Source: Pseudomonas sp. HOU2 (GTDB lineage: Bacteria > Pseudomonadota > Gammaproteobacteria > Pseudomonadales > Pseudomonadaceae). Taken from it: a stretch of 64,000 bases of DNA. The stretch covers positions 5,251,001-5,315,000 of the forward strand of contig NZ_CP160398.1 in assembly GCF_040729435.1 (NCBI RefSeq), read 5' to 3'. The position numbers were made by a program, and so were the translations under genes. Below, piece after piece: positions 1 through 64,000 of the stretch. The notes beneath the pieces are model-generated. The model saw only the letters and a program-made list of their open reading frames with translations, searched no databases and was not told the DNA's origin. Numbering within the stretch: the stretch's first letter is position 1; the number at the start of each line of letters is the position of its first letter.

Positions 1-574
1 TCAGGGCGAGGGTGGCGAAGTTGTCGGCCATGATCGCCATTTCCGCTTCCTGGACCACGGCGGCGCTGAGCACGCGGCCCTTGAACGGCAGGTCGCGGGT
101 GGCGCAGGCGTCTTCGACCAGGGTGCAACGGAAGCCCAGGTTCTTTGCCGCACGCACGGTGGTGCTGACGCTGGAGTGGCTCATGAAGCCGCAGACGATC
201 AGGTCCAGCGAGCCAAGATTCTGCAGACGGTCCAGCAGTTCGGTGCCGTGGAACGCACTCGGCAGCAGTTTGCCGATGATGGTTTCATCACCCTGCGGCT
301 CAAGGCCAGGGATGAACTCGCCGCGCTCGCCCTGCGGGTCGAACAGGCCACCGACGGTGCCGAGATGACGCACGTGCACGATCGGCCGACCGGCTGCACG
401 GGCCGCAGCGACCAGTTGTTTGATGTTCGCGACGGCCGCGTCCATGCCGCTCAGGGCCAGCGGGCCACTGAGGTACTCTTTCTGGGCATCGATGATGACC
501 ACGGTGGCATGGCTCAGGGTGGCCGCTGCGTAACCGCGGCCGCTGAGTTGAAACATCGTTTTTGGAACGGACAT
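1..574 (-). CDS. Isochorismatase-fold (cysteine hydrolase family) protein, 3' end beyond window
   Basis: The first 191 residues are present. The frame is still open at base 1, so the gene is cut by the window edge. The fold is that of isochorismatase/nicotinamidase-type hydrolases: the strand ending VVIIDAQKEY gives Asp29, and Lys102 (IIGKLLPSAF) fits the second triad position. The segment GFMSHSSVSTT aligns with the family's G-x-x-T-x-x-C-V motif, but the nucleophile position is Ser135 (codon AGC) rather than Cys. Substrate is unknown. An AAGGAG ribosome site lies about 8 bases before the chosen ATG. It is transcribed divergently from prmB. Confidence 0.8.
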   Translation of the reverse strand, partial: MSVPKTMFQLSGRGYAAATLSHATVVIIDAQKEYLSGPLALSGMDAAVANIKQLVAAARAAGRPIVHVRHLGTVGGLFDPQGERGEFIPGLEPQGDETIIGKLLPSAFHGTELLDRLQNLGSLDLIVCGFMSHSSVSTTVRAAKNLGFRCTLVEDACATRDLPFKGRVLSAAVVQEAEMAIMADNFATLAL

Positions 575-812
575 TCGGGGCTCCTTGGGGTGGGGCTTTT
601 GCGGCATTGTCCTCTGGCTGAGCGGTTCTGTGAACCGCTACCATCGTAGGCAGCGTCGTTATTGGCCTGCAGCCTTGTCAAGTTACACGTTCTGTTCAAT
701 GGCTGATGCAAAAATCAGAAAAGTCCTACTGTCGCTCGACTGATTTTCCTGCGTCGTCGGCGCGCGTTTTGGCTGGTAGAATCGCCAGTCGTTTTTTCTG
801 GAGTTCTGCCCC

Positions 813-1721
813 GTGATCACTTCCCGACTTCGTACCCTGCGCGACCACATCCGTTGGGCCGTCAGCCGCTTCCATGGGGAGGATCTGTTTTTCGGCCACG
901 GCACCGACAACGCCTGGGATGAAGCCCGGCAGCTTGTGCTCGGAGCCTTGCACCTGCCGTGGGAGATCGCCGACAGCTACCTCGACTGTGCGCTGGAAGA
1001 CGACGAACTGGTCAACCTGCAACGCCTGCTCAAGCGCCGCATCGAAGAGCGCATCCCGACTGCGTACCTGTTGGGCGAAGCGTGGTTCTGCGGCATGTCG
1101 TTCATCGTCGATGAGCGCGTGCTGATTCCGCGTTCGCCGATTGGCGAGTTGATCGAAAACCGCTTTGCGCCGTGGATCGGCGACGAGCCTGCGCGGATCC
1201 TCGACCTGTGCACCGGCTCCGGCTGCATCGGTATTGCCTGCGCCTACGAGTTCCAGAACGCCGAAGTGGTGCTGGCGGACCTGTCGTTCGAAGCGCTGGA
1301 AGTGGCCAACCAGAACATCGAGCGCCATGGCGTCGATGAGCGCGTGTACACCGTGCAGGGCGATGGTTTCGATGGTTTGCCGGGGCAGCGTTTCGACCTG
1401 ATCGTGTCGAACCCGCCGTACGTTGACGCAGAAGATTTTGCCGACATGCCGGACGAATACCAGCACGAACCGGAGCTGGGCCTGGCCTGCGGTGATGATG
1501 GCTTGAACCTGGTACGGCGGATGCTCGCCGAAGCGGCGGATCACCTGACCGAGAAGGGGCTGTTGATCGTTGAGGTGGGCAACAGCCAGGTGCACGTCGA
1601 AGCGCTGTACCCGGAAGTCGACTTCGCCTGGCTCGATTTCGAGCGCGGCGGGCATGGCGTGTTCATGTTGACCGCAGAACAGTGCCGCAATCATCAGGCG
1701 CTGTTCGCTTCCCGCGTTTGA
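813..1721 (+). CDS. prmB: Ribosomal protein L3 glutamine methyltransferase PrmB
   Basis: PrmB methylates a glutamine side chain of ribosomal protein uL3 in the cytoplasm using S-adenosylmethionine. The 302-residue length is normal for the family. The N-terminal helical domain (about 1-90) is followed by a Rossmann methyltransferase domain with the SAM loop [10 protein letters not shown] at 131-140. The N5-glutamine methyltransferase signature NPPY is at 200-203. The start is GTG, preceded by a GGAG about 10 bases upstream. What separates it from the paralogue PrmC is the long N-terminus and its usual neighbourhood upstream of aroC. Confidence 0.95.
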
Positions 1722-1734
1722 CCTGACTGACTTC

Positions 1735-1867
1735 TGTGGCGAGGGAGCTTGCTCCCGCTGGTCTGCGAAGCAGACCCAAAATATGCAATGACGGTGCACC
1801 AGGCATACCGCATGCGCATGTTTTACGACTGCTTCGCAGCCGAGCGGGAGCAAGCTCCCTCGCCACA
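1735..1867. repeat. REP doublet, family A
   Basis: An inverted pair of REP-like arms with the core GAGGGAGCTTGCTCCC at each end, about 85 bases apart, between the convergent genes prmB and the minus-strand unknown. The same doublet recurs in this window near 11.4, 13.5, 24.0 and 42.8 kb. As RNA it would fold into a long hairpin and could end transcription from both sides. Confidence 0.9.
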
Positions 1868-1881
1868 GGTCATCGCTGATT

Positions 1882-2673
1882 TCAGCGGTGCGTAGCAATC
1901 CAGATCAACAACCCCGCCTGAAACACCGCAAACGCCACCAGACACGTAATGGTGAAGCGCAGCCCGGCGTCTTCACGCTTGAACTTGCTGACTTTGTCTT
2001 CCTGCTTCTTCAGCTTCACTTCCTGCTCGGCCAGATTTTGCTCGGCCTGTTGCAGCATCTGCGCCGCTTCGAGAATCTCGACGATCTGCAGCTTTTCGCT
2101 GTTCCAGTCGCCCAGCAAGTCACCGACCTGCACCTGTTTGACGCTGCCCTTCAAGTGCTGGGCATCGGCGTACACCACATCAAAACCATGCACACGCAAG
2201 AAGTGATCGCGGCGCAGACGGGTGTCTTCGTTCAGCGCGTCCTTGTTGTTCAGGTCGATGCCGTCGACGGTGTAGGCGGGCCAGCGTTTTTTCGCCCAGT
2301 TGATGCCTTGCGCGGCCATGAAGCGGCCGATGCCACGGTTCAACGGTTCAATCTGCAAGCCGCTGTCGGGGCCGAAATGCACACGTTTGCTGGTGTGATT
2401 GACCCACACATCCAGATGGTTCTGCTCTTTGCGCACGCGCTGACCGGGCAGTTTGATCGCCATGCGCATCAGGCTGTGTTCTTTGCTGTTGCGCTCGGCA
2501 TAGCCGAACTCGACAAAGCGCAACGGCCGGCCACCGGTGTGACGGTCAGTCTGCAGGGGGGCCAGGCGGAGCATCTTGTGGTGCTCGACGCTGACGTCCG
2601 CCCATGGCAGCTCGACCGCTGGCGGTGCGTCTTTTTCAGCGGTGGTGTCGGGTGAAGTCGGGGTATCAGTCAT
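1882..2673 (-). CDS. Tail-anchored protein of unknown function with coiled coil
   Basis: Not recognised. The 263-residue product starts with a short acidic, Pro-rich segment. A globular region (about 25-195) contains several Trp and His residues. A charged heptad-like stretch at about 203-235 (QNLAEQEVKLKKQEDKVSKF) is probably a coiled coil. One hydrophobic segment near 240-260 precedes the C-terminus, so the protein is probably tail-anchored with its bulk in the cytoplasm. It lies between prmB and an alpha/beta hydrolase. An upstream AGGA supports the ATG start. I believe it is conserved at this place in Pseudomonas, but no domain name can be given. Confidence 0.8.
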   Translation of the reverse strand: MTDTPTSPDTTAEKDAPPAVELPWADVSVEHHKMLRLAPLQTDRHTGGRPLRFVEFGYAERNSKEHSLMRMAIKLPGQRVRKEQNHLDVWVNHTSKRVHFGPDSGLQIEPLNRGIGRFMAAQGINWAKKRWPAYTVDGIDLNNKDALNEDTRLRRDHFLRVHGFDVVYADAQHLKGSVKQVQVGDLLGDWNSEKLQIVEILEAAQMLQQAEQNLAEQEVKLKKQEDKVSKFKREDAGLRFTITCLVAFAVFQAGLLIWIATHR

Positions 2674-2772
2674 AACGGCGAGATCCTGTCCAAGCCCTGC
2701 TTGTCGCCAGCCGATACGCTGGCGACAAAGGCTTATCGGCCGTTTTTTGCAGGACTGGAGGGCAAACTACGG

Positions 2773-3726
2773 TTAACGGTTGCGAATGCCGTCAATAAAT
2801 TCGATGAGTTTGCCACCCAGTTCCGCCGCCAGCGGCAAATTCGGGTCCTTGTAGGAGGCCAATTGCCGCTTCACATCGGCGGGGACGATGCGCATGACGT
2901 GGTTCATGCCTTCGATCACCACCAGTTCGGCGTCGGGTTTCGCGGCTTTCAGCGCCTGCGCATCGCCGACGCCGACCTGCATGTCGTTGCTGCCCTGAAC
3001 GATCAGCGCCGGCATCTTCAGTTGCGCAAAAGCCTTGGCCGGGTCCTGGCGGAACAGCGAAATCAGGTACGGCTGCACGCTCGGGCGGAAGATCGGTTGC
3101 AACGGCGCCGGCACGTCGGCATCGGTGTGACCGGCCTTGAGGCTGTCGAGAATCTGGTTACTGCGCAGCATCAACGGTGGCGGCAGGCTGCGCGCCAGTT
3201 GCTCGCGGATCACCTGATCCACCGGGCGCGCGCTGCCGGACAGCGAAATCAGCGCAGCAGCATCTGCGCGAGGAGCGGCGAGGGTGGCAATCAGTGCGCC
3301 TTCACTGTGACCGAGCACAATCAGCGGGCCGAAGCGCGGATCGCTTTTCAGCTTCTGGCTCCACGCCACGGCGTCGTCGACGTAGCCTTCCACCGACAGA
3401 TTGCGCTCGTCAGGCGTGGCCGGCCGGCTCGCAGCCACCCCGCGCTTGTCGTAGCGCACGCTGGCGATGTTGTGTTTGGCCAGCACCCAGGCCAGCCGCT
3501 TGAGGCTGTCATTGCGCCCGCCATCGGGGTTGTTGCCGTCACGATCTGTAGGACCGGAGCCGGCAAGGATCAGGACAACCGGCACCGGGCTGTCGGATTT
3601 TGGCAGCAACAGCGAGCCGAAAAGTTCACCGTTGCCGGTGTCCAGAGAGATCGGGCGCTGCAGGACAGTCGCGTGGGCAAAGCCGGTAAACAGGGTAAGA
3701 CTCAAGATCAGAACTCGCAGCATCAT
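2773..3726 (-). CDS. Exported alpha/beta hydrolase
   Basis: A serine hydrolase of unknown substrate. I chose the start MMLRVLILSL because it opens a good signal peptide (cleavage after GFAHA), giving 317 residues. An alternative GTG 42 bases upstream adds a non-signal-like leader. The nucleophile elbow is GHSEGA, the likely acid is the Asp in GSNDMQV, and the His is in GMNHVMR. An oxyanion-type motif LILAGSGPTDRDG follows the first strand. The family includes acyl esterases and peptidase-like enzymes, and the periplasmic location is inferred from the signal. It diverges from aroC. A hairpin (TTGTCGCCAGC and its complement, 2701-2728) separates it from the downstream gene. Confidence 0.85.
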   Translation of the reverse strand: MMLRVLILSLTLFTGFAHATVLQRPISLDTGNGELFGSLLLPKSDSPVPVVLILAGSGPTDRDGNNPDGGRNDSLKRLAWVLAKHNIASVRYDKRGVAASRPATPDERNLSVEGYVDDAVAWSQKLKSDPRFGPLIVLGHSEGALIATLAAPRADAAALISLSGSARPVDQVIREQLARSLPPPLMLRSNQILDSLKAGHTDADVPAPLQPIFRPSVQPYLISLFRQDPAKAFAQLKMPALIVQGSNDMQVGVGDAQALKAAKPDAELVVIEGMNHVMRIVPADVKRQLASYKDPNLPLAAELGGKLIEFIDGIRNR

Positions 3727-3856
3727 CACGCCATCATTCGCCAAGGTGCCGGTTGGACTCACCAACACCGCTAAGGTTCGAGGATGAACTACTCGGTTAG
3801 CCTGCGTATACTGGCGCGCATCACGAATTCGGGTTTGATTTCACGGAGCGTCCTGC

Positions 3857-4948
3857 ATGTCCGGCAATACCTATGGCAAGTTGTTCACTGTCACCACCGC
3901 TGGCGAAAGCCATGGTCCGGCGTTGGTCGCCATTGTCGACGGCTGCCCGCCGGGCCTGGAGATTTCCCTCGACGACCTGCAGCGCGACCTCGATCGCCGC
4001 AAGCCGGGCACCAGCCGCCACACCACCCAGCGCCAGGAAGCCGACGAAGTCGAAATCCTCTCCGGCGTGTTCGAAGGCCGCACCACCGGCTGCTCGATCG
4101 GCCTGCTGATCCGCAACACCGACCAGAAGTCCAAGGACTACTCGGCGATCAAGGATCTGTTCCGCCCGGCGCACGCCGACTACACCTACCACCACAAATA
4201 CGGCGAGCGCGATTACCGCGGCGGCGGTCGCAGCTCGGCGCGGGAAACCGCCATGCGTGTGGCGGCAGGGGCCATCGCGAAGAAATTCCTCGCCACCCAG
4301 GGCATCGTCATCCGCGGCTACATGAGCCAGCTCGGCCCGATTGAAATTCCGTTCAAGACCTGGGATTCGGTGGAACAGAACGCCTTCTTCAGCCCGGATC
4401 CGGACAAGGTCCCGGAGCTGGAAGCCTACATGGACCAGTTGCGTCGCGATCAGGACTCGGTCGGGGCGAAGATCACCGTGGTTGCCGAAGGCGTGATGCC
4501 AGGCCTCGGCGAGCCGATTTTCGACCGTCTCGACGCTGAACTGGCGCATGCGCTGATGAGCATCAACGCCGTGAAAGGCGTGGAAATCGGCGCCGGTTTC
4601 GCCTGCGTCGCCCAGCGCGGCACCGAGCATCGCGATGAACTGACCCCGGAAGGTTTCCTCAGCAACAATGCTGGCGGCATCCTCGGCGGCATCTCATCCG
4701 GTCAGCCGATCGTCGCGCATCTGGCACTGAAGCCGACGTCGAGCATCACCACCCCGGGCCGTTCGATCGACATCCACGGCAACCCGGTGGACGTGATCAC
4801 CAAGGGCCGTCACGACCCGTGCGTCGGCATCCGCGCCACACCGATTGCCGAAGCGATGATGGCCATCGTGCTGATGGATCACCTGCTGCGTCATCGTGGG
4901 CAGAACGCCGACGTGCGCGTCAGCACCCCGGTGCTGGGTCAGCTTTGA
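3857..4948 (+). CDS. aroC: Chorismate synthase
   Basis: AroC catalyses the last shikimate-pathway step, 5-enolpyruvylshikimate-3-phosphate to chorismate, using reduced FMN. The 363-residue protein shows the family hallmarks: [18 protein letters not shown] near the N-terminus, [17 protein letters not shown] in the middle, and RHDPCVGIR near the C-terminus. A GGAG lies about 10 bases before the ATG. It provides chorismate for PabB encoded elsewhere in this window. An MFS gene follows after 31 bases and may be co-transcribed. Confidence 0.98.
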
Positions 4949-4979
4949 TGGTTGATCGCCAAGCCGTCGCGGTCTGACC

Positions 4980-6125
4980 GTGGCGGCGCTCCCGTACTGG
5001 CGGCTGTCCAGTTTCTATCTGTTCTATTTCGCCTTGCTCGGCTCGACAGCGCCGTTTCTGGCGCTGTACTTCGATCATCTCGGCTTCAGTGCTGCGCGGA
5101 TCGGCGAACTGGTGGCGATCCCGATGCTGATGCGCTGCGTGGCGCCGAACATCTGGGGCTGGCTCGGCGACTACACCGGCAAACGCCTGGCCATCGTGCG
5201 CTTCGGTGCGGTGTGTACGCTGCTGACGTTCTCGCTGATTTTCGTCAGCAAGACCTACGCCTGGCTGGCGATGGTCATGGCGTTGCACGCGTTCTTCTGG
5301 CATGCGGTGTTGCCGCAGTTCGAAGTCATCACCCTCGCGCATTTGCAGGGGCAAACCGCGCGCTACAGCCAGATTCGCCTGTGGGGCTCGATCGGTTTCA
5401 TCATCACCGTGGTCGCGCTGGGCCGTTTGTTCGAATGGCTGAGCCTCGACATCTACCCGGCGGCGCTGGTGCTGATCATGGCCGGTATCGTCCTCAGCAG
5501 CCTGTGGGTGCCGAACGCGCAACCGCCGCAAGGCAATCGGCCGAGCGGGGAGGGCTTTCTCAAGCAATTGCGCAGCCCCGGTGTGCTGGCGTTTTACGCC
5601 TGCGTTGCGCTGATGCAGATGAGTCATGGGCCGTATTACACCTTTCTGACTTTGCACCTTGAACGACTCGGTTACAGCCGTGGCACGATCGGCATGCTCT
5701 GGGCTGTGGGCGTGGTCGCCGAAGTGCTGATGTTCATGGCGATGAGCCGGATTCTCGCGCGGTTCTCCTTGCGCCGCGTGCTGATGGCGAGTTTTCTGCT
5801 AGCGGCGCTGCGCTGGTTGCTGCTAGGTTCGTTCGCCGAATTCCTCTGGGTGCTGTTGTTTGCCCAGGTGCTGCACGCGGCGACCTTCGGCAGCTTTCAT
5901 GCGGCTGCCATCGCGTTCGTGCAACGTAGCTTCGGTGCGCGTCAGCAAGGTCAGGGCCAGGCGCTGTACGCGGCGCTGGCCGGCACTGGTGGCGCGCTGG
6001 GTGCGTTGTATTCCGGTTACAGCTGGAATGCCCTCGGCGCGACATTGACCTTTAGTATTGCCAGTCTCGCGGCGCTCGCTGCTGCCGTTATCATTGCCAC
6101 ACGTATGCAAGAGGACAGGCCATGA
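4980..6125 (+). CDS. MFS transporter associated with methionine salvage
   Basis: A 381-residue, roughly 12-helix major facilitator protein of the small phenylpropionate/nucleoside-permease-like type (first segment YWRLSSFYLFYFALLG, central GSIGFI, C-terminal GTGGALGALYSGY). Its stop overlaps the mtnB start (ATGA), so translation is coupled to the salvage pathway. It may therefore import or export a methylthio-sugar or related compound; that role is inferred from position only. The start is GTG. I recall the same neighbour pairing in P. aeruginosa. Confidence 0.85.
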   Translation: MAALPYWRLSSFYLFYFALLGSTAPFLALYFDHLGFSAARIGELVAIPMLMRCVAPNIWGWLGDYTGKRLAIVRFGAVCTLLTFSLIFVSKTYAWLAMVMALHAFFWHAVLPQFEVITLAHLQGQTARYSQIRLWGSIGFIITVVALGRLFEWLSLDIYPAALVLIMAGIVLSSLWVPNAQPPQGNRPSGEGFLKQLRSPGVLAFYACVALMQMSHGPYYTFLTLHLERLGYSRGTIGMLWAVGVVAEVLMFMAMSRILARFSLRRVLMASFLLAALRWLLLGSFAEFLWVLLFAQVLHAATFGSFHAAAIAFVQRSFGARQQGQGQALYAALAGTGGALGALYSGYSWNALGATLTFSIASLAALAAAVIIATRMQEDRP

Positions 6126-6748
6126 GCCTTACGCGTGAACAGCTCGCCCAGCAGATCGTCGACGCCGGGCGTTTTCTTTATGGTCGCGGCTGGTCGCCGG
6201 CCACCAGCAGCAATTACTCGACGCGTCTGTCGCCGAGCGAAGCGCTGCTGACCGTGTCCGGCAAGCACAAGGGCCAGTTGGGTGTGGACGACGTGCTCGC
6301 CACGGATTTGTCCGGCAACAGCCTGGAACCGGGCAAAAAGCCCTCCGCCGAAACCCTGCTGCACACCCAGCTCTATAGCTGGCGCGCGGAAATCGGTGCG
6401 GTGCTGCACACCCACTCGGTGAACGCCACAGTGCTGTCGCGCCTGACGCCACAAGACTATATCGAGTTCGAAGACTACGAACTGCAAAAGGCCTTCAGCG
6501 GCATCTCGACCCACGAATCCCGGGTGCGCGTGCCGATCTTCGACAACGATCAGGACATTGCGCGCCTCGCCGCCAAGGTGCAGCCTTGGCTCGACGCCCA
6601 TCCCGATTGCGTCGGTTATCTGATTCGCGGCCACGGCCTCTATACCTGGGGCGCGCAGATGAGCGATGCCCTGCGACAGATCGAGGCCTTCGAATTTCTG
6701 TTTGAATGCGAGTTGAAAACCCGCAGCGTCATGAACCGCCAAGGCTGA
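6122..6748 (+). CDS. mtnB: Methylthioribulose-1-phosphate dehydratase
   Basis: MtnB dehydrates 5-methylthioribulose-1-phosphate in the methionine salvage pathway. It is a zinc enzyme of the class II aldolase fold. The 208-residue protein has the expected metal ligands in HTHSVNATVLS and in the C-terminal RGHGLYTWG. The N-terminal segment GRGWSPATSSNYS is typical. It overlaps the MFS gene by four bases and is followed by mtnD and mtnC on the same strand. No mtnA or mtnP is in the window, so the early steps must be encoded elsewhere. Confidence 0.96.
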   Translation: MSLTREQLAQQIVDAGRFLYGRGWSPATSSNYSTRLSPSEALLTVSGKHKGQLGVDDVLATDLSGNSLEPGKKPSAETLLHTQLYSWRAEIGAVLHTHSVNATVLSRLTPQDYIEFEDYELQKAFSGISTHESRVRVPIFDNDQDIARLAAKVQPWLDAHPDCVGYLIRGHGLYTWGAQMSDALRQIEAFEFLFECELKTRSVMNRQG

Positions 6749-6840
6749 CTTCACCAGAAGCCGCCCATTTGCCTGATCAAATGCACTGCCCGACCGGTCT
6801 GCAAGAACCGGACGGCAAGGCCGATACCGAGGAATTGCCC

Positions 6841-7386
6841 ATGAGCAGCCTGTCCGTCTATCACGTTTCCAGCCCCGAGATTCCGAACAAGGTGCTGACC
6901 CATTTCGAAGACATCGCCTCGACGCTCGCCGAGCAGGGCGTACGCTTCGACCGCTGGCAAGCCGCGGCGAAGATCCAGCCCGGAGCCAGCCAGGAAGAGG
7001 TGATCAGCGCCTATCAGGAGCAGATCGACAAACTGATGACCGAACGCGGTTACATCACCGTCGATGTGATCAGCCTCAACAGCGATCACCCGCAAAAAGC
7101 CGAACTGCGCGCCAAGTTCCTTGAGGAGCACCGCCATGGCGAAGACGAAGTGCGCTTTTTCGTCGCCGGTCGTGGCCTGTTCACCCTGCACATCGACGAT
7201 TACGTCTACGCGGTGTTGTGCGAGAAGAACGACCTGATCTCGGTGCCGGCCGGCACCAAACACTGGTTCGACATGGGCGAGCACCCGCACTTCGTGGCGA
7301 TTCGCCTGTTCAACAACCCGGAAGGCTGGGTCGCCAATTTCACCGGCGAAGACATCGCCGGTCGCTTCCCGCGGCTGGAGGACTGA
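6841..7386 (+). CDS. mtnD: Acireductone dioxygenase
   Basis: This cupin enzyme converts the acireductone made by MtnC to the methionine keto-acid precursor and formate (Fe form), or by an off-pathway reaction with other metals. The 181-residue protein has the metal set His97, His99, Glu103 ([11 protein letters not shown]) and His141 ([12 protein letters not shown]). I chose the ATG at 6841 because GAGG lies just upstream; an earlier in-frame start would add an unrelated leader overlapping the mtnB end. MtnC follows after four bases. Confidence 0.96.
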
Positions 7387-7390
7387 GCCG

Positions 7391-8074
7391 ATGTCGATCA
7401 AAGCCATTGTCACTGACATTGAAGGCACCACCAGCGCGGTGAGTTTCGTGTTCGACGTGCTGTTCCCGTACGCCGCCAAACACCTGCCGGACTTCGTGCG
7501 GCAGAACGCCGAACGTACCGACGTCGCCGAGCAACTCGACGCCGTGCGCCGTGACAGCAATGCACCGCAGGCCGATGTTGAACGGGTTGTTGAAATTCTC
7601 TTGAGCTGGATCGAGGAAGATCGCAAAGCCACGCCGCTCAAAGCCTTGCAAGGCATGGTCTGGGCGCAGGGTTATCACGCCGGGCAGTTGAAGGGGCATG
7701 TTTACCCGGATGCCGTTGAAGCGCTGCAACGCTGGCACGCGGCGGGTTATCAACTGTTTGTGTATTCGTCGGGTTCGATCCAGGCGCAGAAGCTGATCTT
7801 CGGCTGCTCCGAGGCGGGGGATCTGACACCGCTGTTCAGCGGTTACTTCGACACCACGTCGGGGCCTAAACGCGAAGAACAGTCCTATCGCAACATCCAA
7901 CAGGCGATTGGCGTCGAACCGGGGGAGATTCTGTTTCTGTCGGACATCGTCGAGGAACTGGATGCCGCGCAGGCTGCCGGTTTGCAGACCTGTGGCCTGG
8001 CCCGCGAGGGTGGAGAACTGGGAAGCCATATCACCGTCGACAGCTTCACCGGCATCGAACCCGAAGCCTTCTAA
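7391..8074 (+). CDS. mtnC: Enolase-phosphatase E1
   Basis: A bifunctional HAD-family enzyme that enolises and then dephosphorylates 2,3-diketo-5-methylthiopentyl-1-phosphate. The 227-residue length is normal. Motif I is [14 protein letters not shown] (Asp9, Glu11), where the usual second Asp is Glu as in E1 enzymes. Motif II is [10 protein letters not shown], and motif III/IV is [12 protein letters not shown]. It is the last gene of the salvage operon. A REP doublet and then a strong terminator follow. Confidence 0.96.
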
Positions 8075-8086
8075 CCACACAAGTCC

Positions 8087-8178
8087 CTGTAGGAGCTGCC
8101 GAAGGCTGCGATCTTTTGATCTTGATTTTGGTATTAAAGATCAAGATCAAAAGATCGCAGCGTTCCGCAGCTCCTACA
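8087..8178. repeat. REP doublet, family B
   Basis: Inverted arms GTAGGAGCTGCC...GGCTGCGATCTTTT around a short AT-rich loop built from GATCTTGAT-like words. It lies just after mtnC. Similar doublets are at 14.57, 47.80, 49.59, 54.92 and 59.80 kb. Confidence 0.9.
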
Positions 8179-8192
8179 TAAAAAGCGTGCAC

Positions 8193-8236
8193 AAAAAAAC
8201 AGGCCGGGCAGTGAAAGCTGTCCGGCCTGTTTTTGT
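8193..8236. terminator. Terminator after mtnC, probably bidirectional
   Basis: The stem ACAGGCCGG/CCGGCCTGT is flanked by A-rich and T-rich runs, so it can serve both the mtn operon (plus strand) and the DUF3509 gene converging from the right. Confidence 0.85.
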
Positions 8237-8263
8237 TTAAAGCTGTTTAAAGCTTCGAATCAA

Positions 8264-8542
8264 TTACAGCGAGTGATACGTCGGCAACGCAAAGCGCTGC
8301 TGGCTTTGCAGCATCGCAATTTGCGGCAGCTCACTGGCTTCTTCCGCCAGGTCACGACGAATCGCGCTGATTGCCCACGACAGCTGGTCGGCATTGTGCA
8401 TTTGCTGATACGTCAGGGCGCGTTTGAACACTTTGCCTTCACTGCTGCGCAAGGTCAGCAGGATCCCGCCATCGGGACGTGGCGCAGTGGTGACGGTGAA
8501 GTTGGAGAACAGCGAGGTAAATTTCTCTTGGATCAGGCTCAT
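8264..8542 (-). CDS. DUF3509-type small Pseudomonas protein
   Basis: A 92-residue cytoplasmic protein starting MSLIQEKFTSLFSNFTVTTA. I recognise this as the small family largely confined to Pseudomonas (DUF3509), whose function is unknown. It has a beta-rich first half (GGILLTLRSSEGKVFKRALT) and a helical second half. The ATG has GGAG eight bases upstream. Longer in-frame starts add low-complexity upstream sequence and are rejected. It converges on the mtn operon terminator. Confidence 0.85.
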   Translation of the reverse strand: MSLIQEKFTSLFSNFTVTTAPRPDGGILLTLRSSEGKVFKRALTYQQMHNADQLSWAISAIRRDLAEEASELPQIAMLQSQQRFALPTYHSL

Positions 8543-8920
8543 GTCTTTCAGCTCCGTATGCACTTGAATGGCAAGCATGCAAAGGAGGTTGCAGTGATTG
8601 TGCCAGCACGCGAAAAAATAAAAACCTATATAAATCAATAGCTTAAAAATCGTTAAATTTGCAGGGGTCGTGCAAACTGCATGAATGGCCATCGTGCATC
8701 CTGCATTTTGCGGGATTCTCATGAGTTGCACGGAACCAAATGGCAAAGGCGCAATCACCGCCGCCAAGCGTGACAGGGCGGATACAAAACATTGCAAAAA
8801 CCGCGTGTACAGGCCGAGAAGCGCTGACGTATTTTCGATCTCGACCCTGCTCACGATGCAGGTCATGCCCACAGCCCGAACAATAAAAAACCGGCCGACC
8901 AGGCCGAACGGGGAGCTGCC
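8543..8920. other. Intergenic region between divergent genes
   Basis: This stretch holds the promoters of the DUF3509 gene (left) and the acyl-CoA synthetase (right). An AT-rich patch at about 8611-8660 is the likely core promoter for the leftward gene. Two 13-base direct repeats, GTGCAAACTGCAT (8670-8682) and GTGCATCCTGCAT (8694-8706), lie 24 bases apart and may be a regulator site. No convincing gene was seen. Confidence 0.5.
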
Positions 8921-10759
8921 ATGAGTCACGCGCCGAGCGACACGATTACCTGGAGCATGATGCTCCGCAAACTGCCGACGATCGCCAAAGCCATCCCGCG
9001 GGTGGTCAAGGGCATGAAAGTCGCCAACGTCACGGATCCGACCCAAACGTGTGGCCTCGGCTGGACCTTCGAGCAAGCCACGTTGCGCAACCCTGACGGC
9101 GTGGCATTGCTGCAGGACAACGTCTTGCTCACCTATTCGCAGGTCAACCAATGGGCCAACAGGATTGCCCATTATCTGAGTGCGCAGGGCATCGGCAAGG
9201 GTGATGTGGTGGCGGTGTTCATCGAAAACCGCCCGGAACTGCTGGTGACCATTCTGGCGCTGGCCAAGGTCGGCGCAGTCAGCGCGCTGCTCAATACTTC
9301 GCAGACCCGCGACACGCTAATTCACAGCATAAATCTGGTGGCGCCAGTGGCGATTGTCCTCGGTGAGGAACTGCAGCCGGCGTTTGCCGCGATCCGCGAG
9401 CAGGTGTCGATCCCGGCGCAGCGGACCTGGTTTATCGCCGACCGTGATACCTATAGCCACCCGGGCATTGCGCCCGAGGGCTACATCAACCTGATCAGTG
9501 CCAGCGCCGATGCGCCCGGTGACAACCCGCCCAGCAGCGGCGAAGTGTTCTTCGACGATCCGTGCTTTTACATCTACACCTCCGGCACCACCGGTCTGCC
9601 CAAGGCCGGCGTGTTCAAGCACGGGCGCTGGATGCGCAGCTCCGCCAGCTTCGGCATGATCGCCCTGAACATGGGCCCCGACGATGTCGTCTATTGCACC
9701 TTGCCGCTGTACCACGCCACCGGCCTTTGTGTGTGCTGGGGCTCGGCGATCAATGGCGCTTCCGGGTTTGCGATCCGCCGCAAGTTCAGCGCCAGCCAGT
9801 TCTGGTCGGACGTGCGTCGCTACAACGCAACCACCCTCGGCTATGTCGGCGAGTTGTGCCGTTATCTGGTCGATCAACCGGCCAGCGCCGATGACAGCCG
9901 TCACGCGGTGCGCAAGATGATCGGCAACGGTTTGCGCCCCGGCGCCTGGGCCGAGTTCAAGACCCGGTTTGCCGTCGAGCACATCTGTGAGCTGTACGCG
10001 GCGAGCGACGGCAACATCGGCTTCAGCAATATCCTCAATTTCGACAACACCATCGGTTTTTCGCTGATGGCTTGGGAACTGGTGGCCTACGACCACGACA
10101 GCGGGCAGCCGTTGCGCAGCGCTGATGGTTTCATGCGCAAGGTCAACAAAGGCGAGCAGGGTCTGTTGCTGGCGCGGATCGACGAAAAAGCCCCGCTGGA
10201 CGGTTACACCGATCCGCAGAAAACCGCCAAGGTGGTATTGCACGATGTGTTCAGCAAGGGCGACCGCTTCTTCAACACCGGCGACTTGCTGCGCAATATC
10301 GGTTTCGGCCACGCGCAGTTCGTCGATCGCCTCGGCGACACCTATCGCTGGAAGGGCGAAAACGTCTCGACCACTGAAGTGGAAAACCTGTTGCTGCAGC
10401 ACCCGCATATCTCCGAGGCCGTCGCCTACGGTGTCGAAGTGCGTAACACCAATGGTCGTGCCGGCATGGCGGCAATCACGCCCGCCGAGTCACTGGCGAC
10501 CCTGGATTTCACCGAATTGCTCGCATTCGCCCGTCAGCGCATGCCGGCCTATGCGGTACCGCTGTTCCTGCGGGTGAAGGTGAAAATGGAAACCACCGGA
10601 ACCTTCAAATACCAGAAGACCCGCTTGAAAAACGAAGGCTTCGACCCCGGCCAGACGGGCGATGACCCGATCTACGCGTGGTTGCCCGGCACCCAGACTT
10701 ACGTGCAGGTGACGGACGCAGTTCTGGCCGATATTCATCAGGGCAAATATCGTTATTGA
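8921..10759 (+). CDS. Long-chain acyl-CoA synthetase (FATP-like)
   Basis: An adenylate-forming enzyme that would activate fatty or related carboxylic acids to CoA thioesters. The 612-residue protein has the AMP-binding loop YTSGTTGLPKAG at about 216-227, an LYHATG motif, the hinge region GDTYRWKGENVSTTEVE, and a C-terminal KYQKTRLK holding the catalytic lysine. The overall pattern matches the very-long-chain/FATP-like branch better than FadD of E. coli type. GGGGAG precedes the ATG. Its substrate cannot be read from sequence. Confidence 0.9.
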   Translation: MSHAPSDTITWSMMLRKLPTIAKAIPRVVKGMKVANVTDPTQTCGLGWTFEQATLRNPDGVALLQDNVLLTYSQVNQWANRIAHYLSAQGIGKGDVVAVFIENRPELLVTILALAKVGAVSALLNTSQTRDTLIHSINLVAPVAIVLGEELQPAFAAIREQVSIPAQRTWFIADRDTYSHPGIAPEGYINLISASADAPGDNPPSSGEVFFDDPCFYIYTSGTTGLPKAGVFKHGRWMRSSASFGMIALNMGPDDVVYCTLPLYHATGLCVCWGSAINGASGFAIRRKFSASQFWSDVRRYNATTLGYVGELCRYLVDQPASADDSRHAVRKMIGNGLRPGAWAEFKTRFAVEHICELYAASDGNIGFSNILNFDNTIGFSLMAWELVAYDHDSGQPLRSADGFMRKVNKGEQGLLLARIDEKAPLDGYTDPQKTAKVVLHDVFSKGDRFFNTGDLLRNIGFGHAQFVDRLGDTYRWKGENVSTTEVENLLLQHPHISEAVAYGVEVRNTNGRAGMAAITPAESLATLDFTELLAFARQRMPAYAVPLFLRVKVKMETTGTFKYQKTRLKNEGFDPGQTGDDPIYAWLPGTQTYVQVTDAVLADIHQGKYRY

Positions 10760-10856
10760 GGTTGGCTATGGCACGACTTGAGAAAAAGGGGGTGACAGCT
10801 ATGGTCGCGCTCGGGAAACTGTCGGCTTTGCGAATAACCGAAAGTGGAGTTGCCCC

Positions 10857-11375
10857 ATGTCTGACCAAAGCCGCCAGATGACCCCTGAAGAAGCTGCCGA
10901 ATTCACCGAGCAGGTGTTCAACAAGGCGCGCGAAGGTGATGCGCTGATGCTTGATCGGCTGATCAGCGCCGGTTTGCCGGTCAACCTGAAAAACAGCAAG
11001 GGCGACACCCTGCTGATGCTCGCCAGCTACTACGGTCACGTCGATGCGGTACAGGTGCTGCTCAAGCACAAGGCCGATCCGGAAATGCGCAACGGTAATG
11101 GCCAGAGCCCGATTGCCGGTGCCGCGTTCAAAGGTGACCTTGCGGTGGTCAAGGCGTTGGTGGAGGCGGGCGCGGAGATTGAAGGTTCGTCCTTCGATGG
11201 TCGTACCGCGTTGATGATGGCGGCGATGTTCAACCGTGTTGAAATCGTTGATTACCTGATCGGCAAAGGTGCGAATCCGCAAGCCAAGGATGCCAATGGC
11301 GTCACCGCGCTGGACGCGGCCCGCACCATGGGCGCGGTCGATACCACGGCGCAGCTGGAAAAATTGCTGGCCTGA
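10857..11375 (+). CDS. Ankyrin-repeat protein
   Basis: A 172-residue protein made of four to five ankyrin repeats from about residue 20 to the end (GDTLLMLASYYGHVDAVQVL, GQSPIAGAAFKGDLAVVKAL, GRTALMMAAMFNRVEIVDYL, GVTALDAART). No signal peptide is visible, so it is probably cytoplasmic, unlike the exported AnkB type. It is a protein-binding scaffold with unknown partner. It follows the acyl-CoA synthetase after 97 bases and may share its transcript. GTGGAG lies upstream of the ATG. Confidence 0.9.
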   Translation: MSDQSRQMTPEEAAEFTEQVFNKAREGDALMLDRLISAGLPVNLKNSKGDTLLMLASYYGHVDAVQVLLKHKADPEMRNGNGQSPIAGAAFKGDLAVVKALVEAGAEIEGSSFDGRTALMMAAMFNRVEIVDYLIGKGANPQAKDANGVTALDAARTMGAVDTTAQLEKLLA

Positions 11376-11402
11376 ACTCGATTCTCCAGTTGATGTGAAT
11401 CC

Positions 11403-11510
11403 TGTGGCGAGGGAGCTTGCTCCCGCTCCAGTGCGCAGCGCTGGTAAAAATGGTGAAATCACTGTTTGGGGCCGCTTCGCGCCCCAGCGGGAGCAAGCTC
11501 CCTCGCCACA
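11403..11510. repeat. REP doublet, family A
   Basis: Inverted arms with the core GAGGGAGCTTGCTCCC, immediately downstream of the ankyrin gene. The loop contains a second short inverted pair (GTGCGCAGCGC). It probably ends or stabilises the upstream transcript. Confidence 0.9.
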
Positions 11511-11589
11511 GTTGTTCTGTGTGCAGCCTGAGGCTGCAATGCGCTATCCTCCGCGCCCTCAAATTCAACCTTCCACAGGATCTACCCTC

Positions 11590-12120
11590 ATGAAAGCCGC
11601 CCTCGTCGAACTCATCAGCAAAATCAGCTCCGGCTGCATGGGCGAGGACGAGATCCTGAACGTGGCCGACGAAGCGGCGCAGGCCTACGCTGATGCCGAT
11701 GCCTTCCTGGCGGCCAACCCGGACATCAACTACGACGACAGCTTCCCGATCCCGCTGGGCGAGTGGGTGGTGGTCGGCAGCCTGCCGGAAACCGTGCTGT
11801 TCCAGGCTGATACCTACGCTGACCTGTTCGCGCAGATCGTCGCCTCGTTCGGTCCGGGCGTGGATTTCAACCTCAAGCCCAAGCAACTGGCCAAGACCGA
11901 AGCGCTGACCGCACTCAACCGCATCCAGGTGCAGATGAGCAGCCTGAACAAGGAAAACGGCGGTTACACGCTGATGAACTTCAGCCAGTTGCTCGACGAC
12001 GAGCTGCAAGTGGTGCTGGTCTACGGCAATGACGTGCCGCGCGTGCTGGAACTGTGCGCCGAAGTCGGCATCGCTGCGGCGCCTTCGCTGGAAGCGCTGA
12101 AGGTCGCCGTTCACGTCTGA
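11590..12120 (+). CDS. Conserved small protein of unknown function
   Basis: Not recognised. The 176-residue soluble, acidic protein has no signal peptide or membrane segment. The N-terminal half is helical (KAALVELISKISSGCMGEDE, then VADEAAQAYADADAFLA). The middle, EWVVVGSLPETVLFQADTY, looks like a strand pair followed by a helix. The ATG at 11590 lies a few bases after AGGATC. It stands alone between a REP doublet and the small membrane protein gene. Confidence 0.75.
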   Translation: MKAALVELISKISSGCMGEDEILNVADEAAQAYADADAFLAANPDINYDDSFPIPLGEWVVVGSLPETVLFQADTYADLFAQIVASFGPGVDFNLKPKQLAKTEALTALNRIQVQMSSLNKENGGYTLMNFSQLLDDELQVVLVYGNDVPRVLELCAEVGIAAAPSLEALKVAVHV

Positions 12121-12191
12121 ACGCAATAAAAGGGAACCCTGCGCGCGACCGTCTATCCTAAAAGTGCATGCCACTATTCTGGAGCGACACC

Positions 12192-12383
12192 ATGGGTTCC
12201 ACGTTCAACGGTCTGATTGGCCTGATCATTCTTGCCCTCGACATCTGGGCCATCATCAACGTACTGAAAAGCGGCGCCGAGACCGGGATGAAAATCCTCT
12301 GGGTCCTGCTGATCATCCTCCTGCCGGTACTGGGCCTGATCATCTGGGCGATCGCCGGGCCACGGGGCAACGTGCGGGTCTGA
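12192..12383 (+). CDS. PLDc_N-type small membrane protein
   Basis: A 63-residue protein with two hydrophobic helices (GLIGLIILALDIWAIINVL and ILWVLLIILLPVLGLIIWAI) separated by a short polar loop, ending GPRGNVRV. This is the arrangement of the domain found at the N-terminus of cardiolipin synthases/phospholipase D proteins, here on its own. I chose the second ATG because GGAG lies eight bases before it. The role is unknown; inner-membrane location is inferred. Confidence 0.8.
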   Translation: MGSTFNGLIGLIILALDIWAIINVLKSGAETGMKILWVLLIILLPVLGLIIWAIAGPRGNVRV

Positions 12384-12410
12384 CCACAACTTTGAAAGTA
12401 CCCCATAACC

Positions 12411-12497
12411 TGTGGGAGCTGGCTTGCCAGCGATAGCATCGCAGCGGATTCACTGACAGACCGCGTTGATTGCATCGCTGGCAAGCCAGCTCCCACA
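12411..12497. repeat. REP doublet, family C
   Basis: Nearly perfect inverted arms GGGAGCTGGCTTGCCAGC separated by about 40 bases. It lies between the small membrane protein gene and speE. Confidence 0.9.
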
Positions 12498-12620
12498 AGG
12501 TTATGCGGATTGCCGATGAACAGAGGTTCGACCTGTCATCTTCGGCAACGTAGAATGCGCGCCTTTCCCGGGCAATCGTCCCCACGATCGACGCCCGCGC
12601 ATTCATCGGAGCACTTGACC

Positions 12621-13496
<876 letters not shown>

Positions 13497-13514
13497 CCAG
13501 GTCGATGGATTCCT

Positions 13515-13625
13515 TGTGGCGAGGGAGCTTGCTCCCGCTTGAGTGCGCAGCACTCACAAAATCTGCGATTTCTAAATATTTTGGGGCCGCTTCGCAGCCC
13601 AGCGGGAGCAAGCTCCCTCGGCACA
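13515..13625. repeat. REP doublet, family A
   Basis: Inverted arms with the core GAGGGAGCTTGCTCCC just after speE. The right arm has one change (CTCGGCAC instead of CTCGCCAC). Confidence 0.9.
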
Positions 13626-13752
13626 AAATTTTTCCAGTCATGAAAATGATGTTTTTTTCATGTTCGTGCGCCGCAATCCTTTTGAACGATCAATCTCGCC
13701 AAAAGTCGAGATAGATGTAAGCCCATTTGCGGGTTTGATCGAGGAGGCACCG

Positions 13753-13986
13753 ATGCAAAAGTGGAAAGTCACTTTCGTGGACGATCATGGTGAAATTGTC
13801 GATGAGGTGTTCGAGCGCGCGGAATGCCCCAGCGACGACGAGGCTGCACGCCTGATCAAGGAACGGCTTCTGCCCGTGGCCGCCGAACTGGATCTGAACG
13901 ATCTGGAAGGGCGCACCCCCGACGCCGGGGCGAAAAGCCTGAAAACCCAGAACAGCATCGAAATCCGCAGCATCACTCCAATCTGA
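13753..13986 (+). CDS. Small acidic protein of unknown function
   Basis: Not recognised. The 77-residue protein starts MQKWKVTFVDDHGEIVDEVF, resembling a small alpha/beta domain, followed by a helical region with many Asp and Glu. GAGGAGG directly upstream fixes the ATG. It has its own intergenic region after speE, so it is probably expressed alone. Confidence 0.75.
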   Translation: MQKWKVTFVDDHGEIVDEVFERAECPSDDEAARLIKERLLPVAAELDLNDLEGRTPDAGAKSLKTQNSIEIRSITPI

Positions 13987-14199
13987 AAACTTCCTTTCAT
14001 CCGAAGCAACCAGGCCTTGGCAGCAGCTCTACCTTGGGGCTAATCTGCAAGCGAGATCAGCGAAACGATCGCTAAGGTCTGGTCTTGTCAGCTACATGCT
14101 TGTTTCCCGCCGGCAACCCGTTTGCCGATGTACTTTTGGCCTGTAAGGCCCGGGGCGGGAATACGGAAAGTCTATCCATCTATCCGAGGGGGACGATTC

Positions 14200-14547
14200 A
14201 TGAGCACAGCCTATCAAGAAGACATCAGCAGCAATGTTCTGCGCCGCATGAAAGAAGGCGGTTTCGACTTTTCCCGATTCCATCCCATCGAGTTCTACGC
14301 CATTTTCCCGGACGAGGAGCGGGCGCGCAGGGCGGCAGGCAAATTTCGTGGTGAATCCATCAATGCCCAGGTCAGTGCGCGCGACGATGGCGCCTGGTCG
14401 CTGGAATTGAGCAAAGTGATGTACGCGACCTATGACGACATTGGCGATTTCGAGCAGGGCTTCTCTGCCGTGGTCGAGCCGCTGGGCGGCATCATCGAAG
14501 GCTGGGGCGTCAAGCAGGAGGTGCGCAACCGCCATCGTCTGAACTGA
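14200..14547 (+). CDS. RraB-like ribonuclease E regulator domain protein
   Basis: The 115-residue protein matches the regulator-of-RNase-E-B domain pattern: a helix with NVLRRMKEGGFDFSRFHPIE, a strand and helix EFYAIFPDEERARRAAGKF, and a final KVMYATYDDIGDFEQGF...GGIIEGWGV. In E. coli, RraB binds RNase E and changes which RNAs it cuts. Whether this distant homologue does so is inference. GAGGGGG precedes the ATG at 14200. An in-frame upstream ATG adds an unlikely leader. Confidence 0.75.
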   Translation: MSTAYQEDISSNVLRRMKEGGFDFSRFHPIEFYAIFPDEERARRAAGKFRGESINAQVSARDDGAWSLELSKVMYATYDDIGDFEQGFSAVVEPLGGIIEGWGVKQEVRNRHRLN

Positions 14548-14571
14548 TCTCTGGTTTAGCTTTTTTAAAGT

Positions 14572-14640
14572 CAAAAGATCGCAGCCTTCGGCAACTCCTA
14601 CAGGTGATTGGTAGGAGCTGCCGGAGGCTGCGATCTTTTG
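14572..14640. repeat. REP doublet, family B, compact
   Basis: Inverted arms AAAAGATCGCAGCCTTCGGC / GTAGGAGCTGCCGGAGG with only a few bases between them. It can form one long hairpin downstream of the RraB-like gene. Confidence 0.9.
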
Positions 14641-14669
14641 CTTTTGCTTTCAAAACATTTCAGAAAGGC

Positions 14670-14697
14670 AAAAAAAAGCCACCGGAGAGGGTGGCTG
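14670..14697 (-). terminator. Minus-strand terminator with no minus-strand gene upstream
   Basis: Read on the minus strand, the stem AGCCACC/GGTGGCT with loop CTCTCC is followed by eight Ts. No leftward coding gene lies to the right until the one ending at 18335, so this terminator must serve a short non-coding transcript. Confidence 0.8.
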
Positions 14698-14811
14698 AAA
14701 GGGAAGACCGATAAGGAGAGGAAACCGGTCAGGGTCACGGCCTGCGGGGACTGCACGGGCAGTCCGGATCAGGTGGGCTGCAGCCTCCCTTGTGGGAAGT
14801 TTGCAGCGGAT
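14670..14811 (-). ncRNA. Predicted structured small RNA, about 142 nt
   Basis: A complete non-coding transcription unit can be read on the minus strand. It has a promoter (14818-14846), a start near 14811 and a terminator with eight Ts at 14670. Between them are three more hairpins: GCTGCA...TGCAGC, whose inner stem CTTCCC/GGGAGG closes a four-base ACAA loop; GGACTGC/GCAGTCC with a CCGT loop; and GACCG/CGGTC enclosing an unpaired pyrimidine-rich segment TTTCCTCTCCTTAT. There is no plausible reading frame with a ribosome site. I do not recognise the family. The pyrimidine-rich stretch is complementary to ribosome-binding sites, so base-pairing repression is a reasonable guess. Confidence 0.55.
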
Positions 14812-14817
14812 GCGCGG

Positions 14818-14846
14818 ATTATCCGCAGCCCGGCGCAAGCAGTGAA
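14818..14846 (-). promoter_or_regulatory. Predicted sigma-70 promoter of the small RNA
   Basis: On the minus strand TTCACT (14846-14841) and GATAAT (14823-14818) are separated by exactly 17 bases. They match the consensus at four and five of six positions. The predicted start falls just before the first hairpin. Confidence 0.55.
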
Positions 14847-14991
14847 ATCAACTCTGACTATGCTGGTGATAGGCGATGCAATGCGTCGCAATGAAGCGGG
14901 GGCAATCCGCTTGGGGCATTTGCCGCACAGGAATGGTGCGGTGCTTGCGGCGTGATTATCCAAGCGATTGAAATCAAAGCGTTTATGCCGA

Positions 14992-15006
14992 TGGCACGGG
15001 CCTTGC
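14992..15006 (+). promoter_or_regulatory. Sigma-54 (RpoN) promoter
   Basis: TGGCACGGGCCTTGC is an exact -24/-12 element: TGGCAC, five bases, TTGC. It sits 36 bases before the ATG of the ATP-grasp gene, leaving room for a start near 15018 and the AAGGAG ribosome site. Transcription would need RpoN and an enhancer-binding activator; the activator is not in the window. Confidence 0.85.
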
Positions 15007-15041
15007 GAAGGCCTGTAGGTCCGGGTGACAAGGAGTACGGC

Positions 15042-16451
15042 ATGATCCGCACCTATTTTGATGAAATGTACGATGCCGGCGGCCAGGTCCGCCCGCATTA
15101 CCGCGAGTTCGCCCGCTGGCTGGCGGACACGCCTGACGAGTTGCTGGCACAACGGCGACGCGAGGCCGATCTGCTGTTCCACCGGGCCGGGATTACCTTC
15201 ACGCTCTATGGCGATGAGCAGGGCACCGAGCGCCTGATTCCATTCGACACCATTCCGCGCAGCATTCCCGCCAGCGAGTGGCGGATCGTCGAGCGCGGCT
15301 GCATCCAGCGGGTCAAGGCGTTGAACATGTTCCTCGCCGACCTTTATCACGAGCAGCGCATCATCAAGGCCGGGATCATCCCCGCCGAACAGGTGCTGGC
15401 CAACGAGCAGTACCAGTTGGCGATGCAGGGCCTGGATCTGCATCGCGATATCTATTCGCACATTTCCGGCGTCGATCTGGTGCGCGATGGCGACGGCACC
15501 TACTACGTGCTCGAAGACAACCTGCGCACCCCGAGCGGCGTGAGCTACATGCTCGAAGACCGCAAGATGATGATGCGCCTGTTCCCCGAACTGTTCGCCG
15601 CCCAGCGCATCGCGCCCATCGACCACTATCCGAACCTGTTGCTCGACACGCTGAAAAGCTCCAGCCCGATCGACGATCCGAGCGTGGTGGTGCTGACGCC
15701 GGGGCGTTTCAACAGTGCGTTCTTCGAACATGCCTTCCTCGCACGGGAAATGGGCGTTGAACTGGTGGAGGGTGCCGACCTGTTCGTGCGCGACGACAAG
15801 GTCTTCATGCGCACCACCGACGGGCCGAAAGCGGTGGACGTGATCTACCGCCGTCTCGACGACGCGTTCCTCGATCCGCTGGCATTCAACCCCGACTCGA
15901 TGCTCGGTGTGCCGGGGCTGTTGTCGTCCTATCGCTCGGGCAACGTGGTGCTGGCCAATGCCATCGGTACTGGCGTGGCGGACGACAAATCTGTGTACCC
16001 GTTTGTCACCGAGATGATCCGTTTCTACCTCGACGAAGAACCGATCCTGAAGAACGTGCCGACCTGGCAGTGCCGTAACCCCTCGGAACTGTCCCATGTA
16101 CTGGCCAATCTTGCGGATCTGGTGGTCAAGGAAACCCAGGGCTCCGGCGGTTACGGAATGCTGGTGGGGCCGGCGTCAACCACGGCGCAGATCGATGCGT
16201 TCCGTGAGCGGATCAAGGCCAAGCCCCACGCGTACATTGCGCAACCGACGCTGTCGCTGTCGACCTGTCCGACCTTTGTCGAAAACGGCATTGCGCCGCG
16301 CCATATCGACCTGCGTCCGTTTGTACTGTCTGGCCGCGAAACCCGGGTTGTGCCCGGCGGTTTGACCCGTGTCGCCCTGCGTGAAGGCTCCCTGGTGGTG
16401 AACTCCTCTCAGGGCGGCGGAACCAAGGACACCTGGGTGGTCGAGGATTGA
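15042..16451 (+). CDS. Circularly permuted ATP-grasp protein (DUF404/407 type)
   Basis: A 469-residue putative carboxylate-amine ligase of the circularly permuted ATP-grasp family. The typical opening MIRTYFDEMYD, a middle VLEDNLRTPSGVSYML, the VVLTPGRFNSAFFEHAFLAR segment and the C-terminal KETQGSGGYGMLVGP glycine-rich loop are all visible. The start at 15042 is preceded by AAGGAG and lies just after the sigma-54 promoter; an earlier ATG would place translation upstream of that promoter. It is followed within 12 bases by the alpha-E gene. Family work links these genes to peptide synthesis and breakdown; the substrate is unknown. Confidence 0.92.
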   Translation: MIRTYFDEMYDAGGQVRPHYREFARWLADTPDELLAQRRREADLLFHRAGITFTLYGDEQGTERLIPFDTIPRSIPASEWRIVERGCIQRVKALNMFLADLYHEQRIIKAGIIPAEQVLANEQYQLAMQGLDLHRDIYSHISGVDLVRDGDGTYYVLEDNLRTPSGVSYMLEDRKMMMRLFPELFAAQRIAPIDHYPNLLLDTLKSSSPIDDPSVVVLTPGRFNSAFFEHAFLAREMGVELVEGADLFVRDDKVFMRTTDGPKAVDVIYRRLDDAFLDPLAFNPDSMLGVPGLLSSYRSGNVVLANAIGTGVADDKSVYPFVTEMIRFYLDEEPILKNVPTWQCRNPSELSHVLANLADLVVKETQGSGGYGMLVGPASTTAQIDAFRERIKAKPHAYIAQPTLSLSTCPTFVENGIAPRHIDLRPFVLSGRETRVVPGGLTRVALREGSLVVNSSQGGGTKDTWVVED

Positions 16452-16463
16452 AGGAAGCTTGCC

Positions 16464-17414
16464 ATGTTAAGTAGAACTGCCTCGGATCTGTACTGGATGT
16501 CGCGTTACCTGGAGCGGGCGGAAAACCTCGCACGGATGCTCGATGTCAGCTATTCGCTGTCGCTGATGCCGCAGGACGGTCGCGGCGACGGTTTGCACGA
16601 ACTGGCCATGCCGCTGTTGATCACCGGCACCCTCGACGATTACCTGGAGCGTCACGGCGAACTGCATGCCGAACGCCTGCTGCATTTCTTCGCCCTTGAC
16701 GCAGCCAACCCGGCGAGCATCTACAGCTGCCTCGGCGCAGCGCGCGCCAGTGCGCATGCGGTGCGCGGGCGCATCACCGCGGACATGTGGGAGAACATCA
16801 ACGCCACCTGGCTGGAGATTCGCGGCATTGCCGAGCAAGGCCTCAGCCGCTACGGCATGAGCCGCTTCTGCGAGTGGATCAAGGAACGTTCGCACCTGTT
16901 CCGGGGCGCGTCCTACGGCACGATCATGCGCAACGATGCGTTCCGTTTCATTCGTCTGGGGACGTTCATCGAGCGTGCTGACAACACGCTGCGCCTGCTC
17001 GATGCGCGCTATGAAATGGCTGGCGATCAGGCAGAAGCGGTCAGCGACGGCACCGCCCACGCCTATTACCAGTGGAGTGCGCTGTTGCGAGCGCTGTCAT
17101 CGTTCGAGGCCTACACCGAGATCTACCGCGACGCCCCCGGCGCCCGGCATGTCGCCGAGCTGCTGCTGTTGCGCGCCGATGTACCGCGCTCGCTGCGCGC
17201 CTGCACCGAGGAAATCGACCAGATCCTCGCCCAGTTACCGGGTGCCAATGGCCGTCCGGCACAGCGCCTCGCTGCTGAGATGGACGCACGCCTGCGCTAC
17301 ACCGGCATCAACGAAATCCTCGCTGAAGGCCTGCACGCCTGGCTCACCGAATTCATCCCGCTGGTGCGCCAGCTGGGCAACGCGATTCACAGTTCATACC
17401 TGGAGGCTGCATGA
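16464..17414 (+). CDS. Alpha-E domain protein (DUF403)
   Basis: A 316-residue all-helical protein that almost always accompanies the permuted ATP-grasp protein. It begins MLSRTASDLYWMSRYLERAENLARMLDV, of which SRYLERAEN is the recognisable family opening. A second signature is IRLGTFIERADNTLRLLD. It may help the ATP-grasp enzyme bind its substrate, which is inference from co-occurrence. It overlaps the next gene by four bases, showing translational coupling in the sigma-54 operon. Confidence 0.92.
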   Translation: MLSRTASDLYWMSRYLERAENLARMLDVSYSLSLMPQDGRGDGLHELAMPLLITGTLDDYLERHGELHAERLLHFFALDAANPASIYSCLGAARASAHAVRGRITADMWENINATWLEIRGIAEQGLSRYGMSRFCEWIKERSHLFRGASYGTIMRNDAFRFIRLGTFIERADNTLRLLDARYEMAGDQAEAVSDGTAHAYYQWSALLRALSSFEAYTEIYRDAPGARHVAELLLLRADVPRSLRACTEEIDQILAQLPGANGRPAQRLAAEMDARLRYTGINEILAEGLHAWLTEFIPLVRQLGNAIHSSYLEAA

Positions 17415-18214
17415 GACTTTCCATTAGCCACGAGACCACCTATCACTATGAAGATCAGGTGCGGGCGAGCATCCAGTATCTGCGCCTGACCCCGCACGAC
17501 AGCGAGCGTCAGCACGTGTTGAGCTGGCAGCTCGACCTGCCGCGTCCGGTGCGCGCCCAGCTCGATCCGTTCGGCAACATCCTGCATGTGCTGACCATGG
17601 ACGAACCGCACGAAGCGATCATTATCGGCGCCCGTGGCCAGGTCGATATCGACGAATTGCGCGAGGCTGAGCATGAGAGCCAGTCGGCGCTGCCGTTCCT
17701 GCGTTTCACCCGTCTGACCGAGGCCGACGAAGCGCTACGGGCGTTTGCCGACAAGTCCTGCAAGCAGCGACGTGATCGCACCGCGCTGATCGACTTGATG
17801 CACGGTTTGAACCAGCACATCAGCTACACGCCGGGTTCGACTGAAGTCGACACCAGCGCCGCCGAAGCCTTTGCCGGGCGCGCCGGGGTTTGTCAGGATC
17901 ACACCCATGCGTTTCTGGCGTGCGCGCGTAGTCTGGGAATTCCGTCGCGTTATGTGTCGGGTTATCTGTACAGCGAGGACGCCGAGCATCTGGCCAGTCA
18001 TGCCTGGGCCGAAGCGTGGCTGGATGACGCCTGGTACAGCTTTGACGTTACCAACCAGTTGGCCCGCCCGGAGCGCCATCTGAAACTGGCGGTGGGCCTG
18101 GATTATCTGGATGCCTGCCCGGTACGCGGCATGCGCCGGGGTGGTGGTTGTGAGCAGATGCATGCCAAGGTGTTCGTGTCGCCGACGCCAGTCATTTCCG
18201 TGCAACAACAGTAG
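17411..18214 (+). CDS. Transglutaminase-like cysteine protease/peptidase
   Basis: A 267-residue protein with the bacterial transglutaminase N-terminal beta region (1-85: RLSISHETTYHYEDQVRASI) and a catalytic papain-like domain. The triad is intact: Cys161 (GRAGVCQDHTH), His197 (ASHAWAEAWL) and Asp212 (FDVTN). No signal peptide is seen, so it probably acts in the cytoplasm. In this operon it may cut or remodel the amide product of the ATP-grasp enzyme. It is the third and last gene behind the sigma-54 promoter. Confidence 0.92.
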   Translation: MRLSISHETTYHYEDQVRASIQYLRLTPHDSERQHVLSWQLDLPRPVRAQLDPFGNILHVLTMDEPHEAIIIGARGQVDIDELREAEHESQSALPFLRFTRLTEADEALRAFADKSCKQRRDRTALIDLMHGLNQHISYTPGSTEVDTSAAEAFAGRAGVCQDHTHAFLACARSLGIPSRYVSGYLYSEDAEHLASHAWAEAWLDDAWYSFDVTNQLARPERHLKLAVGLDYLDACPVRGMRRGGGCEQMHAKVFVSPTPVISVQQQ

Positions 18215-18231
18215 ATCCGGGATATCGCTAT

Positions 18232-18308
18232 CGCTGGCAAGCCAGCTCCTACAGGATTACCGCGAATTCAGAGTCAGCGCGAACCTGTGGGAGCTGGCTT
18301 GCCAGCGA
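18232..18308. repeat. REP doublet, family C
   Basis: Inverted arms TCGCTGGCAAGCCAGCTCC and GGAGCTGGCTTGCCAGCGA between the convergent transglutaminase and cytochrome genes. Confidence 0.9.
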
Positions 18309-18334
18309 AGAGGCCGGTGATATCACCGCAACGC

Positions 18335-19141
18335 TTATGGCTTAACCTTGCGCCCAGCCATGTGCTGCAGATAACCGATCAGCAACTGCAAGTCCCCCTC
18401 TGGCAACACATCCGCCGAAAACCCCGGCATCTTCGCCTGCGGCCACTGGCGCAAACTCTGCGGATCACGAATGTAGCGCTTGAGGAAGTCCGCGCCGAAA
18501 TACTCGGTCGGGTTGTACGGAATATTCAGATCCGGCCCGAACTGCGCATCCCCGGCACCGTTCAACCGGTGACAGGCCAGGCAATTCTTCTGAAACAGGG
18601 CAAACCCCTGATTCACCGGGTCATCCGTTTTCAGCTTGGGATCCGGCAGCAGGACAGGGAAGCGCTCGGCCACTGGTGCCATGCGTTTGATGCTCGCCAC
18701 CTGGAACGGCCATTGTTCCGGGCTGATATTGCCGGCCTGCGGGTCGGTCCACACCAGATAGAACGGCCCGGCACTGTGCTTGCCTTCGGACAGTGGCGGC
18801 CACGGCTGCGCCGGATCCTCGATCGCCAGCCAGGCCTGCGCGCCTTTTGTGTTGAGCAACGGTGCAGCGTTCAGTTCGGCGGCAAACCCGTCAAGTGCCA
18901 CCGCTTGCAGGTGATCGGTCGGTTTGATCCCGGTGAGCAGCGCCGCCACGGGCACGGCGCGATAAGTCATGTCCTTCTTGTAGGACACATCGTTGTTGAT
19001 GGTCAGAGTTTGTGCTTGCGGATGCTTGAGCAACTCTTCGGTCTGCCAGGTGCGACTGTTCTCGCCCAGTTCCAGCATGAGCTGCGCCGCAGACAAGGGC
19101 ATGCTCAGCAGCAAGGCCCAGAACACAATGAGCGTTTTCAA
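18335..19141 (-). CDS. Exported cytochrome c with N-terminal oxidoreductase-like domain
   Basis: A periplasmic electron carrier. I chose the TTG at 19141 because it opens a clean signal peptide (KTLIVFWALLLSMPLSAAQ) and has GGGACGG upstream, giving 268 residues; an ATG 48 bases earlier would spoil the signal. Residues about 20-150 resemble a small molybdopterin-oxidoreductase-like beta domain. The C-terminal third carries one haem site, CLACH, with the probable axial Met in AKMPGFSAD. Its redox partner is unknown. The 31-residue membrane peptide gene lies upstream on the same strand. Confidence 0.85.
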   Translation of the reverse strand: MKTLIVFWALLLSMPLSAAQLMLELGENSRTWQTEELLKHPQAQTLTINNDVSYKKDMTYRAVPVAALLTGIKPTDHLQAVALDGFAAELNAAPLLNTKGAQAWLAIEDPAQPWPPLSEGKHSAGPFYLVWTDPQAGNISPEQWPFQVASIKRMAPVAERFPVLLPDPKLKTDDPVNQGFALFQKNCLACHRLNGAGDAQFGPDLNIPYNPTEYFGADFLKRYIRDPQSLRQWPQAKMPGFSADVLPEGDLQLLIGYLQHMAGRKVKP

Positions 19142-19251
19142 ATGATCGCCGTCCCTGTCGTGGAAGTGCGCAAAGGTTCGCACAGCCACGCTGGCCCGGG
19201 TAGCGGGCCAGTCACATTTTGTCTGGTGATAGCGGGCGCCTGCCGCTTGAG

Positions 19252-19347
19252 TCAGCCAATCACCTTGGTCAGATTGGGCAAAATCAACAACAGCGTCGTG
19301 GCGAAAAGAATGAGTCCTGCTTGACGAACTTTCGGTTGTTTGAACAT
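19252..19347 (-). CDS. 31-residue membrane peptide
   Basis: A very short gene giving MFKQPKVRQAGLILFATTLL followed by LILPNLTKVIG: a basic head, one hydrophobic helix of about 18 residues and a short tail. AAGGCGG lies about nine bases before the ATG. It sits 110 bases upstream of the cytochrome gene on the same strand and may share its transcript. The positive-inside head predicts a single-pass inner-membrane protein. No function is known to me. Confidence 0.6.
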   Translation of the reverse strand: MFKQPKVRQAGLILFATTLLLILPNLTKVIG

Positions 19348-19740
19348 GGCTTGACCGCCTTTTTTGTTATTTCCTGATGTTTGCCTGCATATCCATGACG
19401 GCAAACGCTGCACTTCCTGTTGAAGAACGTCGGCCCCGGCAAAACCCGACGACCCTGACGTACATGTACTACCTTAGAGGCCACGTCACGCTTGGCTTAG
19501 ATCCATTTCATATGTATTTGTTGCTGTTTGCGATAAAAACGGCATGAGGCTTATTGCCAGCTTCCTCGCCGCCCGCTGGCTAGACAACTCGCTGACCTGA
19601 ACCGGTTCACCTGAGGCTAAATGACCGTCCGTCTGAGCGTGCGCGTCAACATCATTGAGCGCTGTGGTCATTGAATCCATGCGCGCTCAGGACAACAGTG
19701 ACAGCACGAAATTCACTCACCGCACAGGTTCGAGGACGTC
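19348..19740. other. Intergenic region upstream of the thiolase operon
   Basis: About 390 bases between divergent units. Two 10-base palindromes are visible: GTACATGTAC (19460-19469) and GAACCGGTTC (19599-19608). Either could bind a regulator of the beta-oxidation genes. A leftward 64-codon frame (19486-19680) has no ribosome site and is not called. Confidence 0.45.
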
Positions 19741-20946
19741 ATGACCCAAGCTTTGATTTTCGATGCGTTACGCACGCCCCGCGGCAAAGGCAAGGCCGAT
19801 GGCGCGCTGCACAGCGTCAAACCGGTGAATCTGGTCGCCGGGTTGTTGACCGCGCTGCAAAGCCGTACCGCGCTGGACACCAGTCAGGTCGATGACGTGG
19901 TGCTCGGCTGCGTCACGCCGATCGGCGATCAAGGCTCAGATATCGCCAAGACCGCAGTGCAGGTGGCCGACTGGGATGTCAGCGTCGCGGGTGTGCAGAT
20001 CAACCGCTTCTGCGCCTCGGGCCTGGAGGCAGTGAACCTCGGCGCGATGAAAGTCCGGTCCGGTTTCGAAGACCTGGTAGTGGTGGGGGGCGTCGAGTCG
20101 ATGTCACGGGTGCCGATGGGCAGCGACGGCGGCGCCTGGGCACTGGATCCGCAAACCAATCTGCACAGCCACTTCACCCCGCAGGGCGTTGGTGCGGACC
20201 TGATCGCCACCCTTGAGGGCTTCAGCCGTGAGGATGTCGATGCCTACGCGTTGCACTCGCAGCAAAAAGCCGCACGGGCGCGGGCCGACGGTTCGTTCAA
20301 CAAGTCGCTGGTGCCGGTGCAGGATCAGAACGGCATCATCCTGCTCGACCACGACGAATTTATTCGCGCCGAATCGACGATGGAAGGCCTGGGCAAACTC
20401 AAGCCGAGTTTCGAGATGATCGGCCAGATGGGGTTTGATGCCACCGCGCTGCGGGTCTACAGCCACGTCGAGCGGATCAACCATGTGCACACGCCGGGCA
20501 ACAGCTCCGGCATCGTCGATGGCGCGGCGCTGATGTTGATCGGCTCCGAAGCCAAGGGCCGTGCGCTCGGCCTGCAACCGCGGGCCCGGATCGTCGCCAC
20601 GGCGGTGACCAGTACTGACCCGACCATCATGCTCACCGGCCCGGCACCGGCCACGCGCAAGGCCTTGGCCAAGGCCGGCTTGCGCGTGGAAGACATCGAT
20701 CTGTTTGAGGTCAACGAGGCGTTTGCCTCGGTGGTGCTCAAGTTCATCAAGGACATGGCGGTCGACCCGGACAAGGTCAACGTCCACGGCGGCTCGATCG
20801 CCATGGGCCACCCGCTGGGCGCCACCGGTTGCGCGATCCTCGGCACCTTGCTCGATGAACTGGAAGCCCGGCGCCTGCGCTACGGCCTGGCGACGCTGTG
20901 CGTCGGCGGCGGCATGGGCATTGCCACCATCATCGAACGCCTCTGA
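19741..20946 (+). CDS. Acetyl-CoA C-acyltransferase (thiolase)
   Basis: A 401-residue thiolase that would cleave 3-ketoacyl-CoA to acetyl-CoA and a shortened acyl-CoA. The nucleophile is Cys91 in [11 protein letters not shown]. The other catalytic motifs are [14 protein letters not shown] and the C-terminal CVGGGMG. It is the first gene of a two-gene beta-oxidation operon, 24 bases before the multifunctional partner, and I recall an equivalent pair in P. aeruginosa. It is one of several FadA-like paralogues expected in the genome, so no symbol is given. Confidence 0.93.
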
Positions 20947-20970
20947 GCCCCGAATTCAAGGAACCTTGTT

Positions 20971-23115
20971 ATGAGCCAAGCCATTCGTTACGAAAAAGGC
21001 CAGGACGGCATCGTCGTGCTGACCATCGACATGCCGGGCCAGAGCGCCAACACCATGAATGCCGTGTACCGCGAGGCCATGGGTGCCTGCGTGGCGCGGC
21101 TGGTGGCGGAAAAAGACAGCATCGCCGGGGTGATCATCACGTCGGCGAAGAAAACCTTCTTTGCCGGCGGCGACCTCAATGAACTGATCAAGATCGGCAA
21201 GCCCGAGGCCAAAGCTTTCTATGACATGGTGCTGAGCCTCAAGGGGCAATTGCGCACCCTGGAAACCCTCGGCAAACCGGTGGTCGCGGCGATCAACGGC
21301 GCCGCACTCGGCGGCGGCTGGGAAATCTGCCTGGCCTGCCATCACCGGGTGGCGCTGGACGATGCGGCGGTGCAACTCGGTTTGCCGGAAGTGACGCTGG
21401 GCCTGCTGCCGGGTGGCGGCGGGGTGGTGCGCATGGTGCGCATGCTGGGCATCGAAAAAGCCCTGCCTTATCTGCTCGAAGGCAAAAAGGTCCGTCCGCA
21501 ACAGGCATTGCAGGCCGGTTTGATCGATGAACTGGCGGCGGATCGCGACGAGTTGCTGGCCAAGGCGCGCGCCTGGATTATCGCCAACTCGACTGCAGTT
21601 CAGCGTTGGGACGTGAAGGGCTATCAGATCCCAGGTGGCACGCCGTCGAATCCGAAAGTTGCGCAGATGCTGGCGATAGCGCCGTCGATCCTGCGCAGCA
21701 AAACCCAAGGCACGCTGCCGGCGCCAGAGAAGATTCTGTGTGCGGCGGTGGAAGGCGCGCAGGTCGATTTTGACACCGCGCACCTGATCGAAACCCGTTA
21801 CTTCACCGAACTGACCACCGGGCAGATCTCGAAAAACCTGATCGGCACCTTCTGGTTCCAGCTCAACGAGATCAACGCCGGTGGCTCGCGCCCGCAGGGC
21901 TTTGCGCCGTATGTCACGCGCAAGGTCGGTGTGCTGGGCGCGGGCATGATGGGCGCCGGGATCGCCTTCGTCAGTGCCTCGGCCGGCATCGACGTGGTGC
22001 TCAAGGACATCAACCTGGCGGCGGCCGAGAAGGGCAAGGCGCATTCGGCGGCGTTGCTGGACAAGAAAGTCGCCCGTGGCCAGATGACGGCTGAGAAACG
22101 CGAGGCGGTGCTGGCGCGGATTCACGCCACTGAAGATGATGCGGATCTGGCGGGTTGTGATCTGATCATCGAGGCGGTGTTCGAGGATCGCGAACTGAAG
22201 GCAAAAGTCTCGTCGGCAGCGCAAAAAATTGTCGGTTCTGATGCGGTAATCGCCTCCAACACGTCGACTCTGCCGATCACCGGACTGGCGACCGCAGTAC
22301 CCGATCAAAGCAAGTTCATCGGTCTGCATTTTTTCAGCCCGGTGGACAAAATGCCGCTGGTGGAAATCATCAAAGGCGCGCAGACCAGTGCTGAAACCCT
22401 GGCGCGAGGTTTCGACTTTGTTCTGCAAATCAAGAAAACCCCGATCGTGGTCAACGACAGTCGCGGTTTCTTTACCTCGCGGGTATTTGGCACCTTCACC
22501 AATGAAGGTATCGCCATGCTCGGCGAGGGCGTGAGCGCGCCGATGATCGAGACCGAAGCGCGCAAGGCCGGGATGCCGGTCGGGCCGCTGGCGATCTCCG
22601 ACGAAGTTTCCCTCAGCCTGATGAGCCATATCCGTCAACAAACGGCCAAAGACCTGCAAGCGGAAGGGAAAGCGCTGACAGATCATCCGGCGTTCGCTGT
22701 GATTGACTTGTTGCTCAACGAATACAAGCGTCCGGGCAAAGCCGCTGGCGGTGGTTTCTACGATTACCCGGCGGGTGGTCAGAAACATCTGTGGCCGGAG
22801 TTGAAGACGCGCTTCGAGAAGGCCGACGGGCAGATTTCGCCGAAAGATGTGCGTGATCGTCTGTTGTTCGTGCAGGCCCTGGAAACCGTGCGCTGCGTGG
22901 AGGAGGGCGTGCTCACCTCAACGGCGGATGCCAACGTCGGCTCGATCTTCGGCATCGGTTTTGCGCCGTGGACCGGCGGCGCCTTGCAGTTCATCAATCA
23001 GTACGGCGTGCAGGACTTCGTCGCACGCGCGCAGTATCTGGCCGAGCAGTACGGCGAGCGCTTTGCGCCACCGGCGCTGCTGCTGGAAAAAGCCGCGAAA
23101 GGCGAGCTGTTTTAA
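20971..23115 (+). CDS. Multifunctional enoyl-CoA hydratase/3-hydroxyacyl-CoA dehydrogenase
   Basis: A 714-residue FadB/FadJ-type protein. The N-terminal crotonase domain (about 1-200) keeps both catalytic glutamates (GGGWEICLACHH and LPEVTLGLLPGG). The middle dehydrogenase domain starts with the NAD loop GVLGAGMMGAGIAF near residue 317 and has the catalytic His in HFFSPVDKMPL. The helical C-terminal domain follows. It pairs with the thiolase upstream to form a beta-oxidation complex. The chain-length preference is unknown. Confidence 0.94.
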   Translation: MSQAIRYEKGQDGIVVLTIDMPGQSANTMNAVYREAMGACVARLVAEKDSIAGVIITSAKKTFFAGGDLNELIKIGKPEAKAFYDMVLSLKGQLRTLETLGKPVVAAINGAALGGGWEICLACHHRVALDDAAVQLGLPEVTLGLLPGGGGVVRMVRMLGIEKALPYLLEGKKVRPQQALQAGLIDELAADRDELLAKARAWIIANSTAVQRWDVKGYQIPGGTPSNPKVAQMLAIAPSILRSKTQGTLPAPEKILCAAVEGAQVDFDTAHLIETRYFTELTTGQISKNLIGTFWFQLNEINAGGSRPQGFAPYVTRKVGVLGAGMMGAGIAFVSASAGIDVVLKDINLAAAEKGKAHSAALLDKKVARGQMTAEKREAVLARIHATEDDADLAGCDLIIEAVFEDRELKAKVSSAAQKIVGSDAVIASNTSTLPITGLATAVPDQSKFIGLHFFSPVDKMPLVEIIKGAQTSAETLARGFDFVLQIKKTPIVVNDSRGFFTSRVFGTFTNEGIAMLGEGVSAPMIETEARKAGMPVGPLAISDEVSLSLMSHIRQQTAKDLQAEGKALTDHPAFAVIDLLLNEYKRPGKAAGGGFYDYPAGGQKHLWPELKTRFEKADGQISPKDVRDRLLFVQALETVRCVEEGVLTSTADANVGSIFGIGFAPWTGGALQFINQYGVQDFVARAQYLAEQYGERFAPPALLLEKAAKGELF

Positions 23116-23210
23116 GTGATCGGGTGAACGCTGCGGGGCTTGCCTTGCCGGGGTGTTTCAAGGCAGGCTCTGGGGTGTTCATTATTCCCATCACGTGTCA
23201 GGTATTTTTT

Positions 23211-23939
23211 ATGTCGCTACGCATCTGCATTCTGGAAACCGACATCCTGCGTCCGGAACTGGTCGATCAATATCAGGGTTACGGGCAGATGTTTCAGCGC
23301 CTGTTCTCGCAGCAACCGATTGCCGCCGAGTTCACCGTGTACAACGTGATGCAGGGCGAATACCCCAGCGACGACCTGACCTTCGATGCGTACCTGATCA
23401 CCGGCAGCAAGGCCGATTCGTTCGGCACCGACCCGTGGATCCAGACCCTCAAGCAATACCTGCTGACCCGTTACGAGCGCGGCGACAAGCTGCTCGGCGT
23501 GTGTTTCGGCCATCAACTGCTGGCGCTGCTGCTGGGTGGCAAGAGCGAGCGCGCCAGCCAGGGCTGGGGCGTCGGCACCCACAACTACAAACTGGCGGCC
23601 AAGGCGCCGTGGATGAGCCCGGTGCGTGAAGAGCTGACGCTGCTGATCAGTCACCAGGATCAGGTCACCGCACTGCCGGAAAACGCCACGGTTATTGCCT
23701 CCAGCGATTTCTGCCCGTTTGCCGCGTATCACATCAATGATCAGGTGCTGTGCTTCCAGGGGCACCCGGAATTCATTCACGACTATTCGCGGGCGCTGCT
23801 GGATCTGCGCCAGGACGCGCTGGGTTCGCAGATCTACTCGAAAGGCGTGGCCAGTCTGGAGCAGGAGCACCATGGCACCACGGTGGCGGAATGGATGATG
23901 CGGTTTGTGGCGCACAAGCCTGAGGCAGCAGCCATTTAA
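23211..23939 (+). CDS. Class I glutamine amidotransferase-like protein
   Basis: A 242-residue stand-alone GATase domain. The nucleophile Cys is in GVCFGHQLLA and the His-Glu pair is in FQGHPEF, so the triad is intact. It resembles GuaA-like orphan amidotransferases that may hydrolyse gamma-glutamyl compounds; the substrate is unknown. The ribosome site is weak (AGG separated from the ATG by TATTTTTT). It starts 95 bases after the beta-oxidation operon. Confidence 0.88.
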   Translation: MSLRICILETDILRPELVDQYQGYGQMFQRLFSQQPIAAEFTVYNVMQGEYPSDDLTFDAYLITGSKADSFGTDPWIQTLKQYLLTRYERGDKLLGVCFGHQLLALLLGGKSERASQGWGVGTHNYKLAAKAPWMSPVREELTLLISHQDQVTALPENATVIASSDFCPFAAYHINDQVLCFQGHPEFIHDYSRALLDLRQDALGSQIYSKGVASLEQEHHGTTVAEWMMRFVAHKPEAAAI

Positions 23940-23956
23940 GACCTGACATTTACCTA

Positions 23957-24068
23957 TGTGGCGAGAGAGCTTGCTCCCGCTCGGATGCGCAGCAGCCGTA
24001 ATTTACGGCAACTTGATTTCTGTATGGGGGTGCTTCGCACCCCAGCGGGAGCAAGCTCCCTCGCCACA
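23957..24068. repeat. REP doublet, family A
   Basis: Inverted arms with the core GAGCTTGCTCCCGCT between the convergent GATase and CorA-type genes. The left arm has GAGAGAG where the others have GAGGGAG. Confidence 0.9.
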
Positions 24069-24071
24069 GGA

Positions 24072-25043
24072 CTACAACCATCCCGACCTCTTGAAACTCG
24101 CCCACAAACTCACACATCCCACCGTGATAAACCCCAGCACGGCGAAATAGCCGTAATGCCAGCTCAGCTCCGGCATGTTCTGGAAGTTCATCCCGTAAAT
24201 CCCCGCCACCGCCGTCGGGAACGCCAGAATCGCCGCCCACGCGGCAAACTTGCGTTGCACCACACTCTGCCGTGAGGCCTCCAGCAACACACCGATCTCG
24301 ATGGTCTGGCTGGCAATGTCCGCCAGCGTGGTCAGGTCTTCCATCTGCCGGGTGACGTGAATCTGCACATCGCGAAAGTACGGACGCATGTTCTTGTCGA
24401 TGAACGGGAAGCTCAGCTTCTGCAGCTCCTCGCCGATCTCCACCATGGGCGCTGCATAGCGGCGCAGGCGCAACACGTCGCGGCGCAAGCCGTGGAGTTT
24501 CTGAATGTCATGCTCGTTCAATGCACTGCACAGCACGTTGCGCTCCAGCTCATCGATTTCGGCATGGATCGCTTCACCCACCGGCTGATAGTTTTCGATC
24601 ACGAAATCAAGAATTGCATACAGTACGAAATCTTCCCCATGCTCCAGCAACAGCGGTCGCGCCTCACAGCGCTGGCGGACATGCGCGTAGGACGCCGAGT
24701 GACCATTGCGGGCGGTGATGATGTAGCCCTTGCCGGCGAAGATATGCGTTTCGATGAACTGCAAAATGCCGTGTTCGCGGATTGGCGAGTAGGTGACGAT
24801 AAACAAAGCGTCGCCAAAGGTTTCCAGCTTCGGCCGGCTGTGTTTCTCCAGGGCGTCCTCAATGGCCAGTTCGTGCAGGTTGAACTGACGTTGCAGTTTG
24901 GCCAGCTCCTGAGCGTCCGGCTCTTCCAGTCCGATCCAGACAAAGTGTCCGGTTTTCGCAGCCCAGGCAGCGCCTTCGTCAAGCGTGATATTGGTGACTT
25001 TCTTACCAGCGCTGTAAACCGCAGCAGCAACAACTCGACCCAT
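24072..25043 (-). CDS. CorA-family divalent metal transporter
   Basis: A 323-residue inner-membrane channel of the CorA fold for Mg2+, Co2+ or similar ions. It has a large N-terminal cytoplasmic domain and a long helix. Two C-terminal membrane helices frame the pore motif YGMNF, and the sequence ends in a basic tail KRSGWL. The loop after GMN (QNMPELSW) keeps acidic residues as in CorA rather than ZntB-type changes. It is a single gene, ending at a REP doublet. Confidence 0.9.
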   Translation of the reverse strand: MGRVVAAAVYSAGKKVTNITLDEGAAWAAKTGHFVWIGLEEPDAQELAKLQRQFNLHELAIEDALEKHSRPKLETFGDALFIVTYSPIREHGILQFIETHIFAGKGYIITARNGHSASYAHVRQRCEARPLLLEHGEDFVLYAILDFVIENYQPVGEAIHAEIDELERNVLCSALNEHDIQKLHGLRRDVLRLRRYAAPMVEIGEELQKLSFPFIDKNMRPYFRDVQIHVTRQMEDLTTLADIASQTIEIGVLLEASRQSVVQRKFAAWAAILAFPTAVAGIYGMNFQNMPELSWHYGYFAVLGFITVGCVSLWASFKRSGWL

Positions 25044-25145
25044 GGTGGTGGTTCACTTCTTCTTGGCAGATGGCAGGGAGTACAAGGCTTCAGCTTAGCC
25101 GTGTCGCTGCTTGAGAGTCAGTGAAATCTGTACAGTTCAGCCGGC

Positions 25146-25177
25146 AAAAGAAAACCCGCACGAGGCGGGTTTGTTTT
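25146..25177. terminator. Terminator after the PlsC-type gene
   Basis: The stem AAACCCGC/GCGGGTTT is flanked by A-rich and T-rich runs. It is placed to end the leftward acyltransferase transcript before the CorA gene. Confidence 0.85.
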
Positions 25178-25900
25178 TCACGCAGCCTGCAGCTGCTGAT
25201 CCATCGCGGCGATGCATTCGCGCATCTGCTCGCGGCACTGGGACATGAGCATGGGCATGTCATCCATGGTCAGCCCGGCTGTAGGAATAGCCGGCAGCGA
25301 GCGTATGAGAATTTTACCGCTGCGCCAGCGGTTCAGGCGCATGTGCTTGATGTAGCTGCTGACACACACCGGCACGATCGGCACACCGGCGGCGATCGCC
25401 ATCTGGAACGCGCCTTTCTTGAACGGCAGCAGTTCTTCACCGAGGTTGCGCGTGCCTTCCGGGAATACCCAGATCGACGTATCTTCGTGCTGCAAGGTGT
25501 GGGTGGTGGTGAGCATCGACTTGCGCGCCTTGTGCGCGTTCCCACGATCAATCAACACATTACCCGCGAGCCAGAACAGTTGCCCGAACAGCGGCACCCA
25601 TTTCAGGCTTTTCTTGCCGATACACACGGTTCGTCGCGGCACCACGTTGCCGAACACGAACAGGTCGTAGTTGGACTGATGGTTGGCGACGATCACGCAA
25701 CTGTCGGGTTTGTTCATCAACGGGCCGACATCGGCTTTTACCCGCAGGCGCAGAATGCACATCGCCGGAAGCGCATAGAGGCGGGCGCACAGTCGGCTGT
25801 TGTCCGGGTTGAACGGACGGCACAGCCCGAGGATCACTCCCAGCACGCCGGCCAGAATAAAGTGCAGGCCCATCAATAACATACGAAACACAAACAGCAT
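25178..25900 (-). CDS. 1-acyl-glycerol-3-phosphate acyltransferase (PlsC-like)
   Basis: A 240-residue membrane acyltransferase that would convert lysophosphatidic acid to phosphatidic acid. The catalytic motif NHQSNYD (NHX4D) and the substrate motif FPEGTRN are intact. An N-terminal hydrophobic helix (FVFRMLLMGLHFILAGVLGV) anchors it. I chose the ATG at 25900, with GGGG upstream, over one 60 bases earlier that adds a basic leader. It may be a second PlsC copy, as pseudomonads often have more than one. Confidence 0.88.
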   Translation of the reverse strand: MLFVFRMLLMGLHFILAGVLGVILGLCRPFNPDNSRLCARLYALPAMCILRLRVKADVGPLMNKPDSCVIVANHQSNYDLFVFGNVVPRRTVCIGKKSLKWVPLFGQLFWLAGNVLIDRGNAHKARKSMLTTTHTLQHEDTSIWVFPEGTRNLGEELLPFKKGAFQMAIAAGVPIVPVCVSSYIKHMRLNRWRSGKILIRSLPAIPTAGLTMDDMPMLMSQCREQMRECIAAMDQQLQAA

Positions 25901-26070
25901 TTTCAGGCCCCACCGGGACAAAAGGTGGCGCAGTGTACGGATGTGCACTGTTTTCGGCAATTGCTGCTATAGAGTGCGGAGATAGGCGATGTTTAAGCGC
26001 ATGTTTCCGAGTTGATTGTCAGACCCGTACTAGAGCAGTCGACGCTCGATCAACCGAACGCGCAAGAAAT

Positions 26071-26096
26071 AGCCCGACACGACGGTCGGGCTTTTC
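26071..26096. terminator. Terminator between the PlsC-like and crotonase genes
   Basis: AGCCCGAC/GTCGGGCT followed by TTTT on the plus strand. The flank on the other side is less T-rich but could still end the leftward crotonase transcript. Confidence 0.65.
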
Positions 26097-26117
26097 TTCG
26101 GCTTCGGAAGCGCGGGC

Positions 26118-26807
26118 TTAGCCCAGATGTTCCTGATCCTGGATGATCGCGTTGTCGAGGGCTTCGAGCAGCGCCTTGCGCACTTTGAGCTTGGTGTTCT
26201 TGTGTGCGTTCATGTTGATCTTCTTCAACTGACGCGCCGCGGCCAGGGCTGCGCCTTGCAGCTCTTCGGCAGCCACCACCTTGTCGAGGAAACCGGCATC
26301 CACCGCACTTTTCGGATCAAACATCTCGCCGTTGATCACCGAACGATGGAACGCCGAGCGGCGCAGGCGATCGCGCGCCAGCTCGATGCCGGCGTGGTGC
26401 ATGGTCATGCCGATCTGCACTTCGTTCAGACCGATGCTGAACGGGCCATCAACGCCAATGCGGTAATCGGCAGACAGCAGCAGGAATGCACCTTTGGCTA
26501 CGGCGTGGCCCGGGCAGGCAACGATCACCGGAAACGGGTGAGAGAGCAGGCGACGGGCGAGTGTCGAACCGGCGGTCACCAGCGCCACGGCTTCTTTCGG
26601 GCCGGCGGTCATCACCTTCAAGTCATAGCCGCCGGAGAGGATCCCCGGCTGACCGGTAATGATCACGATGGCACGATCAGTCACCGCCTGATCCAGCGCC
26701 GCGTTGAACGCCGCAATCACGTCCGGGGAAATGGCATTGACCTTGCCGTTGTTCAAGGTCAGGGTCGCGATACCGTCTTCGAGGTGGTAGGCAATCAACT
26801 CACTCAT
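26118..26807 (-). CDS. Crotonase-family enzyme lacking one catalytic Glu
   Basis: A 229-residue crotonase-fold protein (opening MSELIAYHLEDGIATLTLNN; oxyanion segment GILSGGYDLKVM). The second catalytic Glu of hydratases is kept in NEVQIGM. The first, normally in the GGGxE segment, is absent: here the segment reads AKGAFLLLS. A simple enoyl-CoA hydratase reaction is therefore doubtful, and isomerase or other crotonase chemistry is more likely. It stands alone upstream of tRNA-Ser. Confidence 0.88.
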   Translation of the reverse strand: MSELIAYHLEDGIATLTLNNGKVNAISPDVIAAFNAALDQAVTDRAIVIITGQPGILSGGYDLKVMTAGPKEAVALVTAGSTLARRLLSHPFPVIVACPGHAVAKGAFLLLSADYRIGVDGPFSIGLNEVQIGMTMHHAGIELARDRLRRSAFHRSVINGEMFDPKSAVDAGFLDKVVAAEELQGAALAAARQLKKINMNAHKNTKLKVRKALLEALDNAIIQDQEHLG

Positions 26808-26927
26808 GACGCTATTCCTTGTAAGAAAGATGGGCAGACGTTACCCACCGCCGTAGGCCAGGTAAAGCGCTGTGACTGACTCGCCGGTCACCGTTTCCGG
26901 CCGCGCCCGGCGTAGCACGCCGTTCTG

Positions 26928-26941
26928 CTTCTATATAGAAG
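26928..26941. promoter_or_regulatory. Perfect 14-base palindrome upstream of the crotonase gene
   Basis: CTTCTATATAGAAG is an exact inverted repeat about 120 bases upstream of the leftward crotonase gene and 160 bases before tRNA-Ser. It may be an operator; the regulator is unknown. Confidence 0.4.
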
Positions 26942-27035
26942 GGTGGCCGTCACCAGAGATTGGCCGGTTTGCCATCGCCCAGGGTGGGGCGAAACGCCTT
27001 TTTGTCTTAACCGCATGAAAATTCTGAAAAAAAGT

Positions 27036-27064
27036 TTGCCATCAGAAAAGCTTTCGACTACATT
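27036..27064 (+). promoter_or_regulatory. tRNA-Ser promoter
   Basis: TTGCCA (27036-27041), 17 bases, TACATT (27059-27064), followed by a GC-rich discriminator AGCGCGCC, as expected for a stringently controlled stable-RNA promoter. Confidence 0.75.
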
Positions 27065-27102
27065 AGCGCGCCTCGACAGACAGAACATGTTTGAAGAGAT
27101 AC

Positions 27103-27192
27103 GGTGAAGTGTCCGAGTGGCTTAAGGAGCACGCCTGGAAAGTGTGTATACAGGAAACTGTATCGAGAGTTCGAATCTCTCCTTCACCGCCA
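27103..27192 (+). tRNA. tRNA-Ser(GGA)
   Basis: A 90-base type II tRNA with CCA encoded. The acceptor stem is GGTGAAG/CTTCACC and the anticodon loop CTGGAAA gives GGA (reads UCC and UCU). The anticodon stem is CACGC/GTGTG with one G-T pair. The long variable arm carries GTATACAGGAAACTGTAT. The T loop is TTCGAAT. A promoter lies just upstream and a terminator just downstream, so it is a one-gene unit. Confidence 0.97.
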
Positions 27193-27206
27193 AATTCAAT
27201 ACGCAG

Positions 27207-27239
27207 AACCCCTGATTTCGAAAGAGATCAGGGGTTTTG
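27207..27239 (+). terminator. tRNA-Ser terminator
   Basis: AACCCCTGAT/ATCAGGGGTT followed by TTGTG, 15 bases after the tRNA. Confidence 0.85.
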
Positions 27240-27356
27240 TGGTTTCTGGCGTCTGGATTTTAATCCGTCACGGAAGTCATGTGCGCAGGTGCCCGGTCTG
27301 ATTTCCCATGGCACATTACAATCGCCGCTTTATCTGTAGAAAAAAGGATTGCTCCC

Positions 27357-27677
27357 ATGATCATCTCCACCACCCACGCCATCGAAGGCCGACAGATCAC
27401 CGCGTACCTGGACATTGTCAGCGCGGAGTCGGTGCAGGGCGTCAACGTGATCCGTGACATGTTTGCCGGCATGCGCGATTTTTTTGGTGGGCGCTCGCAG
27501 ACGCTGGAGCGGGCGTTGAAAGAGGCGCGGGTTCAGGCGACGGACGAGATTAAGGAGCGGGCGCGGGCGTTGCAGGCGGATGCGGTGGTCGGGCTGGATT
27601 TCGAGATCAGCATGCCGGCGGGCAAGGGCGGCATGGTTGTGGTGTTCGCGACGGGGACGGCGGTCAAGTTGCGTTGA
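27357..27677 (+). CDS. YbjQ/UPF0145 family protein
   Basis: A 106-residue protein of the YbjQ family, a small alpha/beta fold that assembles into rings and has been called heavy-metal-binding. The actual function is unknown. The family pattern is clear: opening MIISTTHAIEGRQI, the RDMFAGMRDFFGGRSQTLE segment, then DAVVGLDFEIS near the end. AGGA precedes the ATG. It marks the left border of the accessory stretch. Confidence 0.9.
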   Translation: MIISTTHAIEGRQITAYLDIVSAESVQGVNVIRDMFAGMRDFFGGRSQTLERALKEARVQATDEIKERARALQADAVVGLDFEISMPAGKGGMVVVFATGTAVKLR

Positions 27678-27741
27678 TGTAATCGCCTGTTCAAGCGAGC
27701 CCATTCAGACGATGAATGGGCTTTTTGCGTTTTGCTTTCGG

Positions 27742-28020
27742 TCAGCCCTGAGGCTTGAGGATGACAAGTCCGTGGGCGTCATAGGTCAGGGGCGTATCGA
27801 TCGCGACCAGAGGCGGGGTGCCGGTTGAGGGCGTTGGATCAGCAGGCTGACTCGGGTGGTAGATAACGCCGGGGGTCAGAACCGGTTTGTTCGGATAGGT
27901 GATGGTGATGTCGCCCGAAGCGAGCTTTTCCTTGAATTTCTCACCGGCGGCTTTGCCGGCAGCGATTTGTTCGTCCGTGAGTTTTACGACCGGCATTTCC
28001 GGAAATCCATTGATTTTCAT
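27742..28020 (-). CDS. Small Pro-rich protein of unknown function
   Basis: Not recognised. The 92-residue product has a helical, charged first part (TDEQIAAGKAAGEKFKEKLA), a proline-rich middle (YPNKPVLTPGVIYHPSQP) and a hydrophobic end LTYDAHGLVILKPQG. It has no signal peptide. A strong AAGGAGAG ribosome site upstream of the ATG supports it as a real gene. It is on the opposite strand to the small genes that follow. Confidence 0.65.
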   Translation of the reverse strand: MKINGFPEMPVVKLTDEQIAAGKAAGEKFKEKLASGDITITYPNKPVLTPGVIYHPSQPADPTPSTGTPPLVAIDTPLTYDAHGLVILKPQG

Positions 28021-28259
28021 GTTCTCTCCTTGAGATTCATTTGTATGAAAAAGGGCAACGGCCTGTGGCCGGGAATCTTTAGCGTTGTGAGATCAACGGT
28101 TCGTGCGGATGTTGAATTTGCGTAGGCCATTCGTCGGGCATCGGTCGAACTGAACCGCAAGTCCGGTAATGACCGGCTAGTCTCAAAAGCCTTGGAGGTC
28201 GATATTTTTTCAGGCAAAAGGGCTTTGCCGGTGTCGATCCATTGCAAAGGGGAGAGGCT

Positions 28260-28448
28260 ATGACTGATCCGTATATCGAAGATGATGGAGCCGAATTTTC
28301 ATTCAACAACTGTGTCCGTTGCGGCCAGACGGAGTACCAATCGGGCTTTGGCGAGGATCCGGTGCAGACCGGCAAGATCAAGTCCACAGCGCCCAAGGGG
28401 CCAAAGGCTAAATTCCTTCCAAAGGTGTCGGCCCGCTCAAGAAAGTAA
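28260..28448 (+). CDS. Small protein of unknown function with CxxC
   Basis: Not recognised. The 62-residue protein has an acidic start (MTDPYIEDDGAEFSFNN), a single CVRCG pair and a basic end rich in Lys (KGPKAKFLPKVSARSRK). It could bind a metal or nucleic acid, but two cysteines alone do not make a zinc ribbon. GGGGAGAGG lies immediately upstream of the ATG, and a terminator follows 14 bases after the stop. Confidence 0.65.
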   Translation: MTDPYIEDDGAEFSFNNCVRCGQTEYQSGFGEDPVQTGKIKSTAPKGPKAKFLPKVSARSRK

Positions 28449-28462
28449 AGTGAGACCGAACG

Positions 28463-28487
28463 ACCCCGTCTATGAACGGGGTTTTTT
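28463..28487 (+). terminator. Terminator after the CxxC gene
   Basis: ACCCCGT/ACGGGGT followed by TTTTT. Confidence 0.85.
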
Positions 28488-28606
28488 ATGCCTGATGTTT
28501 ATGAAGGGAAATCTCCTACAAGTGATAGGACGGATTGTGTTTTTTTTCACAAACTTTTCACGTCCACGGACGTAGGGTGAAGCCATCCGTTAGAAAGCAA
28601 GTCTCC

Positions 28607-28634
28607 AGCCCGTCTCCCCAGCGGGCTTTTTTTT
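28607..28634 (+). terminator. Second terminator upstream of the glycine-zipper gene
   Basis: AGCCCG/CGGGCT followed by eight Ts. It lies 120 bases beyond the previous terminator with no gene between them (28488-28606), so it may end a short non-coding transcript or be a relic. I see nothing else in 28449-28773. Confidence 0.75.
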
Positions 28635-28773
28635 GCCTGCGATTAAACCTTTTGCCAAATCGCTGTCCAATCGGCGCCAAGTGCGCGGCGACAGCTGATT
28701 TATCTGGACTTCAGCGCGTCGGCAGCTTTCAATCTCGGCCCCTTTTGATCCCCCTATTTTTGAGGTTTTCGTC

Positions 28774-29142
28774 ATGCGTCTAACATTGCCTGCTCTGGTT
28801 CTGGGGCTTCTGGTTGCTCAAGGTGCGGTCGCCGGTGAAGGCACTGCTGCACTCGGCGGCGGTCTGGGTGGTGCGCTGGGTAACGTGGTCGGCCAGAAGA
28901 TGGGCGGCAGCACCGGCGCAGCGATTGGTGCCGGTGTTGCAGGTGCGGCCGGCAGTGCCATGGCAGCCGGCAAAGGCAGCCGCACCAAAGCGGCTATCGG
29001 CGGTGGTGTTGGCGCGGCCGGTGGTTCGGTGATCGGCAACAGCCTGGGTGGCCGAAATGGCGCGACCATTGGCGCCGGTCTGGGTGGCGCTGCGGGTGGT
29101 GCCGTCGGCGCCAACCTGTCCAAAGGGCACAAGCGTCACTGA
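28774..29142 (+). CDS. Exported glycine-zipper protein (paralogue 1)
   Basis: A 122-residue protein with a signal peptide (MRLTLPALVLGLLVAQGAVA) followed almost entirely by Gly/Ala glycine-zipper repeats (GGGLGGALGNVVGQKMGG, AAIGGGVGAAGGSVIGNSLG) and a short basic tail SKGHKRH. Such segments pack as membrane-inserting helices in the cell envelope. GAGG lies before the ATG. It is followed by a terminator and then a clear paralogue, so the pair arose by tandem duplication. Function unknown. Confidence 0.85.
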   Translation: MRLTLPALVLGLLVAQGAVAGEGTAALGGGLGGALGNVVGQKMGGSTGAAIGAGVAGAAGSAMAAGKGSRTKAAIGGGVGAAGGSVIGNSLGGRNGATIGAGLGGAAGGAVGANLSKGHKRH

Positions 29143-29163
29143 TAGCGAACGTTTGTCAGAAAT

Positions 29164-29189
29164 AGCCCGGCTCGATGTCGGGCTTTTTC
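29164..29189 (+). terminator. Terminator between the glycine-zipper paralogues
   Basis: AGCCCGG/TCGGGCT followed by TTTTT. Confidence 0.85.
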
Positions 29190-29276
29190 ATGGCTGAACG
29201 TTTTCCCGAAAAATGTCTCCAATCTGACATAGGCCCTATGGGCATACCCTCCCGATTCGGGAACTGTGAGGTTCAA

Positions 29277-29702
29277 ATGCGCTTGTCATTGTCTGCACTG
29301 TTTTTCGGATTACTCATCGCTCAAGGTGCGATGGCCGCCGGAGATGGCAGCGCCGCCGTGGGTGGCGGTTTGGGCGGTGTGCTCGGTAATGTGGTCGGTG
29401 GTCAGCTCGGTGGCAGCACCGGTGCCGCGGTCGGTGCGGGTGTTGGTGGCGCGGCGGGCAGCGCGGTCGGGGCGAATAAACACAATCGCACCGAAGCCGC
29501 CATTGGCGGTGGTCTCGGCGCGGCCGGCGGTTCGGTGGTCGGCAACAGCCTGGGCGGCTCCACCGGTTCGGCCATCGGTGCTGGTTTGGGTGGTGCGGCG
29601 GGTGGTGCAGTGGGCAATAATCTGGGTGGCGATGGCGGCAAAGCTCATTCCGGTGGTGGTCACAGGCACAACAAGTACAAACATAAAAATCGTCATCATT
29701 GA
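29277..29702 (+). CDS. Exported glycine-zipper protein (paralogue 2) with His-rich tail
   Basis: A 141-residue paralogue of the previous gene with the same layout: signal peptide MRLSLSALFFGLLIAQGAMA, then glycine-zipper repeats (GGGLGGVLGNVVGGQLGG and AAIGGGLGAAGGSVVGNSLG). It differs in a longer hydrophilic tail, HSGGGHRHNKYKHKNRHH, rich in His and Lys and possibly metal-binding. GAGG precedes the ATG at 29277. It has its own terminator. Confidence 0.85.
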   Translation: MRLSLSALFFGLLIAQGAMAAGDGSAAVGGGLGGVLGNVVGGQLGGSTGAAVGAGVGGAAGSAVGANKHNRTEAAIGGGLGAAGGSVVGNSLGGSTGSAIGAGLGGAAGGAVGNNLGGDGGKAHSGGGHRHNKYKHKNRHH

Positions 29703-29720
29703 TTGGATATCGAAAAACAA

Positions 29721-29744
29721 ACCCGGCCTGGCGCCGGGTTTTTC
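29721..29744 (+). terminator. Terminator after glycine-zipper paralogue 2
   Basis: ACCCGGC/GCCGGGT followed by TTTT. Confidence 0.85.
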
Positions 29745-29824
29745 GTGTCTGGCGGTCGGACTCTGGAACGATTGGCTGTAGGGCTTTTCGAACGTATACA
29801 ACCCACCAGACGTAGAGGTTTGCC

Positions 29825-29992
29825 ATGACGCCTGAAACCGAAGGCAAGGAAGAAAAAGGCCCGAGCGGTTTGCCGTTTATCAATGATCCGGGAAACGAGG
29901 ATCCGGGGTCGCTGATGGACGATGCGACGGTGCCGTTGAATGATGCGGATGAGGCAGATATGGAGTATGAGGAGGATGAGGATGAGCAGTGA
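29825..29992 (+). CDS. 55-residue acidic protein
   Basis: Not recognised. It begins MTPETEGKEEKGPSGLPFIN and ends in a run of acidic residues (EYEEDEDEQ). No hydrophobic core is visible, so it is probably disordered. AGAGG lies about seven bases before the ATG. It may be a DNA mimic, a chaperone-like tail or a lineage-specific protein, with no evidence to choose. Confidence 0.55.
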   Translation: MTPETEGKEEKGPSGLPFINDPGNEDPGSLMDDATVPLNDADEADMEYEEDEDEQ

Positions 29993-30039
29993 TTGCTTGT
30001 TCTTTTGATTGAGTGCGGTAGTGCTGCTTTCGAGTTTTC

Positions 30040-30067
30040 AGGGCCTGGGTTTCTGTCAGGCCCTTTG
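30040..30067 (+). terminator. Terminator between two acidic mini-genes
   Basis: GGGCCTG/CAGGCCC followed by TTT, 50 bases after the 55-codon gene. Confidence 0.6.
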
Positions 30068-30078
30068 TGAGGTGTGAG

Positions 30079-30192
30079 ATGAGTGGTGAGCAGAAGGATG
30101 ACGATGTCGATCAGACGCCGGAGTATCCGTTGCCTTCGCCTACGGATCCTTTGGAGCGGGATGAGTTGCCGTTGGAGGATGAGGAGGAGTAG
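30079..30192 (+). CDS. 37-residue acidic protein
   Basis: Not recognised. It starts MSGEQKDDDVDQTPEYPLPS and ends ELPLEDEEE: acidic, proline-rich and lacking hydrophobic segments. GAGG lies upstream of the ATG. Composition and size resemble the preceding acidic protein, but the two do not align well enough to call them paralogues. Confidence 0.45.
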   Translation: MSGEQKDDDVDQTPEYPLPSPTDPLERDELPLEDEEE

Positions 30193-30257
30193 CGCTCATC
30201 CTGTGATTCCTGGAAGGCTGCAAGCGCAAGGGCCAGTCCAAACATCACTTTAATTGG

Positions 30258-30641
30258 CTATTGGACAGAAAAAGAGACATCAATCCTGTCCGCACTGACT
30301 TTAACGAAGCGCCCATTCAGATGGGGATATTCGTAGTGGATATCCTGGTCCGAAAAATCGACAAACGATCGGAGGGTGTCTCCATCCAAGTAGCCATAAA
30401 TGTCACAGGAGAAACCGCCATCAAGCATCTCAACCTGCTGGTTTTCGCGTTCAGTCGCTATCACGCACTCTTTATCAGGCAGCAGCATTTCGAACTCCAC
30501 GTCGTAAGTGCTTCCCACCGCTATTTTTGAGGGGCTGTAGCTGACGAAACACCTGAGCGAAAAACCCTCAACTACCAAGTCAACAGCGTCTTCTACGAAT
30601 TGATCTATTCCGACGACTAATGCTTTGTATGTCTTAGTCAT
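30258..30641 (-). CDS. Candidate immunity protein for the Rhs toxin
   Basis: A 127-residue soluble protein (MTKTYKALVVGIDQFVEDAV) with alternating strands and many acidic residues. It directly follows the Rhs gene, overlapping its last eight bases. That position and coupling are typical of the cognate immunity protein of a polymorphic toxin. It matches no immunity family I can name. Like the toxin tip it is visibly more AT-rich than the Rhs core, as expected for a swapped toxin/immunity cassette. Confidence 0.7.
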   Translation of the reverse strand: MTKTYKALVVGIDQFVEDAVDLVVEGFSLRCFVSYSPSKIAVGSTYDVEFEMLLPDKECVIATERENQQVEMLDGGFSCDIYGYLDGDTLRSFVDFSDQDIHYEYPHLNGRFVKVSADRIDVSFSVQ

Positions 30642-33600
30642 GAGCAGGCCTCACGTTTTTATCTTGGGCGTTGCCATTGATGGTCCGCCAAAGTTCCTTT
30701 CCACTTTTGGTGTGTAACGTCGTAATTTCATCATTCGTGTTGGTGCCCACGAAAGCAAATTTCGCTTCACCTTTCCGATTGTTCCCCATCAATAGCAAAT
30801 ACCCTGATCGCACCTCTCCTTTGTATAAATACTCCACACGAGTACCTTGATTCACTACTTCTCGTGCGACGAGTAAATATTCCCCCTTGTTCATCGCCTT
30901 AAATTCGGCGCCATGCTTTTCAAAATGGCCTAAGAGCTTTTCGTCACTTCCAAAATCTTGAGGGCGGGAATTCGGTTTGGGAAGCGTTGGGTTAGCCTCA
31001 TCAACAATTGAACCATCAACCCTGTCCGGTGATGAACAACCCGGCTTCTTCGGCGGCGGACAGTTGGCATTCAACCCCAACGGATCCACCCATCCCGTCG
31101 GATTCGGCACGTACTGGTATTGGTTTAGTCCTCCAGCCAACTTCACCGGATCCGGCGTCAGATACCGCCCCAGCCGCGGGTCGTAATACCGGTGCCGGTT
31201 GTAATGCAGTCCGCTTTCCGCATCGAAATACTGCCCCTGAAAGCGCAGCGGCTGGTCCAGGTAGTCCTCGCCGGCCAGGGTGATCCCGGCAACTTTGCCG
31301 TAGGCGTCGTATTGCGCCGACCAGACGATTTCGCCGCTGTAGTCGGTGAGTTCCTGCGGGGTGCCGAGGTGGTCGAGTTGGTAGTAGAACGGGCAGGCCT
31401 TTTTCGGGCCTTTGCCGTCGAGCAGGGCCAGGGGGCGGAAGGTGCCGGGTTCGTAGACGTAGCTGCGGTGGTGGGTTTTGCTGCTCTCGGCGACGAGGTG
31501 GTCGCCTTGCCAGAAGAACTCGGTGGTCTGGCCGTCGACGGTTTTGCGGATGCGTCGGCCGAAGGCGTCGTATTGATAGGACGCGGTTTGGCCGTCGGGG
31601 CGGGTCAGGCCGATCAGGCGGTGCTGGCAGTCGTAGCGGTATTCGGTGACGAGTTGCTGGTCGCGGCCACGGCGTTCGCGGATCAGGTTGCCGAAGACGT
31701 CGTAGTCGTAATGGCGGTCGCCCTGCATCAGCAGGCGGTTGCCTTTGATCCGGGTCGGGCCGGCGCGATCCTGCATCAGCAGGTTGCCGGCCGGATCGTG
31801 GGCGAAGGATTCCGGCAGTTCGTCGCGCGAGTGACGGACGCGAGTCAGCCGGTCGAGGGCGTCGTAGTAATAACTGCGCTGGCCGTGACGGCTGTCGGCG
31901 ATACCGGCCAGATTGCCGTTGACCGCATAGCTGTAGTGACGCAAGTACAAGGGGCGCGTTTGCTGATTGACGGTATGCAGCTGTAATCGGCCCTGATCGT
32001 CGTAGGCATAGTCGCTGCGCAGCAGGCCTTGTTGCCGTTGTTGTTCGCGACCGGATTGATAAACGTGGCTGGTCAGCCGCGCGCCATTGAGGTCGATGGC
32101 CGTCAGCGCGCCGCCCTTGGCGTAGTGGAAATCGAGCTTGCTGTTGTCCGGCAGACGCTGGCGCTTGAGCTGGCCGCAGGCGTCATAGGCATAACGCAGG
32201 GTGCCCCAGCCCTGGTGCTCGGTGATCAGCCGGTCTTGTCGGTCGTATTCAAAGGCCAGCGGATGCTTTTGACCGTCATCGACCCCGGTCAAACGGCCCA
32301 GTCGGTCGTAGGTGTAGGCCACCTGAACCCCGTCAGGCAGGGTTTTCAGCAGCAGACGCCCGGCCGCATCACGCGCGTAGGCGGTGACCAGCGTCGAGCC
32401 GTCATTGCCGAACTCGGTCTTCTCCAGCAGGTGCCCGTTGCGGTCGTAGACGTAAGCGGTGCGCCGGCCGTCGAAGCCGGTTTCCTGTCGGATCAATCCG
32501 GTGGGCGTGTAGTCCAGGCAGTACTTTTCCCCGGACTCGTTCTCGATTTCCGTGAGCAACAACTGCGCATGGTCGTAGCGGTACTGCACCCGCGTGCCAT
32601 CGGGATTGATCTTGCGCGAGACCAGATGCAGGTCGTCGTCATACTCGTAGCGGGTGATGTGCCCGAGTTCGTCGCGCTCGGCAGTGACCTGGCCGTAGGC
32701 GCCGTAGCTATAAGCGCGGGTAGCCCCCGTAGGAAAGGTCGTCTGTACCAGTCGGCCAACGGCGTCCCACTGCTGGCGAGTGATCGCACCGTGTTCGTCG
32801 CAAGTGGTGGTCCGTCGCCCCAGCGCATCGTAGGAAAAACGCCGCACACCACCGTCAGGCAGGGTCTCTTCGGTCAGTTGGCCGAGGTCGTTCCACAACA
32901 ACTTGTGCCGGCTGCTGTCCGGGTAGCGGATCGACAGCAATTGCCCGCGCATGTCGTAGTAGTAATGGGTGACCTGACCGTCGGGATCGACCGCCTCGGT
33001 GACATCGCCCTCGGCGTTGCGCCGAAATGTCCAGACTGCGTCACCGCGAGAACGGCTGTGCAGGAAACCGTTGCGATACTCGTAGGACGTTGGCTCATCG
33101 TCTGGCGGAAGCAGCGCGATCAGCCGTCCGACGTCGTCGTAGCGGTATTCGGTGACCGCGCCCAGCGGATCCTGCTCGGCGATCAGCCGCCCCGCGTCGT
33201 CATAAGCCTTGAGGTGCTCACCACCATCGGCCTCGACCTTGCGCACCAGCCGTGCGCTGTCATCGTGGGCGTAGGTTTCTTCGGTGCCATCGACGTAATG
33301 CACCGTGACGCGGCCGTCGTCGTCCCAGACATACCGCGTGTTCATCTGCGCGAACGAGGCCCAATGGCGCACGCAACGCGCCGACTTGCCCGAGCGTTCC
33401 CATTCCCAGAAAAAGCTCGCGCCGCCGGTCAGTTGCCGCTGCAGGATGACGTGCTGGTCGTCGTAGTCGTAACGTTCGCTGTCACCGACGGCGTTGGTCG
33501 CGGCCGACAAACGCTGACGGGCGTCGTAGCAATAACTGACCAGCGTTTGCTCGGTGCGCCAGCCATCAGCCTCAAGCACCTGGTAATCAACCGCGACTAG

Positions 33601-35439
33601 ATGCGCCCGGTCGTAGCGCAACAACAGCGAGCGCCCGGCGCCATTGTCCAAGCGCTGCACACGCTCGGAAAAATCGCGATGCACCGTCAGACGATTGCCA
33701 TACCCATCACTGACCGCGACCAACCGCCCGGCGCGAAAGTGATAAAACCGCGCCACATCCCCCGCCAGCGCGAGAATCAGTTCTTCCGGTTCATCCCCGA
33801 GAAAAATCGCCGCCCGCGACAGGCTGTTGTGAATCGCCGGCCGCTCAACACCGGGCAACGGAAACCGCGTGCGGCGGTTCTCGTGATCGACCCAGACCAC
33901 CGCATCGCCATCGAACTCCAGCCGATGCGCCAGTGAATGACTCCAGCCAAACCCCAGCCCGATATCGATCTCCACCGCACTGGTGCGGTACAAGCGGGTG
34001 AACTCGAACGGCAGCAAACCATCCAGCGTGCCGTCGGTCAGGGTCAGCAATTCCTCGCCGGTGACCATCGACACCGGACAGCCGTTGGTGCAGGTCAGCG
34101 GCGAGCAATCGGCGCTGTCACCGTTGGGGTTTTTCGCCTGGTTCGAAGCGTCGTCGTGAGGTTCGTGACGCTCCATCCGGGTCGTGCCACGGGACTTGTC
34201 ACGAACCATCGGTGCCGGATTCGGCACGGTGAAAACCACAGCATCCGCCTGACGAATGTTCAGCGGGATCGCCGGCGTTGGCTTCAACGGCACATCGCGA
34301 GCGTTGACCAGCAACGGCTTCAACGCGCCGGCGTGCTGGTTCAGATCGGCAGGGGAGGTCAGTTCGCTCAGACGCAACGCCGACGCGGCCAGCCATTCTC
34401 GCGCCCGGGGCGACCTGATCTTGCTCAGTACCTTGCTGCTCAGTCGCACGGGCACGCCAACGCCGCCGGCAACGCGCATCAGCAAAAAGCTGATCAACAA
34501 CTCGACCCGAACTTCTGCCACCACTTCCGCCAGGTACTGCGGCGGCAGCATCTTCAACCAACTGTTAAACGCGGCCAGCTGGATAAACAGCAACGGCTCG
34601 TCACTGAGGATCAGCAAGCCATTGGCGATGGCCTCACTGGAGGCGTCGAGCAGCGCTTGCAGCTCGACATCGCTCAAGTACTGCAGAAGTTTTTCGCTGT
34701 TGGCCTGCAGGTCGGCGAGCAGGCCGAACAGCTGTTTAACGTCATCCCAGATGGCGTGCAGGGCTTTCTCGAAACCGCGCCAGTCGGCCTGTTGCAATTG
34801 CTGGTAACGATCAGCCAAACCGGCGCCGGAAAACTCCGCCCACAGTGGCTGAAACCCGTCCCACTCCTGACGAAGCCAGACCTCCAGCCCATCCACAATC
34901 CCGTCGTAGGAGGCATACAGCGCTTGGATATGGGTGCTGGAAACATCAGGAAAGAAGGTGATGCGATAACGCTGGCCCCGGTCGCAATCGCTGACTTCCA
35001 GAATGCCGCTCGGGCCGATGGTATGGCGCAGCGGTTCACCGAAACTCAATACCCCGTCGATTTCGCCGATCACCGGTTCGAGCAGCACCGGGGTATTGCC
35101 GATCGGTACGAAGCGCGCCGCCTCGAACAGGTGCACCAGAGTCAACGGACCGCTCGCGGGGCACATGACCACCGAGGTCTGGATCGGCTGGCGGGATTTG
35201 ACGGGCGCGCTGAGGTGGACGTCGTTGCCGACCTTGAACACCTGCTCGACATCCAGCGCCGTCCCGGTCCAGAACTGCTCGGCCCAGGCCTCGTAGTTGT
35301 TCAGGCACAGGCGGAACTCGTGGATCAATGTTTCGAAGTCCGGGTGTTGCGGGTTCAGGGCGGCAACCACCAGCAGGCCGATGCTGTTGTTCAGGGCCAG
35401 GAGCCGATCGGTTTGGAACATTCGCAGGCACTCGCGCAC
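30634..35439 (-). CDS. Rhs polymorphic toxin with variable C-terminal domain
   Basis: A 1601-residue Rhs protein. Residues 1 to about 450 are a helical N-terminal region with no visible PAAR motif. Then come a cysteine-containing entry segment (CSPLTCTNGCPVSMVTGEEL) and many YD repeats (about 620-1390). The conserved core end is RFQGQYFDAESGLHYNRHRY with TPDP and final VDPLGL at 1456. The last 145 residues (DNA 30634-31071) are the toxin; HFEKHGAEFKAMNKGEYLLVA resembles the opening of BECR-type nuclease toxins, a weak match. Delivery by type VI secretion is inferred. The start is GTG; an in-frame ATG six codons later is an alternative, and a stop eleven codons upstream blocks extension. Confidence 0.92.
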   Translation of the reverse strand: MRECLRMFQTDRLLALNNSIGLLVVAALNPQHPDFETLIHEFRLCLNNYEAWAEQFWTGTALDVEQVFKVGNDVHLSAPVKSRQPIQTSVVMCPASGPLTLVHLFEAARFVPIGNTPVLLEPVIGEIDGVLSFGEPLRHTIGPSGILEVSDCDRGQRYRITFFPDVSSTHIQALYASYDGIVDGLEVWLRQEWDGFQPLWAEFSGAGLADRYQQLQQADWRGFEKALHAIWDDVKQLFGLLADLQANSEKLLQYLSDVELQALLDASSEAIANGLLILSDEPLLFIQLAAFNSWLKMLPPQYLAEVVAEVRVELLISFLLMRVAGGVGVPVRLSSKVLSKIRSPRAREWLAASALRLSELTSPADLNQHAGALKPLLVNARDVPLKPTPAIPLNIRQADAVVFTVPNPAPMVRDKSRGTTRMERHEPHDDASNQAKNPNGDSADCSPLTCTNGCPVSMVTGEELLTLTDGTLDGLLPFEFTRLYRTSAVEIDIGLGFGWSHSLAHRLEFDGDAVVWVDHENRRTRFPLPGVERPAIHNSLSRAAIFLGDEPEELILALAGDVARFYHFRAGRLVAVSDGYGNRLTVHRDFSERVQRLDNGAGRSLLLRYDRAHLVAVDYQVLEADGWRTEQTLVSYCYDARQRLSAATNAVGDSERYDYDDQHVILQRQLTGGASFFWEWERSGKSARCVRHWASFAQMNTRYVWDDDGRVTVHYVDGTEETYAHDDSARLVRKVEADGGEHLKAYDDAGRLIAEQDPLGAVTEYRYDDVGRLIALLPPDDEPTSYEYRNGFLHSRSRGDAVWTFRRNAEGDVTEAVDPDGQVTHYYYDMRGQLLSIRYPDSSRHKLLWNDLGQLTEETLPDGGVRRFSYDALGRRTTTCDEHGAITRQQWDAVGRLVQTTFPTGATRAYSYGAYGQVTAERDELGHITRYEYDDDLHLVSRKINPDGTRVQYRYDHAQLLLTEIENESGEKYCLDYTPTGLIRQETGFDGRRTAYVYDRNGHLLEKTEFGNDGSTLVTAYARDAAGRLLLKTLPDGVQVAYTYDRLGRLTGVDDGQKHPLAFEYDRQDRLITEHQGWGTLRYAYDACGQLKRQRLPDNSKLDFHYAKGGALTAIDLNGARLTSHVYQSGREQQRQQGLLRSDYAYDDQGRLQLHTVNQQTRPLYLRHYSYAVNGNLAGIADSRHGQRSYYYDALDRLTRVRHSRDELPESFAHDPAGNLLMQDRAGPTRIKGNRLLMQGDRHYDYDVFGNLIRERRGRDQQLVTEYRYDCQHRLIGLTRPDGQTASYQYDAFGRRIRKTVDGQTTEFFWQGDHLVAESSKTHHRSYVYEPGTFRPLALLDGKGPKKACPFYYQLDHLGTPQELTDYSGEIVWSAQYDAYGKVAGITLAGEDYLDQPLRFQGQYFDAESGLHYNRHRYYDPRLGRYLTPDPVKLAGGLNQYQYVPNPTGWVDPLGLNANCPPPKKPGCSSPDRVDGSIVDEANPTLPKPNSRPQDFGSDEKLLGHFEKHGAEFKAMNKGEYLLVAREVVNQGTRVEYLYKGEVRSGYLLLMGNNRKGEAKFAFVGTNTNDEITTLHTKSGKELWRTINGNAQDKNVRPAHD

Positions 35440-35667
35440 GTGAAAGAGGTGCGCGGACTTTGCGGGGGATCAAACGGGAAAGAAGTCGGGAAAGTAGGCG
35501 TTATCTGTAGGGCATTTCGCTAAATACCAGCGAGTCATTCCATGGCCCTTAAACATTGCCCGTTGCTCAATGTCCGCCGGCCTCGTTATGCTGCTGAACC
35601 CATTAATCAGATCCGCGTAGCGGCGCCGGCTGGGCCGCCCGGGATGTTTTTGATAACGGATCCGATG

Positions 35668-36363
35668 ATGAATGCACCGATGAAGACGTTTGGCCCGATC
35701 AAGGCCGTGATTTTCGACATGGACGGTTTGTTGCTGGACACCGAAGGCATCTACACCGAGGTTACCTCGCTGATTGCCGAGCGTTACGGGCGGACCTTCG
35801 ACTGGAGCGTTAAACAGAACATCATCGGTCGTGGCGCCAATGACCTGGCGAACTACGTGGTGCAGGCGCTGGATCTGCCGATCAGCGCCGAAGAGTTTCT
35901 GCTGATCCGCGAACCGCTGATGCGTGAACGCTTCCCCAAGGCCCAGGCGATGCCGGGCGCGGAGGAACTGATTCGCCACCTCAAGGCACACAACATTCCG
36001 ATCGCCGTGGGCACCAGTTCGTCGCGGCAGTCGTTCGGCCAGAAAACCACCCTGCACCGCGACTGGTTTGCCCTGTTCGATTTCATTGTCACGGCGGACG
36101 ATCCGGAAGTCGGTGCAGCGAAACCGGCGCCGGACATCTTCCTCACGGCGGCCCGGCGTCTGGGCGTCGCGCCTGAGGATTGTCTGGTATTCGAGGATTC
36201 GCCGTTTGGCGTAACCGCAGCGAAAGCGGCGGGGATGACCGCTATCGCGATTCCCGATGCGGCCATGGCCGACGAAAAATACGCACACGCCGACGGGATT
36301 TTGCGCACGCTCAAGGCGTTCACCCCGAGTGCCTGCGGTTTGCCGGCGCTGGAGTGGGCTTGA
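35668..36363 (+). CDS. HAD-family phosphatase (beta-PGM/GS1 type)
   Basis: A 231-residue cytoplasmic HAD hydrolase. Motif I is AVIFDMDGLLLDTEG, motif II VGTSSS, and motifs III/IV GAAKPAPDIF and FEDSPFGVTAA. The cap is helical, as in sugar-phosphate or nucleotide phosphatases (GS1/pseudouridine-5'-phosphatase-like). The substrate is not decidable. I chose the second of two adjacent ATGs, a few bases after ACGGA; a frame opening at 35542 adds unrelated sequence. It diverges from the Rhs gene. Confidence 0.88.
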   Translation: MNAPMKTFGPIKAVIFDMDGLLLDTEGIYTEVTSLIAERYGRTFDWSVKQNIIGRGANDLANYVVQALDLPISAEEFLLIREPLMRERFPKAQAMPGAEELIRHLKAHNIPIAVGTSSSRQSFGQKTTLHRDWFALFDFIVTADDPEVGAAKPAPDIFLTAARRLGVAPEDCLVFEDSPFGVTAAKAAGMTAIAIPDAAMADEKYAHADGILRTLKAFTPSACGLPALEWA

Positions 36364-36382
36364 TCAGCCAATAAGCGCCCAT

Positions 36383-36421
36383 AAAAAACGCCGCCCTCGG
36401 CAAAGAGGCGCGGCGTTTTTT
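36383..36421. terminator. Bidirectional terminator between the HAD and SDR genes
   Basis: AAAAAACGCCGC/GCGGCGTTTTTT with a short loop separates the two convergent genes. Confidence 0.9.
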
Positions 36422-36441
36422 GTACCCGGGATTCAGCGCAA

Positions 36442-37188
36442 TCAGGCGCCAAAACCACCGTCGATGGTCAGGCTGGCACCGGTGATGTAACCGGCTTCCG
36501 GGCCTACCAGATAGGCAACGAAGCTGGCGATTTCATCGGCGGTGCCGTAACGACCGACGGCCATCAGCGGGATCAGGCTCTCGGCGAAATCGCCATGGGC
36601 CGGGTTCATGTCGGTGTCGACCGGGCCGGGCTGCACGTTGTTGATGGTGATGCCGCGAGGGCCGAGGTCGCGGGCCAGGCCTTTGGTCAGGCCGACCAGC
36701 GCCGATTTGCTCATCGCATACACACCGCCACCACCGAAGGGCATGCGGTCGGCGTTGGTGCTGCCGATGTTGACGATGCGCGAGCCTTCGCCCATGTGTT
36801 TTGCCGCTTCCTGAGAAGCGATGAATACGCTGCGCACGTTGATCGCCAGAGTCTGGTCGAAATCTTCCAGTTTGAAGTCTTCCAGCGGCGCGATGGCCAG
36901 GACGCCGGCGTTGTTCACCAGAATATCCAGGCGGCCAAAGGCCTCGACCGTGGCGCTGACGGCATTGCGGATGGCTTTTTCATCGGCGCTGTCGGCCTTG
37001 ATCGCCAAGGCTTTGCCGCCGTTGGCGATGATGCTGTTCTGCAACTCTTCAGCCTTGGCGGTGGAGCTGACGTAGGTGAATGCGACAGCGGCGCCTTCGG
37101 CGGCCAGACGTTTGACGATGGCGGCGCCAATACCACGGGAACCGCCTTGAATCAGAGCGACTTTGCCGCTGAGGTGTTGAGTGGTCAT
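36442..37188 (-). CDS. SDR-family oxidoreductase
   Basis: A 248-residue short-chain dehydrogenase with cofactor motif GGSRGIG near residue 15, NNAG near 91, and catalytic Ser-Tyr-Lys including VYAMSK. The ending GASLTIDGGFGA is typical of 3-oxoacyl-reductase-like SDRs. The substrate is unknown. A LysR regulator gene starts on the other strand 126 bases away, so it probably controls this gene. Confidence 0.9.
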   Translation of the reverse strand: MTTQHLSGKVALIQGGSRGIGAAIVKRLAAEGAAVAFTYVSSTAKAEELQNSIIANGGKALAIKADSADEKAIRNAVSATVEAFGRLDILVNNAGVLAIAPLEDFKLEDFDQTLAINVRSVFIASQEAAKHMGEGSRIVNIGSTNADRMPFGGGGVYAMSKSALVGLTKGLARDLGPRGITINNVQPGPVDTDMNPAHGDFAESLIPLMAVGRYGTADEIASFVAYLVGPEAGYITGASLTIDGGFGA

Positions 37189-37314
37189 GTTCGATCTCCA
37201 GAGAATTCAAGGCGGGGTGCCTTGGTGTTGGAACCGAGTATCGGCCTCGCATCGACAACCGTGTAGACCATGATTGCTATAGTCTGTGTAAACCAGAAGT
37301 TTATAGTGACGATC

Positions 37315-38241
37315 ATGGAAACGTTCAGCAGCATCGAATGCTTCGTGCGCAGCGCCGAAGTCGGCAGTTTCGCCGAAGCCGCCCGGCGCTTGAGCCTGAC
37401 CCCGGCCGCCGTCGGCAAGAGTGTGGCGAAGCTCGAGGTGCGCCTCGGGGTAAGGCTGTTCCAGCGTAGTACACGCAGCCTGACTCTGACCGAGGCCGGT
37501 CAGCTGTTTTTGAGTCAGGTCAGTGGCAGTCTGACGACGATTCAGAATGCGGTGGCTAATCTGTCGAGTGTCGAAGGACTGCCGGCGGGGTCGCTGAAGG
37601 TCAGCATGGGCACGGCTTTCGGCTGCCTGCACATCGTGCCGATGCTCGGTGAGTTTTTACGGCGCTACCCGGCGATCAGCCCGGATTGGCATTTTGATAA
37701 CCGTCAGGTCGATCTGATCGGGCAGGGTTTCGATGCGGCCATCGGTGGCGGTTTCGAATTGCCCCAAGGGGTGGTGGCACGCAGGTTGAGTCCGGCGCAT
37801 CGAGTGTTGGTGGCGTCCACGGATTATTTGCAGGCCAATCCGGCCATTACAGAGCCGGACGAACTCAAGTACCACGACGGCATTCTGATTCGCTCGCCGC
37901 AAACCGGGCGCGTACGTTCCTGGCAGTTGACCGGTCGTGATCCTCAGGTCTGTCGCCCTTTGACGCTCAAGGCGCGCATGACCATGAGCGACTCCGAAGC
38001 CGCTTGCATCGCGGCCTGCCAGGGCCTGGGCATTGCCTTGGTGAGCATGCCGTTTGCCTCGGGGTATCTGGAGTCGGGCCGGTTGCAGCGGGTGCTGCCG
38101 GACTGGTACATCGACGACGGCTACACCTCGATCTATTACGCCGAACACAAGTTGCTGCCGGGCAAAACCCGGGCGTTTGTCGATTTTTTGATTGAGCAGT
38201 TTGCGCAGCGGGGGTTGGCGCAGCGGTTCAGTGCTGTCTGA
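37315..38241 (+). CDS. LysR-family regulator
   Basis: A 308-residue LysR-type transcription factor. The N-terminal winged helix-turn-helix is at about 1-60 (SSIECFVRSAEVGSFAEAAR, LTPAAVGKSVAKLE), and the effector-binding domain covers about 90-300. I chose the ATG at 37315; an earlier in-frame start would extend into the shared promoter. Divergence from the SDR gene suggests it regulates that gene and itself. The effector is unknown. Confidence 0.9.
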   Translation: METFSSIECFVRSAEVGSFAEAARRLSLTPAAVGKSVAKLEVRLGVRLFQRSTRSLTLTEAGQLFLSQVSGSLTTIQNAVANLSSVEGLPAGSLKVSMGTAFGCLHIVPMLGEFLRRYPAISPDWHFDNRQVDLIGQGFDAAIGGGFELPQGVVARRLSPAHRVLVASTDYLQANPAITEPDELKYHDGILIRSPQTGRVRSWQLTGRDPQVCRPLTLKARMTMSDSEAACIAACQGLGIALVSMPFASGYLESGRLQRVLPDWYIDDGYTSIYYAEHKLLPGKTRAFVDFLIEQFAQRGLAQRFSAV

Positions 38242-38268
38242 GCAGGACTTTGGGACCGAGGTGATGCC

Positions 38269-38361
38269 ATCGCGGGCAAGCCACGCTCCCACAGGTTCTT
38301 CGTCGTTCACATGATGGTGATACAACGCGAAACCTGTGGGAGCGTGGCTTGCCCGCGATGA
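38269..38361. repeat. REP doublet, family C variant
   Basis: Inverted arms TCGCGGGCAAGCCACGCTCC and its complement, lying between the convergent LysR and racemase-family genes. The arm differs from the 12.4 kb copy but shares the GTGGGAGC tip. Confidence 0.9.
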
Positions 38362-38374
38362 ACGATAACCCGGT

Positions 38375-39103
38375 CTACCGGGCAAACCGCTGCGCCCAGC
38401 CAATGATCTGCTTCGGTCGTGGCGTCGCGTAAGTCCGCACCTTGGACGTCGATAACCCCAATCGCACCAGCGATTCAGCAATGGTCACCGCCGCCGTCAC
38501 GCCATCCACCACCGGCACCCCGGTGCGGCGACGGATCTGTTCATCCAGTCCGGCCATGCCGCCGCAACCCAGGCAAATCACTTCGGCCTTGTCCTGAGTC
38601 ACCGCCAGTTCCGCCTGCTGCACGATGGCTTCCAGCGCGCGCTGCGGTTCATGCTCCAGCTCCAGCACCGCCAGGCCGCTGGCCCGCACCGACGCACAGC
38701 GATCCCACAGGCCCGATAGTTTCAGCCGATCCTCGATCAGCGGCACGGTGCGATCCAGCGTGGTGACTACTGAATAGGCGTGGCCGAGAAACATCGCGGT
38801 GCTGGCAGCGGCGTCGGTGATATCCACCACCGGCACATTGAGCAATTCCTGCAAGCCTTCGCGACCGTGTTCGCCGTAGCCGGCCTGAATCACCGCGTCG
38901 AACGGTTGGTCGTAGGACATCACCCGGTCCATCACGGCGATGGCTGCCAGGTAACTTTCGAAATTGCCTTCCACCGAGTCGGCGCCGAAGAACGGCGTGA
39001 GGCCGACGATTTCCGTGCCGGGAGACGCGACGGCCTGTGCCGAGCGGGCGATGGCCTGGGTGATGGATTCGGTGGTGTTGACGTTGACCACAAGAATACG
39101 CAT
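38375..39103 (-). CDS. Asp/Glu/hydantoin racemase-family enzyme with one catalytic Cys
   Basis: A 242-residue protein of the racemase superfamily (MRILVVNVNTTESITQAIAR). True racemases use two cysteines. Here the C-terminal one is present (Cys180, CLGCGGMAG), but the N-terminal position is Gly75 (VIQAGYGEHG). The same Cys-to-Gly change is known from arylmalonate decarboxylase. It lies 53 bases downstream of an NCS1 permease gene on the same strand, suggesting a shared role with a hydantoin-, allantoin- or nucleobase-like compound. Confidence 0.88.
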   Translation of the reverse strand: MRILVVNVNTTESITQAIARSAQAVASPGTEIVGLTPFFGADSVEGNFESYLAAIAVMDRVMSYDQPFDAVIQAGYGEHGREGLQELLNVPVVDITDAAASTAMFLGHAYSVVTTLDRTVPLIEDRLKLSGLWDRCASVRASGLAVLELEHEPQRALEAIVQQAELAVTQDKAEVICLGCGGMAGLDEQIRRRTGVPVVDGVTAAVTIAESLVRLGLSTSKVRTYATPRPKQIIGWAQRFAR

Positions 39104-39156
39104 GGGAAGTCCTTATTGCGGGCAGTTCAGCGGCCCAAATCCGGGCCGCAAGGAAG

Positions 39157-40695
39157 TTAATGGCTGACGTTGTCGACGGCGATCGATTCGCCGCTGATGT
39201 CGGCGTAGTGCGGCTGACGTTTGGCGATGATCAGGTAGAGCATTCCGGCAATGCCGGCGCCCACCAGCCAGGAGAACGGCGAGATGCTGTGGAAGCCCGG
39301 CACCAGCGCCAGGACAATGGCGATCAACGCTGCCGGAATGAACGCCGCCACCGCGCGGAAATTCACTCCGCGGCTGTAGTAATAGGCGCCATTGGGGTCT
39401 TCGCTGTAGAGCTGCGGGACGTGGATCCGGCCTTTGCGGATCAACCAGTAGTCGACCATGATCACCCCGTACAACGGGCCGAGCAGGGCGCCGAGGCCGG
39501 AGAGGAAGTACACGATCACCAGCGGGCTGTTGTAGAGGTTCCACGGCAGGATCAGCACGGCGATGGTCGCGCTGATCAGCCCGGCGCGGCGGAAGGTCAG
39601 GTACTTCGGCGCCAGGTTGCTGAGGACGAAGGCCGGGGCGACGAAGTTGGCCATGATGTTCACCGCCACGGTGACGATCAGGAACGCCAGGCAACCGAGC
39701 ACCAGAAAGAACGTATTGGGAATCGAGGCGATGATTTCGGTCGGGCTTTCGATGATCCGTCCGTTGATCTGAAATTGCGCACCGCAGAGCAGGACGGTGA
39801 TGGCAGCGAACACCAGTATGTTCACCGGCAGGCCCCAGAAATTGCCAACCTTGATGGTCTTGCGGCACGGCGAAGAACGCGCAAAGTCGCAGAAATTGAG
39901 GATCAGCGTGCCGTAGATCGCCAGCCAAAGTGCGCCGCCGGCAAAGATGTTGCGCCACATTTCGCCACCGCTCAGCGGTTCGCGGATCGACCAGGCAATG
40001 GTCGCGTTGGCCTGGGTGTACATCCAGGCGGCGAGGGCGGCGACGGTCAGCAGAATCACCGGGCCGGCAAAGGCTTCGTAGCGGCGAACCATTTCCATGC
40101 CGTAGGCGAGGATCGCCAGTTGCACGAACCAGATCGCCACGAAACACACCCAGCCCAGGGTCGACAGACCGAGGATCGAGTTGTGGTCGTAATCGGCGAA
40201 GCCAGGATGAATCGCCGTCAGCAGCACGCGAAATACCACCGACGCCAGATACGTCTGAATGCCGAACCAGGCGATGGCGATCACCGCGCGAATCAGTGCT
40301 GGAATCTGCGCGCCGTGGATGCCGAAACTGATCCGGCTGATCACCGGAAACGGCACCCCGGTTTTCTGTCCCATGTAGCCGGACAGGTTCATGAAGAAGT
40401 ACACCAGCGCCGCGCCGATCCCCAGCGACAGCAGAATCTGCCAGCCCCCCAGACCCAACGCATACAGGCCGATGGCGAACGAGTAGTTGGCGATGTTGTG
40501 CACATCGTTGGTCCACAGGGCAAAGATGCTGTATTTGCCCCAGCGCCGACCTTCGGCGCGGGTCGGTGCCAGGTCGCGGTTGTGCAGGCGCGGGCTGAGT
40601 TGTAACGGTTGAGCCAGACCCGCGTCGGGCAATGGCTGGTCGAGGGCAGAGGCGGGCAGATTCAGCGCGATGTTGTTGGAGAGACTTGTACGCAT
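39157..40695 (-). CDS. NCS1-family permease (hydantoin/allantoin/nucleobase type)
   Basis: A 512-residue inner-membrane symporter with about 12 helices. After a long polar N-terminus come the family motifs FALWTNDVHNIANYSFAIG and GVPFPVISRISFGIHGA, as in Mhp1 and purine/allantoin permeases. Substrate specificity cannot be read. It is the first gene of a two-gene unit with the racemase-family enzyme. The palindrome 166 bases upstream is a likely GntR-type operator. Confidence 0.9.
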   Translation of the reverse strand: MRTSLSNNIALNLPASALDQPLPDAGLAQPLQLSPRLHNRDLAPTRAEGRRWGKYSIFALWTNDVHNIANYSFAIGLYALGLGGWQILLSLGIGAALVYFFMNLSGYMGQKTGVPFPVISRISFGIHGAQIPALIRAVIAIAWFGIQTYLASVVFRVLLTAIHPGFADYDHNSILGLSTLGWVCFVAIWFVQLAILAYGMEMVRRYEAFAGPVILLTVAALAAWMYTQANATIAWSIREPLSGGEMWRNIFAGGALWLAIYGTLILNFCDFARSSPCRKTIKVGNFWGLPVNILVFAAITVLLCGAQFQINGRIIESPTEIIASIPNTFFLVLGCLAFLIVTVAVNIMANFVAPAFVLSNLAPKYLTFRRAGLISATIAVLILPWNLYNSPLVIVYFLSGLGALLGPLYGVIMVDYWLIRKGRIHVPQLYSEDPNGAYYYSRGVNFRAVAAFIPAALIAIVLALVPGFHSISPFSWLVGAGIAGMLYLIIAKRQPHYADISGESIAVDNVSH

Positions 40696-41160
40696 TCCGG
40701 CAGGCTCCTGATGGGCGGGCCGCGATGACTGTGCATGAGCCCAGGGCTCGACAAATCTTCGGCGCGGCCAGCAAACATCACTGGTTACGGGGCATCTGCA
40801 GCCTGTACGGGATAGGGCGCTTCAGGCTTGCGGATCGAAAGTGTGTGGTCATGTTTTGCGGTTTTGTATACAAAACATGTATGCACTAAAGCCAGATCTG
40901 TGCCAGTCAGCGATCTATGCAGCGCTGCGCTCATTTCGAAAAGTTATCGAAGAGCGCTAAGTGTTTGAAAATAAGTGGTTATAAATTGACCGATTGAACA
41001 GGTATTTATTTTTTGCGGGGGATTTTGCGGAGGGGGCAAAGCGCAGGGATATTCAGAAGGGATGTAACTTTTCAGGGCGTGAAAACAAAAAGTGCACACA
41101 TAAATGGCACCGATGGTGACATTCGTGTGTACACATTTTTTCATGGCACCACGAAGCAAA
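40696..41160. other. Long intergenic region upstream of the permease
   Basis: About 465 bases, clearly AT-richer than neighbouring DNA, especially 40960-41120. It contains the palindrome at 40861-40876 and a loose inverted pair GTGCACACA (41092) / TGTGTACAC (41128). A leftward 86-codon frame lies here but lacks gene-like composition and is not called. Confidence 0.5.
40861..40876. promoter_or_regulatory. 16-base perfect palindrome, candidate GntR operator
   Basis: GTTTTGTATACAAAAC, an exact inverted repeat with the TTGTATACAA core typical of FCD-type GntR regulators, upstream of the permease/racemase unit. Confidence 0.55.
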
Positions 41161-41250
41161 TGTGTGAGCGAGCTTGCTCGCGAAGGCGTCTTTCCAGTCA
41201 ACAAATCCGGTGACTGTCAGACCGCTTTCGCGAGCAAGCTCGCTCCCACA
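41161..41250. repeat. REP doublet, family C variant
   Basis: Inverted arms GTGAGCGAGCTTGCTCGCGA and CGCGAGCAAGCTCGCTCCCA just downstream of cysH. Confidence 0.9.
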
Positions 41251-41274
41251 GGGGGGCATCATTGAGACAGAGAT

Positions 41275-42009
41275 TTACGCCTTGCTGATGATATTCCCCG
41301 CATGCAACCCGCACTCTTTCTGCGTCGCTTCTTCCCACCACCAGCGGCCTTCGCGCTCATGCTGGTTCGGCAGCACCGGGCGGGTGCAGGGTTCGCAGCC
41401 GATGCTGATGAAGCCGCGTTCATGCAGGCTGTTGTACGGCAGTTCGAGCATGCGGATGTAACCCCAGATCTCTTCGCTGGTCATCTGCGCCAGCGGGTTG
41501 AACTTGTAGAGCGTGCGTTCCGGGGTGGAGAACGCGGTGTCGATCTCCAGCACGGCCACGGCGCTGCGGGTGCCCGGGCTCTGGTCGCGGCGCTGGCCGG
41601 TGGCCCAGGCTGTGACGCCGGACAGTTTGCGCCGCAGTGGTTCGATCTTGCGGATGCCGCAGCATTCGCCATGGCCATCTTTATAGAAACTGAACAGGCC
41701 TTTCTCCTTCACGAACGGTTCGAGTTTCGTGTAGTCCGGCGACACCAGTTCGATATCGATCTTGTAGTGCTCGCGCACTTGATCGATAAAGCGATAGGTT
41801 TCCGGATGCAGGCGGCCGGTGTCGAGGCTGAACACCTTGACGTTCTTGTTCAGCTTCCAGGCCATGTCCACCAGCACCACATCCTCGGCGCCGCTGAAAG
41901 AGATCCACAGTTCATCACCGAACTCGGCGAACGCGAGTTTCAGGATGTCCTGGGCGGATTTGTTGGCATAGGTCGTGGCGAGTTCCACGACATCGAACGT
42001 TGGGCTCAT
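41275..42009 (-). CDS. cysH: Adenylylsulfate (APS/PAPS) reductase
   Basis: CysH reduces activated sulfate to sulfite for cysteine synthesis using thioredoxin. The 244-residue protein has the substrate loop [29 protein letters not shown] and GCEPCTRPV. The two Cys pairs (ECC and CEPC) that hold a 4Fe-4S cluster mark the APS-reducing type usual in Pseudomonas, and the C-terminal catalytic Cys is in ECGLH. It diverges from thrH. Confidence 0.96.
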
Positions 42010-42172
42010 CAGGGCGGCTTCCTACAGGTCGGTGGCGCTGGGCGCTCTATATGGCGGCGATGTTAACAAAAAGCGGCGGCGTACGGGGCGCCCGCTGCGT
42101 TGCACGGTGGCGGGGGAGTCGCTAGAGTTCGGGCTCGCTCGACTCAATAATCACTACAAACGGGAGTGTCTT

Positions 42173-42790
42173 GTGGAAATTGCTTGCCTGGATCTGGAAG
42201 GGGTACTGGTGCCGGAAATCTGGATCGCCTTCGCCGAAAAAACCGGAATCGACTCGCTCAAGGCCACCACCCGGGACATTCCCGATTACGACGTGCTGAT
42301 GAAGCAGCGCCTGCGCATCCTCGACGAGCACGGCCTGAAACTCTCGGACATTCAGGAAGTGATCGCCACCCTCAAGCCGCTGGACGGCGCGGTGGAGTTC
42401 GTCGACTGGCTGCGCGAGCGCTTCCAGGTGGTGATTCTCTCGGACACCTTTTACGAGTTCTCCCAGCCGCTGATGCGTCAGCTGGGCTTTCCGACCTTGC
42501 TTTGCCACCGCCTGATCACCGACGACAGCGGGCGAGTGACCAGCTATCAATTGCGTCAGAAAGATCCCAAGCGTCAGTCGGTGCTGGCGTTCAAGAGCCT
42601 GTACTACCGGGTGATTGCGGCGGGGGATTCGTATAACGACACGAGCATGCTCGGCGAGGCGGATGCGGGGATTCTGTTCCACGCGCCGGACAACGTGATT
42701 CGCGAGTTCCCGCAGTTCCCGGCGGTGCATACGTTTGCCGAGTTGAAGCAGGAGTTCCTCAAGGCCTCGAACCGGGATTTGAGTTTGTAA
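42173..42790 (+). CDS. thrH: Phosphoserine phosphatase/homoserine phosphotransferase ThrH
   Basis: ThrH is a HAD enzyme that removes phosphate from phosphoserine and can transfer it to homoserine, linking serine and threonine synthesis. The 205-residue length is exactly that expected. Motif I is CLDLEGVLVPEIW (with Glu in the usual second Asp place), motif II ILSDTFYEF, and motif IV AAGDSYNDTSML. It uses a GTG start with GGGAG upstream. Confidence 0.95.
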   Translation: MEIACLDLEGVLVPEIWIAFAEKTGIDSLKATTRDIPDYDVLMKQRLRILDEHGLKLSDIQEVIATLKPLDGAVEFVDWLRERFQVVILSDTFYEFSQPLMRQLGFPTLLCHRLITDDSGRVTSYQLRQKDPKRQSVLAFKSLYYRVIAAGDSYNDTSMLGEADAGILFHAPDNVIREFPQFPAVHTFAELKQEFLKASNRDLSL

Positions 42791-42799
42791 TTACAACAT

Positions 42800-42895
42800 T
42801 GTGGCGAGGGAGCTTGCTCCCGCTCGGCTGCGCAGCAGTCGTAAGATTTTGGGGAGCGCTTCGCACTCCAGCGGGAGCAAGCTCCCTCGCCACAA
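42800..42895. repeat. REP doublet, family A
   Basis: Inverted arms with the core GAGGGAGCTTGCTCCC, filling the gap between the convergent thrH and pabB genes. Confidence 0.9.
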
Positions 42896-42899
42896 AAAG

Positions 42900-44243
42900 T
42901 TATAGGTTTTGCAGGGTGTCGAGGAGGATTCTTACCTTGGTAATCGACTCCTGATACTCCGCCTGCCAGTCCGAGTCGGCCACGATCCCGCCGCCGCCCC
43001 AGCAACACACCTGCCCATCCTTGACCAACAGACTGCGAATTGCGATGGAGCTGTCCATCTCGCCGCGCACATCCAGATACAGCAACGAACCGCAATACAA
43101 ACCGCGCCGCGTCGGCTCCAGTTCGTCAATGATCTGCATCGCGCGGATCTTCGGGGCGCCCGTGATCGAGCCACCGGGGAAGCTGCCAGCAATCAGGTCG
43201 AGGGCGTCGCGGTCATCCGCCAGTTCACCGGTCACGCTGCTGACCAGGTGATGCACGTTGGGATAACTTTCCAGACTGAACAGCTCCGGCACCCGTACCG
43301 AGCCGATGCGGCAGGTGCGGCCGAGGTCGTTGCGCAGCAGGTCGACGATCATCAGGTTTTCCGCGCGATCCTTGGGGCTGGCCAGCAGTTCGGCGGCGTT
43401 GGCGGCGTCTTCGGCAGGTGTCAGGCCACGCGGGCGGGTGCCTTTGATCGGGCGGGTTTCCACCTGACGCTGGCTGACTTTGACGAAGCGCTCCGGCGAC
43501 AGGCTCAGCACCGCGTCGCCGTCGGGCAGGCTCTGAAAACCGGAAAACGGTGTCGGACAGGCCTCGCGCAACGCGCAATAGGCCAGCCACGGGTCACCCT
43601 GACAGGTTGCGCGGAAGCGCTGGGCGAAGTTGACCTGATAGCAGTCGCCGGCCTGGATGTATTGATGAATGCGTTCCAGCGCCTGGCGATAGTTGTCCGG
43701 CGACAGGTCGGCGGTCATCGGCGTGTCCAGCTTGAACGGCGTCAGTGGCGCTGAAGCCGGTTGGCTGAACAGCGCGATCAGCCGTTGCCGCTCGCTGTCG
43801 GCCAGCGACGGGTGAAACACCAGTTGGCTGGTGGCGCTCTGGTGATCGCTGATCAGCGCCCAGTCGTACAGGCCGAACCGCGCGTCGGGCAATTGCAGAT
43901 CGTCCCGGGCCTGGCTCGGCAGGTGTTCCAGATGCCGGCCAAAGTCGTAACTCAGATAGCCGATCAGGCCGCCGGCGAAGGGCAGGTCATAGCCCGCAGG
44001 CAACTGTGCTTCGCCCAGGCGGGTCAGATTTTCCCGCAGGCGTTGCAGGAAAACGCTACCGCTTTCATCAGGCAACACCGCCAGGTGTTCCAGCGGCCAG
44101 GCGCTGAGCAGGTCGTAACGGCCACGGTCGGCACTCGGTCGGCCGCTGTCGAGCAGCACGGCACCGGGCGCATGGCGGATGGCCGCGAAGTAGTCGGCGG
44201 GGTTGGCGCGGTAGGGCAGCGGGTGTACGGAACAGGTCAACAT
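42900..44243 (-). CDS. pabB: Aminodeoxychorismate synthase component I
   Basis: PabB uses chorismate and ammonia from PabA to make aminodeoxychorismate for folate. The 447-residue protein carries the chorismate-binding motifs RPIKGTRPRG and GGSITGAPKIRAM, and DLLRNDLGR. The N-terminal Trp-binding-like region is present. I chose the ATG at 44243, the usual MLTCSVHPLPY start; upstream in-frame starts run into repeat-rich DNA. No PabA is in the window. Confidence 0.94.
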   Translation of the reverse strand: MLTCSVHPLPYRANPADYFAAIRHAPGAVLLDSGRPSADRGRYDLLSAWPLEHLAVLPDESGSVFLQRLRENLTRLGEAQLPAGYDLPFAGGLIGYLSYDFGRHLEHLPSQARDDLQLPDARFGLYDWALISDHQSATSQLVFHPSLADSERQRLIALFSQPASAPLTPFKLDTPMTADLSPDNYRQALERIHQYIQAGDCYQVNFAQRFRATCQGDPWLAYCALREACPTPFSGFQSLPDGDAVLSLSPERFVKVSQRQVETRPIKGTRPRGLTPAEDAANAAELLASPKDRAENLMIVDLLRNDLGRTCRIGSVRVPELFSLESYPNVHHLVSSVTGELADDRDALDLIAGSFPGGSITGAPKIRAMQIIDELEPTRRGLYCGSLLYLDVRGEMDSSIAIRSLLVKDGQVCCWGGGGIVADSDWQAEYQESITKVRILLDTLQNL

Positions 44244-44317
44244 GGGCGGGGCAGATCGGCCATTGAGGCGGGGTGGGGATTGTAGTCCTCTCGGCTGCCA
44301 GATCAAAATCAAAAGCT

Positions 44318-44547
44318 ACCCCCTCACCCCAGCCCTCTCCCCCAAGGGGGCGAGGGGGAAAGGGGGAAGATCTTCATGCTTTTCAAGATCCGAGTTCGGT
44401 TCGATATCTCAAGGGGGCGAGGGGGAAAGGGGGCGGATCTTCATGCTTTTCAAGTTCTGAGTTCGACTCGAACTTGCAGGTCGATGTACTTCGAGCATCC
44501 AACACGGTCAGTCCCCTCTCCCTCCGGGAGAGGGCTAGGGTGAGGGG
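44318..44547. repeat. Composite repeat with outer inverted arms and a 67-base tandem duplication
   Basis: Outer arms CCCTCACCCCAGCCCTCTCC (44321-44340) and the near-complement GAGAGGGCTAGGGTGAGGGG (44528-44547) enclose two tandem copies of a 67-base unit beginning CAAGGGGGCGAGGGGGAAAG at 44343 and 44410. The copies differ at few positions. It fills the gap between the RimK-like gene and pabB. Confidence 0.85.
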
Positions 44548-44565
44548 CTCTTCAGCTTTTCAGCT

Positions 44566-45552
44566 TCAGCCCTCGACCGCCGGAATATGCCCAAACATTT
44601 CCTGAGTGAACGCCACCCGTTCCTCAACCGACTCGCTCACCCCAAGCGCCTTCAGCTCTTCCAGATGCGCTTCGACCGCATGCGTACGCTGGGTCAGCCC
44701 GCAATCGTTGGCAATCTGGATATTCAGCCCCGGCCGCGCATTCAGCTCGAGAATCAGCGGACCTTTTTCCTGATCCAGCACCATGTCCACACCGATATAA
44801 CCCAGCCCGCACAACTCATAGCAGCCAGCGGCAAGTTTCATGAAACCGTCCCAGTAGGGCAGTTGCACGCCATCCACCGCGTTGGTGGTGTCGGGATGCT
44901 TGGTGATGATGTTGTTCAGCCAGGTGCCACGCAGGGTCAGGCCGGTAGCGAGATCAACACCCACGCCGATGGCGCCCTGGTGCAGGTTGGCCTTGCCGCC
45001 GGACTGGCGGGTCGGCAGGCGCAACATCGCCATCACCGGGTAACCCATCAGCACGATGATGCGGATGTCCGGCACGCCTTCGTAGCTGATGCTCTTGAAG
45101 ATCTGGTCCGGGGTCACCCGGTATTCGATCAGCGCGCGGTCGCGGTGGCCGCCCAGCGAATACAGGCCGGTGAGGATGCTGGAAATGTGGTGCTCCAGCT
45201 CTTCGTGGGCGAGGATCTTGCCCGAGACTGTGCGATAGCGGCCCTCGAAGCGGTCGGCGATGACGATGATGCCGTCACCGCCAGCACCCTGGGCCGGTTT
45301 GATCACGAAATCGTTACGCCCGCCGATGATCGCGTCGAGCTTGTCGATTTCCTTCTCCGTGGAGATCACGCCGTACAGCTCCGGCACATGAATGCCGGCC
45401 TCGATGGCGCGCTCCTTGGTGATGATCTTGTCATCGACGATCGGGTACAGGCTGCGCTTGTTGTACTTGAGCACGTAGTCGGCGTTACGCCGATTGATGC
45501 CCATGATGCCCCGCGCTTCCAGAGCCTTCCAGGTCTTCCAGAAACCGAACAT
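44566..45552 (-). CDS. RimK-like alpha-L-glutamate ligase family protein
   Basis: A 328-residue ATP-grasp ligase related to RimK, which adds glutamates to ribosomal protein S6. Segments such as NDFVIKPAQGAGGDGIIVI, the basic RLPTRQSGGKANLHQG and the metal-binding LELNARPGLNIQIAN fit an active ATP-grasp site. Its start overlaps the stop of the membrane transglutaminase-like gene (TGATG). This ligase, membrane-protein and protease trio is conserved. The target is probably a cytoplasmic or envelope peptide, which is unproved. Confidence 0.92.
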   Translation of the reverse strand: MFGFWKTWKALEARGIMGINRRNADYVLKYNKRSLYPIVDDKIITKERAIEAGIHVPELYGVISTEKEIDKLDAIIGGRNDFVIKPAQGAGGDGIIVIADRFEGRYRTVSGKILAHEELEHHISSILTGLYSLGGHRDRALIEYRVTPDQIFKSISYEGVPDIRIIVLMGYPVMAMLRLPTRQSGGKANLHQGAIGVGVDLATGLTLRGTWLNNIITKHPDTTNAVDGVQLPYWDGFMKLAAGCYELCGLGYIGVDMVLDQEKGPLILELNARPGLNIQIANDCGLTQRTHAVEAHLEELKALGVSESVEERVAFTQEMFGHIPAVEG

Positions 45553-47087
45553 CAGGCGTCAGCCTTCTTCAGGAAAGCCTTGAAACGTACCAGTTCGGTC
45601 AGGCGGTAGCCGCGATAGCGACCCATCGCCAGCATGAAACCGACCAGAATCAGCAGGATCGCCGGGAAGGTGAATACGAAGTAAACCAGCTCCGGCACAG
45701 TCATGATCAGGTGCGCCAGCGACGCCGCGAACAGCGTGCCGATCGCCACTTTCATGGCATGGCTGGCGCCGCGTTCTTCCCAGGTGATCGACAGGCGTTC
45801 GATGGTCATGGTCAGAATCACCATCGGGAACAGCGCCACCGACAGACCGCGCTCCAGACCCAGCTTGTGGCTGAACAGGCTGATGGCGGCAATCAGCACC
45901 ACCACGAAGGTCAACACCACCGACAGGCGCGGCAGCATCTGCAGCTTCAAATGTTCCAGATACGAACGTAAAGACAGGCCCAGCGCGGTGATCACGGTAA
46001 ACAGCAGGATGCCGAAGCCCAGTTGCGTTTCGCGGAAGGCCAAGGCGATCAGCACCGGGGTAAAGGTGCCGAGGGTCTGCAGGCCGATCAGGTTGCGCAG
46101 GATCAGGATCACCAGCACGCCGATCGGGATCATCACCATGATCATGAACGTCTGCTGGGTCTGCAGCGGCAGGCCGTACAGCGAGTATTCGAGGAAGTTG
46201 GCGTCGGTGTTTTCGTCGGTCAGCTTGGCCAGACGAATCGCGTTCATCTCGCTGTTGTTCAGGCTGAAGGTCACGTTGGCTTTCTTCGCGCCCTCGATGG
46301 TGATCAGGTTTTCATCACCGGTCCACCACAGCAGGCGGTCGGTCGGCAGGCCTTGCTCGCCGGTTTCCGGGTTGAAGTACAGCCAGTCGTTGCCGTTGAA
46401 ACTGCGCAGCCACAGTTCCGGGGTTTGCGGTTGATCGGCGACGAGGCGGATGGTGTGGACTTTTTCTACCGGCACGTGAGCGATGGACAGCAGCAGTTCG
46501 ACGATCTTCGCCTTGTGCGGTGTCGACGGGTCGCCTGCCAGCAGCAGTTTGACGTTGTCGTCGTTGGCGTTGTTGACGCGTTTGATCGCTTCGCCGATGA
46601 AGGTCTCGACGTCGGCCGAGTGCTGGCGGATCGGCGCGAGCAGAGCTTCGGCGGCGATTTTTTCCGGGCCTTCGATGGCGATGCTGTCGCGGAAGGTCGG
46701 GCCTTTGATCTTGGATTTTTCCGCGGTGTAGCGCTTGGTCAGCACCAGACGGTAATAAAGGGTCTGGTTGCCCTTGGCCCGGCGCGCCGACCAGGTGACC
46801 TTGCGGTTGCCGTCGACGCGGTTGACTGCCACGCCGTAGTTATTGGAGATAAAGCTTTCGTTGAGGCTGACGTAATCGCGGCTCAGCGGTGGCACGAACA
46901 TCTGGACCTTCACCGGGTCCTTGGTGCTGGCGACGAACTCGACTTTGGCGTCGATGTTCCACAAGTCGTCGGTGGCGTCTTCGGTCACCGGGATGCCGAG
47001 TACGAAAATCTGATAGGCCGTAACCGAAACGCCCAGGAGCACCAGAATGGTGATCAGGATTTTCAGGTGGAAGGTTAGAGAACGCAT
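45552..47087 (-). CDS. Inactive transglutaminase fused to seven membrane helices
   Basis: A 511-residue inner-membrane protein. One N-terminal helix (ILITILVLLGVSVTAYQIFV) is followed by a large periplasmic transglutaminase-like domain (about 35-320). The usual catalytic triad is not visible there, as in its family. About seven membrane helices follow (about 325-500). It may sense or present periplasmic peptides to the RimK-like ligase with which it is translationally coupled. The protease gene upstream ends six bases before its start. Confidence 0.92.
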   Translation of the reverse strand: MRSLTFHLKILITILVLLGVSVTAYQIFVLGIPVTEDATDDLWNIDAKVEFVASTKDPVKVQMFVPPLSRDYVSLNESFISNNYGVAVNRVDGNRKVTWSARRAKGNQTLYYRLVLTKRYTAEKSKIKGPTFRDSIAIEGPEKIAAEALLAPIRQHSADVETFIGEAIKRVNNANDDNVKLLLAGDPSTPHKAKIVELLLSIAHVPVEKVHTIRLVADQPQTPELWLRSFNGNDWLYFNPETGEQGLPTDRLLWWTGDENLITIEGAKKANVTFSLNNSEMNAIRLAKLTDENTDANFLEYSLYGLPLQTQQTFMIMVMIPIGVLVILILRNLIGLQTLGTFTPVLIALAFRETQLGFGILLFTVITALGLSLRSYLEHLKLQMLPRLSVVLTFVVVLIAAISLFSHKLGLERGLSVALFPMVILTMTIERLSITWEERGASHAMKVAIGTLFAASLAHLIMTVPELVYFVFTFPAILLILVGFMLAMGRYRGYRLTELVRFKAFLKKADA

Positions 47088-47092
47088 GGAAA

Positions 47093-47629
47093 TTACTCGG
47101 CGGTATGAGCGGCGATGGTGCAGGCAGGTTTGCCGGCAGCGTATTTAAGACTGGGGTCGACCAGCGCGTCGAAGCGTTTCAAGGCTTCGGAGCCGATCAA
47201 AAGCGGGTATTGGAACGCACTTCGGTCGGTCAGGTTCACTTCGATGCTGCGCAGCGCCGTGCCCATGCAGATATCCAGCTCGATCACCGGGCGCGCGGTG
47301 TACTTTTTACCTTCTTCCGGGTCGTAGTCGCCGGCGCGGCGTTTGATCTTGCTGACCCGGGCCAGCGGCCGCTCGATCGGGTGCGAATGCGCCGCGTCGA
47401 TCGCCAGGTAGAAACGCACCCAGGACTCGCCGTTGCGTTTGAAGCGTTTGATATCGCGGGCGCTCAGCGAGGCGGTTTTGGCGCCGGTGTCGAGCTTGGC
47501 CGCGACTTGCAGATTGATGCCGTCAAGCGCTGCATATTCGTTGAGGCCGTACACGGTTTTTTCCCCCGCGGCAGCGAGGCCGGGCAGGCAAAACAGCGCA
47601 AAAAATGTGGGGAAGGGCTTGAGTCTCAT
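47093..47629 (-). CDS. Exported retropepsin-like (ATP-dependent zinc protease family) protein
   Basis: A 178-residue protein with a signal peptide (PFPTFFALFCLPGLAAAGEK) and the aspartic-protease-like motif AKLDTGAKTASLSA. Family members carry the zinc-protease name, but the DTGA motif points to a retropepsin fold. It is the first gene of the three-gene unit with the membrane transglutaminase-like protein and the RimK-like ligase, so all three probably serve one envelope function. Confidence 0.9.
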   Translation of the reverse strand: MRLKPFPTFFALFCLPGLAAAGEKTVYGLNEYAALDGINLQVAAKLDTGAKTASLSARDIKRFKRNGESWVRFYLAIDAAHSHPIERPLARVSKIKRRAGDYDPEEGKKYTARPVIELDICMGTALRSIEVNLTDRSAFQYPLLIGSEALKRFDALVDPSLKYAAGKPACTIAAHTAE

Positions 47630-47802
47630 AAATCCTGGTGCGCAGCGTTCCGTTTTCGGTTCAGGTTCCTGGCAATACTGCGCAAGCTCCTTCGTGTGCC
47701 TATCAGCTTTTTATGACAAGCCGTACAAATGGCCAGCAAATGCGGGCGGCATTCTAGCACGGTGGTTTTATGGCGCCAGCGCTCGCGCCGGTCTATAAAC
47801 AG

Positions 47803-47873
47803 ATCAAAAGATCGCAGCCTGCGGCAGCTCCTACATTGATTCCTGTAGGAGCTGCCGCAGGCTGCGATCTTTT
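47803..47873. repeat. REP doublet, family B, compact
   Basis: Inverted arms AAAGATCGCAGCCTGCGGC and GCCGCAGGCTGCGATCTTT separated by a short loop, between the divergent protease and GntR genes. Confidence 0.9.
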
Positions 47874-47887
47874 CGGGTTATTAGACG

Positions 47888-47899
47888 ATTGTCGACAAT
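47888..47899. promoter_or_regulatory. GntR operator candidate, distal
   Basis: ATTGTCGACAAT is an exact 12-base palindrome 74 bases upstream of the GntR gene. The same TGTCGACAAT core recurs next to the start codon. Confidence 0.7.
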
Positions 47900-47960
47900 A
47901 TCCATTTATCCTTTGACTGATGCCGGCTAATTGGCTAGTTTTTGCCGCATTGGATTTAAA

Positions 47961-47973
47961 GGTGTCGACAATC
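47961..47973. promoter_or_regulatory. GntR operator candidate, at the start codon
   Basis: GGTGTCGACAATC touches the ATG of the GntR gene and repeats the TGTCGACA core of the distal site. Binding here would block both transcription and access to the start, which suggests autoregulation of the prp operon. Confidence 0.65.
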
Positions 47974-48699
47974 ATGCTGGATCAACTCGATCCCCCGGTC
48001 ATCAGCGGCGACGATTCCGAAACACTCTCGGAAAACGTCTTCCGGCGCATCCAGGCGGCCATCGTCAAAGGCGAGATCGCCCCGGGCAGCAAGATCTCCG
48101 AGCCCGAGCTGGCGCGCACTTATGGCATCAGTCGCGGGCCGCTGCGCGAGGCCATCCATCGGCTCGAAGGCCAACGCTTGCTGGTGCGCGTACCGCATGT
48201 CGGCGCGCGGGTGGTGTCGCTCAGCCACGCCGAATTGCTCGAACTCTACGAAATCCGTGAATCCCTCGAAGGCATGGCCTGCCGGCTCGCGGCCGAACGC
48301 ATGAGCGTCGAAGACATCGACGAACTGCGTCGGGTGCTGGAAACCCATGAGCGCGACGCGGCGTTTCAGGCCGGGGTCGGCTACTACCAGCAGGAAGGCG
48401 ATTTCGACTTTCATTACCGGATCATCCAGGGCAGCGGCAACCGCACGCTGACGCAGATGCTTTGCGGCGAGCTGTACCAACTGGTGCGCATGTACCGCAT
48501 CCAGTTTTCCACCACGCCCAACCGCCCGCGTCAGGCCTTCGCCGAACACCACCGGATTCTCGATGCCATCGCCGACCGTGACGGCGAACTCGCGGAATTG
48601 TTGATGCGCCGCCACATCGGCGCCTCGAAACGCAACATCGCCCGTCATTACCAGGACGGCGCCGACAATAAGACAGCCACTGAACGAGGTGAGTCATGA
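47974..48699 (+). CDS. GntR-family (FCD) regulator of the methylcitrate operon
   Basis: A 241-residue repressor-type protein with an N-terminal winged helix (about 15-80: [39 protein letters not shown]) and a helical FCD effector domain. It is the first gene of the prp operon and overlaps prpB by four bases. The likely effector is a methylcitrate-cycle intermediate (inference from position). The two palindromes upstream are its probable operators. Its start at 47974 is fixed by the family N-terminus. Confidence 0.92.
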
Positions 48700-49586
48700 G
48701 TTCCAAGCAGAACACTCCAGGCCAGCGTTTCCGCGATGCGGTCGCCAGCGAGCATCCATTGCAGGTGGTCGGCGCGATCAACGCCAACCACGCGCTGCTG
48801 GCCAAGCGCGCCGGGTTCAAGGCGATCTACCTGTCCGGTGGCGGGGTGGCCGCAGGCTCGCTCGGCGTGCCGGATCTGGGCATCACCGGCCTGGATGACG
48901 TGCTCACCGACGTGCGGCGCATCACCGACGTCTGCGACCTGCCGCTGCTGGTGGATGTCGACACCGGTTTCGGTTCGTCGGCGTTCAACGTGGCGCGCAC
49001 CGTGAAGTCGATGATCAAGTTCGGCGCCGCGGCAATTCACATTGAGGATCAGGTCGGCGCCAAGCGCTGCGGCCACCGTCCGAACAAGGAAATCGTCAGC
49101 CAGCAGGAAATGGTCGACCGCATCAAGGCCGCGGTCGATGCGCGCACCGACGACAGCTTCGTGATCATGGCGCGTACCGATGCGCTGGCGGTTGAAGGTC
49201 TGGAGTCGGCACTGGATCGCGCCGCCGCGTGCATCGAGGCCGGCGCCGACATGATCTTCCCGGAAGCCATCACCGAGCTTGAGATGTACAAGCTGTTCGC
49301 CAATCGGGTGAAGGCGCCGATCCTCGCCAACATCACCGAGTTCGGCTCCACCCCGCTGTACACCACCGAGCAACTGGCCGGCGCCGACGTGTCGCTGGTG
49401 CTGTACCCGCTGTCGGCGTTCCGCGCGATGAACAAGGCAGCGGAAAACGTCTACACCGCGATCCGCCGCGACGGCACCCAGCAGAATGTCATCGACACCA
49501 TGCAGACGCGCATGGAGCTTTACGATCGCATCGACTACCACACGTTCGAGCAGAAGCTTGATGCGTTGTTTGCCGCTAAAAAATAA
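48696..49586 (+). CDS. prpB: 2-Methylisocitrate lyase
   Basis: PrpB cleaves 2-methylisocitrate to pyruvate and succinate, the last step of the methylcitrate cycle. The 296-residue protein belongs to the isocitrate lyase/PEP mutase superfamily. It shows VDVDTGFG, the [15 protein letters not shown] loop with the catalytic Cys, and [12 protein letters not shown]. It overlaps the regulator gene by four bases. A REP doublet directly follows its stop, within the operon. Confidence 0.96.
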
Positions 49587-49675
49587 AGATCAAAAGATCG
49601 CAGCCTTCGGCAGCTCCTACATCAACCGCATTTCCCTGTAGGAGCTGACGAGTGCAACGAGGCTGCGATCTTTTG
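49587..49675. repeat. REP doublet, family B, inside the prp operon
   Basis: Inverted arms AAAAGATCGCAGCCTTCGGC and GAGGCTGCGATCTTTT between prpB and prpC. The right arm has a short insertion (GACGAGTGCAACGAGG). It may reduce or stabilise the distal transcript. Confidence 0.88.
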
Positions 49676-49728
49676 CCAACAACACCGTAATTGCAGATTC
49701 CCTAACAAATTCAAGATTGGAGACAGCA

Positions 49729-50856
49729 ATGGCCGAAGCAAAAGTACTCAGTGGCGCCGGGCTCCGGGGCCAAGTTGCCGGGCAAACCGCATTGTCCACC
49801 GTGGGCCAGGCCGGTGCCGGGCTGACTTATCGCGGTTACGACGTGCGTGAACTGGCAGCAGACGCACAATTTGAAGAAGTGGCATACCTGCTGCTGTACG
49901 GCGAACTGCCGACCCAGGCGCAACTCGACGCTTACCAGCAAAAGCTGAGCAAGCTGCGCGACCTGCCGCAGGCACTGAAAGAAGTCCTGGAACGCATCCC
50001 CGCCGACGCTCACCCGATGGACGTGATGCGCACCGGTTGCTCGTTCCTCGGCAACCTCGAGCCGGAGAAAGACTTCTCCGAACAACGCGACAAGACCGAC
50101 CGCTTGCTCGCCGCATTCCCGGCGATCATGTGCTACTGGTATCGCTTCAGCCACGACGGCAAGCGCATCAACTGCGTCAGCGACGAGCCGACCATCGGCG
50201 GTCACTTCCTGCACCTGCTGCACGACAAGAAGCCGAGCGAACTGCACGTCAAAGTGATGAACGTGTCGCTGATCCTTTACGCCGAGCACGAATTCAACGC
50301 CTCGACCTTTACCGCTCGCGTTTGCGCGTCGACCCTGTCCGACCTGTATTCCTGCGTCACCGCCGCGATCGGTTCGTTGCGGGGCCCGCTGCACGGCGGT
50401 GCCAACGAGGCGGCGATGGAAATGATCGAGCGCTTCTCGTCGCCGGAAGAGGCGATCAAAGGCACCCTCGGCATGCTCGAACGCAAGGACAAGATCATGG
50501 GCTTCGGCCACGCGATCTATAAGGACAGCGATCCGCGCAACGAGGTGATCAAGGGCTGGTCGAAAAAACTTGCCGACGAAGTCGGTGACAAGGTGTTGTT
50601 CCCGGTTTCCGAAGCCATCGACAAGACCATGTGGGAGCAGAAAAAACTGTTCCCCAACGCCGACTTCTATCATGCCTCGGCGTACCACTTCATGGGCATC
50701 CCGACCAAGCTGTTCACGCCGATCTTCGTCTGCTCGCGCCTGACCGGCTGGGCCGCGCACGTGTTCGAACAACGCGCCAACAACCGCATCATCCGTCCAA
50801 GCGCCGAGTACATCGGCGTCGAACAGCGCAAGTTCGTGCCAATCGAACGTCGCTGA
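49729..50856 (+). CDS. prpC: 2-Methylcitrate synthase
   Basis: PrpC condenses propionyl-CoA with oxaloacetate. The 375-residue citrate-synthase-fold protein keeps catalytic His in GPLHGGANEAAM and GFGHAIYK, with the Asp/Arg region DPRNEVIKGW. I chose the ATG at 49729 with GGAG upstream; an earlier in-frame ATG four codons before lacks a site. It is the second enzyme gene of the prp operon. Confidence 0.96.
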   Translation: MAEAKVLSGAGLRGQVAGQTALSTVGQAGAGLTYRGYDVRELAADAQFEEVAYLLLYGELPTQAQLDAYQQKLSKLRDLPQALKEVLERIPADAHPMDVMRTGCSFLGNLEPEKDFSEQRDKTDRLLAAFPAIMCYWYRFSHDGKRINCVSDEPTIGGHFLHLLHDKKPSELHVKVMNVSLILYAEHEFNASTFTARVCASTLSDLYSCVTAAIGSLRGPLHGGANEAAMEMIERFSSPEEAIKGTLGMLERKDKIMGFGHAIYKDSDPRNEVIKGWSKKLADEVGDKVLFPVSEAIDKTMWEQKKLFPNADFYHASAYHFMGIPTKLFTPIFVCSRLTGWAAHVFEQRANNRIIRPSAEYIGVEQRKFVPIERR

Positions 50857-50897
50857 ATGGGGAGGGCCGAACACGGATCTTGAACTGCAACGAAATC

Positions 50898-50992
50898 CCT
50901 GTGGGAGCTGGCTTGCCAGCGATAGCGTTAGGTCAGTCAGCATCTATGTCGGATGTTACTCCGTCATCGCTGGCAAGCCAGCTCCCACAGGG
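50898..50992. repeat. REP doublet, family C, inside the prp operon
   Basis: Inverted arms GGGAGCTGGCTTGCCAGC between prpC and acnD. Confidence 0.9.
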
Positions 50993-51062
50993 TTCAGTGT
51001 GAATTTCAGGGTTGATGTCCGGCCCCTCCCTTTGAAACTACCGTGACCCGAGTCCTGACCCG

Positions 51063-53657
51063 ATGAACACAGCATTCCGCAAAAACCTGCCCGGCAGTTC
51101 CCTGGATTATTTCGACGTCCGTGCGGCGGTCGAGGCGATTCAGCCCGGCAGCTACGACACCCTGCCGTACACCTCCCGCGTGCTGGCGGAAAACCTCGTG
51201 CGTCGCTGCGACCCGGCCACGCTTACCGATTCGCTGAAGCAACTGATCGAGCGCAAACGTGACCTCGACTTCCCATGGTTCCCGGCGCGTGTGGTGTGCC
51301 ACGACATTCTTGGCCAGACCGCACTGGTCGACCTCGCCGGCCTGCGTGACGCGATCGCCCAGCAAGGCGGCGATCCGGCGCAAGTCAACCCGGTGGTGCC
51401 GACGCAACTGATCGTTGACCACTCGCTGGCGGTGGAGGCGGGCGGTTTTGACCCGCAGGCATTCGAGAAAAACCGCGCCATCGAAGACCGGCGCAACGAA
51501 GACCGTTTCCACTTCATCAACTGGACCAAAAAGGCCTTCAAGAACGTCGACGTGATCCCGCCGGGCAACGGCATCATGCACCAGATCAACCTGGAGAAAA
51601 TGTCCCCGGTGATTCAGGTGCGCGACGGCGTGGCGTTCCCCGACACCTGCGTCGGCACCGACAGCCACACCCCGCACGTCGATGCGCTGGGCGTGATCGC
51701 CATCGGCGTTGGCGGTCTCGAAGCCGAGAGCGTGATGCTCGGTCGCGCCTCGTGGATGCGCCTGCCGGAAAGCGTCGGCGTCGAACTGACGGGCAATCTG
51801 CAGCCGGGCATCACCGCCACCGACATGGTGCTGGCGCTGACCGAATACCTGCGCAAACAGAAAGTCGTCGGTGCCTGGCTGGAGTTCTTCGGCGAAGGCG
51901 CGTCCGCGCTGACCCTCGGTGACCGCGCGACCATCTCCAACATGGCCCCGGAATACGGCGCCACCGCGGCGATGTTCTACATCGACCAGCAGACCATCGA
52001 CTACCTGAAACTCACCGGTCGCGAAGACCAGCAAGTGCAACTGGTCGAGCAGTACGCCAAACTCAACGGCCTGTGGGCCGACAGCCTGAAGGGCGCGCAA
52101 TACGAGCGTGGCCTGACGTTCGACTTGTCGTCCGTGGTGCGCAACATGGCCGGCCCGAGCAACCCGCACGCCCGCGTGGCGGTGGCGGATCTGGCGGCCA
52201 AAGGCATCTCCGGGCAGTGGGATGACGTGCCGGGGCAAATGCCTGACGGCGCGGTGATCATCGCGGCCATCACCAGCTGCACCAACACCAGCAACCCGCG
52301 CAACGTGATCGCCGCCGGTCTGCTGGCGCGCAACGCCAACAAGCTCGGCCTGACCCGCAAGCCGTGGGTCAAATCCTCGCTGGCACCGGGTTCGAAAACC
52401 GTGGCGCTGTACCTCGATGAAGCGGGGCTGACCACGGAGCTGGAGCAACTCGGTTTCGGCGTCGTCGCGTTTGCCTGCACCACTTGCAACGGCATGTCCG
52501 GCGCCCTCGATCCGGTGATCCAGCAAGAGATCATCGACCGCGATCTGTATGCGACGGCCGTGCTTTCCGGTAACCGCAACTTTGACGGGCGCATTCACCC
52601 GTACGCCAAACAGGCGTTCCTCGCGTCGCCGCCGCTGGTGGTCGCTTACGCCATCGCCGGGACCATCCGTTTCGACATCGAGAAAGATGTGCTGGGCGTG
52701 GTCGACGGCAAGGAAATCCGCCTGAAAGACATCTGGCCGAGCGACGAAGAAATCGACGCCGTGGTGAAGTCGTCGGTCAAGCCGGAGCAGTTCCGTCAGG
52801 TCTACATTCCGATGTTCGCCATCCACGAAGACACCGGCCCGAAAGTCACGCCGCTGTACGACTGGCGCGAGATGAGCACCTACATTCGGCGTCCGCCGTA
52901 CTGGGAAGGTGCGCTGGCCGGTGCGCGGCCGCTGAAGGGCATGCGCCCGCTGGCGGTGCTGCCGGACAACATCACCACCGATCACCTGTCACCCTCCAAC
53001 GCGATCATGCTCGACAGCGCCGCCGGCGAATACCTGGCGAAAATGGGCCTGCCGGAAGAGGACTTCAACTCCTACGCCACGCACCGCGGCGACCACTTGA
53101 CCGCGCAGCGTGCGACCTTCGCCAACCCGAAACTGTTCAACGAAATGGTTCAGGAAAACGGCAAGGTCAAACAGGGGGCGCTGGCGCGGGTCGAGCCGGA
53201 AGGCAAGGTCATGCGCATGTGGGAAGCCATTGAAACCTACATGGAGCGCAAGCAGCCGCTGATCATCATCGCCGGTGCCGATTACGGTCAGGGTTCGTCC
53301 CGCGACTGGGCGGCCAAGGGCGTGCGTCTGGCGGGTGTGGAGGCGATCGTCGCCGAAGGTTTCGAGCGCATCCACCGCACCAACCTGGTGGGCATGGGCG
53401 TATTGCCGCTGGAGTTCAAACCGGGCACCGACCGTCACACGCTGGCCATCGACGGCAGCGAAACCTACGACGTGATCGGCGCCCGCACTCCGCGCGCCGA
53501 CCTGACGCTGGTGATCCATCGCAAGTCCGGCGAGCGCGTTGAAGTGCCGGTGACCTGCCGTCTGGACACCGCTGAAGAGGTGTCGATCTACGAGGCTGGC
53601 GGCGTGTTGCAGCGCTTCGCCCAGGACTTCCTCGAAGAGTCGGCGGTTGCCGTTTAA
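51063..53657 (+). CDS. acnD: Fe/S-dependent 2-methylisocitrate dehydratase AcnD
   Basis: AcnD is an aconitase-type enzyme that dehydrates 2-methylcitrate to 2-methylaconitate. The 864-residue length is normal. The 4Fe-4S ligands are visible in ITSCTNTSNP and CTTCNGMSG. The swivel domain carries ADYGQGSSRDWAAKG near the C-terminus. In Pseudomonas-type operons it works with PrpF, replacing the simple PrpD route, but prpD is also present here. Confidence 0.95.
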   Translation: MNTAFRKNLPGSSLDYFDVRAAVEAIQPGSYDTLPYTSRVLAENLVRRCDPATLTDSLKQLIERKRDLDFPWFPARVVCHDILGQTALVDLAGLRDAIAQQGGDPAQVNPVVPTQLIVDHSLAVEAGGFDPQAFEKNRAIEDRRNEDRFHFINWTKKAFKNVDVIPPGNGIMHQINLEKMSPVIQVRDGVAFPDTCVGTDSHTPHVDALGVIAIGVGGLEAESVMLGRASWMRLPESVGVELTGNLQPGITATDMVLALTEYLRKQKVVGAWLEFFGEGASALTLGDRATISNMAPEYGATAAMFYIDQQTIDYLKLTGREDQQVQLVEQYAKLNGLWADSLKGAQYERGLTFDLSSVVRNMAGPSNPHARVAVADLAAKGISGQWDDVPGQMPDGAVIIAAITSCTNTSNPRNVIAAGLLARNANKLGLTRKPWVKSSLAPGSKTVALYLDEAGLTTELEQLGFGVVAFACTTCNGMSGALDPVIQQEIIDRDLYATAVLSGNRNFDGRIHPYAKQAFLASPPLVVAYAIAGTIRFDIEKDVLGVVDGKEIRLKDIWPSDEEIDAVVKSSVKPEQFRQVYIPMFAIHEDTGPKVTPLYDWREMSTYIRRPPYWEGALAGARPLKGMRPLAVLPDNITTDHLSPSNAIMLDSAAGEYLAKMGLPEEDFNSYATHRGDHLTAQRATFANPKLFNEMVQENGKVKQGALARVEPEGKVMRMWEAIETYMERKQPLIIIAGADYGQGSSRDWAAKGVRLAGVEAIVAEGFERIHRTNLVGMGVLPLEFKPGTDRHTLAIDGSETYDVIGARTPRADLTLVIHRKSGERVEVPVTCRLDTAEEVSIYEAGGVLQRFAQDFLEESAVAV

Positions 53658-53712
53658 ATCACGTAGTGCGAGCGCGGGTCGGTTGACCCGCGTTTGCTGT
53701 TAAGGAGCAACC

Positions 53713-54903
53713 ATGGCTCACACACCACAGATCAAAATCCCCGCCACCTACATGCGTGGCGGTACCAGCAAAGGCGTGTTCTTCAGCCTCAAGGATCTGC
53801 CCGAAGCCGCGCAGATTCCCGGCCCGGCCCGCGATGCCTTGCTGTTGCGGGTGATCGGCAGCCCCGACCCGTACGACAAGCAGATCGACGGCATGGGCGG
53901 CGCCACGTCGAGCACCAGCAAAACAGTAATCCTGTCGAAAAGCATCAAGGCTGATCACGACGTCGATTACCTGTTCGGTCAGGTGTCGATCGATAAACCG
54001 TTCGTCGACTGGAGCGGCAACTGCGGCAACCTCTCGGCGGCGGTCGGTTCGTTCGCCATCAGCAACGGTCTGGTGGAGGCCAGCCGCATCCCGCACAACG
54101 GCGTGGCGGTGGTGCGCGTGTGGCAGGCCAACATTGGCAAGACCATCATCGCCCACGTGCCGATCACCAATGGCGAAGTGCAGGAAACCGGTGATTTCGA
54201 ACTCGATGGCGTGACCTTTCCGGCCGCCGAAGTGCAGGTCGAATTCATCGATCCGGCGGCGGAAGAAGAAGGCGGCGGCGGTTCGATGTTCCCCACCGGC
54301 AACCTGATCGATCAGCTTGAGGTGCCGGGTGTCGGCACGTTCCAGGCGACCATGATCAATGCCGGGATCCCGACGATTTTTGTCAACGCCGCAGACATCG
54401 GCTACACCGGCACCGAGCTGCAAAGCGCGATCAACAGCGACCCGCAAGCCCTGCAGATGTTCGAAACCATCCGCGCCTACGGTGCGTTGCGCATGGGCCT
54501 GATTTCCAGTCTGGACGAAGCGGCCAAGCGACAGCACACGCCGAAAGTCGCGTTCGTCGCCAAGCCTGCGGATTACATCGCGTCCAGCGGCAAGGCGATT
54601 GCCGCCGCTGATGTGGATCTGCTGGTGCGTGCGTTGTCGATGGGCAAATTGCACCACGCGATGATGGGCACGGCGGCGGTGGCAATCGGCACGGCGGCAG
54701 CGATTTCCGGGACTCTGGTGAATCTCGCTGCGGGCGGTGTCGAGCGCAATGCCGTGCGCTTCGGCCATCCCTCCGGAACCTTGCGCGTGGGTGCCGAAGC
54801 CAGCCTGGAAAACGGTGAGTGGGTGGTGAAAAAGGCCATCATGAGCCGCAGTGCGCGGGTGCTGATGGAAGGCTACGTGCGCATCCCCCGCGACGCCTTC
54901 TGA
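53713..54903 (+). CDS. prpF: 2-Methylaconitate cis-trans isomerase
   Basis: PrpF isomerises the 2-methylaconitate made by AcnD so that aconitase can finish the cycle. The 396-residue diaminopimelate-epimerase-like fold shows TYMRGGTSKGVFF, GGATSSTSKT and SGNCGNLSAAVG. The gene follows acnD after 55 bases, with AAGGAG before the ATG. Confidence 0.95.
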   Translation: MAHTPQIKIPATYMRGGTSKGVFFSLKDLPEAAQIPGPARDALLLRVIGSPDPYDKQIDGMGGATSSTSKTVILSKSIKADHDVDYLFGQVSIDKPFVDWSGNCGNLSAAVGSFAISNGLVEASRIPHNGVAVVRVWQANIGKTIIAHVPITNGEVQETGDFELDGVTFPAAEVQVEFIDPAAEEEGGGGSMFPTGNLIDQLEVPGVGTFQATMINAGIPTIFVNAADIGYTGTELQSAINSDPQALQMFETIRAYGALRMGLISSLDEAAKRQHTPKVAFVAKPADYIASSGKAIAAADVDLLVRALSMGKLHHAMMGTAAVAIGTAAAISGTLVNLAAGGVERNAVRFGHPSGTLRVGAEASLENGEWVVKKAIMSRSARVLMEGYVRIPRDAF

Positions 54904-54917
54904 CCCAACACATAACC

Positions 54918-55019
54918 CCTGTAGGAGCTGCCGAAGGCTGCGATCTTTTGATCTTGTTTTTCAAGATCAAGATCAAGATCAAGATCAAAGGATCGCAGCC
55001 TGCGGCAGCTCCTACAGGG
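54918..55019. repeat. REP doublet, family B with expanded AAGATC loop
   Basis: Arms GTAGGAGCTGCC...GCTGCGATCTTTT and the complement enclose a loop in which AAGATC is repeated about four times in tandem. It lies between prpF and prpD. Confidence 0.9.
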
Positions 55020-55095
55020 ATTGCATTTCAATAATAAAAATTTGCCAGCCTGAACCGAGGTCCCATCAACGAACCACTGCAAGAGTGAATCGAAC

Positions 55096-56580
55096 ATGAG
55101 CGCCAACGTCGACCAGAACAACCGCCCCGACTACGACCGTGTCCTGCAGGACATCGCCGATTACGTCCTCACCTTCAACGTCGAATCTGCCGAAGCCCTC
55201 GACACCGCCCGCAACTGCCTGATGGACACCTTGGGCTGTGGTCTGCTGGCGCTGCGTTTTCCCGAATGCACCAAACACCTCGGACCCATCGTCGAGGGCA
55301 CCGTGGTGCCGTTCGGCGCACGGGTGCCGGGCACCTCCTATCGCCTCGACCCGGTGAAAGCCGCGTGGGACATCGGCTGCATCGTGCGCTGGCTCGATTA
55401 CAACGACACCTGGCTTGCCGCCGAATGGGGGCATCCGTCGGACAACCTCGGTGCGATTCTCGCGGTGGCCGATCACCTGTCGCAGAAACGCATCGCCAAC
55501 GCTGAGGCGCCGCTGACAGTGCGTGACGTGCTCGAAGCGATGATCATGGCCCACGAGATCCAAGGCGTGATCGCTCTGGAAAACTCGTTCAACCGCGTCG
55601 GCCTCGACCACGTTCTGCTGGTGAAAGTCGCTTCGACCGCCGTCACAGCCAAACTGATGGGCGCCAATCGCGAGCAACTGCTGTCGGCGTTGTCCCATGC
55701 GTTTGCCGATGGTCAGGCGCTGCGCACTTATCGCCATGCGCCGAATGCCGGGTCACGCAAATCCTGGGCGGCGGGGGACGCGACCAGTCGTGGCGTGCGT
55801 CTGGCCGACATCGCCCTGCGCGGCGAGATGGGCATCCCCGGCGTGCTGACGGCAAAGCAATGGGGCTTCTATGACGTGTCGTTCAGCCACACCAACAACG
55901 ATCTGGCGCTCAAGCCCGAAGGCAAACGTGCCTTCAGTTTCTCGCGGCCCTACGGCAGTTACGTGATGGAAAACGTGCTGTTCAAGATCAGCTTCCCCGC
56001 CGAATTCCATGCGCAGACGGCCTGCGAAGCAGCGGTGACCTTGCATCCGTTGGTGCGCAACCGCTTGCATGAGATCGATCGCATCGTCATCACCACCCAT
56101 GAGTCGGCGATTCGCATCATTTCCAAGGTCGGGCCGCTGGCCAACGCCGCCGACCGCGATCACTGCCTCCAGTACATGACCGCCGTGCCGCTGGCGTTCG
56201 GCAATCTGCTGGCCGAACAATACGAGGACGACTTCCACGCCGCGCACCCGATCATCGATGTGCTGCGCGAGAAGATGGTCATCGTCGAAGACCCGCGTTT
56301 CACCCGCGAGTATCTGGAGGCCGACAAGCGCTCGATTGCCAACGCGGTGCAGGTGTTTTTCAAGGACGGTTCCAGCACCGAGAACGTCGTGGTCGAATAC
56401 CCGATCGGCCACCGTCGCCGCCGCGCCGAGGGCATCCCGTTGCTGGAGGACAAGTTCAAGGCCAACCTGGCGACGCGTTTCACTGGCCAGCGCAGCAACC
56501 AGATCTTCACCCTGTGCAAGGATCAGCAAGCGCTCGAAGCCACGCCGGTCAATCGCTTCGTCGATCTGTTGGTGATTTAG
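55096..56580 (+). CDS. prpD: 2-Methylcitrate dehydratase
   Basis: PrpD is an iron-sulfur-free 2-methylcitrate dehydratase. The 494-residue protein of the MmgE/PrpD family shows [19 protein letters not shown] near the start, the [19 protein letters not shown] segment and [19 protein letters not shown]. Co-occurrence with acnD/prpF suggests two dehydration routes, or a side role for PrpD. It is the last gene of the operon. Confidence 0.95.
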
Positions 56581-56589
56581 ACCAGTCAT

Positions 56590-57324
56590 TCAGGCCGTTT
56601 CAAAACGCAGGATCACGCGCCGGTGGGTCCTGCTCTTCTTCTCGATCTTTTCGCAATACACCCGGCCGATTTCCCGGGTGTTGTGCACGTGGGTGCCGCC
56701 ACAGGGCTGGATGTCGACGCCAGTGACCTCGACCATGCGCAAGTCACCCTGAATGGCCGGCGGCTTGACCGTCTTGCTGGCGGTTTTCTCCAGCAGCGTG
56801 GGGTATTCCGAGGCCGGCATCGACAGCACATTGACCGTGCACGCTTGCTCGATCAACGCGTTGAGGTCGCGGGTGATGCTGTCCTTGTCGAGGGTCATCT
56901 CCGGCAGATCGAAATCCAGTCGGCCCTTGTCGGCGCTGATGCTGCACCCGGTGACTGGCGCATTGATCAGCGCACCCAGCAGATGCAGGCAGGTGTGCAT
57001 CTTCATGTGCTGATAGCGCCGCTCCCAGTCGAGGCTGGCGTTGACCAGTGCACCGGTACACAACTGCGGCGGACACTCCTGCACCTGGTGCCAGATGATC
57101 GACGGCAGCAGGGGATCGCGCAGCGTTCCGGTGACCTCGATCCGCGTGCCATCCACCAGACAGAAGTGCCCGGTGTCGCCGGGCTGCCCGCCGCCGGCGG
57201 GATAGAACAGCGTGTGCTCCAGCACCACGGCCTGATCGACCACCGCGATGATCCGGGCACCAAAGGCGCGCCGGTAGGGTTCGCTGTTAAACAGGCTGAG
57301 GGTTTCCATGGTGTGTACCGACAT
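56590..57324 (-). CDS. Alanyl-tRNA editing protein AlaX-like
   Basis: A 244-residue stand-alone editing domain that would hydrolyse mischarged Ser- or Gly-tRNA(Ala). Both zinc motifs are intact: HTCLH (HXXXH) near 110 and CGGTH (CXXXH) near 208. The N-terminal barrel (AVVLEHTLFYPAGGGQPGD) is present. An ATG five codons later (METLSL) is an alternative start. It lies downstream of an EamA exporter gene on the same strand. Confidence 0.92.
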   Translation of the reverse strand: MSVHTMETLSLFNSEPYRRAFGARIIAVVDQAVVLEHTLFYPAGGGQPGDTGHFCLVDGTRIEVTGTLRDPLLPSIIWHQVQECPPQLCTGALVNASLDWERRYQHMKMHTCLHLLGALINAPVTGCSISADKGRLDFDLPEMTLDKDSITRDLNALIEQACTVNVLSMPASEYPTLLEKTASKTVKPPAIQGDLRMVEVTGVDIQPCGGTHVHNTREIGRVYCEKIEKKSRTHRRVILRFETA

Positions 57325-57390
57325 TTGAACCTCCGATGTTCAAAGTTGAGTGGTGTGTGATCCCTTGTGCGCACGTCGGGTCGTTGGCTT

Positions 57391-58311
57391 TCAGCGTTTG
57401 AGCGGTAGCTTGGTAATTGCAAAACCGGCGAGCAGGATCGCCGAGTACAGCATCAGGTCGCGGGAGATCGGCGTGCCTTCGTACCAGGCGCCGATGAGCA
57501 GGGCGAACACCGGGAAGATGATGAAGATGAACGACAGCAGCACCGGGCTCAGGCGTTTGAGCAGGATGAAATACACGATAAAGCCGCCCACTGACGCCAC
57601 CAGTCCGAGGTACAGCAGAGCGCCCCATGAGCGGGCTCTCACGTCGTGGAATACCGGCGCTTCCAGGTTCAAACCGACAATAAATAACGTCAGCCCGGCG
57701 ATGCCGATCGGCAGGGTGTTGTAGGTGATCACGCTGATCGCGCTGCCGTGCTTTTTGGTCACCACGTAGCACAGCGCATGCAGGATCGCTGCGCACAGAA
57801 TGGCCAATACGCCGAGCCATTCCGCCTGATCCAGATGCAGGCCCTGGCTGCGAATGATCATGAACAGGCTGGCAAAACCGATGGCGATACCGAGCATCTG
57901 CGTGGGGAGGATTTTCTCGCGCAGAAACAGCGCGGAAAACATCAGGATAAACACCGGCATGCAGCTGAACAGCAGCGCGGTCAGGCCTGAGGAAACGTGC
58001 ATCTCGCCGTAGTTGAGCAGGTAGTACGGCAGACTGAAGTACGACAGCGTGACGAACACAAAAAACCAGCGGCTCTGGCGTGGGAACAGCAGTGGCTCCT
58101 TGCGCAGCACGGCGAAGCTCAGGAACAGCGGAAAGGCGATCAGAAAACGCAGACCCGCAGCAGTCAGTGGCGGCACGCTTTCCACGGCAATCCTGATCCC
58201 CAGCCACGTGGTGCCCCAGCTCAGGCAGACGATCAGAAATAACGTGCTGGTGAGCAATCCGGCGAGCCACGGCTTGCTGGCGTTCAACGGTGCGCTGATG
58301 GCAGTCGACAT
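57391..58311 (-). CDS. EamA/DMT-family exporter
   Basis: A 306-residue inner-membrane protein with ten predicted helices in two EamA repeats (FLIVCLSWGTTWLGIRIAVE opens repeat 1). The family exports amino acids and related metabolites. I chose MSTAISAPLN because it gives a normal cytoplasmic N-terminus; an upstream frame crosses the divergent promoter. It diverges from a MocR regulator and is followed by AlaX after 66 bases. Confidence 0.9.
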   Translation of the reverse strand: MSTAISAPLNASKPWLAGLLTSTLFLIVCLSWGTTWLGIRIAVESVPPLTAAGLRFLIAFPLFLSFAVLRKEPLLFPRQSRWFFVFVTLSYFSLPYYLLNYGEMHVSSGLTALLFSCMPVFILMFSALFLREKILPTQMLGIAIGFASLFMIIRSQGLHLDQAEWLGVLAILCAAILHALCYVVTKKHGSAISVITYNTLPIGIAGLTLFIVGLNLEAPVFHDVRARSWGALLYLGLVASVGGFIVYFILLKRLSPVLLSFIFIIFPVFALLIGAWYEGTPISRDLMLYSAILLAGFAITKLPLKR

Positions 58312-58393
58312 GCTGGTTGCTCCGCATTGACCTGGTGATTGAAAGGGGCTATCCCTGATTGCACCTGTTTTCAGCACGCTATTCGGGGCGACA

Positions 58394-59809
58394 ATGACTG
58401 TCAAAGTAAGTATTGCCATGGTGTCAATCCTGCGCGACGGCCTCGCCAACGGTGTCGGCGTGAAGTACAAGCGTCTGGCAGATGCGGTGGAGCATGCGAT
58501 TGCTGAAGGCGTGATCGCTGCCGGCGCGAAGCTGCCGCCTCACCGGTTGTTGGCCGACAGCCTGGGGGTAACCATCGGTACCATCAGTCGCGCGTATGGC
58601 GAGCTGGAGCGGGTTGGTCGGGTCGTGGCGCGAGTCGGCGATGGCACCTACGTGCGTGAGCGCGGGATGGAGCGGCCGCAGGACAAGGGCTTTCGCAATG
58701 TCAGTGAGGAGCCGCGCGCCTGTTTCGACATGAGCCGCAATCAGCCGATACCCGGGCAGGAAGCGCTGTTCATGAGCCAGACATTGCACAGCCTCGGCAG
58801 CGATCCGCACGGCTTGCAACAGTTGACCGGCTACACCGTCGAAAGCGGTTTGCTGCGGCATCGGCAGGCGGGCGCGCGCTGGTTGAGCCATGGCGCGTTT
58901 CAGCCGCCGGCCGATCAGGTGTTGTGCGTCAACGGCGGCCAGCATGGCTTGCTGTGCGCCTTGATGGGCCTGCTCAAGGCCGGCGACACGCTGGTCACCG
59001 AGCATCTGACTTACCCGGGACTGATCAGCGTTGCGCGCCAGTTGGGGATCAAACTCATCGGGGTCGCGATGGATGATGAAGGGCTGCTGCCGGCGGCATT
59101 GGAAGAGGTCTGTCGGCAGCATCGCGTCTCGGCGTTGTACTGCACACCGACGATTCAGAACCCGACCGCCGCAGTCATGTCGGTGCCCCGGCGTGAGGCG
59201 ATTGCCGAGATCTGTCGTCAACACAATCTGCTGATTTTCGAAGACGACGCGCATGCGGTGCTGGCCCGCGAGCGGCCATTGCCGCTGAGCCATTTCGCCG
59301 CCGAGCGCGCGGTGTTGATCGGCAGTCTGAGCAAGGCGGTTTCAGCCGGCCTGCGGGTCGGTTATCTGCATGCACCGCAAGCGCTGATCGGGCGCCTGAG
59401 TGCGGCCATTCGCGGCACCTGCTGGATGGCCAATCCGCTGGCGATGGAGTTGGCGAGCCGCTGGATCGACAACGGCATGGCCGAGCGTTTGCTGGATGAG
59501 CAGATCAGCGAAATCGGCCGGCGCAAGACCTTGGTCGCGCCGGTGTTGGCGGGGCTGAATTACAAGGCGGATGCGCACAGTCCGCACTTCTGGATCGAGG
59601 TACCACAGTTGTGGCGGGCCTCGCAGATCGCTGCGGAACTCAAGGAAAACAATTACCTGGTGGCCACCGCCGAGGCCTTTGCGGTCGGGCATGCGGCGGT
59701 GCCGCAGTTCATTCGGGCGAGTGTATGCAATGCGGTGGGGGATGATCGGTTGTTGCTGTCCGGGTTCGAGGCCCTGGCAAACGCCCTGATACAACATCAT
59801 CCCCTGTAG
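58394..59809 (+). CDS. MocR-type regulator (GntR domain fused to aminotransferase fold)
   Basis: A 471-residue PLP-binding transcription factor. The N-terminal GntR winged helix is at about 20-85 (KRLADAVEHAIAEGVIAAGA, RLLADSLGVTIGTISRAY). The aminotransferase-like domain (about 110-465) keeps the PLP lysine in SLSKAVSAGLRVGY and an acidic EDDAHA. It diverges from the EamA exporter, so it most likely controls exporter and AlaX in response to an amino acid. Its stop codon lies inside a REP arm. Confidence 0.92.
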   Translation: MTVKVSIAMVSILRDGLANGVGVKYKRLADAVEHAIAEGVIAAGAKLPPHRLLADSLGVTIGTISRAYGELERVGRVVARVGDGTYVRERGMERPQDKGFRNVSEEPRACFDMSRNQPIPGQEALFMSQTLHSLGSDPHGLQQLTGYTVESGLLRHRQAGARWLSHGAFQPPADQVLCVNGGQHGLLCALMGLLKAGDTLVTEHLTYPGLISVARQLGIKLIGVAMDDEGLLPAALEEVCRQHRVSALYCTPTIQNPTAAVMSVPRREAIAEICRQHNLLIFEDDAHAVLARERPLPLSHFAAERAVLIGSLSKAVSAGLRVGYLHAPQALIGRLSAAIRGTCWMANPLAMELASRWIDNGMAERLLDEQISEIGRRKTLVAPVLAGLNYKADAHSPHFWIEVPQLWRASQIAAELKENNYLVATAEAFAVGHAAVPQFIRASVCNAVGDDRLLLSGFEALANALIQHHPL

Positions 59810-59890
59810 GAGCTGCCGCAGGCTGCGATCTTTTGCTCTCGCTGTTAACGATCAAAATCAAAAGATCGCAGCCTGCGGCAGCTCCTACAG
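59804..59890. repeat. REP doublet, family B, overlapping a stop codon
   Basis: Arms GTAGGAGCTGCCGCAGG...GATCTTTT and the complement. The first arm's CTGTAG supplies the last codon and TAG stop of the MocR-type gene (59804-59809). Confidence 0.9.
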
Positions 59891-59903
59891 TGGATGAGTT
59901 TTG

Positions 59904-60722
59904 TTATTTGAAACGCCGCTCCACGCCTTTTTCCACCAGAATTTTCGCCGAGATCTCCTCCACCGAAAAATGCGTGGAATTGATGTGCGGGATGTTCTCG
60001 CGGCGGAACAGGTTTTCCACTTCGCGCACTTCGAATTCGCACTGGGCATAGCTCGAATAACGGCTGTTGGGTTTGCGCTCGTTGCGGATCGCGGTGAGGC
60101 GGTCGGGGTCGATGGTCAGGCCGAACAGCTTGTGCTGATGGGCGCGCAGGGCGGTCGGCAGGGTCAGGCGCTCCATGTCGTCTTCGGTCAGCGGGTAGTT
60201 GGCCGCACGGATACCGAACTGCATCGCCATGTACAGACACGTCGGCGTCTTACCACAACGCGACACGCCCACTAGTATCAGGTCCGCCTTGTCGTAATAG
60301 TGGGTGCGCGCGCCGTCATCGTTGTCGAGGGCGAAGTTCACCGCCTCGATGCGCTCCATGTAATTGGAGTTGTGCCCGATCGAATGCGACTTGCCGACGG
60401 TGTAGGAAGAATGTTCGGTCAGTTCCTGTTCGAGCGGGGCGAGGAAGGTCGAGAAGATGTCGATCATGAAACCATTGGACGTTGCGAGAATCTCACGGAT
60501 GTCCTGATTGACGATGGTGTCGAAGATGATCGGACGGAAGCCGTCGGTTTCGGCGGCTTTGTTGATTTGTTGTACCATGGCCCGCGCTTTGTCCGCGTTG
60601 TCGATATACGGCCGCGTGAGCTTGGTGAAGGTAATGTTTTCGAACTGCGCCAGAAGGCTTTGACCCAGGGTTTCGGCAGTAATGCCGGTGCCATCGGAGA
60701 TAAAGAAAGCAGATCGTTTCAT
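59904..60722 (-). CDS. ppsR: PEP synthase regulatory protein (kinase/pyrophosphorylase)
   Basis: PpsR inactivates PEP synthase by ADP-dependent phosphorylation and reactivates it by Pi-dependent removal. The 272-residue protein shows the opening [19 protein letters not shown] and the P-loop [16 protein letters not shown] chose the ATG at 60722; an upstream in-frame start crosses the ppsA promoter region. It diverges from its target gene ppsA, as in other pseudomonads. Confidence 0.95.
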
Positions 60723-60896
60723 TTGCACCTTGGGCCTTAAGCTAAAGAGTATTTCTGGATATGATAGGCGCGATTTGCCGGCCGCCATTGGCCCGCATTC
60801 TCACTTATTTTCCAGGTCCAGGCCATACAGCCGGCCCACGCTCCCCCGAGCAGCCGGTTTCTGAGCTTTTCCAACACAGTTAGTGGAGAGATCACC

Positions 60897-63272
<2,376 letters not shown>

Positions 63273-63298
63273 TCCATATGTGAACGGCCATCCTCCCC

Positions 63299-63388
63299 TG
63301 TGGGAGCGGGCTTGCTCGCGAAGACGGAATAAGATCCGCCACAAATGTTGGCTGATACACCGCTTTCGCGAGCAAGCCCGCTCCCACA
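63299..63388. repeat. REP doublet, family C variant
   Basis: Inverted arms GTGGGAGCGGGCTTGCTCGC and the complement, between ppsA and the hydrolase gene. Confidence 0.9.
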
Positions 63389-63459
63389 AAGGTCGGGGGC
63401 TTTGAGATTGAAGTAGGGCGGGCTCCTGTAGATGCCGCCCTTTTTTGTGCAAGAGCATT

Positions 63460-64000
63460 ATGCAAAGCAGCAGCAACCTGTTTCCTGTCGCTCTGATCAG
63501 CGCCGAACGTCGCGGTGATCTGAGCGAAGACGTGTATCGACTCAAACCCGGCAACAGCCCGGACTGGTCCGTGGAGATCGCCGTGACCCGTTTGGGCATG
63601 GCCGATGACACGGCACCTCGCGGTGTGCCGGTGATTTTGCTGCACGGCAGCTTTTCCAACCGGCGCTTCTGGTTTTCCCCCAAAGGCCTGGGACTGGGCG
63701 CGTACCTGACGCGTCTGGGCTTCGACGTGTGGATCCCGGAGATGCGCGGACACGGCCTGTCGCAGCGCAATGAGGACTACCGGCGCAACCGCGTGGCCGA
63801 CTACGCCCGTTACGATCTGCCGGCGATTGCTGCATTCGTCCGCGAGCAGAGTGGGCAGGTGCCGCACTGGATCGGCCATTCACTGGGTGGCATCACCTTG
63901 GCAGCGGCGCTGGGTGGCGAATACCTTGGCGAACCGGCGGTGGCTTCTGCGGCGTTTTTCGGCACGCAAGTCAGCCGCACGTACTGGCCGCTGAAGATTC
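63460..64000 (+). CDS. Alpha/beta hydrolase, 3' end beyond window
   Basis: The first 180 residues of an alpha/beta hydrolase. The oxyanion region is ILLHGSFSNRRFWFSPKG and the nucleophile elbow is IGHSLGGITLA. The substrate is unknown, and the acid and His are beyond the end. The ATG lies after AAGAGC, and no signal peptide is seen. I recall an esterase-like gene in this place in P. aeruginosa. Confidence 0.85.
   Translation, partial: MQSSSNLFPVALISAERRGDLSEDVYRLKPGNSPDWSVEIAVTRLGMADDTAPRGVPVILLHGSFSNRRFWFSPKGLGLGAYLTRLGFDVWIPEMRGHGLSQRNEDYRRNRVADYARYDLPAIAAFVREQSGQVPHWIGHSLGGITLAAALGGEYLGEPAVASAAFFGTQVSRTYWPLKI

Follow-up and report, generated by a model that had tools for sequence, protein, structure and literature searches.

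Comparison with described small RNAs

PrrF and ErsA are Hfq-dependent trans-encoded small RNAs (sRNAs) of Pseudomonas, RsmX, RsmY and RsmZ act through repeated GGA motifs, and OxyS is included in Rfam. The excerpts of PMC2375449 used here describe RgsA as an sRNA of P. aeruginosa and P. fluorescens regulated by GacA and RpoS, and those of PMC5720770 give the OxyR operator as ATAG-N7-CTAT-N7-ATAG-N7-CTAT. Among other sources on the genus, again represented by excerpts, PMC4353343 describes searches against Rfam and with related tools that predicted 16 sRNAs for P. fluorescens SS101, PMC7324555 names a list of P. putida Pit sRNAs, given in a supplementary table, and PMC5627042 is the SBW25 Hfq paper.

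The locus studied here lies in a 64,000-nucleotide stretch of DNA from Pseudomonas sp. HOU2 (hereafter, the window), contained in a 6.05-Mb single-contig genome. A first-pass annotation had predicted a small RNA of no recognised family at this position, and Rfam 15 agreed: no family reached the gathering threshold in the window or in 14 relatives chosen to span the forms of the RNA, which gave sub-threshold matches only, and locus L063 did not give even a sub-threshold match. The same outcome applies to OxyS, no Rfam family being matched at gathering score in the window and the 14 relatives. Searches of the open-access literature in PMC found no entry naming the locus; earlier detection by RNA-seq, for instance in supplementary sRNA tables, is possible. 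We class the gene as a new sRNA family that is ordinary in kind.

Like PrrF and ErsA, the predicted RNA has its own promoter, an unpaired pyrimidine-rich site and a Rho-independent terminator with U8; unlike them, it has no Rfam match, its motif CUUCCCUUU abuts the terminator and its middle is mostly unconserved, and its binding of Hfq is putative. By sequence it displays several features of the Hfq-type class, namely an independent promoter, a long-U-tail terminator, a conserved unpaired seed-like segment and a non-coding character. With RsmX, RsmY and RsmZ, as presented in the excerpts of PMC2375449, it shares the property of being a small non-coding RNA of the genus, but its conserved motif is CUUCCCUUU and Rfam returned no match. 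RgsA, an intergenic sRNA of about 120 nt found in P. fluorescens (PMC2375449, excerpts), is similar in these respects, whereas the present gene adjoins rraB and has no strong matches in 195 genomes of the family's other genera. As in the OxyS/OxyR operator arrangement, tetrads spaced 11 bp apart are located directly upstream of the -35 hexamer of an sRNA gene; in contrast to the OxyR operator, full matches are confined to the two inner tetrads, and there is no Rfam match.

Structure of the predicted RNA gene

The promoter proposed in the first-pass annotation, TTCACT-N17-GATAAT (14846-14818, minus strand), is the sole sigma-70-like match in 14000-15600, a region for which shuffled sequences average 0.5 matches; its -35 hexamer (14841..14846) and -10 hexamer (14818..14823) were located by promoter scan and in the alignment of relatives. 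With the start placed 7 nt past the -10 hexamer, the predicted RNA would be about 142 nt long (14670..14811, minus strand) and would end at a Rho-independent terminator with U8 (14670..14696, minus strand), whose stem occupies 14696-14677 and whose T's run to 14670. The region 14811-14670 folds at -57.1 kcal/mol, compared with -37.1 ± 3.4 kcal/mol for shuffled sequences (z -5.87; 0 of 200 shuffles as low), and the predicted structured transcript and eight-T terminator of the first-pass annotation are upheld. A 177-nt query covering the whole gene region matches its own genome at one place only, and a plasmid collection gave no match. The 5' end CAUCCGCUG (14804..14812, minus strand) is conserved as CAUYYGCUG in the alignment of relatives, and in close relatives its GCUG is predicted to pair with a CAGC located further downstream. 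The letters of the middle region (14716..14796, minus strand) are not kept across the genus, and the region is absent in short forms. The fold, the single match in the genome and the syntenic relatives support the predicted RNA, and we regard the locus as very probably a real RNA gene.

Compensatory changes, suggested at the outset as a check on the stems, were clear for the terminator and ambiguous for the structure as a whole. Across 42 modules, chosen for diversity out of 98 distinct ones, six of the eight terminator pairs show changes on both sides. Pairing is possible in 96.1% of cells, compared with 58.0% at most in slid controls, which also had no more than 6 double-change cells, versus 36 in the true register. 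Four of five measures exceeded the shuffles, the exception being further pair types (406 of 500 shuffles as high). In the 19-row alignment of close relatives, the share of cells that pair is 77.6%, 37.5%, 83.5% and 93.1% for helices 1, 2, 3 and 4, helices 2 and 3 being the lower and upper stems of the second hairpin. Double changes occur at 8 pairs in this alignment, versus 4.8 in column shuffles (5 of 500 as high), while the structure slid by -1 equals the true register, with 8 pairs each and 10 cells against 11. Covariation of the whole structure is therefore ambiguous.

Distribution and synteny

In a blastn search with the 177-nt query, 73 of 199 genomes of the genus were matched, many by one end only, while RraB is present in all 199. 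A covariance model built on a 37-nt module, consisting of CUUCCCUUU and the terminator region, detected 117 of the 199 genomes at E <= 0.01, 98 of them with at least 38 bits (E <= 1.4e-4); some of the 19 weak matches are to the terminator alone. All 98 strong matches lie within 552 nt of rraB, measured from lower coordinate to lower coordinate. The other 101 genomes, about half of those sampled in the genus, have no strong model match, and the RNA therefore appears dispensable. In a sample of 298 genomes of the family, 132 were matched at E <= 0.01, many of the weaker matches covering only the terminator, and 38 bits were reached exclusively within the genus, in 46 of 103 genomes; the 195 genomes from 18 other genera all stayed below this score, the best at 35.3 bits. 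In a collection of 84,980 species, each represented by one genome, 111 stretches contain the promoter pattern TTCACTGCYYG-N9-GCGGATAAT. The 80 of these that were listed are all from Pseudomonas, and each lies next to CP_ATPgrasp (in view for 77), rraB (in view for 74) or both.

About 900 nt beyond rraB were compared for 100 loci, together with 30 blastn loci and 80 named promoter loci. The 100 were taken in order of RraB similarity, starting beyond the 19 nearest genomes, which leaves the most divergent genomes under-represented. An alignment of the 72 module-bearing loci among these 100 with the window revealed conserved blocks, comprising a sigma-54-like box, an element of about 29 bp with the -35 and -10 hexamers, the CAUYYGCUG 5' end, and CUUCCCUUU with the terminator, separated by the unconserved stretch 14796-14716. 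On a midpoint-rooted codon tree of the CP_ATPgrasp N-terminus (84 loci and the window), presence of the RNA was placed at the root with 5 changes, compared with a mean of 13.2 and a minimum of 11 in shuffles; 16 of the 100 loci (14 RNA-less by pattern) yielded no usable piece and are missing from the tree, so that losses may be undercounted. We read this pattern as an ancestral RNA gene that was lost several times.

Some RNA-less loci (L132-L135, L140 and L137; genomes G070, G006, G141, G169, G079 and G044) carry a part-decayed element followed directly by a bare terminator-like hairpin and a T run, an arrangement that resembles the outcome of a deletion of promoter core and RNA body.

Nine-base motif, CU-rich hairpin and candidate targets

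Directly preceding the terminator is the nearly invariant motif CUUCCCUUU (14698..14706, minus strand), a putative seed that is predicted to be mostly unpaired. Its exact form CTTCCCTTT is present in 112 of 114 distinct promoter-bearing regions, which were selected by promoter and not by the motif, versus 9 of 5700 shuffles; the exceptions are L105 with CCTCCCTTT and L217 with ATTCCCTTT. Further comparison used 146 distinct predicted RNAs of 47-164 nt, obtained from the 178 module-bearing loci among 210 by keeping those with a recognisable element; module presence allowed at most one mismatch in the nine bases, and contig ends cut some loci. The nine bases have a median predicted unpaired probability of 0.92, versus 0.51 for the sequence 5' of them, and exceed 0.7 in 95% of these RNAs.

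Four nucleotides 5' of CUUCCCUUU ends the CU-rich loop (UUCCUCUCCUU) of the third hairpin (14706..14730, minus strand), the 3' arm of which ends at the first C of the motif. In the long forms (at least 100 nt), 58 of 82 distinct RNAs have a stem of at least 5 pairs ending at CUUCCC, with the 3' arm ending at, or at most 2 nt from, the first C of CUUCCCUUU, while such stems occur in 217 of 1640 shuffled upstream pieces. The loops of those long forms have a median pyrimidine fraction of 1.0, and some stem pairs change in step when inspected by eye (GACCGG/CCGGTC, GATCGG/CCGATC, GACTGGT/ATCAGTC). The hairpin is absent from all 64 shorter forms (0 of 33 RNAs below 65 nt and 0 of 31 RNAs of 65-90 nt), and the CU-rich loop therefore cannot be a general seed. 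Its letters are local: 8 of the 19 sequences aligned from close relatives, the window counted, have the window segment TTTCCTCTCCTTAT (14724-14711) exactly, and TTTCCTCTCCTT occurs in just 1 of 72 other RNA-bearing loci. Confinement of the loop to the subclade of the window was ruled out by the 58 long forms. The first-pass annotation had assigned the seed to the CU-rich segment; the hairpin proved widespread among long forms, but the constant segment is CUUCCCUUU instead.

The perfect complement of the motif, AAAGGGAAG, has only 6 occurrences in the genome, the RNA gene itself among them, and AAAGGGAAG-N2-14-ATG occurs at one place, in a hairpin-like stretch. No same-strand open reading frame of at least 80 aa from ATG lies behind it, and an exact anti-Shine-Dalgarno target in the own genome was rejected on this ground. 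In a comparison set, 18 of 19 genomes have matches to AAAGGGAAG-N2-14-ATG, and two of the matched strings are each shared by a pair of genomes (G004/G005 and G004/G006), so that conserved targets are possible. The lack of a convincing perfect complement at gene starts of the own genome points to imperfect pairing, use of the other site, or protein binding instead. Depletion of AAAGGGAAG as off-target avoidance was also considered: the own genome has 6 copies versus 27 of the reversed pattern, and the ratio was 0.61 in genomes that lack the RNA, 0.41 in near relatives that carry it and 0.57 in other genomes that carry it (totals for three sets of 10 hand-chosen genomes, 30 in all). This idea was rejected, as the complement is rarer in all three groups with no consistent link to the RNA.

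We consider that the RNA is probably a base-pairing regulator, a view somewhat strengthened by the wide occurrence of the CU-rich hairpin among long forms. The RNA could instead act on a protein, its pyrimidine-rich sites and U-tail titrating Hfq or another pyrimidine-binding protein, much as CrcZ and RsmZ titrate their respective proteins. The missing complementary target in the own genome would fit such a role, as would a short, unpaired motif adjoining the U-tail and the second pyrimidine-rich loop of long forms. However, known titrating RNAs carry repeats, the short forms read have a single copy of CUUCCCUUU each, and the CCC core of the motif is as invariant as its U's; titration is thus unlikely.

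Upstream element and the divergent operon

The conserved element CTATCACCAGCATAGTCAGAGTTGATTTC (14844..14872, minus strand; CTAT-N7-ATAG-N7-TGAT), of about 29 bp, overlaps the -35 hexamer by 3 bases and is probably an activator site. No second copy exists in the genome with up to 3 mismatches allowed. Among loci L061-L160, the full pattern is present in 70 of 72 RNA-bearing versus 1 of 28 RNA-lacking loci (L149), and the shorter CTAT-N7-ATAG in 71 of 72 versus 5 of 28. The 28 RNA-lacking loci were defined by exact pattern, yet the pattern-negative L107 and L118 (genomes G002 and G167) score 42.3 bits with the covariance model; after their reassignment the tally is 70 of 74 versus 1 of 26. Within the RNA-bearing set of 72, L105, L144 and L152 are without a strong model match. 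The CP_ATPgrasp start is not in view in 14 of the 28 RNA-lacking loci, where element loss may be plain rearrangement; in the 14 with this start, the full element is found in 1 and CTAT-N7-ATAG in 3 (L137, L140 and L149). At L145, L146, L153, L158 and other loci the element is kept though the -35 and -10 letters differ, with unchanged spacing, which fits the expectation for an activator site.

Matches to the element were found in 52 of the 298 family genomes, 51 of them within the genus, and it accompanies the strong module match in 45 of 46 genomes, the exception being G444. Seven genomes have the element without a strong module match (G126, G292, G391, G405, G410, G435 and G451), four of them matching it at 3 mismatches. 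G405, G410, G451 and G126 (L149), with the element at 0-3 mismatches, may have a changed RNA or a decayed locus.

The spacing of the CTAT-N7-ATAG tetrads allows the tentative suggestion of a LysR-type activator. Against the OxyR operator the window element scores 10 of 16, a score attained by 26 positions when one strand of the whole 64-kb window is scanned, and scores of 10-13 were obtained across 93 distinct sites, themselves selected for the inner tetrads; for OxyR as the regulator, the geometry is no more than suggestive.

On the far side of the element, plus-strand genes with CP_ATPgrasp, Alpha-E and transglutaminase domains form an operon preceded by TGGCAC-N5-TTGC (14992-15006, plus strand; read by eye). 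This box, which we take to be sigma-54-type, is almost invariant in the 73-sequence locus alignment. Upstream of it, a conserved GCACAGGAATGGTGC dyad, presumably an NtrC-like motif, is located at 14925-14939 (plus strand); the dyad and the box together suggest nitrogen control of the operon. The element and the apparent promoter might serve this divergent operon, the terminator merely insulating rraB and the RNA having no role. The -35 hexamer does lie at -193 to -197 nt from the CP_ATPgrasp start in 76 of 77 listed loci, but RNA-less L062, L064, L132 and L150 keep the sigma-54 region with an element that is not intact, and CUUCCCUUU and the compensated hairpin would be left unexplained. We find this explanation quite improbable.

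Neighbouring genes and coding potential

The neighbourhood described in the first-pass annotation was confirmed in its main points. The gene at 14200-14547 is rraB by its PF06877 domain match, and its product is 100% identical over 115 residues to the RraB at the homologous promoter of P. koreensis DSM 16610 (L239); the sigma-54-like box lies on the other side. The terminator had been called otherwise unexplained, with no leftward gene for more than 3 kb, and the nearest plausible one in the mechanical list of open reading frames is indeed only at 18335-19189 (minus strand), the CP_ATPgrasp, Alpha-E and transglutaminase genes filling the gap. A long near-perfect inverted repeat, AAAGATCGCAGCC...GGCTGCGATCTTTT, which we take to be REP-like, occupies 14573-14645 between rraB and the RNA terminator and may be an end point of rraB transcription. 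The analysis revealed no functional tie between the RNA and either RraB or RNase E.

The minus-strand transcript would head into the 3' end of rraB, and a cis-acting role, as a read-through antisense regulator of rraB or as a leader, can be envisaged. It is very improbable, considering that a strong terminator separates the RNA from rraB and that rraB, the next gene downstream, is on the other strand.

On sequence evidence the RNA gene is non-coding, in agreement with the absence of a reading frame noted initially, except that the mechanical list includes a 62-aa TTG open reading frame (14838-14650, minus strand) that overlaps the RNA and starts upstream of its predicted start. A short peptide gene or dual-function RNA is hardly credible: closed frames of at least 15 codons exist in 13 of the 146 distinct predicted RNAs, but 95 of the 146 lack ATG and lengths vary freely.

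Proposed mode of action and implications

On balance, we favour an activator-controlled, Hfq-type trans-acting sRNA with one or two pyrimidine-rich sites, following the general working mode of Hfq-type sRNAs. A transcription factor, plausibly LysR-type, would bind the element reaching into the -35 hexamer and switch on the sigma-70 promoter. The RNA would end at the intrinsic terminator with U8, Hfq would sit on the U-tail, and the single-stranded CUUCCCUUU would base-pair with target mRNAs at purine-rich stretches of the Shine-Dalgarno type. In long forms, the CU-rich loop just upstream may be a second pairing site for purine-rich mRNA stretches, the remaining middle serving as a tolerant spacer.

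A more specific version appears doubtful: a genus-restricted RNA with a fixed CUUCCCUUU seed-terminator and a dedicated activator element of about 29 bp, its body exchanged between clades and a second seed in long forms, acting as an OxyS-like stress RNA of fluorescent pseudomonads. If this were true, the RNA would be the main or only target of its activator at that form of the element. 

Selection keeps the ends of this RNA while its body is replaced, which explains why whole-sequence search finds fewer relatives (73 versus 98 of 199 genomes). Pseudomonas, a well-studied genus associated with plants and soil, would gain an sRNA family absent from Rfam. The parts of this RNA gene are sharply defined (element, seed, terminator and, as an option, the CU-rich hairpin), which makes its expression, regulator and targets directly testable.
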